DNA from: Plazaster borealis
Taxonomy: Eukaryota > Echinodermata > Asteroidea > Forcipulatida > Labidiasteridae
Reading direction: 5' to 3'
Length of the DNA stretch: 64,000 bases
Assembly: GCA_021014325.1 (NCBI GenBank)
Contig: CM037461.1
Location: forward strand, 7,593,501 to 7,657,500
Position 1 is the first letter of the stretch, and the number at the start of each line of letters is the position of its first letter. Shown here one piece after another: positions 1 through 64,000 of the stretch. The position numbers and the translations under genes were made by a program. The notes below the pieces were generated by a model. That model was not told the origin of the DNA and searched no databases. It saw only the letters and a program-made list of their open reading frames with translations.

Positions 1-1
1 G

Positions 2-763
2 CGTGACCTGATAAAAGGTCATGGTGTGTCGGTGGCAATTAACACAGTAATTGCTGCACACAGTGTCCTAGCAACGTCCAAACCCTCGCATGCAGCTTAT
101 AAGCAGAAATTAGATAAGTTGAAAAAAAAAATGAAAAACTTAACAAAAGTAACAAATAAGAAGGAATAAAGCGGGAACTGGACATAATTTTGCACTCTGA
201 ATTTGTGTTCCCACAAAGAGGAGTGCAGATACATGAACGCCAGCAACCACCACCGCCACCTCCACCGCCACCTCCACCACCACCACCCCCTCCGCTGCCA
301 ACACCTCCATCAGTAAATTTAAAATTAAAGAACCATATGAGCTACAAAGATGCTAAATTAAAGAGAAGATCTTCTATTCATTACTACCAACACAAAGCGT
401 CAAAACTAGAAGAGCAGATAAGCATTGTAAAAAGGCAAAAGAAAAAAAGGGAGAGTTACAGGAGTTGAAAGAAAAGGTGCAAGAATTGATGAAAGAGAAA
501 AATGACATAGTTGCAGAAAATGAATGGTTGAGGGAAATGGTGAATGATGTGTTGCCAACGAAAAATGATAAAGGACAGTACACAGCAGAAATGAAAGAAT
601 GCGTGTTTGCATTATTGAACCGCAATGGTCAGATTGGTCCCGTCATACAAGCTGTACTTCAATTAGGTGGACTCAAAGCTACAGACATCCCAAGCAAGTC
701 CACAATCAATGACTTCACGACCAAGCATTCTCCAACGTCGTACTGCAAAATGACTATGCAATA
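2..763 (+). pseudogene. 5' part of a multi-copy invertebrate family gene (coiled coil), broken
   Basis: A reading frame open at the window edge ends with a Lys-rich stretch and TAA at about 169. A second frame from 190 runs through a polyproline tract into a charged coiled coil; a frameshift near 465 moves the coiled coil into a third frame that continues to 763 with a conserved-looking helical segment. I recognise the overall pattern (coiled coil, then a helical region, with the distinctive C-terminal parts seen at 7741-8563 and 10105-10196) as a large family of uncharacterised, repeat-associated proteins in cnidarians, molluscs and echinoderms. The function is unknown. Three frames for one domain, plus 7 kb of insertions before the next exon, mean this copy is dead. 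The link between the 5' and 3' parts is inferred from order and family memory. Confidence 0.5.
244..300 (+). repeat. CCN (proline codon) microsatellite
   Basis: Runs of CCACCGCCACCTCCACC units encode an uninterrupted stretch of about 17 prolines inside the broken gene. It is probably a slippage expansion. Confidence 0.8.
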
Positions 764-1529
764 AACAACGACTACAGATACTTTTAGAATCGCCTGTGTG
801 AAAACTGCATGTTAAACAAGGTGAGTTGCCTTGTCGGTTAAGCTAAAAAAATTGATAAATGACCGTTGACATGGTTGACATGTGGAATACAAGTTGACAA
901 TCTCAAATAACCTTTGATGCACTCTTATTAGTCTTATGTTTATAACCAAAGGTAACTTTTTCAAAAATCAGAAAATATTATGTAGGCCTATTGACTTTAT
1001 TGAGAGTGCTGTTAGTATCGTTTTTCATTAAACGTGGCTTGAACGAGTAAAAACTTGAGACGCAAAAATCATCTGTGTTGTTTATCTTATTTTATGTAGC
1101 CCTAGTTGAATACTCATTTCTTCACAAATAAACAATGTGTAGATAAGCAACATCCTGATTGAGTTAGGGTATTAGCCAATTCAAAAAGACTACATGAAAA
1201 CAATCACTCACTCACTCACTCGGTCGCCCACAGGCAGGCTGAAAACAATGAATGAGTGAATGAGCAACAACCTTGATAGAGTTAGGGTATTTCCTCATCA
1301 AAAAGACCACAGGAAAGCAAAAACCTGATGGGTTTAGGGTAATCCCAAAACAAAATGACTACATCAAACAATGTAAACAAGAAAGGGTGATGCCGCATCT
1401 TTATAGTTTTGTGTACAAAAACAAAATAAATAAATATTTTATATACAGGAGGATTGGAACTGTGGCTTGCAATTGTATGACTGACAGGAAAGAGTCAGCA
1501 AGGTGTGCGAATATGTACTTTTTAGTATA
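764..1529 (+). other. non-coding; three imperfect copies of a ~55-bp unit
   Basis: No gene is visible. Units at about 1150, 1265 and 1325 share the order: CTGAT-like start, TTAGGGTAT or TTAGGGTAA, then a CAAAA(A/T)GAC core followed by an A-rich tail. A short CACT microsatellite lies at about 1205-1220. Confidence 0.5.
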
Positions 1530-1812
1530 ATACTCAAGGATATGTGTTTGATGGATTGATACAATTAGTAGACCTTACAAGGAACCAAGGATTCGTCGCT
1601 AGGGCTACTGTGAATCTGATCAGTTATGCCTCGATAACTTTAACCGACCTTTGGATATATAGGCATCTCTTAAGGATTATTATATCTAGCATGGAAATAT
1701 TGGTTTTGTTCCTGATGCTGGACTGTTTGGAATAATAACAAACTGCTAATTTATATATTGGAGTTTTTATACCGCATCGCTTCCATTACCATTGTGTCCT
1801 GCCCGGGTTGTG
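1530..1812 (+). repeat. tandem duplication, copy 1 (~283 bp)
   Basis: This segment starts at the CTCAAGGATATGTGTTTGATG stretch and ends near the CCCGGGTTGTGT stretch. It is repeated from 1838. Shared landmarks include ACCTTACAAGGAACCAAGGA and ATGCTGGACTGTTTGGAAT. It is not coding. Confidence 0.8.
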
Positions 1813-2027
1813 TGAATTAATTTTTACTGTTGTGTATAATACACGAGGATATGTGCTCGATGATACAAAATACAAGACCTTACAAGGAACCAAGGATTTG
1901 TTGCTAGGGCTAATTTGAATCTGACCAGTTATGTTTGGATAACTTGAACGACTTTAGGATATATAGGTGTCTCTCGAGAAATAATATGTACCTAGCATGG
2001 AAATATCTGTTTTGTTCCTAATGCTGG

Positions 2028-5000
2028 GGGGTGTTTCATAAAGAACATTAAACAATTAATCTTAACTATTAATCTTAAGTCTGAATCAATCTTAGTCTAC
2101 AATTAATTGTTAAATTCCGTTTCATAAAATCAATCTTAGCGTTAGATCGATCGAGTTTAAGACAAGACTAAAATCAATTGTATCTTAAGACTTCAATATT
2201 ATTGACAGAGGCTAAAGCGCGACCTTTGACACCGAGAGCAACTTTTAGCTGTCAAAACGTTTTTCAAGTCGGCCATCTTGCTTTTCAGCGTGAGTGGTGA
2301 GTAGATTTTATACGTTTTGTTGTTGATTTTTGTGTGGGAAAAGAGTGTTTTCTTTCTTGGTTAGACAGTACAGTGATTGAAGATGTGATGTTTGTTATTT
2401 AGTGTAAATAAAGTGGCAATTTTCTGGTCACTAGACACAGTTATGGTCATAGCGTGAATCATGGAGTGACAGCAACGGTGCAACGGCGTCCATTTCCCCA
2501 TCAAAATAGTGGTGCTGTCACGGTGCATACGCAGCAGTGGTTAGCGTTTTTGTAACCACTTTTGTTTCTTCTGCCTTTTCCAATTTCCTTCAAATAAAAA
2601 ACTGATACTTCACTGATGTAAGGAGTAACTAATACACTACACAAAATGTGAAAATTTCGTACACGAAACTGCTTTCTTTGTGAAGAAATAGAGCATCACC
2701 AGTCATTGATAATTTGGCATGTAGTTGCAATTCAATGAAACAAAATATTTTTGTTTCATTGAATTTCAACGCTGCTAAAAAAGGTAAATGAGTCATTCTA
2801 CATGAAATTTTAATGTCTAACATTAGTTTATAGTTTATTACAAAAAAAGTGTTTCCATTCATGCAGTATAACTTTTTTATTTAAGCATTTTTAATTTTAA
2901 TGCCAAGGTATACAATGTACTTGCAGTGATCCCTTTGCATTTACCTCAATATTTCGTAAATCCTTATTTTATGTTTTAAACACAATTTTAGTGTAAGGCA
3001 GTGGAGATGCTTAGAGCAACAGGAGGACTACACACACCAGATAATTTGTATCTGAATAAAATGGAATGAGTTGAAGGTTCACACAAAAACCTCTAATTCT
3101 ACCGGCATTGCTGATTAATTTATATTTGTTAACAGAACTAATGTTATCCTTGTAACACAAAATAATAATAACAAAAAGCCACACATAGCTGCTCACTTTT
3201 TAAGCTTGATTATCAACCCCATAGTGTGTACAAAGTGTACACAATAGCATAACTGGATCTTTGTTCATTTTTTAAAACTTGTGACATGATTTCCCTGTTT
3301 TAAGTTATAATCCAACTGGTCAACTTACTGTTTTTGTGTTTGTAAGGAATAAATGACATGATTATAATTTTCCTAAATTGTTTCAGGTGGTGGACCAGTA
3401 CCTCCGACAAATCCAACACTTGAGCAAGTGTTCAGGATGCCTTGGCACCACATTCAAAATATGGGATTGATGGGCAGGACGCACAGACCAATCCTTTATC
3501 ACTTGAGGTACAGTTGGGTAAGTTCGTTAACAAAATATTGTTTATGTAAGTGTAGCCTTAGAACCAAAGAACCAATCTTTGAAAGGTCTAGCTGAATCAC
3601 TCAGCACTCAGTAAATATGAATGTAATCATATTTCAGCATTTCTTTACACTTGCAGGATTCAAAATTACAGGATTCAGAATCACAGGTGGATGAGACAAC
3701 CTTGTAACTTGATAAGCAGCAGCAGTAGCGATGTCATCTAAAGCAGCGGTAATCTCAATAACAGCAATAACAATGTCAACAGCATGCAGCAACAACAATA
3801 ACATGCTCTTAGAACAGTGATGACCAAGTCCAAAGGCAGCAAACAAGACATTTGGAAGTGGATAAAGAGCTATTGAGGATTGAAAACATTAAGATGGACT
3901 TCTTGAGGGAAGGCCCAGTTGTCCAAAGAGGCATTTTAATTTGCCTCCAGTCTTTAACATCTTCAGTCATTTTTAATGCAATGTTTTGGCAATTTCTTTT
4001 ATCAAGAAATGTTATGCACTTGTGTTTCAGTGCCCTGAGGTTATTTTTACGTGTTCATCTTTCTTGGGTATTTTTTAAAGTTTAAAATTCTAACTCTTTT
4101 GCCCATTTGTTGTTCCCCCACCAAAAACATTTATTTACATTGTTAAACAAAATTGTTCTTGAATCGAGCTCTCTTGTTTATATCAAATTTCAAAACCGTA
4201 CATGTTATGTGAGGTAAGTGCCAATCAGTATGACGGAAAAGTTAAATATTTAATTAATGTTATCAATTTTTTACAATGCACTTAATTGATTTTTAAGGCT
4301 GAATTGTTACAAATTGTATGATTACTTGATTTCAAGTAATAGACCACAAGGTAAACTTACTGGGTTTATTTTAATTTAATTTTTGGTTGAACAAAGAAAA
4401 CAAAATGGCTGTGACGTAAATTGACCTATTTTCTTTATATAACTAATCTCATATCTAATTATTTGTTAATTTAAATTCTTGCCAATTAAATTGAATTAAT
4501 TTGATATAATGATATGATGTATTGAAGACATATATGATAATGTTAAAGCAAACTTGTGAATGTTTTTATAGTTCAATTTGTCCTCATAAAATAAAATAAA
4601 AATTGGAAGAAACTAAGACTTCAGGAAATAATTTGTCATGAGTTGAATGTTTATGTTTTAAAGGCAGTTTTTACTATTTTGGTTATATTCTGCAACTGCT
4701 TTTTAATGTCCAAATTTTGCTATCACCTGTTCCGATTTGACATTCAATGCATCAGTAATGTTTGTAATATTGTCTTACAATGTCGTCTCAAAATTTCATA
4801 AATGCAGAAATGATTTAATATATTAATTAAACTCAAAATATAGTCGCTGTTCCAAAAAACGTCCATAAATCTCCTAGTTGGTTAATGCCAATATTTCAGT
4901 CGCTTGTTGGGCTGGCTTAGCAGGTCTTTGGACACTTGAATGAACATTTCCCCTTGGCTTCACTGGTAACAAATTCCATGGAAAAAGAATATGAAACTTT

Positions 5001-5558
5001 GTGAAGTTGAAAAACAATATTTTGATCAAAAAAGGGGAAGTGGCACTGCAATTTTTGCCATGACCTGCTTGAATGAATCCTTTCCACAAAATAAAAATAT
5101 TAAATCAAAGTTTATAAATTTAAAATATAATTTGTTGTCATTGACGAAAAGGAACCCTTAATATGTATTTCTTGTAAATGTTAAACCTCATTCAATGATC
5201 CAGAGGGTTCTCTGTATCTCTACATATTCTCTTCCCACGTAAAGTGCCACAGTTCTCTAATAAAAGCTTTTGGAGAGGCATGCTTATTGAATCAGAAAAC
5301 AAAGTGAAATGTTTTGATTTTTCCCGAAATACCACATTTCAGACTTAAGATTAATTGTCTTACTCCTACAATTGATCTAGGACCATGTGTGAGGCCAAGA
5401 TTGATTCAGAGTGGAGTTAAGTTTGATATTGATCTTAACTTTCTTTATAAAACGGAGATAAGATTAATTGTAAATTTGAGTAGTTTAAGATTAATTGTTT
5501 GTAGATAAGATTGATTATTTGGAGATAAGATTAATTGTAAAGCTTTATGAAACACCCC
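2028..5558. mobile_element. 3.5-kb inverted-repeat DNA transposon, probably Harbinger-like
   Basis: The left end reads GGGGTGTTTCATAAAG and the right end CTTTATGAAACACCCC. Both are flanked by CTGG (2024-2027 and 5559-5562); the duplication may be read as CTG or CTGG because the ends are G/C runs. The neighbouring tandem copy shows the empty site with a single CTGG. Subterminal regions on both sides carry iterated AGATTAATTG or its complement TTAATCTTAA. CWG-type 3-bp duplications are known for animal PIF/Harbinger elements, and a Myb-like accessory remnant inside (3387-3884) supports that class. No transposase gene is visible, so this is a non-autonomous or decayed copy. Confidence 0.75.
3387..3884 (+). 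pseudogene. remnant of a Harbinger-type Myb/SANT accessory gene (tentative)
   Basis: After a good acceptor (TTGTTTCAG), an exon-like stretch encodes a Gly-Gly-Gly-Pro start and a Pro/Thr-rich segment, ending at a GGGTAAGT donor near 3519. Near 3852-3885 a short frame reads like the charged helix (EVDKELLRIENIK) seen at the end of Harbinger-associated Myb-like proteins. These proteins bind the element termini and bring the transposase to them. Only these scraps remain and no DNA-binding domain is readable. The assignment rests on pattern memory and on the element type around it. Confidence 0.35.
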
Positions 5559-5655
5559 CTGGACTGTTTGGAATAAACAAAACCTGCTAAGTGATTATTG
5601 GAGTTTTAATATCACATAGCTTCCAGTCCCGTTGCGTCCCGCCCGGGGTATTAAC

Positions 5656-6059
5656 TTGTTAGCTGGTGGCTTTCGATAGCGGTAATTATCTGAGTGTAAG
5701 TATGTTGTAATCCAGTATATTTTCTATGGAAATACAAGTGTTTTTGCTGTTTCTGGATTGTTTGAAACAACATTAATATGTCAAAGATACATTTCTGAGA
5801 ATTATTTGTCTCTGTTGGATTGTAGTCGACCTTTACCTATGCCGTGAGATGCGTCGTTAGGCTGGTAGGACTTCCGAACTCATGACTATGGGCGACTCCT
5901 AAAGCGTGTACAACTGTGTTTGTTACATATATTAAATATCGTGTGAAGGAGGAACAGGGTGAAGTCTAACTATGTTTACTAAAGGTAACCTAGGTCTACA
6001 TAAATAATGGTAATAGGCTTTTAACTTGCAACCAAGGCAAGAGTGTACTTAAGGTAAGC
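5656..6059. other. non-coding stretch
   Basis: I see no gene. A short segment near 5720-5770 weakly resembles the 3' part of the duplicated 283-bp unit (ATGGAAATA... TGGATTGTTTG), suggesting a third, highly decayed copy. Confidence 0.4.
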
Positions 6060-7740
6060 TATGATACAGTACAAACTAATAATAATAATAAAAGAAAAAT
6101 AAATAAAAATAAAAGTAAAATAATAAATAAAAATTTAACATACAAATTGAGGCTTAAAAGCAGAGATTTAGTTGTGGAGTTTCTTACCAGTGCAAAACAA
6201 TTCAATTGGTGAAGTTTAGTGCAGTTGGAAACATTAGTAAAGACTGTACTTCGATTTTTGATTAGAAAATTATATTTATTAACAATTTTACGTGCTCGCA
6301 AAACATTTCTACATGTCTTGTTTCATTTAAAAGAACACAAAAAAATAGGTAGAGTGGATTTACGTGCAAGGAACAGTTTGCGTTGGCGTTCGAGATTGAA
6401 ACGAAAAGGTTGGGTGTATTTTTTGATGAATGATTTAGGAAAACCACATTTAATTAATCAATCTGGCAAGGAATAAATTAATCATGTGTCAGTATTCTGA
6501 TTCAAGTGCTCAGTGCTTTTTTTACCAGCTGCATTCGCCTAGTATGACATGTGAGAAATAGGAAGGAAAATGATTAGAAGTATAATGGATGTATAAGGAT
6601 TTTTGAAAGGGTTTTGGAAAAATAAAGAAATTAAGGGCTTGGTGGAGTAGGCTATGTTGTTCGATAGAGAGTTGTAAATAAAAAAACGCAATCTGCTTTT
6701 GGTTGATAGCGAAAGTTACAGGAATTGATTTTGAGTACATGGAAGCTAATAATCTACGACTTGTGTGTGATTAAGTTCAGGGGAGTTACGGAAAATAAGG
6801 AGGCCATCGTCAATATAACGGACAAAAATAGGAAATTTGATTGAGGGAAAACGTTTGAATAAGCAATATACATGGTAAGGGAGGACGAGATTTGCAATTT
6901 GGGCTGAATGGTAATGTAGTGACCTCATGAATCATTCATGATAAGAACGGTAATGCTAGCCACTGATTGGCTGGGGGTGTCGCTGCCCTTTTCTTGTTTC
7001 TTGTGTTCAAGGGCAGTTGCTGTGAAAAGCCAGGAGAAATAACCGTTGTTTCTTGATTTTTAGTCTTCTTTCTGGACATTATAAGTAATAGTTGGCTGTT
7101 GGTGTTGCTGGCTTGGTTGGACCATGAACTGATCCGTGGACATTTTGCTATTTTCGTGTGGTGCTGGGTTTTTGTTTTGTATTGTATTATTCTGAACAAG
7201 TATTGGACAGTCTCAATAAACGGATTATCATCTCAGTGGAACAAGTGTCGTTATTGTCACTTCTTCATCAGCAAAGAGTCACCCCCTTACCAGAGGCTCA
7301 TCCCCTCAACACTGGAAGTAAAACTCCCAGAACTATAGTGTTAATTCACTACAGTAACTACCCATTTGTACACCAATATTCTGTTTGAAAATATGTTGGC
7401 TTATAGAGAATGTGCTGTGTGTGCATGTGAACTTATGAAGTGAAAGGAAATAATGGAAATGTTCATAGGGATAATCACAGACAGATGTTACTTTGTAGAG
7501 GGTGTTGTAAATATCGTCTGGGGAAATGTTGGTGTAAAGGCTTTAGAAATCAAAAGAAATAAGGGATATGTTGTCAGAGGAATTTATGTTGATAGGTTTA
7601 ATTTTGTCGATGAGTAGCTGGGAGTTATTGATGATGGACCATGGAAAATTAAGTTCTAAAAATTTATCTTCAAAGCGACTGAGGAGAATGTTTAAATAAA
7701 AACATAGGGATTTAGAAAGTCAGTCCACTGTGACATAAAA
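6060..7740 (-). pseudogene. Penelope-like retroelement relic (reverse transcriptase)
   Basis: Read on the minus strand, the segment first gives an RT-type motif (ISFDF, stop, SLYTNI) near 7540, then a GVQMG motif near 7360. After an interruption come the catalytic FVRYIDDGLLIF motif near 6810, an LDL-like strand, and the Penelope signature LYIHYTSNHFPSYF near 6590. This order is that of Penelope-like elements, which prime at chromosome ends or nicks. Several stops and frameshifts are present, I cannot see a GIY-YIG endonuclease, and the 6930-7350 block is foreign. The copy is clearly inactive. Confidence 0.65.
6930..7350. other. ~420-bp insertion interrupting the Penelope-like RT
   Basis: The RT similarity stops just after the GVQMG motif and resumes 420 bp away, upstream of the YIDD motif. 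The intervening DNA has no RT similarity, no clear inverted termini and no target duplication that I can find. It could also be a deletion-replacement scar. Confidence 0.4.
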
Positions 7741-8563
7741 GTCCCTGAATACATAGCAGGGTGCAAAGCCCTAGGATTACCATACCATTATGGAACTCCA
7801 TAGAAGATACAGGGATACATCTGATGGATATAGGCATCAGGTATCAAGAGATAATAGATTTCCTTGTGAATGCCAGGACGGTTGGAATGCCAGGATGTTT
7901 ATGGACGGGCCTATGCGACTCTCCTTCAGAGACAAAATATGCTTTGCAGAGGATTTTCAGTGATCACTTGGAAGGTGGGAGGTGGTGTGATGCGAGTCCT
8001 GAAGTGAGAGAGAAAGTGAAAGGTCTTCCTAAACGCAACAAGTTCTCAGAAAGTATATTTGGCCACCTTGACAGACTACTGCGCGAGAAACCAAACATAT
8101 CGACCATTGCAACCGAGGTGTATGTAATGTTTGCTCATAATAAGACTCTATCCTGGTTGCAAGAAAAAAACAATTCTGAGAAAGCACGACTCTTCTCCGA
8201 ATCACGTAAAGCAGTGACAAAGCTTCGTAAGGCATTCAAGGAAAGGCAGAAGGATATTCAGCAAGCCCGCAGAGCAGCACTTGTGGAGAAAATGAAAGCT
8301 GCAGATGAAGCTAAAGCAAGAGTTGTGCAGAAAAAAGAAAAGTTGACTTCAGACATAGTGTACTGGGGCTTGTGGCAGTCAGAGCAACGTGTTGATGATT
8401 CATTGAGTGTCTTGAAAACAAAAAATGACAAAATTGCTGCACTGAAAGCCCAGCTGATGAATGCAGTGATGACAAAATACCCATCTTGGTAGGGAAAAGA
8501 GTAACGTCACAGGTTTGTGAGTGATGGCAAAGAAGAATTCCACACTGGCAAGGTCATCTCACA
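7741..8563 (+). pseudogene. central/3' exon of the multi-copy invertebrate family gene
   Basis: The exon begins after the Penelope relic with a VPEYIAGCKALGL segment, shifts frame near 7780, then reads openly to 8492. The protein has a globular part, the family segment SESIFGHLDRLLREKPN, and a long basic coiled coil of about 90 residues (EKARLF to KEKLTSDIV). It ends in the family's WGLWQSEQRVDDSL motif. A TAG at 8490 and a small shift separate it from HRFVSDGKEEFHTGK at 8510-8560, which is the first strand of a Tudor-like domain. A CACAG/GTTCG donor follows at about 8563. Function is unknown; its occurrence in many genomic copies is family knowledge. Confidence 0.6.
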
Positions 8564-9075
8564 GGTTCGATACAATTTAAACAGGATTGAGTTATAGTTC
8601 AGCAGAATCAGAATTTTTTTATTGACATTGGCATAATCATCATCGTTCACTGATTTGCTTTTCATACCTTTTATTCGTTTATTTAATACAGTTGGACTAA
8701 ACAGAGTTGGACTTAACAGAGTTACAGCTTTACCACTTTTTATTCCACATACTTGTTAATTTTGTACACGGTTGGAATTATAACTTATTGAAATTCTAAC
8801 TTCTTTTTTTAAAGGTGTTTATACCGTTTGGTTTTTCATGTTGATGTTACACAGCATTGTTTGCATGTTGTTATTTTTTATATTGCATGATTTTGTTTAT
8901 AGTTTTCGAAAAAATGTTACTTTTATTTGTTGAGTTTTGCAGTTTCAAATTATATTGATGTTGATACAACATAGCTTGGATGTTGTTATTTTTATATAGC
9001 ATGCTTTTCTGTCCCCTTTGTCATTAAACAAAAAACAGTTACTTTTGTTTGGTATTTCAAATTACATTGGGTACG

Positions 9076-10015
9076 TTCACACGAGTAGTTAACTTCACTG
9101 CTAGCTAACAGTGGAAATTTTTGACCGTGTGAATGCAAAATTAAGCTAACTTCGCTGCTAACTTTGCTGCTAACTCCAAAAGTTAGCTGTGAAAATTTCC
9201 GCTGCTAACTCAACTTAGCAGTGAAACTTGATACTTTAGCAGTAAAACTTGATACTTTAGCCACAGATAAATGAATTTAGCAGTGTTTTTGTTGTGTGAA
9301 CGCAACTGACCTCAGCTAGCTGTAAACATGATTTCAGCTCGATGTTACGACGCCGTGTACCGGTATTTTTTTCTCCTGGTGGAGTTGCACGTAGGCCTAT
9401 ATATTTTGCTCCTCAGTTGCCACCAAAATTCTTTAAGTTTTATGACAGCTAAATCATACTCATAACACAGAAAGATATTAAAGACGAAAGAATCGAAAAT
9501 TGTTGGATCCGTGTTTGTAAACATTATCTGAACGATCGAAAAATGTTTCTACGGCCGGCCACATGACTATCAACCTCCTTCCCGTGGAGACAAGCAACGC
9601 ACGTGCTGTGGTACGGTGACATCGAACACTAATGGGGACGAAATTGCAGCTTTCAACTTGACTGACGACGCAGTGTATTTATAGTGACACCAGATGGGAA
9701 GACCAAAACGAAATGCATTTCTCATTCCGAATCGCTGCAAATTTAAATAATCAAATCGCTGTTAACACAAATATGAAACTTTACATGTGTGTTAATTAAA
9801 CTATTCTTCAAGCCAACACATGTAAATTTCTTCAACAAAACTACTACAGTGGCAAAGAAAACTACCGGAAGCCGAAACACTCTGTGCTGTCTAACAGCGA
9901 ACATGCCCCGTGTGAACGCAAGGTAAATTTTAGCCAAGTCGTTTTTTTCTAGCGAACCCCCGCTGTGAATATTTAGCAGCGAAGTAATAGCAGTGAAGTT
10001 AGCTACTCGTGTGAA
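9076..10015. mobile_element. 940-bp inverted-repeat element in the family gene's intron
   Basis: Left end TTCACACGAGTAGTTAACTT and right end (reverse complement) TTCACACGAGTAGCTAACTT form near-perfect inverted repeats of at least 28 bp. The interior contains repeated AGCTAAC/TTAGCAG motifs near both ends. There is no convincing coding region, so this is a non-autonomous DNA transposon. No target duplication is obvious. Confidence 0.75.
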
Positions 10016-10104
10016 CATGCATTGGTTGTTTTGGGCCTACTATTTTTTTGTATTACTTTGTAGCAAAATATTTACTGTACATGTACTTCATTTCAGGTCC
10101 CTGG

Positions 10105-10196
10105 CTTTCCCCAGTGGTTCAATTAAAAATATGATAAAGATGCATCCATATACACTTACCAGCTACTCAAGGACTACGAGGATGGTGACTTGGAGA
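10105..10196 (+). pseudogene. last exon of the family gene: Tudor-like C-terminus
   Basis: Following a CATTTCAG acceptor, the frame gives VPGFPQWFN, a stop, then KYDKDASIYTYQLLKDY and EDGDLEI. This completes the Tudor/chromo-like barrel begun at 8510-8560, and the ISQ/VPGF junction is in phase. The premature stop (AAT TAA AAA) confirms decay. Confidence 0.55.
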
Positions 10197-10366
10197 TTTC
10201 AGTCTAATACATTTAAACATAATAGGTAAGATATTTTATTTATTTCACCGCCATTTTAAACATTTGGGATCAAGGCAGACACCTAATTCATCACATTTTC
10301 AAATGACACAAAATTAGTGAAAGTTTGGAGAAATGTTGTACATTTTTGCTACACTACCAAATGTTA

Positions 10367-11010
10367 CATAGTAGGGTCAATATACAGTTTGACCCCAAAA
10401 AATTGTAGCAAAAGGTTTTTCAACGGTTTTGGGTACTATTGGACATCAAAAATAACATATTAAAAATCTAAGAAAATCAGAGTACCGGAAAGCTGTTTTT
10501 TTCAAAATGGCGTCCAAGATGGCCGCCAATATCCTAAAATGACTATAAGTCAATCATTATTCAACCTACAGTCATAATGTTGGTGTCTACCCCCAGGTTT
10601 TAGGGGTCAGAGAACTCATTGGGACCAACAAAAGGCTCATTGAGTTATCAGGTAGCCTAAAATTCCAAGATGGCATCCAAAATGGCCGTCAATACGCTTA
10701 AATGGCTACAAGTCAATTCATATTCACCCTAGGAGTTTAATTTTTGGTGTTTACATCTATCTTGTACGGATCGAGAAACCCACTAAGGCCAATACAAATT
10801 CAGTGAGTTATCAGGTAACCTAGAAATCCAAGATGGCGTCCAAGATGGCGTCCAAAATGGCGTCCAAAATGGCTGTCAGAGTTTGTCTTCTAACCCAAGT
10901 TTTGTCTCTTTCTTTCACCTACAGATTTAACATTGAGTATGAAGCATTGGCCCATAATTTGTCAAAGATATCAAGTAATCAGGTTATCAATACCAAGATG
11001 GCAGTCTAGA
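10367..11010 (+). repeat. left long terminal inverted repeat of the Academ-like element
   Basis: It matches the reverse complement of 23765-24530. It contains about ten copies of a CCAAGATGGC(G/A)TCC or AAATGGC(C/G)GTC module, several in direct tandem near 10830-10880. Confidence 0.75.
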
Positions 11011-11177
11011 CATTGGTTTGTTTCATTAGCAACATATATGTGCATGCTCATTGACCAATCAGAGCGTGTGTTCTTGCCTTCATGTTATACCTATTGATTT
11101 GGGCTCTTATATGATGAAGACTATTTATTAAGGCTTATAATTTAACTTCAATTGTATACAAAGTTTCAGGTCCTACA

Positions 11178-14100
11178 ATGAATGCTGCAAGTAAAGTCGA
11201 TCCAGAAGTTTGTCCGATCTGTATAGAGGGCTTGGACGATGGAAGTGAAGTAAGTCAAGTTCGTCAAAAGGGTGCTGATGGAATCAATGCAGCAAGTGCA
11301 CAAAGAGGTGAAGATATTGTTGTCACGGCTGGCACTAAAGTGCACACAAAGTGTCGCAAATGGTACACCAACCCACTTGACATAAAGGCTCAACAAGGTA
11401 AGAAAGGTGGACCTTCCAACTCGGTGAAGAGAAGCGCCAGAGTGTCTGCAGGTCCATTTAATAGCAAAACTGATTGTCTATTTTGTGGGACATGTATTGT
11501 GCCAGGAAGTTCGGACTACAGTTGTGTAAAGACGGATTCTTTCGCAAAGACAATATTGGCTTGCTGTGATGATCGTCCGGACAATTGGTCTTTTACCGTG
11601 AAAGGTCGCATCGAATACTACAGTGGGGATTTACATGCTGCAGACTCCTTGTATCACCACATATGTAGTGCAAATTTTCGGAACGGGAAAGATGTACCCG
11701 TGAAGTTTCGGAGTGACAATGAACCAAAACGTAAATGTGGGCGACCCAAGGATCAGGACCAAGAGCAAGCATTCTCTAAATTGTGCTCCTATTTTGAGAT
11801 TAATGATGAAGAACAGCTGACTATTTCAGACCTCAGAAATAAAATGAAAGATTTCCTGACTGGTGAAAATTCCGTTCCATATGGCAATCAGTATCTAAAA
11901 AGCCAACTGGAAGAAAGATATGGAAACTCTATATATATCGCAGAAGGTGAAGGTCTTCATGATATTGTGACAATGAGAGAAAAAACATCTCAGATACTTA
12001 GGTCTTACTTCAAAGGATCAAAACAGGCGGGTGATGAAGAGTCACAAAAGAAAGCAATCATTGAAACAGCAGCTAGGCTCATCAAAAGTGACATTAAAAC
12101 AAATGTTCCGTCTGTCACCGATGAGTATCCCAGTACCGAAATGCTTAAACTTGATTACGCCTTAAACTACCTTCCTGCAACCCTTGACACATTGTTAAAT
12201 TCTCTGTTTGTGGGTAAATACAATCGACGAAAAGTTGCAAGTATTGGTCAAGCAATAATTCAAGCAGTTCGTCCACGGGCTGTTCTTGTGCCATTACAGA
12301 TAGGTCTTGGCGTACAGACACATCATTTGCATCGGTCAAAGTTCATAGTAGACACTCTGAGTGAGATGGGATTCTGTTCTTCCTATGGCGAAGTGCTTCG
12401 ATTTAAGAAGAATGCCGCTGACTATGTTGCTCCTGACCTCTTAGGTGAGGACGTTGATCCAGAAGACACAGCCTTGCTATTTGCTGGTGACAATGTTGAC
12501 CATAACATCGTGACCATTGATGGTAAAGGGACATTTCATGGGATGGGCATGATAGCTGCCTTGACACCAGGACGGAAAACAAACCACATCATTCCCAGGC
12601 AAGATATTTCAGACCTTAACATCATAGAGAATACCAAGGTTGAGATCGTACAGCTTCGCTTTGCCAACCACGCACGTCGCAGTATGAAATTCAAAGACCT
12701 TCCACAGCTTCCAGTTAGTGATATAGGGGTTGATATCTTGTGGGAGCTCTCATTCAACTTCAAACAAGCAACCCTTAATTGGGGCGGCATGATGCACATT
12801 ATTCATCGGGGGAATGAACACCCTGGTCAGTCTTCTATTGTGTATTTGCCAATAATAGATATGTATTCTGGGGATAAGACTTGCATTTTATCCACGTTGG
12901 AGTTCATTTGCAATTTGGCAATGAAACACCACCTTTCACCAGTAATAACTTTTGACCAGCCTCTATATTGGAAAGCTGCAGAGATCATCATTGATGCACC
13001 GCAGAATAGCCACTTGAAAGGAATCGTCTTACTGCTAGGTTGTTTCCACACATTCATGAATTTGCTCGGAGCTATAGGTACACTAAGGCAGGGCACAGGA
13101 CTGAAAAGCATTCTAGAAGCTGTTTATGGTTAAAATGCCGTGGTGCATATGATGACAGGAAAATCGGTCCAAAGAGCATTCCGTGGCCATCTGCTGGTAG
13201 ACAAGTGTCTTAACCAAATGATTATTTCAGACGTGTTGGATGAAAGTCCCGAGCTTGCAACGCTGGTGGAACAGTCTGAGGAAATGTACTCTTCCTTGTT
13301 GGCAGGTGAGATGACTTTCGACAGCATTCTCACATCTGATGCAATCGCCACAATCAAACTAGAACTTGACAAAAGGAAGACTGAACTTCAAGCTAGGTCA
13401 AAGACAAGTCAATTGTGGCTTAATTATCAGAAGATGTTACGTGTTGCCAGAGGGCTGATCATGGCAGATCGTACAGGTTCTTGGTCAGTGCACTTGAGTG
13501 CTGTTGCTGACTGCCTGCCAATTTTTGGAGCGGCTGGGCATTACAAGTACTTGAAATCTGCGTATTTCTATGTTCAAGAAATGAATGAACTTGAGACCCA
13601 ACATCCAGACGTATTCCGTAAATTCAATGACGGTTTCCATGTTATTCGTCGTAGTAATAAGTTCTGGGCTGGCCTTAGCTCTGATCTTGAAGAGTACTGG
13701 AGGCTTAACACGTGGAAGCGGGATGAATGAAGAACAGCGAGCGTTGTGGACAATGTCTCTACCCATAACATCAGAGTACAACAATGCCATGCAAGAATTC
13801 AACAACCTCTCCTATACAACAAGTGAGCAGCATAAAGAATTAACTGAAGCCAGGATCAGCAGAGATTCATCTGACCTGTCAAAGATTAAGTCAAAACTAG
13901 TTGCCAGCACACCCTTTTCTCCAGACCCCTCCTTGAGAAATATTGTTAATGGTGTAGTGGCTACAGAAGATGTGAATGTACATGAAGCTGAATCTGTTGG
14001 AAGAAAATTCATTGACAAAATGGTTGGTCAGCCTGCTTTCACATTCTCTTTCAAACGAAAAGACAAAGCCAAAACCCTTGGGGATATGTCTGCCATCAAG

Positions 14101-14799
14101 ATTGCTCCTGAACAGACCATTGACCCAGCCTTGTTGTTTCAACGGTTTCTAGTAGTGTCCAAAACAGGAGAACTGTCATTGCAAGACGTTATGAGTTATG
14201 AGCTCAGTCCATTCCCTCCTGCCCTTTTTGAGGGCAGAAATGTCTTCCGGAAGGCTGATAAGCCTCAGTTAGCTCACGCTATCGTTGATCATTCAAGCAA
14301 AGTGTCAAATGAAGCCGTCACAGATTCTGTTCCGAATATTGACCATTATGTCCTAGATGGAGGATCCTTGCTGCACCGCTTACTCTGGAAAACTGGAGAC
14401 AGCTATGGTGCAATAGTGCAGTCATATGCAGACTTCACTATTCGTCATTATGGCTTGGCAACTGTGGTCTTTGATGGCTACGACGGAGGTCCGTCCATCA
14501 AGGACAATACACATCTACGACGTGGGCAGAATGTCCATCCAGTTGTCAGTTTTACTGCAGAGACAGAATTTTCAGGCAAAAAGGATGCTTTTTTGTCAAG
14601 AGATAGCAACAAGCAAGGCTTAATCAATCTCATGAGTGATGAACTGAAAAAAGGGAACTGCCATGTGATCAATGCACCTGGGGATGCAGATGTTGATATT
14701 GTTAAGGCAGCAGTTGAAGCCTCGTGTCATCATTCCACCACTTTGATTGGAGAAGACACAGACCTATTAGTTTTGCTCCTTTATCATGCGCGTGCAGAT
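11178..14799 (+). pseudogene. Academ-like transposase, 5' part (zinc fingers + XPG-like nuclease)
   Basis: The start ATG at 11178 follows an AAGTTTCAG acceptor. The N-terminus has a CPIC zinc cluster (residues 12-15) and a second one near residue 97 (CLFCGTC). A long middle region includes a WELSFNFKQ and GGMMHIIHRG stretch. The C-terminal part, in a shifted frame, has VVFDGYDGGPS (near 14465) and GDADVDIVKAAVE followed by GEDTDLLVLL (14675-14780), which resemble the N and I regions of FEN/XPG nucleases. Breaks: an in-frame TAA at 13131-13133, and a small deletion with frameshift near 13685. At 14799 the frame is cut by the RAG1-like element. The 3' part is at 22984-23712. Confidence 0.7.
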
Positions 14800-15039
14800 C
14801 ACGTATGTCCCATGGGATTCGTCGTGCGACATCCGGTCTGACCTTGCGCGTTAGTGCCTTTGTGTAAACAACGCGCGATCTATGTCAACAATGCGAGAAA
14901 ACAGGGCGCCCGCGCGCGGTCAAAATACGTTCGCGGGCTTTGAGATTTCAAAAGTTTTTAAACGGACTAATCAACGAAAGGGAAAGTAGAACTGGCGGGA
15001 AAGATAACCTAATGAATATTTAACATCCAAACCGATTCT

Positions 15040-15129
15040 CCATTAGCCAATCATCATTCTAGGCTAAGCGTTGCCTTCTATTTATATGTAGATCTGTCGC
15101 TACGACTGATGTTCTGGACGCACTTCACG
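15040..15129 (+). promoter_or_regulatory. promoter and non-coding first exon of the RAG1-like gene
   Basis: A CCAAT box (AGCCAATCAT, ~15048), a TATA-like CTATTTATATG (15079-15089) about 30 bp further, and a short exon ending at a GG/GTAAAT donor (15129) lie upstream of the coding exon. The acceptor is AAATACAG at 16088. The upstream 200 bp is unusually GC-rich and rich in CGCG. Predicted from sequence only. Confidence 0.5.
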
Positions 15130-16088
15130 GTAAATAAACCCAATTTTTTGTTTACTTTATGCCAAAGCCCCACCCAAAATTTCTTTAAAATATAAACAAA
15201 AATAAAACATAGATTGTATAATTGTGCGCAAATCTACGAAAATCCCATTATTTTAACTTCAGTTGTCAGATTATTTGACGAATGACGTTGGTTTTCACTT
15301 TAGAGCTAAACTTTTTTTAACGGTACATTGTGTAATTCTCGTCAAGGTCAATGGGGCAATTTGTAATTTGACACCCGTAACATTTCACGAGAAATGCGCT
15401 CAGACGGACCAAGCCACAACGGAGCGCCGTTAAAACCAGGCGTTTGTCGGGCGTGTTTGTGTGTGTTTGTTGGGGTCGTTAAATCTTCACTCGTAGCGTT
15501 CTGCCTGATATAAACAAACGATAAGCTTAAATAGAAGGGGGTCATGTAGCTGCTTCATGCTTTTACCATGGCCAAATAACTTATTCTGGCAAACCTTATG
15601 AAAGTATTTAAGCCATAAACCAGGCCTAAATGAAGTTAAAGGCATTATTGATAAATGAGAAACAAATATTAAAATAATAATAATAAATTAAAATGTAGGC
15701 CTACAGACAGACAGAGAATGTTTTTAACAACCCCATATAAACACTCCAGGCTTAATACAAATCAACAGGCTTGGCCAACCTTTATTTTATTTTATTCAAA
15801 ACATTTATCAATTCCTAGCTAGAGTTTAAAGTCTATGATTTTATGATCATGTTTAGAGTAGTATAACAGTGTAATTTATTACAGTACAATTTTTTTTTTT
15901 AAAGGAAACTTTTCAAATTTCAACAACAACTTTGTCCATTTTTAAAAATTGGCAACCTTATTTTAGGACATTTGATCATACTAAAACTTAAAAAGTAAAA
16001 AGTTGCAAGAATTGTTTTTCAAAGGTGAAATTTATATTATTAAAACTGTTAAATCATAAAAGATTAATTTTTTCTTTCTGAAATACAG

Positions 16089-19000
16089 ATTCAACATGGA
16101 CGATCACAGCAAAATTCTCAAAAGGTTATGTAGACTGTGTGGGGGGCGGTGCTTGTCATCATCTGAGACGAAGGCTGGGAAATGTGCTAAGAGTTGTGCC
16201 AAATACGTAGACAAAATTGTTAGCACATTTCAGGTTGACGTCTCCCATGATGACGAAAGCACTCACCCCCCTCACATGTGTCATTCTTGTTATACTTGTC
16301 TTTTTCTTTCATCCAGGAAAGCTGCCCCCACCTGGCCACCCCACCCAAGAACAGGTGTCTGCACTGTGTGTACAAATTCTGCCCAACAGCTAAAAGCTGG
16401 TCGAAAAAAGAAGCAGAAAAACCCAGGGAGTGGCAGGCCTAGGATTACCCCCGCATGTCTAGAGCACTTCAACAGTCTCCCCCCCTCACCCACAGTCTCC
16501 AGGGATAAGATTCCCAATTTTGAGCCATTGTCAAGTATAGCCCCCGTAGAATGTAAAATTTGCACCCGTTTACTTGACAATGCCCTGGAGACACCTTGCA
16601 TGCATTTATTTTGTTCCGAGTGCTTGACAGCCCACTATAAATCTTTCAGAGAACCTAGCGCCCCATGTCCAGTCTGTCAAGTACCAGTGCACTTCAAGAG
16701 CATCACTGCCCCCCGAGGATATTTTGCTAGTTTATTTTTGAGTACAGCTATGAAGTGCACAGCATGCAAGGTCCATGTAACTGTGGGTGAAATTTCATCC
16801 CATGTTTGTTCATTTACTAACCCACCTACAGTGTCATTTTCAGATAAGATTATTCCGCCATCAACAAGTGAGGTCACCCAGATGTTGCTGCGTCCCCTGA
16901 CTGCAAAGTTAACCCCTCAGATGGAGGCTCTCGGAGCACACATCTTGAAGACCAAGCTCGCCCAATCTGCAGACGGGTTAACAACACAGTACAGCACCGG
17001 TGGTCTGGTGAGTTAAATTGTTTCAAAATTATAAAGCAAAATTTTTGCATTAAATTGTTTTTGAAGTTTACATTTTTTGTTTTCCTCCTTTTCCTTCCTT
17101 GTAAAGAATTTCACATAATGACTAGAGATGCTGAACATGTTTCATCTTTTATTTTGTCTCTTTAAAAGCCTCTGATGACACTTTGTGTCCCCACTCCTCG
17201 GAAAAGCAGCGAGGTTGCCTCCTCCAAAACCATCCGACGGCGCTCAGAGATTTTAGACAAGACTCGTAACCTTCTCAGCAAGGGTGCTACACAGGAGCAG
17301 CATAAGGACGAGATGAAGTTATGCCACCTGCGAAACGATCTGCAGGGCATGTTGCGGGACTTAAAAATGAACACCATCAAGATCCCCAACATGCAGCTCC
17401 TTGCTGCGAAGGCTCACCTGGGAGTCTCTTGGAAGCGCACCAGGGAACTGAAAAGATGGTTGAGGGGATACAACATTCTCACTGAAAGCGAAAACGCCAT
17501 GCGTCGACAACAACAAGATGTCGTGGCAGATAACATCATCGCCGAGAACCTCCCCTTTTCATTCCCTGACGACGTCAATGGAGGAGTTACCATCAAGCCA
17601 GCCCCCTGCGTAGCTGTGAAGTCCCTCGTCGCTAAAGTTAGACAGCAACTAGATGCCTACGAGAAGTAAGAAAATTAGGGGATGTTTAATTAATTTAATT
17701 TTTTCTTTTTAAGAACACAATTGAATAAAATGTTTAAAATTACACTTTGCTCTTATTCTCCTAAACAGGACCGACGAGCTAACTTGGCACGAGGGCAACA
17801 TCCCACAGGACGAGGTTTGGGTCAAGATCGGAGGTGACAAGGGAGGCGGGACGTTCAAACAGATGTTTCAGATCGCCAACGTTGGACGTCCCAATGCCCT
17901 TCGTCACACCGTAGTTGCTTGTGCTTTCGCAGCAGGTGATACCAGCAACAATCTGAAAACAGGGCTCCTGCGCTTCTGCCAACAAGTTGCTGAGCTGCAG
18001 TCCTGCACTTGGAAGAGTCATAACATCAGACTCTTCATGTTCGGGGACTATGAGTATCTCTGCCGAGTGTATGGACTCACCGGGGCTTCAGGTAATTTCA
18101 GTTTGTTTTTCCAAAGTAAAAAAAACTCAAATTATAGACATGCGTTGTAACTGTTAATTTTTCGTACTGAACAGGACGACACTGCTGTCTTTTTTGTGAA
18201 ATCACAAAAGATGACATGCATCAGCCCCGGGAGGATAGGACACCATCCAGGCAGAGGACTCTACAGACCCTGGACGACGACCTCCACAGATTCACCGATG
18301 ATGGCAGTAAACTCTCCAAGGCTAAACTCTTCAACAACGTGATCAAAGAGCCAATGTTTAGGATTCCGCTGACACAGGTAAAAATTTTGCAATTGTTTTT
18401 TAAATTTAGTGTTAATAAAAAATAATAATAATAATAATGAGTAACTAAATGAAAATAAAGGTGAAAATGAGGTAATATTGCATTTACCTTATTTAAGCAT
18501 TTACTTTATTTATGACAGGTTTGCCCACCCGGACTTCACATCAGTCTTGGGTTATACCTCAAGCATTTCAACAGCTTTGAAGGGGCATGTCATGACCTTG
18601 ACATGCAAGTGGCGGCTGTGTTGGCCTTACAAGATGAACATCAAGAAAATCCAGCACTTGGCTCCTGCTTCAAGAGTGTCGTCTCCGTGTTGAAGAGGGC
18701 CCGGCAATTAGATCTGCAGGCAGAGGCTTTGGATGAGGATTTCCGTCTCAAAGAAGAAGAACTTGCGGACACCATCATGTCATCTGTGGAGGGAAGTGCA
18801 GAAATTCAATCTTACATCGATGAAACGACTGCACTGCAGAAGCAACAAGAACATCTGGTAAGCTTTCATAAAATGTAAATCTGTTAGGTTTTTATTAATA
18901 AGAGATCAAGCTTTTCTATTTACTAATTTGACCATGTTATTTTTCAGTTGGCGGAAGCAAAGGCCATTCGTAAAAAGGCAGCGCTCAAGCCAGGTCAAGG

Positions 19001-19831
19001 TCCTCTAGCTGGGCAACTTGACACCATTCTCCAGGATTTCCGGGTGCAGCGACAGGCCTACCATGGGAAGAGTTTTGTTGGCAATCATGTACACAAATGC
19101 TGCAAGGTATATAACAGTCACCTTCCAAAGTTGTAACTTATCGAACTCACAAATTATGAAAACAAGGGGAAAAAATTTCAGATTTGTTTCTACCTTTAAA
19201 TATAACTTATAATTTGTATTTCTTAAAAAAAAGATTGCAATTGTGCTTCACTTATCCAATAATTTTATTAGACATTGTGACTAATTGTGAGTATACACAT
19301 ATGCATAACAAGTATTTTAGAGTAAAAATATTTTACCTATTTTTATTGATGCAGGAAGAAAACATCAAGCTCCTCACCGATGCTGTAGTCAACAAAACCC
19401 GAGATCTTTGTCCTTCCCTGGTGGGCGAAGCAAGAACAGTCGCTGCAAAGTATGCCAAACTATTCCATCTGTTTGGCACTTGTCACCGGACGTACAACAC
19501 CTCATCGGTCCTGGATGGCCCAGCTGTAGATGCATTAAGCCAGGATATTAAGAACTACCTGGCTTATTTCCGCGCCACTTTTCCATCTGAGAGTGTGCCG
19601 CCAAAGATGCATCTACTAGAAGACCATGTCATCCCCTGGCTGCGGCAGTGGCGCTTTGGTCTAGGATTCCACGGCGAGCAAGGAGGGGAGTCTGTCCATG
19701 CCCATCTCAACACCCTCCGGCGTGATGTCCGAGGACTGCATGAAGAGGTGGATATTCTGCAGTCTGTCATCCGGACTCACTGGGTCATGACCAGCCCTGC
19801 CCATGCACCACCCGCTGCCTTTTCAAAATAA
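16089..19831 (+). CDS. RAG1-like DDE transposase, 7 coding exons, intact (969 aa)
   Basis: Exons by GT-AG sites: 16089-17007 (ATG 16096), 17169-17665, 17769-18091, 18175-18377, 18519-18857, 18948-19106, 19355-19831 (TAA). The coding length is 2910 nt and all phases agree, with no stop. Residues 10-110 match the RAG1 N-terminal zinc region in order: LCRLCG, a VxxxFQVDV and HP...CHSC segment, WPPHP and CTVC. A C3HC4 RING lies at about 153-198 (CKIC...CMHLFC...CPVC). The core has GGDKGGG (D493), FGDYEYL (D563), GASGRHCCLFC (C582/C585), MHLLEDH (H897/H902) and GEQGGES (E919/E923), then THWVMTS. RAG1 has the same order: D600, D708, CxxC, HxxxxH, E962, HHWLYTS. H902-E923 spacing is 21 versus 20 in RAG1. 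Likely nuclear, cutting at the CAC ends. The homology is my reading; a Chapaev-type transposase fused to a RAG1-type N-terminus is the alternative. Confidence 0.85.
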
Positions 19832-19930
19832 TTTTATTTTGTTAATTTCCACATAATCACAAGTTTCAATCAATACAGAACTGGTAATTTTCTCACGTGT
19901 AAATAATAAATTTGTATATAGAATTTGAGG

Positions 19931-20405
19931 CATTGCATGGTGGGTATCAATGTATATTTCTTAACTTTTTTCAATAAATTTACATTGCATGGTGGGTATC
20001 GATGTATATTTTTCAATAAATTTACATTGCATGGTGGGTATCAATGTATATTTTTTTTCAATAAATTTACATTGCATGGTGGGTATCAATGTATATTTTT
20101 TTCAATCAATTTACATTGCATGGTGGGTATCAATGTATATTTTTTTCAATCAATTTACATTGCATGGTGGGTATCAATGTATATTTTTTTCAATCAATTT
20201 ACGTTGCATGGTGGGTATCAATGTATATTTTTTTCAATCAATTTACATTGCATGGTGGGTATCTATGTATATTTTTTCAATCAATTTACATTGCATGGTG
20301 GGTATCATTGTATATTTTTTTCAATAAATTTACATTGCATGGTGGGTATCAATGTATATTTCTTTCAATAAATTGGCATAGCATGGTGGGCATATTTGTA
20401 CCTTA
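19931..20405 (+). repeat. ~44-bp minisatellite, 11 units, just 3' of the RAG1-like gene
   Basis: Each unit contains TTGCATGGTGGGTATCAATG then TATATTTTTTTCAATAAATT or a CAATCAATT variant. It begins about 100 bp after the stop codon. Several units carry AATAAA, so it may supply or multiply polyadenylation signals. It happens to be open in all three + frames, which is a consequence of the repeat and not evidence of coding. Confidence 0.9.
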
Positions 20406-21018
20406 ATCTTTGGTGTATGAGCCGCAACATTTTTGAGGGTCAAAATCAATGTATTCCGCGGCTTAAATACACCTAAGATTATGGTACAAGAAACGTGTGT
20501 AAATTTCTGCTTTTAATAAAATGTACAAAACATTATAGGAATTGGAGATAAGTGTTTAACGGGGCACTGTGGCCAGACATTGAATTCTGAACTCCCTTGA
20601 GTTAATGACAGCACCCTTTAAAGCTCTCACTTGTGTTCTGATGGTCAAAGCTTTTATTCGTGATGTGACGGTATTTATTTTATTTTTACTATAGTAACTG
20701 GGTGAGAGTTCATGTTTCCATGCCCAGCCACAAGTGGACTGTGATCATGATGACATTGCCCTTTAACTTTAGACTGGAAACACTGCTTTGCTTTTTCATT
20801 TATATTTCTCTTTCTCTTAGTCTTAGGGGTGTAAATCACTTAATTCTTAGTTTTCAAATTTGAAAGTTAACCCACTTTCCAGGTATTTGAGTAAAAACTG
20901 TATGGCTGGCCCATTGCTTTCCTTTCTGAGGAATATATATATATTTTTTTTCTTTTCAATGCAATCTGTAAAAGCTGCCGCTGAATGGGGGGGGGAGGAG
21001 GTATTGTCAAACATCATG

Positions 21019-21093
21019 TCACCGTGGTCAAGTGGTTAGACTGCAGAACTTGCAATCACAAGGTTGTGGGTTTGAATCCTACCAATCTAACCG
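21019..21093 (+). repeat. tRNA-derived SINE head, truncated
   Basis: A TGGTCAAGTGGTTAGA A-box and GGTTTGAATCC B-box are spaced as in a tRNA. The 3' SINE body is missing; the unit runs straight into the tandem repeat that starts at 21093. Confidence 0.6.
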
Positions 21094-21650
21094 CTGATTT
21101 CACAATGACTAGAATAAGTATGTTCGTCTGGTTACTGAATCACAATTTCTTAATTTGTGCAATTCATAATCATAGACTAGAAGCAGTAACTGGGGCGCTG
21201 TACTCGATTTTTTTGAAAAATGGCGTACAGCGCCCCAGTTACTGGGTCTAATCATAGACAAACAAACATAAATAAATAAAGCAGTCATTTCAACGTTGGT
21301 CGGTTCAGCAAACTCAGCAAAGCCCGCTGATTTCACAATGACTAGAATAAGTATTGTCGTCTAGTTACTGAATCACAATTTCTTAATTTGTGCAATTCAT
21401 AATCATAGACTAGACACAGTTAATGGGGCGCTGTACTCTATTTTTTGACATCTGCAGTCGCTAGTAAAAAGTTAACTTTGATGGACAAGTGCAATTAGGG
21501 AGGCACTGCCGAGCGGTTCAAAAGTAGCCACCGTATAGCGTGGACGACCGCAGATGTCAAAATGGAGTACAGCGCCCCAGTTACTGGTTCTAATTATAGA
21601 CAAACAAACTTAAATAAAGAGAGCAGTCATTTCAAAGTTGCAGCAAACTC
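21093..21650. repeat. tandem duplication of ~233 bp, each unit with a hairpin element
   Basis: Unit A is 21093-21325 and unit B 21326-21650, both beginning GCTGATTTCACAATGACTAG. Each contains an inverted-repeat element with ends CAGTAACTGGGGCGCTGTAC. In unit A (21184-21244) nearly all of its interior is deleted, leaving a 60-bp hairpin; in unit B (21417-21586) it is 170 bp and its interior is itself an inverted repeat (GACATCTGC...GCAGATGTC). Confidence 0.75.
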
Positions 21651-21651
21651 C

Positions 21652-21798
21652 AAAGCCCAGTTCATACATCACACAAATTGCGAGCGAAGCGAATTTCCTT
21701 GCAACCCCATTTAGAAAACAGCACGTACCCGATTGTTTGCCTTTGCGTCACATTATTTGCTTCGCAATTGCTTTCGTGTGAAGTATTAACCGGGCTTT
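21652..21798. mobile_element. 147-bp MITE
   Basis: The ends AAAGCCCAGTTCATAC and, as reverse complement, AAAGCCCGGTTAATAC are inverted repeats that continue through a ...CACAC... and CGAAGCGAA region. There is no coding capacity. No clear target duplication. Confidence 0.7.
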
Positions 21799-22983
21799 AG
21801 AGACCAATGATTGCCAATGTCAATTAATTTCAGATTCAAGTTGCTGGGTTTTCTATGTATTTTTTTTCTCTACATGAGTTTTTACCTGGTTTATTAGTAC
21901 AATTAAGATGGGGTATTTTCTTTCCTTCGTTCCAAAAACAAAACTCGGATTTAAAAAGTCAACATCAGATCGGGTCATTTTTATTTCCAATCATTTAACA
22001 ACAACATGTTGTTCTTGCTCCATGTTCCTTCACAGTTCACACATGGTTCATGGTTCAATCAAGTTTTATTTATACATGATCATGAATGATAACATTGGTG
22101 AATTGTAATTTATTGTAATGTCAGTTTATGCATGGAAGAATAAATCGTTCATCTATGGTTTATTCAATAAACAGCTGACAATTAATATACCTGAAAGAAT
22201 TGAGCCTCTCCACCTGTTTTCTTCACGAAGCGTTCCCCATCCCAGTCTTCACAAAGCCCTTCATGTACATGTACATTACACACACACAGCGTGCATTCAG
22301 CGTAGCCAAGATGCTGACTTCGATCTTGAAGACACGCGGTGTCAGATTACACTACTCAAGGCTGCATAGTCTAGTGTGGTCAGCTAGTGGACCGTGGCTT
22401 AGCAAACGGAATCTTGAACAAATGTGCCAGTTTTTAGTTGAAAATTTGACTTTTTGGAAGCGTAAACGATCCTATTTAGGTACAAAGTTACTATTTTGAG
22501 AAAAAAAGAGGCCAGAAAATGACATATTCATGAACAAATTTACGTTCGAAAAAAAAAGTTTAGCTCTGTTCTAGAACGTAGAGGATCGTTGTAAACATCC
22601 TCGTTCATGGTATTTTAGATTCCAAATCCCCCTCAAATTGCGCTTTTTAAAAAAACCGACAAATTCCCGAAAATAATATGAAAAACGTATTTTTATGACC
22701 ATAATTGTCCCATTTTTGGAACGACGGTAAAATCGTCGCACAATCATTTGTGAAAAAAATTAAAAGACAAACGTAAACAATGAACAAGCCTTTATTGATG
22801 CATATTCATGACAATAGCTAAGACTCCGCCTTCATCCTCTTAAACCCGCCTCCTTATCGATGAGTCATCGCTTGGTTTTCTTAGAACTAAAAATACATAT
22901 GCATGAGCAGATAAGTACCGTGTCATATTACGTTTTTGTTGCGCGTGCGCACATAATTAGTACGCACGGTGGATACGTGAGAT

Positions 22984-23712
22984 AGCAAGGAACTGTATTT
23001 TCGTTCTGACAACCAGTCTAAGTGTATCAAGGTATATAACATCAACAAACTAAAAACTATCCTTCGGAACGACCTGTGTTCGCAGTTACTTTTCATTGAC
23101 GCCTTCACAGGTTGTGATACAACATCCCGGATTTTTGGCATTGGTAAGAAAGCAGCCTTCCAAAAGCTTGTGAAAGGCGACCCCACCATGGAATCGTGCG
23201 CAACTGCATTCCTTCTCCCAAGTCAGTCAAAGAACGTGATACAGGACCTCGGCAGCAAAGCAATGATTGCCGTGTATGGTGGCAGTAGCACGGAGTCACT
23301 TGCATCATTGCGCTACAACATGTTTGTCAAGAAAATAGCATCTGCCAAATCGTTTGTGACACCAGAACGTCTCCCCCCTACTGCTTCTTCTAGCCAATTT
23401 CACTGCCTGAGAGTCTACTACCAGATCATGGTTTGGATTGGGAGAGAAGATAACATGGACGTTATGAAGTGGGGCTGGAAACTTGAGGACAATTGCTTAG
23501 CTCCAACAATGTCAGAAACAAACGCTGCCCCTGATAATCTCCTGAAGATGGTCCATTGCAGCTGTTCAACTGCCTGCTCAACACTCCATTGTAGCTGTAG
23601 GAAATACGGGTTACCATGTCACAGTGTCTGTGTACCGTGCCAACTTGACACGTGTAACAACCCTTATAACCAGTTATTAGAAGAAGAAGAAGAAGAAGAA
23701 GAGCAAGAGTAA
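22984..23712 (+). pseudogene. Academ-like transposase, 3' part with Cys-rich tail
   Basis: This resumes the frame interrupted at 14799 and carries the family motif FIDAFTGCDTTSRIFGIGKK near 23095, a helical region, and a cysteine-rich tail. The tail has a C-x-C...C-x-C-x3-G-x3-C-x3-C-x2-C spacing (HCSCSTACSTLHCSCRKYG, then C...C..C) like a tesmin/CXC zinc-binding module. It ends in a run of glutamates from a GAA microsatellite and a TAA at 23712. Joining across one AGAT copy keeps the frame. No stop occurs in this part; the gene is dead because of lesions upstream. Confidence 0.7.
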
Positions 23713-23764
23713 CAACTCAATAAAAAAGAAAAAGTGAATGTAACTATGATATAGCCATTGATAT

Positions 23765-24530
23765 GCAACCTCATCCAAGATGGCTGCCATTGTGGGTTCA
23801 TTAATGTTTTAAAACTATGATATCCATAACTAGTCTTTTTATCTTTCTCAAACCCTAAAACCTAGGAATAGATCCCAAAATCACAACTCTCAGGTTACCA
23901 GTAAGTATGCATTTAAGTGATAATTGTCGGCTATCTTGAACACCCTTGGAATTCAAGCTTAATACCTGATTTAAATGACACTTTTATTGGTCTTAATGTG
24001 TTTCTTTGACTTTTTACTCAATTTACTGCCATTTTGGATGCCATCTTGGATTTGCAGGTTACCTGATAACTCAATGAACCTTTCATTGGTCTTAATGTGT
24101 TTCTTGACCCCTAAACATAGATGTAGACACCTAAATTGAAACTCTAATGTGAATAGTAAAAGACTTTTAGTCATTTTTAGTGTATTTTAATGTATTGGCG
24201 GCCATTTTGGGCGCCATCTTGGATTTTTAGGTCACCTGATTACTCAATGACATTTTCACTGGTCTTAATGGAATTCTTGACCCCCAAAACATGGGTGTAG
24301 ACACCAAAATGATGACTCTAGGATAAATAATAAATGACTTATTGCCATTTTATTGTAATGGCGGCCATCTTGGACGCCATGTTGAAAATAACCTTTTTTC
24401 TTTGCTCCGAATTTCTTAGATTTTTGATATGTTATTCTTGATGGTCAATACTACCACAATCCGTTAAAAAACCTTTTGTTACAATTTGTTTGGGGTTGAG
24501 GGGTATTTTTTCATAAATTGACCCTACTAA
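23765..24530 (-). repeat. right long terminal inverted repeat of the Academ-like element
   Basis: Reverse complement of the left terminus with substitutions and small gaps. It carries the same ATGGC-based modules, for example GGCGGCCATCTTGGACGCC near 24360. Confidence 0.75.
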
Positions 24531-24800
24531 CAACGGTACAGAACAGAATGCTGTAAAAATAAATTATAACAATTACATAACTCTGCCAAATTTTAAGATA
24601 TCAATGTCATTTTAAAACAATTTTATTCCCTTTATTTCAAAAGCTTTCCGGCCAGTGATATTAAATTTATTGGGGTGCAGATGTGAAAGTTCCAAGGATA
24701 ATTGTAAGTACACATTGCACTCTCAAAATTTACAGAACAGAATGCCGGAAAACAATTACTAAAAATTACATAACTCAGCCAAATTTTAAGATATCATTGA
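24531..24800 (+). repeat. two diverged direct repeats of ~65 bp
   Basis: 24535-24600 and 24730-24797 share ACAGAACAGAATGC, AAAATTACATAACTC and GCCAAATTTTAAGATATCA. They lie just outside the Academ-like element. Not coding. Confidence 0.65.
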
Positions 24801-25014
24801 TGCATCTGGAGTGATTATATTCTGCGACAAAGCACGAATGAATGCATTCAATATTTGTTTGAAATAATTTACACATAAATCATTGTCAAGGGTCTGTGTG
24901 TGCCGTGTACAATATTCAAATAGATTTTTAAAATGTCTTCTTTTGGAAAAAAAATTGGCAGAAATTACAGGATTAATTTTTTTATTTGTAACCTTTGTAT
25001 TTGTTTTCATGCAG

Positions 25015-25451
25015 CGTGGCGTGTCGCGTGTCGTGGCCGAGCGGATAAGAACACCGAACTCAAGCTCTGGTGTTTCTGATCAGCAGAGTGTGGGTTCAAA
25101 TCCCAGTCGTGACACTTGTGTCCTTAAGCAAGACACTTAACCACATGCTTCGTCCTTCGGATGGGACGTTAAGCCGTAAGTCCCGTGTGTTGTGTAATGC
25201 ACGTAAAAGAACCCAGTGCACTTATCAAAAAGAGAAGGGGTTCGCCCCGGTGTTCCTGGTTTGATCGGCAGCATATTGCGCCACAGCACCTTGTAAAAAA
25301 ACCACATGGTGCTATGTAAAAGGACTTGGTCTCATACTTCAAAAACGTAGCTCCACAATATCTTGCAGGAAAATAATTAACGTTAAAGCGCCTTGAGCGT
25401 CACTGAGTGACGGATATGTGCGCTATGTAAGAAGCCACTATTATTATTATT
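25015..25451 (+). mobile_element. tRNA-derived SINE (Leu-like head), full length
   Basis: The head (about 25035-25120) has TGGCCGAGCGG and GGTTCAAATCC boxes in tRNA spacing with a long variable arm as in tRNA-Leu. The body runs CTTCGTCCTTCGGATGGGAC through GTGCGCTATGTAAGAAGCC and ends in an ATT repeat. ATGCAG flanks both sides (25009-25014 and 25452-25457) as a short target duplication. It is a SINE rather than a functional tRNA gene because the body continues for 330 bp and ends in a simple repeat. Confidence 0.8.
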
Positions 25452-25457
25452 ATGCAG

Positions 25458-25745
25458 AAATATCCACAGCAATACATTCTTGCACTCGGCAATGGAATTC
25501 TGAAGCAAACAAGTGATGTATAAGTCATAATTGAGAAGCTTGCATTGCCCCAGCCCACTCTCTTGACGGCAGTTAATGTCTGCTACAAAGCGCATTACAT
25601 TCTTGAATGCAAGTACCAATCAAGATGCCAAGGTGCATGGAGCTTTGTAGAGAAGTGTGTATACGAGCAGCGGGTTGTGAACACCAGGGAATCTACCACC
25701 CTGTGCGGTTTGCGGGCCTTCTTGGCCTTAAAAAAGGCACTGTAG
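25458..25745 (+). pseudogene. terminal exon of an unrecognised repeat-family gene
   Basis: After an ATGCAG acceptor the frame reads KYPQQYILALGNGILKQ, has one TAA near 25520, then continues IIEKLALPQPTLLTAVNVC... to a TAG at 25743-25745. The pattern (a short strand, a hydrophobic helix, then a CYK...YILECKY and W.FVEKCVYE segment) resembles the C-terminal exon of uncharacterised proteins repeated in fish and marine invertebrates. I cannot assign a function. A single stop in an otherwise coding-like exon suggests a recent or marginal pseudogene. Upstream exons are not visible. Confidence 0.4.
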
Positions 25746-26970
25746 AAGTTCTGGTTTGGTTGTAGAAATATTTTATAAAGAGAAAACGATGATCAACACA
25801 AATGTGCTTAACTTTTTTGGTTTTTCTGTTCCTTTTAATTTGGGAACTAACACAGTCTGCTGTTTCATAGTACCAAATGTTTGATTGCTGAAAATGGCGA
25901 CTTTGTTTGTTTACGCAATTCTTGGCATATTTGTGTGGATCATTATATTCTACTTTTAAAACATCTTTCCATAACGAATGCCCAGAGTGTTAGCCCAATA
26001 CAATTTCCCTTAATTTGCTGGAGCAGAAATACAGTGGCATTAGTTTTTTGTTAAAAATTAATCAACCTACAGACCATTATGACGTGCCGAGTATGAGACA
26101 TCAACTTTTTTTTGTTCTTGTTTTAAATATTATTTAAATCCTCCCTCATTGTGTAAATTAAAAGTACATGACCTTTACCCGTAATTTACTTATATCTGTG
26201 AAATTAACCAATAAATTGCTTTTCAGTGCGTCACACAGATCTCGAAGGGTAATTTAGTGACATTACGTATCAATGAACTTAAATAAGTAGACAAAATTAA
26301 CACAATTTCTTACTTGAAATTAACAAAGTTCTTTAATTATAGGGGGAACTAATATTTACAGAAATGTATAAGAAAATTACAAAAAAATATAGTGTGCGAG
26401 ATTTAAACAAAATTGCTCTTCTTTCGAGCATTCAGTTTGTGACTCACAAGTTGTAACTTTTCTGTAAAGCCAAGTCTTAATCGGTGGATGTTCTTCCAAT
26501 ACCACCAGATAGTAATCAAACTTAATGTCGTCTACAGATTACATTAAATTAAAGGACGGCGCAATTCACTTACAGAGTCACCGACTTGACGGCTTCTAAT
26601 TACTCCAAATCTCTTGGACTGATTTGCGTCGCACAGATGTTAAATAAGTGTTAAGTTTAAACCCATGTTTCCGGCTCAGTTTCCGCCTGCTTGGCGGCTC
26701 AGGGGTCTACACCGACACGGTAGTCCGTGGCTTCAGCCCCTATGGTAAGTCAGTTGAGGTTAATGGTCATCTACAGTAAAATAGTTAACCAAGAAACGTC
26801 CAAATATCTTGCCAATAAACACACAGTCTTAAACACAATGCATCAACTAAAACACTTTATACACTTTAAAATGATTCTGCATTAAACATCCGAAGTACAA
26901 TCAACCTTTGAAACTTCGTGAAAACTTCCTAATATGGAAAACCTTGTTTGCTCAATAGCATCGCTCTTCG
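25746..26970. other. non-coding stretch
   Basis: No gene is visible. A CAACCTACAGACCATTATG motif (~26064) recurs at about 29829, and in altered form (CAACCTACAAGCCGACC) at about 29555, suggesting copies of one unlabelled repeat. Confidence 0.4.
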
Positions 26971-26974
26971 TTAA

Positions 26975-28718
26975 CCCTTTCAGCCCCAATGGCGACTTTA
27001 GTCGACTGGGCACTATACCCTGCTTGAGCCCCAATGGCGACTATAGTCGCCCAAGATAACACACAAAAAAGCACTCAAGCTTGAGCACAAAGGCCATTTG
27101 CAGTGTTGTCACTAGCCCAAATTTAGTGCCGGTCGGAATTTTTTTTCAAGATGGTAAAATTCACGCTAAAAATGTGAAGTGAGCGTTGCAATGGACGCCA
27201 TTGCAGTAAGCATCTCTTTTGATGAAACAATACATCATAGCAGACAATGACAATTGCTATAATTTCTATCAAATTTTTAACAAAATATTTACTTAACGAA
27301 ATGGCACCACCACCACCCCTACCTTATGCCTTAAAACTTAAGGCGCCAAACGAACCATGGATGAACGAACCATGGAGATACAGAAAATACAACAAGATCG
27401 AGGCAACACGGCGATAGCGTGTTGAGCCTGCCAAGCTTCGTTCATTCATTGTACAGGATTATTCTATTATTCAATAGGTAAGTTTACCCCATGCTGCCAA
27501 GTTTGTCCGATTTATTGAAGATTCTAAACTTGACTCATAATAATATTTTATAAATGTTTTCTTAATCAACTAAATTGAATAACCTGATTCCTGAATTTCT
27601 TAAAATGTTTGACCTCTACTACGGTACTTATTGTTATATTTTACAAGTAAAATGTCTGAGCGACTGTGATTGCTGAAAAGATCCGTCACTGCCAAACTTG
27701 GCAATCGCCCAGACTATAGCACCTTGAGTGATACAGTTGGGGAGCCGCAACTATAGTTGGGATCGCCCATAGAGCTCTGACGGTAACCTCACTGCAATGA
27801 GATACTGCGATCCCAACTATAGTTGGGCGATTGTCAAGTTGGGGCGAAACTACTACACGTGAAAAGTTGCAGTCCCGCGAATAAGGTAGACGTTACGTAG
27901 CACATTGCTGCATATTTGCACGGTAGTTGATACGGTACAACCAGACCGGGATAAAATAAATTAAGACGCACGAAAATGAGAAGTTATCAGTGAGGATTTG
28001 TCAGAAATTGTCAGGGACTGTCAGGAATGGATATTAAAACGAAACGCGATGTATTTTGTCATAAATACTGGAATTTATTGTTGGCTTCTGATGACAAAGT
28101 AATGAAATAATCAGCATTGCCGGTCGAAATAGTGCCGGTCGGTAAAGCTGTTAGCAAGGAAAAGTGCCGGTCGGGAATCTCCGACTGCCGGCAGGCCCAA
28201 CCGGCACCGACCGGCATAGTGATAACGCTGGCCATTTGTTAAAAAGCTGTAGTTTTGTCCATGTTCACCTTCCATACCCAAGCTTACCATCATTGGAAAG
28301 AGAAAGATCTGATCTTTCCAATGGTGGTTAAATATAATAGGGTTGCTATTATGCAATCACTTCAAATTGGACTGGAAAGATCCGAAATGACAAACACCTA
28401 CGGAGCGCCATATGGTTGTGTGCAAAAAAGTGTTTGGGTTTACAGAACACACTTGGGAAACAAAGACCAAGAACTTGGACAATTATTGGCTGATTTCAAT
28501 TTTTTTTTAAATTATATGAAAGGAAAATTAATGAGTAAGACAATTTTTATTACTTATTATGCTCTAAAATGAAATCTTCAAGAAAATAATAGAGTTTGTA
28601 AAATTGAACTTTGAACACAAGCTTCCTGTTGTGTGAGAATGTGTGCTTCATGCTTGAGTGGTCAAACAACTTGGGCCACAGCAGTTGTTTATGTCAAAAG
28701 AACTTGGGGCTGAAAGGG
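26975..28718. mobile_element. piggyBac-like non-autonomous element
   Basis: Ends CCCTTTCAGCCCCAA and TTGGGGCTGAAAGGG are perfect 15-bp inverted repeats, each flanked by TTAA (26971-26974 and 28719-28722). TTAA duplications with CCC ends are the piggyBac signature. Subterminal GGCGACT(T/A)TAGTCG palindromes sit just inside the left end. After removing the nested hAT-like element about 615 bp remain, with no transposase. Confidence 0.8.
27101..28230. mobile_element. hAT-like non-autonomous element nested in the piggyBac-like one
   Basis: Left end CAGTGTTGTCACTA and right end (reverse complement) CAGCGTTATCACTA are flanked by a perfect 8-bp duplication GCCATTTG (27093-27100 and 28231-28238), as expected for hAT transposons. 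Inside both ends GTGCCGGTCGG recurs, four or more times near the right end. A central region (27700-27840) has CCCAACTATAGTTGGG palindromes. No transposase is visible in its 1130 bp. Confidence 0.85.
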
Positions 28719-28722
28719 TTAA

Positions 28723-30200
28723 ACATTAATTTTAGAAAAGGAACATTTTTCGCTTGATATTACTTTGATTAAAGTTAGACATGTAAATCTTACTTACGAT
28801 ATATCACTTTTGTAGGAGGGCTTGGTTCCAGGCTGCGGGCGCCAGTGGAGTTCGGTCACTGGAGGGGTTACTATATTCAGAATTTCGCCGTGGACTTTCC
28901 TGCCACACGGAGTCTCTTTGTACGGTCGAGTCTGCCTCTAAACCTACGAGGGCTGAACCCACTCGCCGGATGGTTATGAGCCGACCCACTTTCTCTCTCT
29001 CTATCTCTCCCTACTCTTAGGTATTACCCTGCTCGATCGAAGTCATGTTCGATACTCGTTCACTTTCACTCTTCCCCTACCCACAGAACCTACCCTCGAT
29101 TGCCACACCTACATTCCAACATACCATGTTTGGCATGTAACCAGTAACAATACCCAGGACCAAATATCATGACCAAATAAGGAATACTTTGAACCCCGAC
29201 CACACAACAATAAATGAACCTTTCTATACATGTGAATCAAAAAAACTTAAGACGGAATGGGCTGCTTGACCCACTTTTGGTGAACTGAAAAGACAAAGGA
29301 ATTTAGAGAGCGCTGATCCTTTCTACGAGCGGGCAACAATAACTGAACAATTTAAAGAACGCAGTAAAAAATGGAAATACTTTGACACTGTGCCATTTTC
29401 AGTGCAAGAGATATGAACAAAATAAATTTTAAGAAAGGTCTAATATGACAAACTGTTGCAAAAACCTTTTCCGCGATTTGATTCCTCCTGTAGCAGATAA
29501 TATACAGTAGAATTAGTATTTCATTGGAAAGTTATTTCATCTTTTTGCAGTAATCAACCTACAAGCCGACCATTATGCGTTTTTCCTTCAAATAAAACAT
29601 TTTTACCACTTGACACAGGATGTGTCATTTTCAGTGAGAAATATTTTTTTAAAAGTTTGAAGAAAACTTACAACCTAAAAAGTTAAACGTAAAAACCATA
29701 TGAAAAGTTTGTGAACAGAGGTCTAATAACATGCCAAATTGTTGGCAAGAACATTTGCCTGTGTTTTCCCCCCTGCTGTAGCAGATAATATACAGCATTT
29801 TTTTTAAAACTGTTCTTTCTTTGTCAGTTACTCAACCTACAGACCATTATGCTGTGCCAAGAGGCATCAACCGGTTTGTTTTCTTCAAGTATTTTAAATC
29901 CTCCATTCTAGAGTAAATTAAAGTAGCCTACCAGCATATTTGGGGTATGGAACATTGAAGATATAAGTTAGGCCACAAGCGATGAAAGAAGTATTTATGT
30001 CAAATATTTTGTTTTTGTTTGTATTGATTTTACATGACACCTGCATATAAACAAAAAGTGCAGTATTTGTTTGAAACTACTTCAATTTATATCAAGAGGT
30101 TTTACTATACTTGTATGTGTTCAAAGTAAGTTATTTAATTTATGTTTGTTTCAATTAAGAATCAATGTTTTCAAAGATCAAAGCTAAACCATGATGTGAT
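28723..30200. other. non-coding stretch
   Basis: I see no supported gene on either strand. CAACCTACA-type repeats occur near 29555 and 29829, each downstream of a GCAGATAATATACAG motif (29490 and 29780), indicating two diverged copies of one repeat. Confidence 0.4.
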
Positions 30201-30214
30201 TGGTTCATGTTAGT

Positions 30215-30640
30215 ACTCAGTTGTTGGATACAAAAGCACCCAACTATTGGATGATTTAGTCCCAACTTTTCAGAATACTTCCCAGATGTTGAGAGAAAAA
30301 TGACCATCGGTTTGAACAAAAAATTCCCAATTAGGCCTCAAAGTATACAATTGTTGAGCAGATGTATTGGTCGAGATGCCCAAATGTTGGTAACAAGCAT
30401 TCAGATCTGAGTAAATTTATTTGCCAACTGTTGGTAAAATGTTATGATCCAGAAGAAGGGCAATGTTAAGAACCCAACTGTTGGGTTTTTCATATGATCA
30501 AACTGTTGGGTAAAATGTTTACCCAATAATTGGGAATGGGGATTACCCAACAACCATTGGGTGGAATTTGCCCAATAGTTGTACAAGTGGACTATCGTAC
30601 CAGCCTTGGGCAAAAAGTAGGGCGATTTTTGCCCATTCTT
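30215..30640. repeat. cluster of CAACTGTTGG-like palindromes
   Basis: At least ten occurrences of CCAACTGTTGGG or close variants (CAACTATTGG, CAATAATTGGG, CAACCATTGGG) occur over 425 bp. The right edge GCCC...TTTTTTTACAGTGTA resembles the end of an inverted-repeat element. No reading frame is credible. Confidence 0.55.
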
Positions 30641-30779
30641 TTTTTACAGTGTATATGTAATATTGACATAAGGTACTTCTCTGTTGGTTGGACAGATGTG
30701 TCCCCATACTGTGGTTTGCACACTGGGTTGGTGACCAGTCTTTTTTCTTGATCTTTTTCTTCCATTTTGTGCATTTTAA

Positions 30780-30865
30780 CATGTGTTATACGCCTTTGAT
30801 CATTTATATGTAAGGGGCGCAATATAAATTTTAAATGTTATTATTAAATATTATTAGTCAATGCC
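30780..30865 (+). repeat. SINE-type 3' tail fragment
   Basis: An ATACGCCTTTGATCATTTATA segment, GGGGCGCAATATAAATTT and an ATT-rich simple repeat are in the same order as the tail of the SINE at 25015-25451. The head is missing. Confidence 0.45.
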
Positions 30866-31173
30866 AACTGTTTTTGTCAAATCACAGAGTCGGTTTCTTG
30901 GAAGTGTCAGGTACTTGCCGCTCCGACGGGGCATTCCAGTATCTTGCTGGGTTTCGGCTCAATCTCCATCTACACAAATTGAGTTTGTTACAGAACAATT
31001 TTTGAACACAAATTGACTGCTACAAATGGCTAAAGTAAAACAGTTAGCTAACTGATGGAATCTCTTGGACCAAGACTCTCAGAGATCACCTAGGGAGGCT
31101 TGTTTAAGGTATGTGCATACATTGTACTCACAGAAACTCCCGTTTTCTAAAAGAAGTACTTACTTCTCATTAA

Positions 31174-33020
31174 TTGTGTAAGTTATCTACAAATAGGTTA
31201 CCCATGATGCAATTCTTCGCATTTTTCTCAGTGAGGAATCAGCAATTTTTAGCAAATTGAGGTTTTTGCAGTTTGAGGGTTTGTTTGTCTTCTGAATTCA
31301 TTTCTGATGTTTTGAACCAAAATAATGTCTCATTTTAAAGCTATAAAGACACATTGTTGGCGAATATGTTTGAAGGCTAATAAATGTGTCTTTACATACT
31401 GACCAATAAGTGATTCGCCACTCTGTTAACACATAAATAGACCCTTTTGTTTTTTACAAAATGATGAATAGGCAAATGCGCTGGTAACCATACCAGTTAT
31501 GAGTGACTTTTCAATGAAAATACCAGGTACCATCAGTTTTTCTTTAATGCGTAGACAAAATATTCAAAATGTGTTTTTTGACTTGGTTAATCTAAAGGAC
31601 CAGGGCTTGGTTGTCAAGACATGTGCAACACTCTCATCCACGAAAAGCAGATGTGACCTGTAAAAAACGAAAACCTTCATTACAATCTTCCTGATGACTC
31701 TAAAATAGTTTAAGTAATGTTACCCAACACACTAGGTGTAAGTGAGCGTCAAGTAAGAACAGCTTTGAGCCAAACAATTTATGATGGAGTAACGGAGTCT
31801 GAAAAACGTGGTGGTGTAAAAGGATCTTGTAAAAAAATCCAAGAAGAATTGAAAAACGCAGCAAAAGTGCACTAACAAGTCCTCCAGAACGGAATCTCAT
31901 TATTGCCGAAAAAACAACACCAGACAATGCCTGGCACCTGAACTTACAGTGAGGAAAATGTACGAGGTGTACTTTTTATGCCAGCATTTGTTTTTACTTA
32001 AGAATGAATAATGTTTTTACTGTTTTATGATACAATTAGTGGCAACTTTGAGTGAAACCTCTAGTCTGGGTGGAAGAAATTCAACAGTATGATCTTATAA
32101 ATCAGTGGTTTTACCAATAAATGTTTTGGAGCATAATAATAAAAAAAACCTACTTTGTAAATCAGAATTTACAAAATTGTTGGTGTAAACAAGGTTTTGA
32201 TTGTTAGTGAAATCCTTCAAAACTAGTGCCAACAAAATCAAATGATTATTCCAAAAGTGCAAACATTATTGATAACAAAACATTTTTAAGTTTGTGTATG
32301 CTTATACAACAAATCAGTTCAATTACAAAATAAACATACTTGTTAATTTAATTAGTGTTTTGAGGGGTACAACTTTAACTTGGAAAAATTACCTTTTCTG
32401 TCCCTCCCCATTTGAGGTTAACCAGGCCGAAAGGTAATGGGAAAATGTCATGTTTACTCCTCCCCTTTACATAGTTGGAAGGTTTTTTTTGTATGTTTTT
32501 TTTTAACCTGGTCTGAATTTACTTTAAAGCTCCCCTCCCCTCCAATCCACATGCCAACAACACCCATCCCATCCGACCCCATCCACCCCCAAAAACCCAC
32601 TCCCTCCTCCCCACCCAAAAAAGGAAGGAATTCTGGATCAGTTGGGATTTTACCGTGAAATATCATGTTCAACATAAATGAAAAATTAAGGCGTGTTAAA
32701 TTACCTGCATTAATGGTGATATTACTGACGAATTGGGCACAAAGCGCGTAAAAGACAACAATGTTTTTTTACATACTGACGAATAGGTTTATGAGGTTAC
32801 AATTGTTTATTCAGATCGTTTCATTTTGAATAACATAAAACAATTGTGAAGAAGAACTGCTAAAAAACATACCTTCTATTTGGCAAGTAATGTAGGATAA
32901 AAAGGTTTGAAAGCAACGAATGAATACTTGTCCAACATCAAAGTGACTTTACTCAAAATGCACTTTTTTCTGATTCGTCACTATGAGAAAAATGCGACGA
33001 ATTGTATGTGTCTTACACAA
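31174..33020. mobile_element. decayed DNA transposon, ~1.85 kb
   Basis: TTGTGTAAG at the left and CTTACACAA at the right begin an inverted pair that continues internally: CAATTCTTCGCATTTTTCTCA near 31212 and its counterpart with TTCGTCGC at 32985-33003. A transposase fragment (31700-31990) lies between. The exact ends and duplication are uncertain. Confidence 0.5.
31700..31990 (+). pseudogene. fragment of a transposase-like multi-copy family
   Basis: One frame reads LGVSERQVRTALSQ and DGVTESEKRGG, then after a frameshift near 31870 RTESHYCRKNNTRQCL and LTVRKMYEVYFL. This is the order (helix-turn-helix-like SER..V, a basic linker, then a SHYCR motif) of an N-terminal exon that I have seen in many repeat-encoded proteins of marine invertebrates and arthropods. 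I cannot name the superfamily. No downstream catalytic exons are present. Confidence 0.45.
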
Positions 33021-34024
33021 GCAACATGGCAAATTCCATAATTTGTTATGGTTTACATGAAGATTCTCCCCGTAACGATTGAGAATCATAATGAAGTGCA
33101 AGCTTTTAAAAAAAACCGTTTTGATGCGACAATTGTTTAGTTCTTTTTAGAAAGGGGCGGGGGGAGAAGAGAAAAAAACAGAGGAAGGGGCAAAGAAAAA
33201 CCGCGGGAGGGCCGGGAGGGGCGGACGGAAAGGACAGACGGACCGAGGCAGAAGCCAGAGGAGTGCCCAAGCACCGGCTCTGCCAAGACAGTCTGCAGAA
33301 AATTAATGATGTGTTGATGGGAGTGCGGGACTAAATATAACTATTTACGGCGGTAGCAAATGAGAGAAAGCAATCGGTATAGGGAATCGTTGTGTACTGT
33401 AACTTATGTCCCATGGATCCGGGGAGGTCTCTGAAAATAACCAAGTTCGTGTATTGATCAAGTTGGTAGGTTAAAAATTAGGTGATGATTAAAACACTGG
33501 CAGCTTGTCTTCGATGTTTGTGATGATTCTGTACCCACTATACGTCACATGACCACCGCTAGCTGGAGTCGCCGATTGTGTCTATTGCAGACCGGCAGTG
33601 TAGTTGACCACATCACATTAGATAATGCGCTCTGCAAACCGCGCGATCAGCGCCACATTGAATGCTCGTGCATTTAACACTTAATCACATCTGCTGTGCG
33701 TGAAATAGAATCGAATGTGTAAACAGCGGGAGCTCGTTTGGCCACGCTAGCGCCCTCTGTTGGTGGAATACGGCAGGCTGTTTTGCCAGGTTCCACGCTG
33801 AACGCTACCTTAATTAATGGTTTAATATGGATGTATTTTATGGAATGTTTTGTTCCGTATTCTAAGTAATAACATGCTGTATGTATAAAAGATGGCTGAT
33901 TATTATGATTGTCAGTTCTCATTCGGATTCTGAAGTTGTCGGACTTTGTCCGAGATTAAACCAGTTGAACCACAATATTCTGTCCTGTGTAATATTTCTA
34001 AGTTGCGTCTTTTACCTCGAAGTG
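33021..34024. other. non-coding; GC-rich patch and possible solo LTR
   Basis: A purine/GC-rich patch lies at 33145-33260. From about 33717 (TGTGTAAACAGCGGGAGCTC) the DNA contains AGCGCCCTCTGTTGG, a TGTATAAAAG TATA box near 33875 and an ATTAAA signal near 33955. This could be a solo LTR, but I find no convincing duplication. Confidence 0.3.
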
Positions 34025-34840
34025 AACTCACAACAATACTCTCCCTACGTATATTTACATAACACTAACATACATTTACTCTTAACAATTTCACCTCACA
34101 TTACACAAAGAAAACCTGCACTTAACCATCAAGTACCCACACCTTAACAAATCTCACAACATGGTCAAACACTGCAACTTCCAGATAACTCCCACGCTTT
34201 CACAACAACTGCCTTTAACATTTAATTTATCATTTATCCTTTCTTACAAATACACTTGCATCCGCATCACCAGAGACACTGGCAACAGCAGGATGGTCCC
34301 ACATAGAAGGTAAACAATTTTTCCGACTATACACAACATTTCCAAGTCTAAATTTACATGTACATACACACATCTTCACACCTTACCCAAATCACATAGG
34401 TCAAACCTCAAGGCCGACATATATACCAGCTCTATGAAAATTAGGCATTGTCCCCACATTTAACTTTTTGAGATATTCATATTAGCTTGAAAAGCAACCC
34501 ATAAAAAATTCAACATGCTTCAAAACCTATAATCAAGCAACTTTCCTCTGCAAAATAATGAAAACATTATGACAACCATGACACAGTATTTTCTGAAAGT
34601 TACAAAAAATGTTTCTGAGAATTTTGTGTGTGAAAATTACGATTTCAGGCAATTAGCACAAAAATTCAATTCCCAAGTTGTCTTTTCCCAACATTATTGA
34701 TCTTCTTGCAACAAATTTCAACCCAATAAGACAAATCAAGCTGTAAACAACCGACAAACATATCACTCCAAAAAGTTAATTTTCCATTTCTTTTTGTTTT
34801 AACTTCTGTCAATTACTCAGAATCCTTATTGAGAGACAAT
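34025..34840 (+). mobile_element. diverged Helitron 3' fragment (second copy)
   Basis: It aligns with about 49900-50700 of the Helitron over its whole length. Landmarks are CTACGTATATTTACAT, AACCATCAAGTACCC, AACATGGTCAAACACTGCAA and TAGGCATTGTCCCC. It includes a diverged copy of the 60-nt exon found at 50097-50156, of identical length. The 5' part and the terminal hairpin are absent. Confidence 0.8.
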
Positions 34841-34885
34841 GCCTCATTTCGTCACGCTACATCTAACCCTTCATGAAAACCTCAT

Positions 34886-35066
34886 TTAAAGACAGTGGAC
34901 ACTATTGGTAATTACTCAAAATAATTATTGGCATAAAACCTTACTTGCTGACGAGTAATGGGGAGCTGTTGATAGTATAAAACATTGTGAGAGAAAGAAG
35001 TAATTATCAACGAATTTGATTTCGAGACCTCGGAATTAGATTTTGAGGTCTCAAAATCAAGCATAA
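34886..35066 (+). mobile_element. 5' half of a MITE (echinoderm-type)
   Basis: It starts TTTAAAGACAGTGGACACT and continues to a GATTTCGAGACCTC / GAGGTCTCAAAATC inverted pair. I recall this sequence type as abundant in sea stars. The complementary right end is missing. Confidence 0.5.
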
Positions 35067-35634
35067 TGGATAATAACTCAAGATTGAAACTGAATTGAAC
35101 CTTGAAACTCATCAGACAATTGAACCTCAATACTAAGATGGCACAGTTGTCATTACATCATGGAAACGTCATCGGGTGTTGAATTACAAGGGTTTTAAAG
35201 TTGAAAAATGACCATTTGCTATTCGCTGTATCTCAACGAATATGAAAGCTATGATGTTCATACTTGGGCATCGCATAGATCAAGACTAGGGCAACATTTG
35301 AACGCCAAAATCGTACGACCTTAACTTCCAGGTCGTTGCCCTGGGTCGAAGTTCGCCTTTGTTTTTTTCTTGAAAACCAGCATTTTTTGGCTTATATACA
35401 GCATAACTCAAGATTGAAATTGAATTTTACATTGAAACTCATCAGACATTTGAACCTAAATATCAAGACGACACAAACTTGATGATGTTATGATGACATC
35501 ATCAGGTATTGAATTACATTAAATCAAAGTTTAATATTTGAAAAAAAATCATAACTCATGAACGACATGTTTGATTTTTACAATCTATACATCATCGGAA
35601 AGTTCGTTAAAGGTCCAACAAACGCTACACAGAA

Positions 35635-36890
35635 AGTGACCCCATTTGACCTTGACTTCCGGTTCAACCCAGAAATTTAAAATTTCATGAAATTCGTATC
35701 TCAAAAACTACTTGTCATTTCAGCATAATTTCTGCATCAGGTTGTAGAACATTTTGACATTTACATCTTGTCTTATAACCACCGGCATTAAAGCGCACGT
35801 TTGTGTTGACCCACTTTGATAACGCGAGATAGTGTAATAATAGCACGAGTACAGATACATGTACATTGAACGTGTAGTACAGTTTACATCAACTACATGT
35901 AGGAATACATTTAGCATCGCTGCATAAAGATAATCCATGTAATACTTGAAAAATTCGTAACTCCTGAACCACACGTTGGATTTTTACAATCTATCTGAAA
36001 TCATCATCTGAAAGGTCTTTATAAAACCTAACATACACTACACTTATTGTGACCCCGGTTGACCCTGACTTCCGGTTCAAAGCGGAAGTTGAAATTTAAT
36101 GATTCATAATTCCTGAACCACACAATGGATTTTTACAATCTATACATCATTGGAAAAGTATATAACAGCTTAACAAACGATACACAGAATATGCCCCCAT
36201 TTAACTTTGACTTCCGGTTCAAACAGGAAGATGAAATTGTATATTTGAAAAAATCATAACTGCTGAACCATACATTATATTTTTTTTGATCTATACATCA
36301 TCAGAAAGGTCTCCGAAAACTTAACGAACGCTACACTAAGTGTGACCTCAATTGACCTTGACTTCCAGTTCAAACTCAAAGTTTATCTTTAAGATTAAAA
36401 CAATTCATAACTCCTGAACTATACATTGTCTTTTATAATCTACACATCATCAGCAAGTTGTCAAAATACTTACACAACGCGACACAAAATGTGACATTAT
36501 TTGACCTTGACTTCCGGTTCAAACCGGAGTTGAAGATATTTTTTTTTGAAGAACTCGAAACTCCTCAACCACAAATTGGATTTTTTGATTTATACATTAT
36601 TAGTCTTCAAAAAGCCAACAAACGCTAAACAAAGTGTAAACCCATTTGACCTTGACTTCCGGTTTAAACCGGATGTTGATGTTTGCATATTTGAAGCAAT
36701 CATAACTCTTTAACCAAACATTGGATTTTTACAATCTATAATTCATCGGAAATGTCTTCAAACACTTTACAAACGCAACACAGTGTGACCTCATTTGACC
36801 TTAACTTTCAGTTCAAACCAAAAGTTAAAAATTTATATTGGAAAGAATCTAACTCCTGACCAAAATATTGGAATAATAAGGTAAAATGTC
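35635..36890 (+). repeat. diverged tandem repeat, period ~147 bp
   Basis: TTGACCTTGACTTCCGGTTCAA, or variants, recurs at about 35647, 36062, 36207, 36357, 36505, 36650 and 36797 (spacing 145-150 bp over the last six). Each is followed by CATAACTCCTGAACCA, GGATTTTTACAATCTATACATCAT and AACAAACGCTACAC. The unit is not coding. A related block precedes it at 35170-35640. Confidence 0.8.
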
Positions 36891-37230
36891 ATCACCAATT
36901 CATTCAATCATAATTTGGTGACATCACTTACGAACACCTTGTTTTTGTTTTTAACAAAAATTGAATGTCTAGTAGTTATTATTAAGATAGCTCAACAATG
37001 TCCGTGTGTAGCCTACCAGCACTTCGTCATATTCCAAATTAAAATATTCTTCCTGAACAATACTTTTGTTTCCTGTATGTTTTACTCCATCAGTGTCTCC
37101 ACTTTTTTCCTGAGCCATCCCCCTTTCCCCTAGCTGTTTACCCCGCTAAGTACACCCTTCCCCAATATTACACTTCGGCCGTACAAACACCCCAAATTAT
37201 GCTTCGTAGTTAGAGTGGTTTAGTCAGCGA

Positions 37231-37244
37231 CCACTAGAGGGCGC
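37231..37244 (+). promoter_or_regulatory. possible CTCF-type motif
   Basis: CCACTAGAGGGCGC matches the CTCF core consensus at all but one position. A related AGAGGGCGC occurs on the minus strand near 33757. Such matches can occur by chance or inside repeats. Confidence 0.25.
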
Positions 37245-37384
37245 TGTTCATTTGTGATTTGTTTAGCGAATGAGATCTTGTGACCCATTGACCCGTGCGT
37301 AACAAAACCGCGTGATGTATGGGCGGATTGATATTGGTTTTAGACAGTGTCACTCGGTTCATTCATAAAAATAACCAGGTCTAG

Positions 37385-38969
37385 TTTAAAGATGGCGATT
37401 GGCTCTCTCTACTGATATAACGATTGACTGTACATTTCGAAGGAAAAGTGTCGAAGTCTTCCAGCAAAAAACCTTGAATATTTCATTGTTTTAACATTCT
37501 ACGGAGGTGAGCATAGTATACTTACTTATTTTGTGCTGATTTATGCTGTCTTAATAGTAGTTTCATAAAGATTCAACCAATACTTCACTTTTTAAAATAA
37601 ACTTTTAAGTTGTTGCGCATTCCTGCGCGAATTTGTTCAGTATGGGCTACCGGGGATCGGAGCGATCCGAAGGGTTGATTTTCCTGCGCTGGGTCGGTGA
37701 TTGTTAATTTAACGCACAACTCGTTGCGCTGGTTCCCGACAGCACTCACCAATGGCATTACTCTTGTGTTACGGGTACGGCTTTGAGAATTGTTGTGCTT
37801 AACTGGTAGCCGGTATTATTAAAAAATAGGACTAGTTTTTAGAATAAAATAATAAAACATTGGGTTGGCTTATTAACTAAATATGTTTAGTTTTAATTAC
37901 TGCCCCAAAAAGTTATCGACAAATCACAACATACACTGAACTGAACTGCAAGTAAATCCTCAATATTATAAGCAACAACAAGAAAAGACAACATGATTTA
38001 AAAAGCAACGAGATGGAAAAAAACAAGTTTCTGGAATAAATATTTTAGACTTAGTGAGACACATTGATTCAAATTTATTCAGTTTTCAGCTTGGTTTGAC
38101 ATACGATCCTTCCTCTGTGGTTCGACTTGAATATTGTTTGTGCGTAGAGAGCTTTCTTGTGTCATATTTGAAAACAGTGCAAACCTAATTTGTTTTTTAC
38201 AACAATATTTACTTTTGCAAGAAGTTAATGTTTTTACTAATATTTAACCTGGCTTGACATCTATTTGTAATTTTTTTATTGGCACATATAACATTTGAAT
38301 ACAAAAAAAACTATCGTACAGAATAATACTGAAATGAGAAAATTTTATTTGGCCTCCTTTCTTTTGCAGACTCTTTTGGCTCCAATCTGTCAGTTTGCAC
38401 CCTAAAGCCCACCCGCCTCTCACACCACACCAATCGCTTGCCTTTTCTGCTTTTCTGCACAAACTACCACCTGCTATCCCCCCCATCCTGATTGCTGACT
38501 CCTTGCTTTGCTTCAATTTTGCTAACAAATCATCTGTCACCTCATCATGTAATCTTTGGGCCCATACTCAGATTCACTGCACCTCAACTCTCAAAATTGG
38601 CTTAACACTTTCCCCACTATCGATCCTCAGTCAGTCAACAACGGTTTAATTTTAGAGATCAATAGTCAACTTCAAGCTGAAGAAAACACGGCCAACACAT
38701 TAAGTCAAGTAACTTCATTGGATTGTAAAGACCTTAAATTCTCATTCTGAACCTTGAAACTAAAACGGGTCAAGCTCGCAAAAAGTAACTCCAGCAGGCC
38801 AAGTGGGAAAATACGTCTGGAGTCATTCTTAGGAGAGGCCTACATTCCACCAGGTCTCCATCCAGAACAGGTCGAGAATGAAGAAGAAAACATTAATGTT
38901 CCACAGCTCCTTGAAGAACTCACCAGGGCAAAACAAATCATTTACTCAAATAGAACTTCAGATTGTTAA
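37385..38969 (+). CDS. putative host gene or pseudogene, two exons (weak)
   Basis: An AAGATGGCG motif (37391) precedes a stretch ending in a strong donor ACGGAG/GTGAGC at about 37507. An acceptor TTCTTTTGCAG follows at 38369. The second exon is cleanest from about 38556 to 38969: a Ser/Gln-rich segment (INSQLQAEENTANTLSQ), one TGA at about 38748, then a basic and acidic tail (KLKRVKLAKSN ... EQVENEEENINVPQL) to a stop. Earlier parts of the exon have stops in that frame. I do not recognise it. It is the only candidate here for a gene outside a mobile element, and it could be repeat-derived. Confidence 0.25.
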
Positions 38970-39285
38970 TATTTTGTATCGATAATTATAAATGCAAATT
39001 TTCTCAAATTTTTCTATTTTTTGGGGTAACTGTCATGTTTGACCTTTGACATTTAGTAACGTAACCTTTGGACATCAAAAGGTCAAGTGTTTGACCTTAT
39101 ATCATTGACCTTGAGTCTGAGAAAGGTCAAAGTGTTTGCTCTTATTCTTATGCTCATTAAAGGTTGAACTTTTCTCATTGGCTTTTAAGGTTCTAAGTTG
39201 ATGATGTCCTTTTAACATACTCAAAATACACATGCACACATTGTATAGGGAATTAATTAATACACAAGGTCACACTTAATGTGTA
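38970..39285. other. non-coding, TTTGACCTT-rich
   Basis: Repeated TTTGACC(TTTGA) and AAGGTCAA motifs of both orientations occur between 39025 and 39135. No gene is seen. Confidence 0.4.
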
Positions 39286-39309
39286 TCTATACTATAACAA
39301 TCGTTAAAT

Positions 39310-39405
39310 CGCCATCTTGGATTAGAAGCGCGCCATCTTGGAATTAGAAGCGCGCCATCGTGGATTAGAAGCGCGCCATCTTGGAATTAGAAGCGCGCCA
39401 TCTTT
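39310..39405 (+). repeat. 24-bp tandem repeat, four units
   Basis: GCCATCTTGG(A)ATTAGAAGCGC is repeated four times, with one unit reading ATCGTGG. It lies just inside the proposed Helitron 5' end. Confidence 0.85.
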
Positions 39406-39454
39406 TCACGTCGACTGGCGCCCGCACCCTGCTGGATTGGTGCGTCCTGGGGTC

Positions 39455-40290
39455 AATGTCGGGGTACCCGTCGGTTGGGGTCTGCGTTGGTGTTTCGACG
39501 TGTAGCCGCGATTGTGTGCACCGGTAGCCGGATACCCGCACTGGGCGGCCGTGATTGGGTGGGATAAATTAGGTCTGCGTTGGTGTTTCGACGTGTAGCC
39601 GCCATTGTGTGCACCGGTAGCCGGATACCCGCACTGGGCGGCCGGTATTGGGTGGGATAAATTAGGCATATTCCAAACATCAATTGGAGGTGTTGCAAGT
39701 GACGGAAGCTTCATAATTTGAGATCACGGGGTAAGGTTGGAAGGAGGCTGTTGTTCTAGAATAGTAATGGATAAGGAAAGTGGTTATTGTCGTTATAACA
39801 ACAACAAAAAGGATAATATACACAGGAATGGGGCTGGGATCATGGGGTAAGGTTGGAAGGAGGCTGTTGTTCTAGAATAATAATGGATAAGGAAAGTGGT
39901 TATAACAACAACAAAAAGGATCATATACACAGGAATGGGGCTTCAACAAAGACTGAAGTTGGGATAAATTGGCCATATAGACTTCCACAAAATCTACTGA
40001 CAGGAGAACCGATGATGCTTTGTGGGTCTTGGTTTTGGGATAAATTGGGCATCTTCCAAACATCAATTGGGGGTGTTGCCAGTTCTGTAATTTGTGTTCG
40101 CTGTTTTGCGTTTTTGTGCATTCTGGGTCATTCCGCTTTTGCTGTTTTGCGTTTTTGTGCATTCTGGGTCATTCCGCTTGCCGGACACTGCGTATCGTCC
40201 AAACATCAATTGGGCGTGTTGCCAGTTCTTTAATTTCCGTTCGCTGTTTTGCGTTTTTGTGCATTCTGGGTAATTCCGCTTGCCGGACAC
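39455..40290 (+). repeat. mosaic of tandem duplications
   Basis: Three sets of direct repeats follow each other. A ~110-bp unit (GGTCTGCGTTGGTGTTTCGA ... GGGTGGGATAAATTAGG) occurs twice at 39478-39667. A ~115-bp unit (GGGGTAAGGTTGGAAGGAGG) occurs at 39727 and 39843. A unit with CCAAACATCAATTGG, GTGTTGCCAGTTCT and GTTTTGCGTTTTTGTGCATT is repeated at 40054-40290. All open frames here are by-products of the repeats. Confidence 0.8.
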
Positions 40291-40333
40291 TACGTACTGG
40301 GGTCGGCACGGTCTTCACGGCGAGTTTGCTCAT

Positions 40334-40480
40334 CAGGGCCCAATTTCATGGCACTGTTTACCGTGGAATTCTGCGCTGACGCAAAGCTGCGTCCTATAGA
40401 ATTACACACGTTACAGTGCGCGTTACAGTGCGCGTAAGCGCAGAATTATTTGGTAAGCAGCGCCATGAAATTGGGCCCTG
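40334..40480. mobile_element. 147-bp MITE (GGGCCCAATTTCATGG family), copy 1
   Basis: Ends CAGGGCCCAATTTCATGG and CCATGAAATTGGGCCCTG are perfect inverted repeats, flanked by CAT on both sides. Copy 2 is at 52147-52289. Interior hairpin-forming GCGTAAGCGCAGAATT segments. Non-coding. Confidence 0.85.
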
Positions 40481-41937
40481 CATATTCCAATCATCATCAC
40501 AGTTTTTGAGTCTGCCTGCATGAACACCTACGTACTGCTGTCAGCGCCTTTAATGCGGTAAGACCCGTTTCTCTCCCTTTGTCCTTTTTGCAATGATAAT
40601 TGTTGTTGTTCTATTAATTATGATAGTATCCTTCATCTTTATGCATTTTATATTAAATATGATAGTATCCTTCATCTTCAGTTATTACTCCTTCAATGAT
40701 AATTCCTTATTCAAGCGGTGTTCAGTGACGTTTCTCTTTCAATATTTGAAGTTAACTTACAGTTACTTTTGATTGGGCTTAGATTTTCTATCCTTTAAAG
40801 TAAGGTTTGGAAGCACTGTTTAAGTCACTTTCAAGTCACTGTTGTGTTCAAACTTTCCCACTTACAATGCTTCTATTTTTATCATAGTGAACAATCACAA
40901 TCTGACTTTGAATTAGCCTTTCTTTATGCAAGTCTTTCACTTATTACTCCTTCAATGACTCTTCAATATTCTTTCCAAGTATTTACTCTTTGCTTTAGGG
41001 GTTTAAGACATACACTAGCCTTCAGAATTTGTAGTAGCATTGTTGTTTATTACTTAGTTGATAATAGTCAAAAACAACAACTACCATTTCTCTGTAAACT
41101 CATTATATATTCGCTCTGTTATGCCACAAGTGGTAGTACCACCTTTGTTTTTCTTTATTTAACAAGTCTTACAGTTCATTGAAGCTGTTGTTTGACTTGT
41201 GAAGAACTACTGTGTTCTCTATATAGTCGCCCTCTGTATCAACCCTTTTTTCGTTCTGTTATATTTCTCATTCTCTTTCCTTGCATTGAAATATCCAGTG
41301 TTAAAGAATTTACTGTGTTACAAAGCGTCGCTGCTTAAAAGTGCCCTCACCCATAAATCTGTAACTCTCAATATCCGCAACTGCTGTCATGGCCGTAAAC
41401 AATTCACAATTATCAATTTGTTCACTTCACTTTACGTGTCGTCACACTCTCACACTTTCTCCTTTCTGTTCTCTTGAGTTTTTTTTTACTCTTGACTAAA
41501 GTATATATCTCTGCTGAGTGCTGCCCTCACATTTATAACTCTCAGTATCCGCAACTGCTGTCATGCCTGTACAATTAAAAACTGCCAATTTGTTTACTTC
41601 AAATGTACGCGTCATGAATGTTTTGTCACTATTTTTTCTCATTCGTTGTTTTTATAACGATGTCATTTATTTCTATCTCTAACATCCACTTTGTTTCTTT
41701 TCACAGCATCCTGTTCTCCATTGTCTCATTACAATCAACCAACAAAAGTATCATGCATGCTGGCCACAAAACGGTACACAAACTACCCTTCCCGTTGCCA
41801 TATGTTTATCTGTTACAGTTCACAATTCTTTGTTTCCTAATTGGTTTTCAAATACACATTGGCTGTACAAACCAACAACCTTTCCTATAAATGGACTGCA
41901 CTTCTCTCTAACCTGTGTTTGACGCCTGACATACGTT

Positions 41938-43338
41938 ATGGATCTACACGAAACTATTCATAAAAACAAAACAATCAAGACGGTGCCTCCATCCGACCAT
42001 AGTTATGCAGAACATCGCCACATTTCTACTACATCATTACATGATCAACGACATTCCCTATCAACTGTTCCAATACAAGACCAGATGCACAACCATTCTG
42101 AACAGTTTCTGCTTGACCATGATTATGTACGACATCCATCACAACGCATTTTATTTCTCTCACCAAATTTGACTTCATCTGTACAAGTGCTCAATCCATC
42201 AACTCAACACAACAAACTGAGCCCTTCTACAGTATCTTCACTTCAACACGAGATGCACAACACTTGTGATGGACAGTTTGTACATGACCATAATTATGTA
42301 CTGCGTTCACCACAACGCATCATAACCTGCTCACAACAATCTACTTCATCTTCAAAGGTGCTCACTTCATCAACTCCACACAACAGCTACCACCCATCTA
42401 CAGTGTCTTCACTTCAAAACGAGATGCACAACCGTTGTGGACAAATTGTACACGACCATAATTATGTACTTCATTCACCTGAACGCATCATATCCTGCTC
42501 CCAAGATTCTTCAGAGGTGCTGAATTCATCAACTCAAGAAAACACCAACAACCCATCTACAGTGTCTTCACTTCAAGACGAGATGCACAACCCTTCTACA
42601 CAGTTTGTACATGACCATAATTATGTACTTCGTTAACCACCACGCATCATATCCTGCTCCCAAGATTCTACTTTATCTTCACAGGTGCTCACTTCATCAA
42701 CTCCACACAACAGCCATAACCCATCAACAGTGTCTTCACTTCAAGACCAGATGCACAACCGTTGTGGACATTTTGTACACGACCACAATTATGTACTTCA
42801 CTCACCACAACGCATCATATCCTGCTCCCAAGATTCTACTTTCTCTTCACTGGTGCTCAATTCATTAACTCCACACTACAGCCACAACCCTTCTACAGGG
42901 TCATCATTTGAAGGTGCTTCAACAATACAAGTTCAAACCTTCCCCGTCCCATTTGAAGACAACCTACTCCTTCAACTGTGTGCAATTCTGCAATTGCACT
43001 CAATCCAAATTCTTCACAGGCAACAGCCACAGGATTCAGCTCCACCTGTCACTCAATCAATACATCTTCAACTTATGCCACAAGTACGACTTCAACCCAA
43101 CACTTCACACTACTGTCTGCAACAACTCAAGTATATAATTGTGCAAGACAAAACATTGACAGCTTCCAAGAGAAACGTTTCCCTCATCAACCTTCAACGC
43201 CAGACACACTGTCATGGCCTCACACATGTCGACACATGGATGTTGTATGTCCAAGTTGTCAAGCCAAGTTATGGAGGGGTGAACTTTCTTCTACAGGGAC
43301 ATTCGGATTTTGTTGTAGACAAGGCAAAGTTCGATTAA
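41938..43338 (+). pseudogene. Helitron 5' open reading frame with five ~52-residue repeats
   Basis: From ATG 41938, after a His/Ser/Thr-rich start, five units repeat the pattern PSTVSSLQ(D/H/N)EMHN...VHDHNYVLRSPQRII(S/T)CSQ. They begin at about 42073, 42229, 42400, 42560 and 42724. The array is interrupted once, by TAA at 42634-42636 where other units have a serine codon, so it was one frame until a point mutation. Downstream the frame loses similarity to anything I know and the Rep region continues in another frame. The His-x-His-Asn and Cys positions are conserved between units. It could be an N-terminal extension of the Rep/helicase protein or a separate protein; function is unknown. Confidence 0.6.
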
Positions 43339-46300
43339 GATGTACACCTCCTCCCCCTCAACCTTTACTTCAATTTCTCACTTCCACCAACCCTGCTCAT
43401 ATTTTATTTAGACGAGACATCCGCAAGTACAATAATGCACTCGCAATGACTTCTTTGGGCTGCCATGAACAAACCCTTCCCGGACAATGGATGCCTACTT
43501 TCAAAATACAGGGACAGATCTACCATTTAATAGGCTCACTTCTTCCTGCAGAAAATCAAGCCCCATCATTTGCGCAGATCTTCATCCATGACACAGAACA
43601 TGAACTAGACAATCGTCTTCGAGGTATTTCTGTAGATCGAAATCAACTCCACCAATTGCAACAAATGCTGCATTCATCCAATCCATACATAGCATCACTC
43701 AAAACTGCAGCTGAATTAGGCCCTGCACCAGATATGTCACTCATCATTCATGCTGACCACAAACCCCAATCTGCTCATAAACGGCAGTATAATGCGCCCA
43801 CATCCAGTGAAATTGCTATACTCATACCAGGTACTACTGAACAAACGGCAGGCAATAGAGACATTATCTTACACCACCGACAAGGAACACACCAAAGGAT
43901 ACATGCAACACACAGAAGCTATGATCCCCTTCACTATGTTCTACTCTTCCCACAGGGTCAAGATGGATGGAGCTTAGGACTGAAACAATGGAATACAGTC
44001 AACAACACTCAGTCATCACGGACATTGACAATGTTAGACTTCTACAAGTATCACCTCATGGTTCGTAATCACCAGGCAAAATTGAACACAGCCGCCTTTC
44101 TTGGATAAGGCATAACCAAACTCAATTACGAGCTGACACATACAGAGGCTTATGTGACGCTATCCATGCTGATGAAGTACAACGTGCTGGCAAATCAGTT
44201 ATCCTTCCTGCATCCTTTGTGGGTAGTCCCCGTTACATGCACCAGAAGTACCTTGATGCCATAGCAATCGTCAGAAAATTTGGCAAACCTGACATCTTCC
44301 TCACATTCACCTGTAACCCATCATGGCCAGAAATCACAACTGAACTTCTATCAAACCAGAAGCCCCACGAAAGACCAGACTTAATCACTAGAGTTTTCAA
44401 TCTCAAATGGAAATCTCTCCTAAGTGACATACTCAAACATAATGTTCTTGGAAAAGTCTTCGCTCATTGCTATACCATTGAATTCCAAAAACGAGGTCTC
44501 CCTCATGCTCATCTACTTTTAATTCTGCACCCAGACAGTAAACCAATGACACCAGACGACTATGATCACCTCACAACTGCCGAGCTACCGAACCCAATTG
44601 TCAATCCCTCTCTCTTCAAGATTGTCACTTCAACAATGGTTCATGGTCCATGTGGTCACCTAAACAAGAACTCCCCATGCATGATTGACAATACTTGCTG
44701 TAAAGGTTATCCAAAAAGTCTCTCGAAGGGAACCCACACAGGAGATGATTCATATCCCATCTACCGACGTCGCAGCCCATCTGACGGAGGTCATACTGCA
44801 TCCATCTCTATCAACCACCGGCAACAACTAACAGTCAATAACTCATGGATTGTGCCCTACAATCCATTCCTCCTACTGAAGTATCAAGGGCACATGAATG
44901 TTGAAATATGTAGCTCCATCAAGGCCGTGAAGTACCTCTATAAGTACATATACAAAGGCCCAGATCGCATAGTCGTCAGTATTGGCACCAACCATGAATC
45001 AACCACTGCAACCGCTCACACTGATGAAGTCTCCAAATATATAGATGCCCATTACATAAGTGCTACTGATGCAATGTACAGAATCTGCGAATTCAATCTC
45101 AACGGCCGCCAACCAACTGTCATACAATTGGCAGTTCACTTACAACATGAACAAACCATCTGTTTCAACCCCAATAAAGACCACACCCCCCTCCTTGAAG
45201 ATCCCCCTAAAACAACACTAACACAATGGTTTGCACTGAATACATCAGACACCTTCGCTGCCACACTTCTATACCCCGACATTCCAATGTACTACTCATG
45301 GACCAAATCAAAGAAGACATGGACCAAACGTAAACGCAACTCAACCTCGCCATATCATCTGAACATATGCTCAACCAATGCAGTAGGACGTCTATATGCT
45401 GTGCATCCATCCCAAGGTGAGTTGTTCTACTTAAGACTACTCTTGCATCACATCCCTGGAGCAAAAAGCTTCACAGACATCAAAACAATCAATGACACCA
45501 CTTGCACGACCTACAAAGCAGCATGTGAACAGTTAAATCTTCTAGACAGTGACAATGAATGGGACAAGTGCCTCAACGATGCTACAGAAGTTGCTTCAGC
45601 TCACTCTCTACGTAACCTCTTCGTCACACTCTTGGTATTTTGCCAACCTTCAGACCCACTTCAACTTTGGCATAAGTATAAAGACCACTTTGCAGATGAC
45701 ATCACACATCGCTTCAGACTTGCTGGGTATCAAATCGCTTCAGCTGATACACAATGAAGTACTTCTTGATATTCAACTCAAACTGCAAAGACTACACAAA
45801 TCCCTCACTGATTTCAGTCTACCAGTACCAGTAACATTCTCTCCACTAACTCAGCTGTCTCAATCTATCCGTGAAGAGTTACAATACAACCCGCAGCTAC
45901 AACAGAGAATTGTTGATACCAACACAGCTAAAATGACACCGGACCAAACAACTGCCTATACAACAATCACCACAGCCCTCCAAACTGATCAAGGTGGCAT
46001 TTTCTTCATTGATGCTCCAGGAGGCACAGGCAAGACATTCCTATTAAATACTCTTCTTGCATTAGTACGTTCACAAGGACATGTCGCACTTGCTGTTGCC
46101 TCCTCTGGCATTGCAGCCACACTTTTAACAGGTGGAAGAACAGCCCATTCACGCTTCAAAATACCTCTCCAAGTACTAGCCAACTCCACTTGCAACATTT
46201 CTCCTTGAGACTCTACAGCTGAACTCATACGCCTTGCAAAAATCATCATCTGGGATGAAGCCCCAATGACCCACAGGCATGCATTCGAAGCTGTGAGTCG

Positions 46301-47314
46301 AACAATGCAAGACATTGTCCAAAATAACCAACCATTCGGTAAGAAACTCATAATACTGGGAGGTGACTTTCGCCAAATCCTGCCCGTTGTTAGGCATGGT
46401 ACAAGAGCCAATATCGTCCAAGCGTCATTGAAAAAATCACCTCTCTGGACATATATCAACACTCTCACATTGACAACTAACATGAGAGCTCACTTGACAG
46501 GAGATGAAGATGCACAAGCATTCTCCAAATTTCTTCTTCAAATAGGCAACGGTTCTTACCCAACAAACGAAGACAACATGCTTGAAATACCTATTACCCT
46601 TCCTACTCCTACTGATAATGCTCTGGACTTAATATCACATGTCTTCCCTGACCTCCAAAATAACTACACCAACAAAGAATGGATGTGCTCCCGTGCAATT
46701 CTTGCAACAACAAACAAAACTGTGGATGAAATAATTGAAACGATTCTGAAAACACTTCCTGGAGAGTTCCACACATATCGAAGTGCTGACACAGTCCCAC
46801 TAGACCAGAATCCTACAATGTACCAAGTAGAATTCCTGAACACTTTAACGCCATCTGGGATTCCGCCACACCAACTGACCCTCAAGATCAATACGCCAAT
46901 CATGCTACTCAGAAATTTAAATCCGTCTCAGAGACAATGCAACGGCTCAAGATACATCATAACCAGTATGACTACCAACCTCATACACGCTCTACCCATT
47001 TCAGATGCGGATGGTTCAACACCCATCCTCATACCTAGGATCCCTATGATCCCTGCAGACAATCTCTTCCCATTCAAATTCTACCGCAGACAGTTTCCCG
47101 TTCGCCCATCATTTGCCATGACTATCAATAAAAGCCAAGGTCAAACCCTTCAGCAAGCTGGACTTCTCCTTCACAAGCCGTCTTCACCCATGGCCAACTG
47201 TACGTTGCCATGTCAAGAGTTGGTTCTTCCACAGCTCTTAAACTCATGACAACAGAGCACACCAACAACTCCTACTTCACCAAAAATATTGTCTACCCAG
47301 AAGTTCTACAGTAG
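43200..47314 (+). pseudogene. Helitron Rep/helicase (RepHel), frameshifted
   Basis: An N-terminal zinc-like motif (CRHMDVVCPSCQAKLW ... FGFCC, ~43230-43320) leads into the Helitron N domain. The HUH nuclease has RGLPHAHLLL (near 44495) and the tyrosine-bearing KYLYKYIYKG (near 44940). The Pif1-type SF1B helicase has Walker [12 protein letters not shown] (near 46015), IIWDEAPM (near 46250), GGDFRQILPV and TINKSQGQTL (near 47130). RepHel nicks and unwinds the element for rolling-circle transposition. Breaks: a frameshift near 44100, another near 45752, a TGA at 46206, and a frameshift near 47187. The final YVAMSRV motif is in the last frame, ending at 47312-47314. Confidence 0.9.
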
Positions 47315-47853
47315 AGTACAACTCCACTTTTGCTTCTCCCACCAATGTTCTCTATGCAATTAACACCCTATACGACTCTTCCCATCTCAACCCACCCCAC
47401 CTAATCCAGTACTACACAACACTCCAAACGTTCCACTACCTTCAACAACCAATCTGCCACCACTGCACCTGCCTAATATATCAGCAATCCTCACGTGAGT
47501 AGCCACCTTTCATTCATTAATTTAACCCCCTATACATTTCCATATTAACTGTGACTTTACTTATCAATATTTCATCCGACTGACATTAAACTCCCTTAAC
47601 TCTTCATTACATTCCCAACATTTCGCATTCCATCTGACCATACCTACCTCATCACTAACACTTTACAACTTATACACAATACAACCAACACAAACAACTC
47701 ATCCTTAACCACAAACCATATTTCACTCACCTTTACTTAACAGTCATACTTCAATCTTTCAAGTACCCCAACTCCCCAATATCTTCTTTGTACTTGAACC
47801 TTCCCAATAAAACTGCACACTTCATAAATGTGTTGCATTTGGTCTCTTCCTAC
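47315..47853. other. spacer between RepHel and accessory gene
   Basis: A CA-rich, T-poor stretch with no credible coding frame. It is likely to hold the promoter or 5' UTR of the accessory gene; an AATAAA (~47805) could end the RepHel transcript. Confidence 0.4.
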
Positions 47854-47873
47854 AGAATTCCTTACTGCACAAA

Positions 47874-50800
47874 ATGTCATCCCCTGGAAACACCCCACCT
47901 CAGAACCTTCCTCTGAACAACGGCCAACTTGCACACAAGGTAAGCTTTATTTTCCAACATACATTTCAAACACTCATCTTTCAAACCCCCTCCCCAAACA
48001 TATTTAACACTCTTAACATTAACGTACACCACTATGCACATAACACATCACATCATCCATCTCTGCAATGCCACTTTCCACACCATACACTCAGACTATA
48101 GGAAAGTGCCGATTCTTAACATTTCTTATTCGATTTTACAGTCACTCATTTGCACTCAACAATGTCAGCCATGTACACATAAGGTAGAAAGAAGTACTTC
48201 ATTTGCATCATCTCCTGAAGATATGCATCGCTCCTCAACATCACCCACGCCTATGTTTTCTCTCAAATAAACTCATTCGTGCATTCTCCTCCCACAGCTC
48301 CAAGACATCAGTATGCGGACTCAACATGCTGTCGATTACGCCTTGAAGCATATGCAAAGCGAGTCGCCCCTACTCCGCTTAACTGCCCATCAGAAGCTCA
48401 CAAAATTAGGCAAAGAAGTGCCGTCCACCCTCAACCACCTAAGTGCTGCACTTCGTCGATCACCCGGTAATGTTTCCCTATTTCCTATTTCCATCTCGAA
48501 ACCTTTACAAAAACATGCTTTGTTGTCAACACAATATTCGGACATTTCAAGAGCACTAGGTAAAGCGATAACTAAGGGCAACGCACACAATCACCTCTCA
48601 TGCTTCCAAAAGTATTACTACTACGCACCAACATCTTCCAATTCAACAATGACCCTCAATCATTCACACAATTTGTGTCCCATGTTTCTCCAACAGCAGC
48701 CAAATGTCACAAGCGACTATTTGTTCCGCCATCGACACAGCCCGTCATTGACGCTCCTCCATGCAAGCTGTTCAAGCCCAAACAAACTGGTATGTTACCT
48801 CTCATCATCACAGTCATCAAGAACTTCCACATACACCAAACCATTTTCCTCATGTCTGTCCCAATCCAAATTAATACAATTCCTTGCACGTTCTGGTTCA
48901 GAACATACAATTTACACTTCGAACAATGCCATCAATAGACTGTGCAAGTCTCGCACATATCCGAACGACAACAAACATGTCAAACGAAGAACAGTTTCAT
49001 TTCTGACATCACATCTTTGTGTTCAATTGTATCACTTCACAACATGTCAACAACAATTCATCATTACAATTGTATGAGAAGTATGAGCTCTTGAAACCAA
49101 TACACAATAGTGTGTTATTTCTTATTCAAACCAAACAACTATGGGACAACCATGCTTATTTTTTTATGTTAACCTTTAACAAACCCCTTACGCGGATACG
49201 TCATGATCGAACGGGTTTGCAATTGACCCATCGCAGTTTCAACAGCATGCTCACGCCTGAACAACCATAGACTGCAATGAAAAGGGTTCGCTTTGCAATT
49301 ACAGCATCTGCCGAGTATAATCGCCCTCCCAAAACCAGTGCTGACATAAATTTCCTGATCAGAGGCGAACACCACATTCTTACTATTTCAGTCACCGGAA
49401 GCTCAGGTCAAGTTTAATTCTCGGATTGTCTTCGTTATATCGTTGAATCCGTTTTACTTTGATGTTGTTATCACTTAGTATTACCATAGGAAAAGGACAC
49501 AGACATTCCCAACAACATGTACAGTTTTCTAGGTCATAAACTACGTTAAACTAAAGTAACTCACGACACAAAATCTCCCTCGCGTAAAACTACATACGTT
49601 GGGACCACCATGGTCCCGGAAGTTCGAATGCGCAAGACTTCCACAGTCTATAACGAAGGCTTCTTCCAACCCATTCTCAACCCCCACATTCCTTATATAA
49701 CTATAGCACACAACTCCTCAACAACTTCTCCTTCACTTCTTCACAATAATCCTTTCTTAACACTTTATCAACCACAAACTAATACTCAACACACTTTACT
49801 ACAACATCATGGTTTACAACCTACAAACACCACCAACAAAAACCATCACCGCAACAGCTGCATCTCATTCCCACAAACAAACAACACTCTACCTACGTAT
49901 ATTTACATTCCACTCGCATACATTTACTCTCAACAATTTCACCTAACTCACAGCATTACACCAAAAAACCTCCTCTTAACCATCAAGTACCCCACCTTCA
50001 CAACTCTCACAACATGGTCAAACACTGCAACTTCCCGATAACTCCCACACTTTCACAACAACTGCCTTCAATATTGCATTTGTCATTTTCTTACAGATAC
50101 ACTCGCTTGCGCTTCACCAGAGATACTGGCACAAGCAGGATGGTCCGACATCGAAGGTAAACACTTTCTCCAATTATACACCGCATTTCCCACTGATACA
50201 TTACACATCTTCACACCTTCGCCGAATGACATAGCTCTAACCTCAACCCCCACATATAAACCAGCTCTATCAAAATTAGGCATTGTCCCCTCATTCCACT
50301 TTTCAGATATTCATAACAGCTTCACAAGCAACCCCTACAATTCCACATGCTTCAATGCAATAAATCAGCCAAGTTTCCTGTCCCAAATTATGAGAACATT
50401 ACGACAACCATTGCACAATATTTTCTGCCCGGTTCCAAAACATCTTCCGTGATAAACAATAACTCCCAACTTATTATTCTTGCCAATTAGCACACAAATT
50501 CACCTCCTACATTGTCTTTTTCCCAACCCAAACCAAATTCCCAACCCAATAATAACACAAATCAACCTGTCCACAACCTCAACGTGTCCCTCTACCATAT
50601 TCACATATTCACCTACATACAACAATCACACACAATTACATCACTTCACCTGCACACTTTACAACACTCATTCCAATTGTACAACTTCCGCCTAACATAC
50701 AAAGCATGCATATTCAATAACAACAACATCCCATTGATGACATATCTATCTCTCTTCCACAGATTTGCCAATTGAAGACTTCACCTCATCAAGCCCGCCA

Positions 50801-51028
50801 ACACTAACCACTTCCACAACAACAGACAAACCACTACTTACCACAAAACCAACCACACCATCGCCTGAACACTCAGATGCCACCACACCATCTTCTGGAC
50901 CAACGCCTCAACCATCTCCTGACGGCAACAACCAACCACCAGCTCAACAGCCTACCCACACCATCACAAAGCCCACTGCCAAAACCTCATCCCGTACCAA
51001 GAGAACAACCAAAACCCTAACCCTATAG
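47874..51028 (+). CDS. spliced accessory gene in the Helitron (259 codons, unknown)
   Basis: Predicted exons: 47874-47939 (from ATG), 48141-48182, 48298-48466, 48613-48789, 50097-50156 and 50763-51028 (TAG). All have GT-AG sites, and phases agree (0, 0, 1, 1, 1), giving 780 nt without a stop. The protein has a short Pro/Asn-rich start, a small Cys cluster (CTQQCQPC), a helical segment (DISMRTQHAVDYALKHMQ ... LRRSP), a KCHKRLFVPP segment, a short acidic exon (ASPEILAQAGWSDIE), and a Ser/Thr/Pro-rich tail with a basic end (SSRTKRTTK). I recognise no domain. Its place after RepHel is where other Helitrons carry RPA-like, OTU or endonuclease genes. The 60-nt exon persists in the diverged copy at 34247-34308. 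More exons could lie in 48790-50096. Confidence 0.5.
48790..50096. other. long intron of the accessory gene or unassigned exons
   Basis: An open frame at 49019-49270 and a short ATG frame at 49276-49416 exist but neither links in phase to both neighbours by sites I can see. GTCCC-type palindrome GGGACCACCATGGTCCC lies at about 49600. Otherwise CA-rich non-coding DNA. Confidence 0.35.
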
Positions 51029-51789
51029 AAAACCACTGCCCTCAACCAAACCCCCCTTATCAACTCAATGTACCCATTACAAAGTAGGCCTACTTTATAA
51101 TAGTTCATTCCCTCCAAACTATTACAAGCCACTTCCTATTTCCAGTTCCCGTACTCAAAGCATCACCACCCCGACACACCATTTCACGTTCATTAGATAC
51201 ATCATTACCAACTTCCCCCTATTACACATTTTCTTTCCCTTTTGTTTACCAAAACAACATCCACACAATAACAACCCTTTTACTGGCAATTATTCAACAA
51301 ACCACAGGCCCTACTCTCACACTCTTCACTGATAAAGTTCCTTCATTTTGTAACCAAACCTTCAATAATTTCCCACTCATTCACCTCCCCATTGTACCTC
51401 CATATCGGCCTCCCAAAACTCTTAATATTGTCATCAACAACCCCAACTATTACAAAGTAAAACCATTCCATCCTCTTTATTTAAATGTGTTATACTGTAA
51501 ACTATTTACAACTTATGTTCAAAGTTGCTATATATTTTTCCATAGTTACCTGCATTAAAGAAACCATTCTCTACATGAAAACGACCATTTCTCTCATTTC
51601 CATTCTTTATTTACCTTCAAACGCCGAATGTTAACAACACATTCAATCATAACTACCTGACCACCTTCAACATTATACAAATATGCGCGACCCTCAACAA
51701 CCGCACCTCCCCCCCCCCTTTCGCAAAGAAAGTTTTGCTGTCATAAAAATACATACCACCACAATAAACAGCGCCCTCTTCAACAACCG

Positions 51790-51831
51790 CCCCATCTAGC
51801 GGGTGCCGCGCGAAGCGCGGCATCCCGCTAG
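51790..51831 (+). other. Helitron 3' terminal hairpin and CTAG end
   Basis: GCCGCGC (51805-51811), loop GAA, and GCGCGGC (51815-51821) are followed by ATCCCGCTAG. The outer arms CTAGCGGG and CCCGCTAG extend the stem, so the terminus itself is part of the palindrome. This structure is the Helitron transposition terminator. Confidence 0.85.
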
Positions 51832-52069
51832 TGGAAATAAACAACGAAAAAAGTGACCTTTGACCTGATGAGGCAACTCGTCATCCCATCGACCTATCCC
51901 CACAAACTTGGTGTCAAAATGAAGCAAAGAGACCTTTCTAACTAGACTGGTCACAGGTCCATCACATGTAATCTAAAAAAATTGTGATTTTACCTAGGAC
52001 TTAGAGAAAGGAGACAACGTTTCGACCCTACTCAACATCTTTAGCACGCTCAAAATTTTCTCATAAATT

Positions 52070-52345
52070 CCTCGCCCTCTTAAAACCGCCTCCTTATCGA
52101 TGAGTCATCGCTTTGTTTTCTTGGAACTAAAAATACATTTGCATGGCAGGGCCCAATTTCATGGCGCTGCTTACCAAATACTTCGGCGCTTACGCGCATT
52201 GTAACGTGTGTATATTTCTATAGGACACAGCTGGGCGTAAAGCGCAGAATTCCGCGGTAAGCGCAGCAGAGCCATGAAATTGGGCCCTGATAATTACCGG
52301 GTCGTATGACGTTTTTTCGCGCGTGCGCGTTTGAGATTAACGGCG
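52070..52345 (+). mobile_element. right-end fragment of another RAG1-like element copy, split by a MITE
   Basis: CGCCTCCTTATCGATGAGTCATCG and AACTAAAAATACAT match 22840-22900, and ATAATTACCGGGTCGTATGACG onward matches 22910-22935. A MITE (52147-52289) separates the two parts. The terminal CACGTAT has decayed. Confidence 0.65.
52147..52289. mobile_element. 143-bp MITE (GGGCCCAATTTCATGG family), copy 2
   Basis: Same inverted ends as copy 1 at 40334-40480. Uninterrupted copies of its target at 22903 and 57310 show GAGCAGATAA where this element sits, supporting insertion at a CAG/CTG site. Confidence 0.85.
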
Positions 52346-52920
52346 GGGGGGGGGGGGTAGGGGTACGTGCCCTAGCGACGCTTGTTTATTCCCAACACCG
52401 CTCTTATAGGCTCACTGTTAACATTATATTACTATTTGCATAACACAAACTGTATTACATTTGTAATTATAATAGCGGCACCCGTTAGATGGGGGGGGGC
52501 GGGGGATTCCTATTTGTATAACACAAACTGTATTACATTTGTAATTATATTAGAGGCACCCGCTAGATGGGGTTGGGGGCGCAATTGTTGCTGATGACAA
52601 GCTTTGTTGGCGCTGTTACCATTATATTACTATTTGCATAACACAAACTGTATTACATTTTTTGGGGGGGGGGCGCAAGTGTTGTTGATGACGAATAGCG
52701 GCACCCGCTAGATTTTTTTTTGTTTTTTTCGGGTGGGGGGGCCGCAAGTGTTGTTGCTGACGACAAGTTTATAGAATTAGCCTGGGTCAAAATTATCTCT
52801 CCCACATTTTGAATCGTATTTTTTTTTTGGGGGGGGGGCGCAAGTGTTGTTGCTGACGACAAGTTTATAGAATTAGCCTGGGTCAAAATTATCTCTCCCA
52901 CATTTTGAATCGTATCTGCA
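52346..52920. repeat. G-run modules repeated two to three times
   Basis: The unit CATAACACAAACTGTATTAC followed by GGCACCCGCTAGATGGGG occurs at about 52440, 52515 and 52640, each next to a run of 8-14 G. A 75-bp unit (CAAGTGTTGTTGCTGACGAC ... TTTTGAATCGTAT) occurs at 52745 and 52842. No coding capacity. Confidence 0.8.
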
Positions 52921-54649
52921 CCTGCAGATAAAATTACATATAATTAATTACGATACAGAATACACCTAGATATGTGTGTAGGCTTAAGCCAACTTAATAT
53001 CACCGTTAAATAACAAATTTAATGGATGCCGCAGCACTTCCACTGATGGAACGTTCAGTCGGAATCATAGCCTCTTGAAACTTGCGAGCGCTATGGTTAC
53101 CGCATCAATTCGTAACAATGCAATTAACTAATGGAATTAATACAATGTACAAACCAATCACAAACCATTTTGCATGGCCTCTATAGATTAACCATGGCGT
53201 ACAATTTTGTAACGGGCACCTCCGCACCGTTAATGTCGAGCAGTGATGTTTCAGGCTACTGAGTCGTCAAACTTCTCATGGTCCTTGGGGAATATGGGGA
53301 CTTATGGGGACCAGGGGAGGGATGGACAATATTCACTATTATTTTATCACTGTAATAAAAGGACGGTGCGATTGATTATGGTAGGAGGGACGGGTGGGAC
53401 GATGACTGGTTCATAAGCCGAAGATGAAGGCTGCAAAGGCTGACTAAATGCTGAAGTTACCAACCCTAGAACTCTTAAAAGACTATTCACTCTGAAGCAT
53501 AAAGGTTTACTTTCAATTCAACCGGAATATCTGCTCATTTATTATTTCTTCTCTTGATCTTCCATTTATAAAGGGTTTTATATTGAAGGTTCTTTACACA
53601 GTCAACCACAATTAATTAATTGGAAGCATATCTAGGGGATGACGATGAAGAACTACATGTAAACACCATGTCTGGATAGCGACGGTCACATGCGGCAACC
53701 GCCCTGCTTCTTCACCGGGTCTGTCCAGGTCACGAACTAACACACCCGTGGCGACGGCAACGCTCGCCTTTTATAGATTTCTGTAGGTCGCAATTGAATA
53801 AGTACGCATGAGCTTCCGACCAAAAGTAACTGGTTACTGCTAATGCAAATTAGCGCTTGCGACCAGCGACCAAACGTGATTGCCTAAACATGCTTTGCAG
53901 GCGTGGCCTATACTAAACACTAAACCATTGGTAATAAAGTTTACATGTAGTTTTCCTATGGCAAGGTCAAAGTGCACATAAAATGAACTCTGTGTGTGTA
54001 CTATTTACATGTACATGGGCTGTTTTACGTACGCAATTTATGTACATGTACAGACAGTTGTATTATTTAACGTTAAACAACATACATCGGAAACCTGTAA
54101 ATACTAAATTATCTCAATAAGATCTCAGCTGGATAATTCTAGAACATTCTCTCATAGATTCTTAACAGCTGTTCCTGTAACCTTAAGGATTAAAGTAATA
54201 AACATTCGTTGGCATTACAGGTTATGTTTGTCAAAGACTGTGTTGTGTGATTACTGCTAAATGTGGAAGTTCCAAGCCCAATAAAAATGCGATAAACTCT
54301 CAACACCATTTTTATTTGACAGCTCTTTTTTAGCAAAGATTTGGCCTAACAATCTCTGGGGAAAATGCACTTTTCGCCACAATATATAGGCTTTGCCCAA
54401 TATAAACAAAAAGCCAACAATTATGTTTCCCTGAACTTAAATTCCTAACCCCAACCTCTCCCACATTTTGAAATGATATCTGCCCCTGCACATAAAAACA
54501 ACTGTCTATTGCTGTCCTGATAATAATTACATGTATATTACAATTCTTATGGAAGAACAACAGAGCGTGGTAAATGGAATGGGTTGCTGTGTACCCCACG
54601 GTTTGCATGGTCTGCTTGATCTTGTAAGTGTGCTCTTCTGGTAGATCCT
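52921..54649. other. non-coding; possible LTR of the Gypsy relic on the minus strand
   Basis: No gene is supported. On the minus strand a CTATAAAAGG TATA box lies near 53772 and a TGTTGAGAG start near 54305, which could be the LTR following the relic at 54650-56035. A 75-bp stretch (53034-53110) is repeated at 56298-56376. Confidence 0.35.
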
Positions 54650-56035
54650 GAGGGACTTTGGCAAGATCTCAGTCGCAACACAAATTATTCTTCTTCCTCT
54701 GACGATTCCAGGTTCCCCGAACCCGGGGGATTACCAGAAGGGCTAGACTCAATCTGGTTTGTACTGTTTGGGTACACATGCAAGTATTTTCTGTTTACCA
54801 CTTTCTCTGGGCCCCCTGTACATGGTTGAATTGTATAAACATCATTATGTACATTTACATTGACAACCTCATAGGGATCTGTCTCGTATTAGTTATCTAA
54901 TTTGTGTCTTCCCGTAAAGGCACATTTCTTAAGAAGCACATGTGAACCAATTGAGATAGGTGAACAAGTCCTTTTTCCAGTGTCCTGTTTTTCTTTGACA
55001 GTGGCATGACTTTCAATTCTCTGTTTGACCAATTCATCAGCTCTCTGCAACAACTCGGCTTGTTTTCCTGCAAAATTGTCGCCCCAGTTTTGGTTCGCAT
55101 TGCTTAAAGGAACGTTACAGAACTGGTAATTAAAAAAAAAATTATGATCACTGATTTACATAAAACTTACACGGTCTAATGATGATGATAGTAGAAAACA
55201 TCCCTAGAAATATTTTTGTCTGAAATGCCATATTTGATGAGAAATAAATAAAACTAATTTCTGATTGGAGTTGATCACTCATGAGCATTTTATTCTTGCA
55301 TTGTATAACACATGCAAATGTGTGTTCGGTTTTTCACTATTTTCTCGTGACCCAGATGGCCGATCGATAACAAACTTCTACAAGTTTGTCAGTTTATGTA
55401 TATGGTGGATTATAAAAAGTGCTTACACTGCCAGTTAGCAAAAACCAATTCTGTAATGTTCCTTTAACAAATTATCAAGGGGAAGTGTAGGTTCTCGACC
55501 GAACAGCAAAGTGAATGGAGTAACTTTGGTTACTGTATGGGGCGTGGTATTCTACACAAACACCAAGTGAGACAATAAGTCTGGCCATTTACGTCCGTCT
55601 TTTTCCTCTAGTGACCCTCTAGTGGTGTGTCCCTTTTTGATTCCATATAACTGACAGAGCTCTCTTATTACTTCACTTTCAAAATTTCTGCCCTGATCAC
55701 TATGTAATCTCACTGGAACTCCAAATCTAGTGAACCAGTTATCACGCAGTACTCTCGCCACCGTGTTAGCTGTTTGATCCTTACATGGCACTGCTTGAGC
55801 AAACTTAGTAAATGCATCTGTCAAGACAAGAACATCTTCATATCCCCCTTTTCCTTTGTCAATCTTGACAAAGTCTATTGCAAGCAGTTCTAATGTTTTG
55901 AATGCTAACAGATGGCGTAATGGAGTTCTGCCCTTATTAACTGGAGCTTTAGTTAAGATAAAAGAGCTGCATTGATTCACAAAACTAGTGATAGTATGGT
56001 TTAGTTGAGGCCAAAGCGTTTTCTGTGAATTTCTG
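54650..56035 (-). pseudogene. Ty3/Gypsy integrase relic with internal deletion
   Basis: On the minus strand: end of a zinc-binding region (CSSFILTKAPVNKGRTP), then the integrase core with LLAIDFVKID (first Asp) and RLHSDQGRNFESE (second Asp). After HTTRGSLEE the expected segment with the catalytic Glu is missing. TAG and a frameshift follow, then a TPFTLLFGREP segment to about 55468. Beyond a 356-bp MITE, the C-terminal part continues to about 54680 with HVLLKK-like and YEVV-like strands. The deletion and shifts show a dead copy. It is a different lineage from the Gmr1-like element at 57581 onward. Confidence 0.7.
55108..55463. mobile_element. 356-bp MITE with TTAA duplication
   Basis: The ends AGGAACGTTACAGAACTGG and, as reverse complement, AGGAACATTACAGAATTGG are flanked by TTAA on both sides (55104-55107 and 55464-55467). 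TTAA and AGG-type ends fit Kolobok or piggyBac-derived MITEs. It interrupts the Gypsy integrase relic. Confidence 0.8.
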
Positions 56036-57000
56036 TTATACTCGGACTCCAATAATAACAAAATGCCCATATGTTGTGAATTAATGCCACAGTCGAAAGC
56101 AACTGTTTTTATTTTTTGTGCCGGATACCGATGTATTGGCAAACCAAACACACACAAAAATGGTGGGTACACCAGACCCTAACAAGCGGGTACACCAGAC
56201 CCCAACAAAGCGGGTACACCAGACCCAAAACAATTGCTGGATGTATGCCAGCTATAATAAACTTGAAAACCTGTTTAATAACATAGTCAAATGAAACAGT
56301 TGCGCCTTCCACTGATGGAACATTCAGTTGGAATCATAGCCTCATGAAACTTGCGAGCGCTATGGCAACCGTACCAAGTAAATACAACAAATTAAAACAG
56401 TATGTAATTAATACAGGTTAATCACAATCAACAAAAAATGAAATTGTTGGCTGTCTGAACCCTTAAAATACCCATATATTTTCAAATATTAGCGAAGGAT
56501 TGTAAGCAAATTAGAGGGAACCTGTGGGATAGCGGTGGGAAAAAATTGTGTACGTCTTCATCAAAGAAGTGACTGTGACAAAGTGAAAGAGAATTCGAGC
56601 CCCAACAACTTGTTATGTTCTGGTGCTTTAAGCAGAAGCGTAAAAACATAAGAATTTTGCATTATCTGCAACGCCCGAGTGAGGGGGGCGCGCGTCAATC
56701 GCAAGCTAATGACATTTTGCTGTGCAACGTTAAACGGTGACAGATTAGTATTACGCTGAGTATAAGGCCTTTTATCCTTAGGGTGATAAAAGGAATTATA
56801 CTCGGACTCCAATAATAACAAAATGCCCATATGTTGTTAAGTAATGCCACAGTTGAAAACAACTGTTTTTATTTTTTGTGCCGGATACCGCATGTATTGG
56901 CAAACCAGACACACACAAAAATGGCGGGTACACCAGACCCTGAAAGGGGGTACACCAGACCCAAAACAATTGCTGGATATATGCCACCTATAATAAACTA
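56036..57000. repeat. ~200-bp direct repeat, two copies
   Basis: 56040-56255 and 56797-57000 share TATACTCGGACTCCAATAAT, GCCCATATGTTGT, TTTTTATTTTTTGTGCCGGA and AACAATTGCTGGAT. The internal GGGTACACCAGACCC motif occurs three times in the first copy and twice in the second. It is not coding; 56256-56796 between them holds no gene. Confidence 0.8.
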
Positions 57001-57229
57001 AATATAATATGTAGGCCTACATTAACTTTACCTCCAGTGTTCATGCCCCGTAATATGGGGGGAATGATGGAGCAATGGTCCTGTACTGAAAGTGAAACAA
57101 CAATCACCTAAAATACAAAAAGCTATTCGATGTTATATCAACATGTCAACTTGAATCTCAATCAAAAAATGAACTGTTCTTTACAAGAAAGTAGTTGTAT
57201 AAATCATAATGGTACTCACCAGCTTCTCT
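57001..57229. other. non-coding spacer before the RAG1-like terminus
   Basis: I see nothing supported in it. Confidence 0.4.
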
Positions 57230-57580
57230 CACGTATTCACCGTGCGTACTAATTATGTGCGCACGCGCAACAAAAACGTAATATGACACGGTAATTATCT
57301 GCTCATGCATATGTATTTTTAGTTCTAAGAAAACCAAGCGATGACTCATCGATAAGGAGGCGGGTTTAAGAGGATGAAGGCGGAGTCTTGGCTATTGTCA
57401 TGAGTATATATCAATAAAGGCTTGTTCAATGTTTACGTTTGTCTTTTAATTTTTTTCACAAATGATTGTGCGACGATTTTATCGTCGTTCCAAAAATGGG
57501 ACAATTTTGGTCATAAAAATACGTTTTTCGTATTATTTTCGGGAGTTTGTCAGGTTTTTTAAAAAGCGCAATTTCAGGGG
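57230..57580 (-). mobile_element. right end of a second RAG1-like element copy, inverted
   Basis: It starts exactly with CACGTATTCACCGTGCG and matches the reverse complement of 22615-22979 at most positions, including CGATGACTCATCGATAAGGA and TGTGCGACGATTTTA. The match stops at 57580, where the Gmr1-like LTR begins. Confidence 0.85.
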
Positions 57581-58439
57581 TGTTATGATCCAAAAATCTC
57601 CAAACTATCCGTGAATATAAATCACTCAAAAAGCCTGAGTTTTCTCAGATGCAACAAAGAAATCAAACAAGGTGACACGGATGTAAAGAACACAGAATCA
57701 AAGTGATTTAATAATGAAACTATCGGCCACTTCAAATACCTATTAGGTTTAACAAACGTACAATGATTGAGTAAAACAAGTGTACATTAAAATAGATCGT
57801 ATACAAAATAAGTAATCTCACAGGCTAATACGTCAACCGGGATGAAATACAGGCGAGGATCACGGCAACAGAAGATACAGCGAGGATCACATACACTGGC
57901 TCTAATTCGATCAACTCCAGGGGCGGTAAAACAGTTCTTTGCCGATGTGACTATGAGCTATCACGGGGCGAACTCACTCCGAAAAATGTCCAGAAGAAGA
58001 CGAAGCAACAACGGGTACACAATCTGACACCCGCCACAAAATATGGGGAAGAAGACCCCAAAATACCGAACTGTAGATTAAGTTCGAAACTGTCCTTTCC
58101 GGATTGAAATTAAGCTCTTTAACTGCACTCGGTCAAAAGCGAACTCTACCAAAAGCTCCTCCAACGAGTTGAATCACAATCACAGAAGTCGTAGCTTCCA
58201 CCAGTCTTGAGTATTTGTGTCCCCTCGAAGATTGATCCCCAGCCTGTATATAAAGGATTTGTGTTGTTTTCTGGAAAGTTCTAAAACTAACTTCAAACTT
58301 CCAGAGCCTAGATCATTCTAGATCCTTCATAACGGATTAGCGCCGCCCACTAGGGTCAACGGACTTACACACAGAAAATGACTGACAGCGTGCGTTGTAT
58401 ACACGTAATTACATGTACATGTATTAGGGTCTCATAACA
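57581..58439 (-). repeat. 3' LTR, 859 bp
   Basis: It begins TGTTATGA and ends TCATAACA on the element strand, a perfect 8-bp inverted pair. A TTTATATA TATA-like motif lies near 58245. It directly follows the polypurine tract. Confidence 0.85.
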
Positions 58440-58452
58440 TCTCCCCCCATAA
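58440..58452 (-). promoter_or_regulatory. polypurine tract
   Basis: On the minus strand ATGGGGGGAGA lies immediately before the LTR's TG, as expected for the plus-strand primer of an LTR retrotransposon. Confidence 0.7.
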
Positions 58453-59953
58453 AATAAGAAAATTTACATAAGGAAATTTTCGTTTCAAAAAGGAATGTTA
58501 ACATAAATTTCAAAATTATTTAAAATTTAAGCAATTTAGTTACGTCCGACTTAGACATTTTACCATAATCTGCTAACAGCAATAATCTTACAAACACTGT
58601 TACTGGTTTAGCACATCAGAAACAATACCAATTGTGTTTAAGTACATTATTCTAAACTCTGGACAGAGCATCCGCAATTACATTGCTCTTCCCAGCGATA
58701 TGAACAATCTTGAGTGGATATGGTTGCAAAATCAAACTCCAGCGGAATAACCTCTGGTTCTTGGTTTTGAATTTCTCCAAAAACACAAGTGGGTTATGAT
58801 CAGTATAAATGATCGTCTCCCCAGCACCATTCGTTACATACACCTCAAAGTGTTGTAGGGCAAGAACTAAACCTAACGCCTCTTTTTCGATGGTGGAGTA
58901 TTTTGCCTGGTATTTGTTGTTTCTTTGAAAAGTAACTGATAGGTCGCTCGATTCCAGACTCATCATCTTGGAGCAATACTGCTCCGACACCAACATCACT
59001 GGCGTCAATGGCTATTCTGAACGCCTTGTCAAAATTTGGTGCAGCCAGAACTGGTTCGTTTGTCAGAATGGCCTTTAAATTATCAAACGCCTTTTGACAA
59101 GAGTCAGACCAAACAAACTTTACATTCTTCTGTAAAAGTTGAGTCAATGGAGTCGCAATGGTGCTATAGTTTGGAACAAACTTTCTGTAAAATCCACTCA
59201 TACCCAGGAATCTCATCAATTCTCTCTTTCCTGTGGGCATGGGAAATTCTTGAATAGCTTTGATCTTTGCTACTCGGGTTAGCACGTGACCCTGACCGAC
59301 CACATGACCTAAGTAGGTCACCGTTGCTTTGGCAAACTCACTCTTTTTGAGATTCGCCACCAAGTTTGCTTTAGAAAGCTTATCAAACAGGGCACCCAAG
59401 TGTTTCAGATGGTCTTTCCAGTTATCGCTGTATACCAAAATGTCATCAATATAGACAACACAATTGTCCAGCCCAGCAATGACTTGGCTCATCATTCTCT
59501 GAAACGTAGCCGGGGCGTTTTTCATCCCAAAGGGCATTGTTTTACATTGGTAGAGCCCATCGGGTGTCACAAATGCGGAAATTTCTTTGGCTCGGTCAGT
59601 CAAGGGCACCTGCCAATAACCTTTCAACAGATCTATTTTACTGACAAACGCCGAATTTCCCACTCGATCAATACAATCTTCCAACATCGGGATCGGATAA
59701 GAATCCGTCTTAGTTTCTGCATTGACTTTTCTATAATCTATACAAAATCTAAGAGTACCGCCTGGCTTTGGTACCATGACAATGGGAGAACTCCAAGAAC
59801 TCTGACTAGGTTCGATAATGTCATGTTTTATCATGAATTTAACCTCCTCCCGAACCTTGGCTAACTTGTCCGGGTTAAGTCGGTAGGGAGCTTGTTTTAT
59901 AGGTCTTGACTTTCCTACATCAACATCATGAACTGCTACCGACGTACGACCTG

Positions 59954-60761
59954 CCCCCGATTTCACGAAGCGCTGCGACGCGTCGCAAGTGCAAGTTGCG
60001 ACCGGTTACACGTCGTAAGTTGCGATGCGTATAAAAACGATTTCATCAAAGTTACGATGCGTCGGATACGTCGTAAGTTCCTTGACAACGAGGAAGAACA
60101 CGTCGTAAGTTACGACTACCAAAAGGGTCGTCTTAGAAGATGCGATGTGTCATTTGATACGCACAAATACATGCAAAATGGCGTTAATGCTGCTTGCAAA
60201 TCGAGAAGCCGGAAGAGCGTTGCGAAGAGAAAGACTGTTTCGCGACAGAACTAACCCTCTCGACAGTCTAACTGACGATGAAATATTCCGTCGGTATAGA
60301 TTTACCAGACAAGGTATTTATCACATCGTCGAGAGGGTTCGTGGAGACGTTGAACGTGTCACAAGGGTAAGCTTTTAAAACGTCCAATGCTGGCCCCTAT
60401 TAGTTTTTTTAGCAGACGACATTTCACTCTCCTCCAATCATTTTCCATGATTTCTCGCCAGTGCATCCATGTGCGTGGAACGGTACTGAGTGTCTGCCAT
60501 CTTGAATGAACTATATACGCCTGTTTCATGACCAAGTTGCAACAACACAAAACAGCCGTATATCTTTAGCAGTTCATCCTCGTCCAAAGGGTTGTTTTTA
60601 TTTAGAGTGAAAATGGTTTGAGTTGCGACTCGTCGCGCTTACGACATGTTTGGTGAAATGGATTGTAGAACTCGTCGCAGCCGCGACGTGTCTTAGGTCT
60701 GCGACGCATCGCAAACCCTACGATGCGTCGCTACTTGCGATGAGTTTCGTGAAATCGGGGG
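59954..60761 (+). mobile_element. PIF/Harbinger element, 808 bp, non-autonomous
   Basis: Ends CCCCCGATTTCACGAA and TTCGTGAAATCGGGGG are perfect 16-bp inverted repeats flanked by CTG (59951-59953 and 60762-60764). Removing it with one CTG restores the retrotransposon frame. Iterated CGTCGTAAGTT(G/A/C)CGA-type motifs occupy the left 200 bp. Only a first transposase exon remains. Confidence 0.9.
60178..60366 (+). pseudogene. Harbinger transposase, N-terminal exon only
   Basis: The ATG at 60178 gives a protein with RREAGRALRR-like basic start, then LDSLTDDEIFRRYRFTR and IYHIVERV, the N-terminal signature of HARBI1-type transposases. A donor AGG/GTAAGC ends the exon. The catalytic exons are deleted: the right terminal repeat region begins about 250 bp later. 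Confidence 0.8.
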
Positions 60762-60859
60762 CTGGTTTGTCAGAACAAACTTGCTTGTACCTCTGGAGTA
60801 GGTTTGATAAATCTTTCCGTTGGTCATTGTGCAAATAACCAAGGATTTTATCCAAATTA

Positions 60860-62400
60860 GCAAGAATTTCAGAGTTAGAAAGCTGAACAGCTAAAAATTC
60901 AAGTTCAGACGTTTTTGTCTCCAAGTCTTCATTGCATGAGTTGTCATCATCAGGTTTTGCCTCAATGACAGCTACCCCCACAGGCTGGCCAGAATTATCA
61001 CGCTCATAATACTTCTTGAGCATGTTAACATGACAAACTCTTTGGCTCTTTCTTCGGTCTGGGGTACTGATTACGTAATTGACATCATTGAGTTTCTTTT
61101 TGACACAGTAGGGCCCACTAAACTTTGCTTTAAGGGGGTCGCCAGGCAGAGGCAACAGCACTAGCACTTTTTCGCCGGGTTTAAAGATGCGGACTTCAGA
61201 TTTCCTGTCTGCTCTCGTCTTCATGACCCGTTGAGACACTTTCAGATGTTCTTGTGCCACAGAACATGCCCTACACAACCTCTCCTTAAAGTTCGACACA
61301 TAGTCGAGCAGATTGGTCTCCTCATCCTCTGACAAAAACCTCTCCTTAATGAGTTTCAAAGGCCCCCTCACCTCAGGACCGTAGACCAACTCAACGGAGT
61401 AAAACCAGTTGACTCGTTCGGCGAGTCCCTGGTTGCAAACAACAGGAAGGGAATTCCTTTGTCCCAATCTTCTGGGAAATCCTCGCAGTAAGCCCTTATC
61501 ATATTCTTGAGGGTTTGGTGGTACCTCTCTAGAGCTCCTTGAGACTGCGGATGATATGCAGATGATTTTAACTGTTTGATTCCCAGCTCACGCAGAACTT
61601 CCTGAAACACACCCGACATGAAGTTAGACCCCTGATCGGACTGCACTTCTTTCGGTAAACCATATCTTGTGAAAAACTGCATAAGAGCCTCAACAACAAC
61701 TTTGGCTGTTATCTTCCTCAGTGGAATGGCCTCTGGAAATCTGGTGGACAAATCCATTATGGTCAACAAATACTGATGCCCGGACTTCGTCCGCGGTAGA
61801 GGACCCACACAATCCACCAGGACTCTCGTAAACGGCTCATCAAACGCAGGAATCGGTATCATCGGTGCAGGCTTGATCGATGGCTGTGGCTTTCCCACCA
61901 TCTGACACGTATGGCACGTCTTGCAGAATTCCACCACATCTTGATGTAGCTTAGGCCAATAAAAATGAGCCATGACTCTAGCTTGAGTCTTTCTGATACC
62001 AAGATGACCCGCAACCGGAATTTCGTGAGTGATTCTCAAGATCTCATCACGGTAATATGGAGGAACAACAATTTGATGAACAATACTCCATTCTTCATCA
62101 GCTGGTTTCTGGGTAGGTCTCCATTTCCTCATTAACACGCCAGACTTGACGTAGTAGCATTCCGGAACCCCTTGAGCCTCTTCCTCAGAACACGCTGTGC
62201 GGGTGAGCTTCCTCGGATCTGGGTCCACTTTCTGCTGCTCTATCAGCGAGGATCGGCTAAACTTAACATCTTGAGACACTCCCTCCTTTTCTTCTAAATC
62301 ACTAAAAAAAGGTTTCAGCCAGCCAAACACCAGAGTCCTCCTCTATAGGCACTGACTCTGCAACCTCCTTTTCCGTTTGCTTCATCTGAGATCTCGTCAC
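60860..62400 (-). pseudogene. Gmr1-like integrase
   Basis: Read on the minus strand: an HHCC zinc region (THEIPVAGH ... CKTCHTC, near 61915), core motifs VLVDCVGP, VQSDQGSNF and AYHPQSQGALERYH (about 61820-61520), then, after a frameshift near 61415, a C-terminal domain with FSGPYCVKKKLNDVNYVI (near 61100). All three catalytic acidic residues are present. The linker before the HHCC region is in another frame (shift near 62310). No chromodomain is visible. It integrates the cDNA into host DNA. Confidence 0.85.
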
Positions 62401-62489
62401 TGCACATTCGGGGAAGATTTCTGGAAACTCTTCCTCCAAAGAGGGCTCATCCACAGGTTCACCAGAGACAATAGGGATGCCGACACTTT

Positions 62490-62780
62490 ACCTCCCGCAA
62501 TGTCATTACCTAGCAATAATCCGACACCTTTCATCGGTAGACTAGGAACAACTCCAACATCCACAGGGCCAGTGAACAAATCACATTTCAAATTTACCCT
62601 ATGCAACGGGACAGGCATAAAATTACCCCCAATACCTTGAATCAACATTGTCGCATTTAGCGAACTGTCTGGAGACAATGACAACACATCCTCCAGCATC
62701 AGTGACTGTGACGCGCCTGTATCCCTTAGGATAACAACTGGACTGTCGGCTACATCAGACACACACGACACATACCACAA
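62490..62780 (-). pseudogene. Gmr1-like aspartic protease
   Basis: The active site reads VILRDTGASQSLM near 62725, with a later GLLLGNDIAGG flap/ILG-like motif near 62505. It overlaps gag by 31 nt in the -1 frame, which could be programmed frameshifting or decay. A further frameshift near 62485 separates it from the linker to integrase. Confidence 0.75.
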
Positions 62781-64000
62781 TGAACAAAATCTTTGGAGAT
62801 TTCATCAACTTTGTTGATTTCATCAGATATCTTCGAAGAAGAAACACGGTTGCCATCGGCCTCACCGGACTTCCTACGAAGTAGAGTGTCCTTACGGACA
62901 AAAGCGACAGGCTTTTCAGACCGCCCTTGCTCGTCAGCGATGAACTTGAAACATCTCGCCTTCGTGTGACCTTTCTTATGACAGTAATCACACGGAGGAA
63001 AAGACTTCTTCTGGTCGTCCTTGGCTCCACTCGGTGATGAAGGCTTCTTTGGACTTTCAGTGCCAGACTGTGCCTCGGAACCTGACTTGCCCTTCTCAGT
63101 GTTTTTGTAAAAACCCTTTGACTGGAAATTAGTTTTGCCCATACTCAGTTTATGAGTTAATTCATAATCGTCAGCTACCACTGCAGCTTTCTTTAATTTG
63201 GTGATCTTGTGTTCTTCCAAATGGGTTTTGATACTCAGAGGGACACTGGTTTTGAATTCTTCCATGAGGACCACTTCTTTTAACTCCTCAAAATTTTTCT
63301 CACATTTGACAGACTGATACCATCGATCAAAAACAATTTCCTTCTGTCTAGCGAATTCAACAAAGGTCTGGCCATTCAATCTAGTCAGTTTTCTAAATTT
63401 CTGTCTATACGCCTCAGGAACCAACTCATACGCATTTAAAATGGATGCCTTAACCGTAGAATATTTACTACATTGGTCCTCTGAAAGTGTGGCATAGACT
63501 TTCTGAGCCTTACCCAGAAAAGTGCTCTGCAGGAGCAAAGGCCAATATTTCTCAGGCCAACTAAGATTTTTGGCAATCTTCTCAAACGACAGAAAATACG
63601 TATCAACATCGTGTTCGTTGAATTTTGGCACCAACCTCACGTTTTTCGCTAGATCAAAATCAATTGGAGTTCTCTCCTTGCCTTTATTTGAACCCACTTC
63701 TAATTCATACTTACGCAGTTCAAATTCTCGTTCCTTTTCCTTTTCTTTGAGTTCAAGCCTTCGTAGTTCAAGTTCTCTTTCTTTATCTTTTTCTCTTTCT
63801 TGACTTTCTCTTTCTTTTCCTCTTTCTCGACTTTCTCTTTCTTTTTCTTCAAACTCAAGCCTGAGCCTTTCCTTTTCAAGCTCAATTTTTGCAAGCTCAA
63901 TTTCTCGATCAAAAGTCTGCGGAGACTGAGACAACTCTAAGTTCAGTACTCCCGCTAGAACTTGCACTAGTTTTGCCTTTTTGGCACTTCTAGAAATTTC
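62750..64000 (-). CDS. Gmr1-like gag, open at the window edge
   Basis: The frame runs uninterrupted from 64000 to a stop at 62750. A Glu/Arg/Lys-rich coiled coil of about 80 residues (63900-63690) precedes a capsid-like helical region (WPEKYWPLLLQSTFLGKA ... FVEFARQKEIVFDRW) similar to SCAN/Gypsy gag. It is followed by a nucleocapsid CCHC knuckle CDYCHKKGHTKARC (near 62970). The start codon lies outside the window or at 63967; the frame is open upstream of that ATG. Gag packages the element RNA into particles. Confidence 0.8.
   Translation of the reverse strand, partial: EISRSAKKAKLVQVLAGVLNLELSQSPQTFDREIELAKIELEKERLRLEFEEKERESRERGKERESQEREKDKERELELRRLELKEKEKEREFELRKYELEVGSNKGKERTPIDFDLAKNVRLVPKFNEHDVDTYFLSFEKIAKNLSWPEKYWPLLLQSTFLGKAQKVYATLSEDQCSKYSTVKASILNAYELVPEAYRQKFRKLTRLNGQTFVEFARQKEIVFDRWYQSVKCEKNFEELKEVVLMEEFKTSVPLSIKTHLEEHKITKLKKAAVVADDYELTHKLSMGKTNFQSKGFYKNTEKGKSGSEAQSGTESPKKPSSPSGAKDDQKKSFPPCDYCHKKGHTKARCFKFIADEQGRSEKPVAFVRKDTLLRRKSGEADGNRVSSSKISDEINKVDEISKDFVHCGMCRVCLM

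Follow-up and report, generated by a model that had tools for sequence, protein, structure and literature searches.

The window, a stretch of 64,000 nucleotides from the genome of the sea star Plazaster borealis (contig CM037461.1, positions 7,593,501 to 7,657,500), contains a transposon at positions 14800..22979 that is flanked by a duplication of its target site, AGAT, and encodes one multi-exon transposase gene. The features are as follows (positions in the window).

14796..14799, no strand: left target-site duplication AGAT (single AGAT at the paralogous empty site)
14800..14806, forward strand: left terminal repeat CACGTAT (from the alignment of the copies' ends)
16096..17007, forward strand: predicted exon 1, N-terminal RAG1-type zinc region (RAG1_imp_bd, residues 2-110) and RING (residues 153-194)
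17169..17665, forward strand: predicted exon 2, beginning of the core; the DUF1280 match (residues 355-548) starts here
17769..18091, forward strand: predicted exon 3, presumed catalytic Asp 493 (17836-17838) and Asp 563 (18046-18048)
18175..18377, forward strand: predicted exon 4, C(2)C zinc ligands Cys 582 and Cys 585
18519..18857, forward strand: predicted exon 5, LH motif (Leu 651, His 652)
18948..19106, forward strand: predicted exon 6, last stretch of the helical insertion region, then the beginning of the core's C-terminal part
19355..19831, forward strand: predicted exon 7, H(4)H (His 897, His 902), candidate catalytic Glu 919 or Glu 923, stop codon 19829-19831
19966..20390, forward strand: minisatellite of 9.7 units of 44 bp, 3' of the transposase gene
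22973..22979, reverse strand: right terminal repeat, CACGTAT read inward (from the alignment of the copies' ends)
22980..22983, no strand: right target-site duplication AGAT (single AGAT at the paralogous empty site)

The left tip reads CACGTATGTCCC from position 14800 and the right tip runs as ...GGATACGTG through 22979; the terminal repeat common to both ends is short (CACGTAT, 7 bp). A paralogous empty site on contig C8, which has small gaps of its own, carries one AGAT and no element, and it aligns to the joined flanks of the window copy at 95.5% over 1,403 columns (93% in another comparison). The insertion target has one long open frame on the left side (13585-14841) and a second one on the right side (22981-23712). 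The window copy is a clean insertion: the coordinates, which agree exactly, and the empty site confirm the full-length element with matched CAC ends and a perfect AGAT duplication that a preliminary description of this DNA had proposed. A nonamer-like sequence, ACAAAAACG, lies about 41-49 bp in from the right end (counted by eye) and is common to the full-length copies. It was rejected as a recombination signal because ten aligned right ends of a shorter derivative (see below) are one base shorter at this point, and because no counterpart was seen when one was sought by eye in the aligned left end. A tRNA scan found no tRNA.

The transposase and its relatives

The seven predicted exons join in frame to 969 codons and a stop, all six introns are of the GT-AG type, and relatives align across the exon junctions (99% of the query is covered by a protein of Antedon, and 90%, without the N-terminal end, by one of Patiria), which bears out the uninterrupted multi-exon gene for a protein of 969 residues that had been described. 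Pfam matches above cut-off were obtained for RAG1_imp_bd (residues 2-110, E 6.8e-8), RING (residues 153-194, E 1.5e-7) and DUF1280 (PF06918; residues 355-548, E 7.4e-14); no NCBIfam profile matched the protein above cut-off. In a sequence search of the PDB, mouse RAG1 was the best match (residues 28-240, E 8e-9), and the RING region matched the dimerization domain of RAG1 about as well as the RINGs of TRAF6 and LNX. The earlier assignments of a RAG1-type N-terminal zinc region and of a RING are thus supported by profiles and by chains of known structure.

For the core, no match to RAG1 or Transib appeared among the 60 matches listed in the PDB search with the single protein, and the PDB search with the family profile likewise found only the N-terminal and RING regions. 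The RAG1 core model PF12940 gave no match with the window protein at E<=1, and it is absent at E<=0.01 from the Pfam matches of the 22 members of alignment A1 (window protein and 21 relatives; P0013 and P0023 excluded). The kinship of the core to RAG1 and Transib rests, since sequence searches of the PDB match no core, on the predicted structure, at about 14% identity: the modelled core adopts a RAG1/Transib-type fold and superposes on RAG1 as its top structural match, and the zinc ligands CxxC and HxxxxH are present. The DDE core with RAG1-spaced zinc ligands, for which structure prediction had been proposed as a check, is therefore upheld in the model. The broader statement that the protein reads like RAG1 from end to end stands for most of its length only; the profile search suggested for it recovered the RAG1 N-terminal region and DUF1280 and left the RAG1 core model unmatched. 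As to the nonamer-binding domain, most structural alignments of the window model begin near RAG1 residue 459, past this domain; with the model of the Antedon relative, some alignments extend to RAG1 residue 390, but at high rmsd.

A protein search with the window protein (the 8,000 candidates with the most words in common with it were scored) gave at least 23 relatives; the named sources comprise sea stars, a crinoid, a sea cucumber, sea urchins and lancelets, and one relative carries a label that we take to be that of a sponge. Asp 493, Asp 563, Cys 582/Cys 585, Leu 651/His 652, His 897/His 902 and Glu 919/Glu 923 are invariant across the 20 sequences of alignment A2 (window protein and 19 relatives; P0013 and P0021-P0023 excluded), and a catalytic role is presumed for Asp 493, Asp 563 and either Glu 919 or Glu 923. 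In the tree (21 rows, A1 without P0021) the window protein joins Patiria and Acanthaster with support 100/99. The rows from the sea cucumber make up one group and those from sea urchins another, with the two Antedon rows at an open fork. These results point to a sea star as host.

DUF1280 was matched in 22/22 members of A1 and RAG1_imp_bd in 5/22, a tally in which many members are N-terminally incomplete. In P0003 (crinoid), P0014, P0018 and P0019, matches to the N-terminal region and to the core both exceed the Pfam cut-off. RING is above cut-off in P0014, and also in P0001 and P0015, which are without the N-terminal region; weaker RING matches were found in P0003 and P0019, and the Pfam scan found none in P0018. 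The sea urchin protein P0006 has a Pfam match to DUF1280 only, yet it aligns over the N-terminal part. The occurrence of both regions in distant relatives, together with the domain order already described for Chapaev transposases (PMC4411706, in its account of these proteins), suggests that the joined state is old in the family and not peculiar to the window copy.

Classification among RAG1-related transposons

We are highly confident that the element is a complete Chapaev cut-and-paste transposon, whose transposase has a Chapa zinc domain and a RING followed by a DDE core of the RAG1/Transib fold. Chapaev transposons were reportedly the subject of a publication by Kapitonov and Jurka in 2007.

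DUF1280 corresponds to Chapaev transposases (PMC3985635), and the marks of the group are, in the description given in PMC4079192, duplications of generally 3-4 bp, CAC/GTG ends, and the motifs C(2)C, LH and H(4)H. All of these are present in the window element, the class being set by published descriptions. The 5'-CAC/GTG-3' ends are found in 3/3 full-length copies and in the derivative ends shown; the left tip has mutated in a few derivatives, among them the copies on C9, C13 and C21 (at 8.61). The motifs C(2)C and H(3-4)H alone cannot single out RAG1, because EnSpm, Mirage, Chapaev, Transib and RAG1 all have them (PMC12730594, where it treats these motifs). Chapa and RING ahead of the core were described for two Chapaev subgroups by Kapitonov and Koonin in 2015 (PMC4411706, passage on Chapaev). 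The architecture is consequently known, and the window element, with its RAG1-type N-terminal zinc region and RING before the DUF1280 core and with its 4-bp duplication, adds a member to that group; no difference in kind was seen when the two were compared by published descriptions. Transib differs: the canonical transposase (HzTransib) has no recognisable domain besides the core according to the same passage, and its duplications are given as 5 bp in the part of PMC7204232 on target sites, in contrast to 4 bp here.

The element is thus best read neither as a hybrid of N-RAG-TP and RAG1 nor as a RAG-like (RAGL) element. We give a very low probability to a RAGL (ProtoRAG/TransibSU) identity, or to direct kinship with the RAG1/RAG2 transposon followed by loss of RAG2. 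Such an origin would account for the RAG1-type N-terminal region, the RING, and the predicted RAG1 core fold with RAG1 as top structural match, and CAC ends are also common to both kinds of element. However, the duplications of the window family measure 4 bp at 13 distinct sites, with the length resolved at 11. Those of RAGL elements measure 5 bp in protostomes and, with rare exceptions, in deuterostomes as well (PMC7204232, sections on RAGL). The same sections describe complete RAGL elements as having RAG1L and RAG2L, and echinoderm RAG1L as lacking the RING region that the window protein has. No RAG2-like or kelch match was found by Pfam in the 15 frames of at least 60 residues in the element outside the gene, a search that shorter exons could escape. 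Furthermore, PF12940, without a match in the element protein at E<=1, matches two loci on contig C3 of the same genome, which serve as positive control for the RAG1 core model; the genome thus contains RAG1-like sequence distinct from the Chapaev element.

The preliminary description had interpreted the element as a deuterostome N-RAG-TP-type transposon that carries both halves of RAG1 in one gene. We do not retain this interpretation: the Chapaev marks are present, the duplications are 4 bp, the frames scanned gave no RAG2-like match, PF12940 is unmatched at the thresholds given above, and the domain order is known in Chapaevs. A secondary fusion of an N-terminal RAG1-like unit to a DDE core is assumed for RAG1 in a published hypothesis (as outlined in PMC8355894), and the N-RAG-TP of Aplysia, reportedly described by Panchin and Moroz in 2008, shares the RAG1-like N-terminal region (PMC8355894 and PMC2996935, passages on this element); it is presented there as the N-terminal part alone. 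For the element itself we give such a fusion a very slim chance, as the N-terminal region and core are already joined in the four relatives named above, with the RING above cut-off in one of them and weaker in two, and as the order is that published for Chapaevs. N-RAG-TP could itself be a Chapaev.

In the Chapaev reading, the spliced gene would produce a transposase that, as a dimer, would bind the CACGTAT ends, excise the element by means of its DDE triad and join it to target strands 4 bp apart; a hairpin step in cleavage would be likely by analogy with RAG and Transib. The same protein could also mobilise the derivative of about 5 kb in trans. RAG1 is the vertebrate enzyme that cuts antibody genes, and the window transposase has its domain order and its predicted catalytic fold; in Chapaev, the zinc region and RING known from the N-terminal part of RAG1 are already attached to a catalytic core of RAG1 type. 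The interest of the locus lies in its intactness, in its possible use as a test system for the origins of RAG1, and in the unexplained concentration of copies. An intact, recently mobile copy might permit tests of RAG-like cutting (hairpins on the flanks), of the role of the RING in a transposase, and of working without RAG2.

Copies, recent movement and chromosomal distribution

Two further full-length copies with different flanks and their own 4-bp duplications were found, the kind of copies that the preliminary description had suggested counting. The copy at C7:9544134 (duplication TCTT) is 99.2 and 99.4% identical to the window copy in two segments, with approximately 0.33% substitutions, and its gene is open and differs at four residues; the copy at C7:12450423 (duplication TATA) is 98.5-98.8% identical and has frameshifts in the gene. 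Other copies are truncated (C543 and C429) or diverged (C2). These similarities support the proposed recent activity: the window family moved recently, and the window element was probably active in the recent past.

A derivative of about 5 kb has the same ends and contains deleted remains of the gene. The left end (301 bp) has at least 40 matches: the three full-length copies and 37 others at 86-93%. Matching 4-bp flanks, read by eye, were found in 11/15 derivative rows, which represent 10 distinct sites when the identical flanks of C561 and C563 are counted as one; the remaining 4/15 rows have one end missing or degraded. Together with 3/3 full-length copies this gives 4-bp duplications at 13 distinct sites, of which 11 are length-resolved, CCCC and GGGG being located in homopolymer runs. 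Nineteen derivative copies differ pairwise by 0.2-3.0%.

The open frame, and the codon-position bias observed relative to the C2 copy, would also suit a host gene that was domesticated from a Chapaev. We give this origin almost no credence in view of the intact ends, the 4-bp duplications, the empty paralogous site and the near-identical full-length copies elsewhere in the genome. The evidence of selection on the transposase protein is limited, since the C2 alignment has many gaps of 1-2 bases and the younger copies show no strong bias (differences by codon position 4/3/4, 20/22/31 and 17/21/31).

The copies of this Chapaev element are concentrated on contig C7. The search with the left end placed 26/40 listed matches (40 of 46 candidates scored) on C7, all within 7.36-14.11 Mb; the search with the right end (300 bp) placed 24/40 (40 of 49 candidates scored) on C7, 23 of them in this block. 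For a gypsy-type retroelement in the same window, 5 of 41 listed matches (40 of 114 candidates scored) are on C7 and 3 in the block (26/40 versus 3/41, Fisher's exact test, p = 3.5e-8, with the listed matches treated as samples); this retroelement, whose mode of insertion differs, is the sole informative control. A Helitron was useless as a control for clustering, as it has 2 matches only. Apart from the pair C561/C563, each derivative copy compared has flanks of its own, so that the copies inserted separately and do not form a tandem array.

In a tree of the derivatives (no support values), six of the seven rows that lie off C7 (5 distinct sites) are just 0.2-1.0% apart from one another and share a group with three copies on C7; the seventh, on C8, is paired with another copy from C7. 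The pattern could be explained by reinsertion nearby and a recent escape, and a non-recombining or otherwise permissive block would also explain it. We put forward only tentatively, and as the less probable course, that a transposon which is still active, and which has the complete domain order of RAG1 but no RAG2, amplified mostly within one 7-Mb block of one chromosome, by strong local reinsertion or for lack of recombination, from which a young subclade has recently escaped. If true, this would provide a living system for the roles of RING and Chapa before the arrival of RAG2; how such elements spread is a different puzzle, raised by the clustering of copies in a single block of a chromosome. 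Of the contigs with left-end matches, eight are apparently small and unplaced; they may be part of the C7 block or second haplotypes.

Chromosomal distribution of the Chapaev ends

The end sequences of the Chapaev element (terminal 301 bp left, 300 bp right) crowd into a single block of one chromosome of the same genome, in contrast to the one retroelement used as control, a gypsy-type element of the window. Among the matches listed, 26 of 40 for the left end and 23 of 40 for the right end lie at 7.36-14.11 Mb of contig C7; for this one control element, 3 of the 41 matches listed fall inside the block.

Interrupted gene and a possible larger transposon

The Chapaev insertion splits an open frame, recorded at:
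11118-14841 and 22981-23712, interrupted open frame

A protein search with 13585-14841 as query returned 708 proteins at E<=0.001, of which the best 120 were listed; among these are relatives from lobster (70% identity), sea spider (61-63%) and limpet (56%), and the family has a patchy distribution. A Pfam scan of three frames of the interrupted gene gave no match; the frame carries spaced Asp-rich motifs, which we take to be reminiscent of XPG/FEN-like nucleases. The gene is bracketed by imperfect inverted repeats (about 480 bp, 78%; window about 10370-24520) with the tips TAGTAGGGTCAAT in common, and, given these repeats on both sides, the Chapaev element may be nested in another, larger DNA transposon.

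Within the Chapaev element, a duplicated stretch (21091-21640) contains a palindrome (21175-21253, arms 87% complementary) and is perhaps a small nested element.

Other mobile elements and RAG1-like loci

Two further mobile elements lie in the window:
44069-47249, Helitron, with matches to Helitron_like_N and PIF1 helicase
58845-62342, minus strand, retroelement of gypsy type, matching reverse transcriptase and integrase

The Helitron has only 2 matching places in the genome (1-kb probe), and the retroelement at least 40, most of the scored ones being 98-99% identical.

Elsewhere in the genome, the RAG1 core family PF12940 is matched above cut-off at two loci on contig C3 (L076 and L077; 13.32-13.36 Mb) that lie about 41 kb apart; this RAG1-like sequence is separate from the Chapaev element.

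Two more pieces of this Chapaev family lie in the window: a right end that has been truncated (57230-57580; 351 bp at 96%) and a smaller fragment (52076-52149; 75 bp at 93%).
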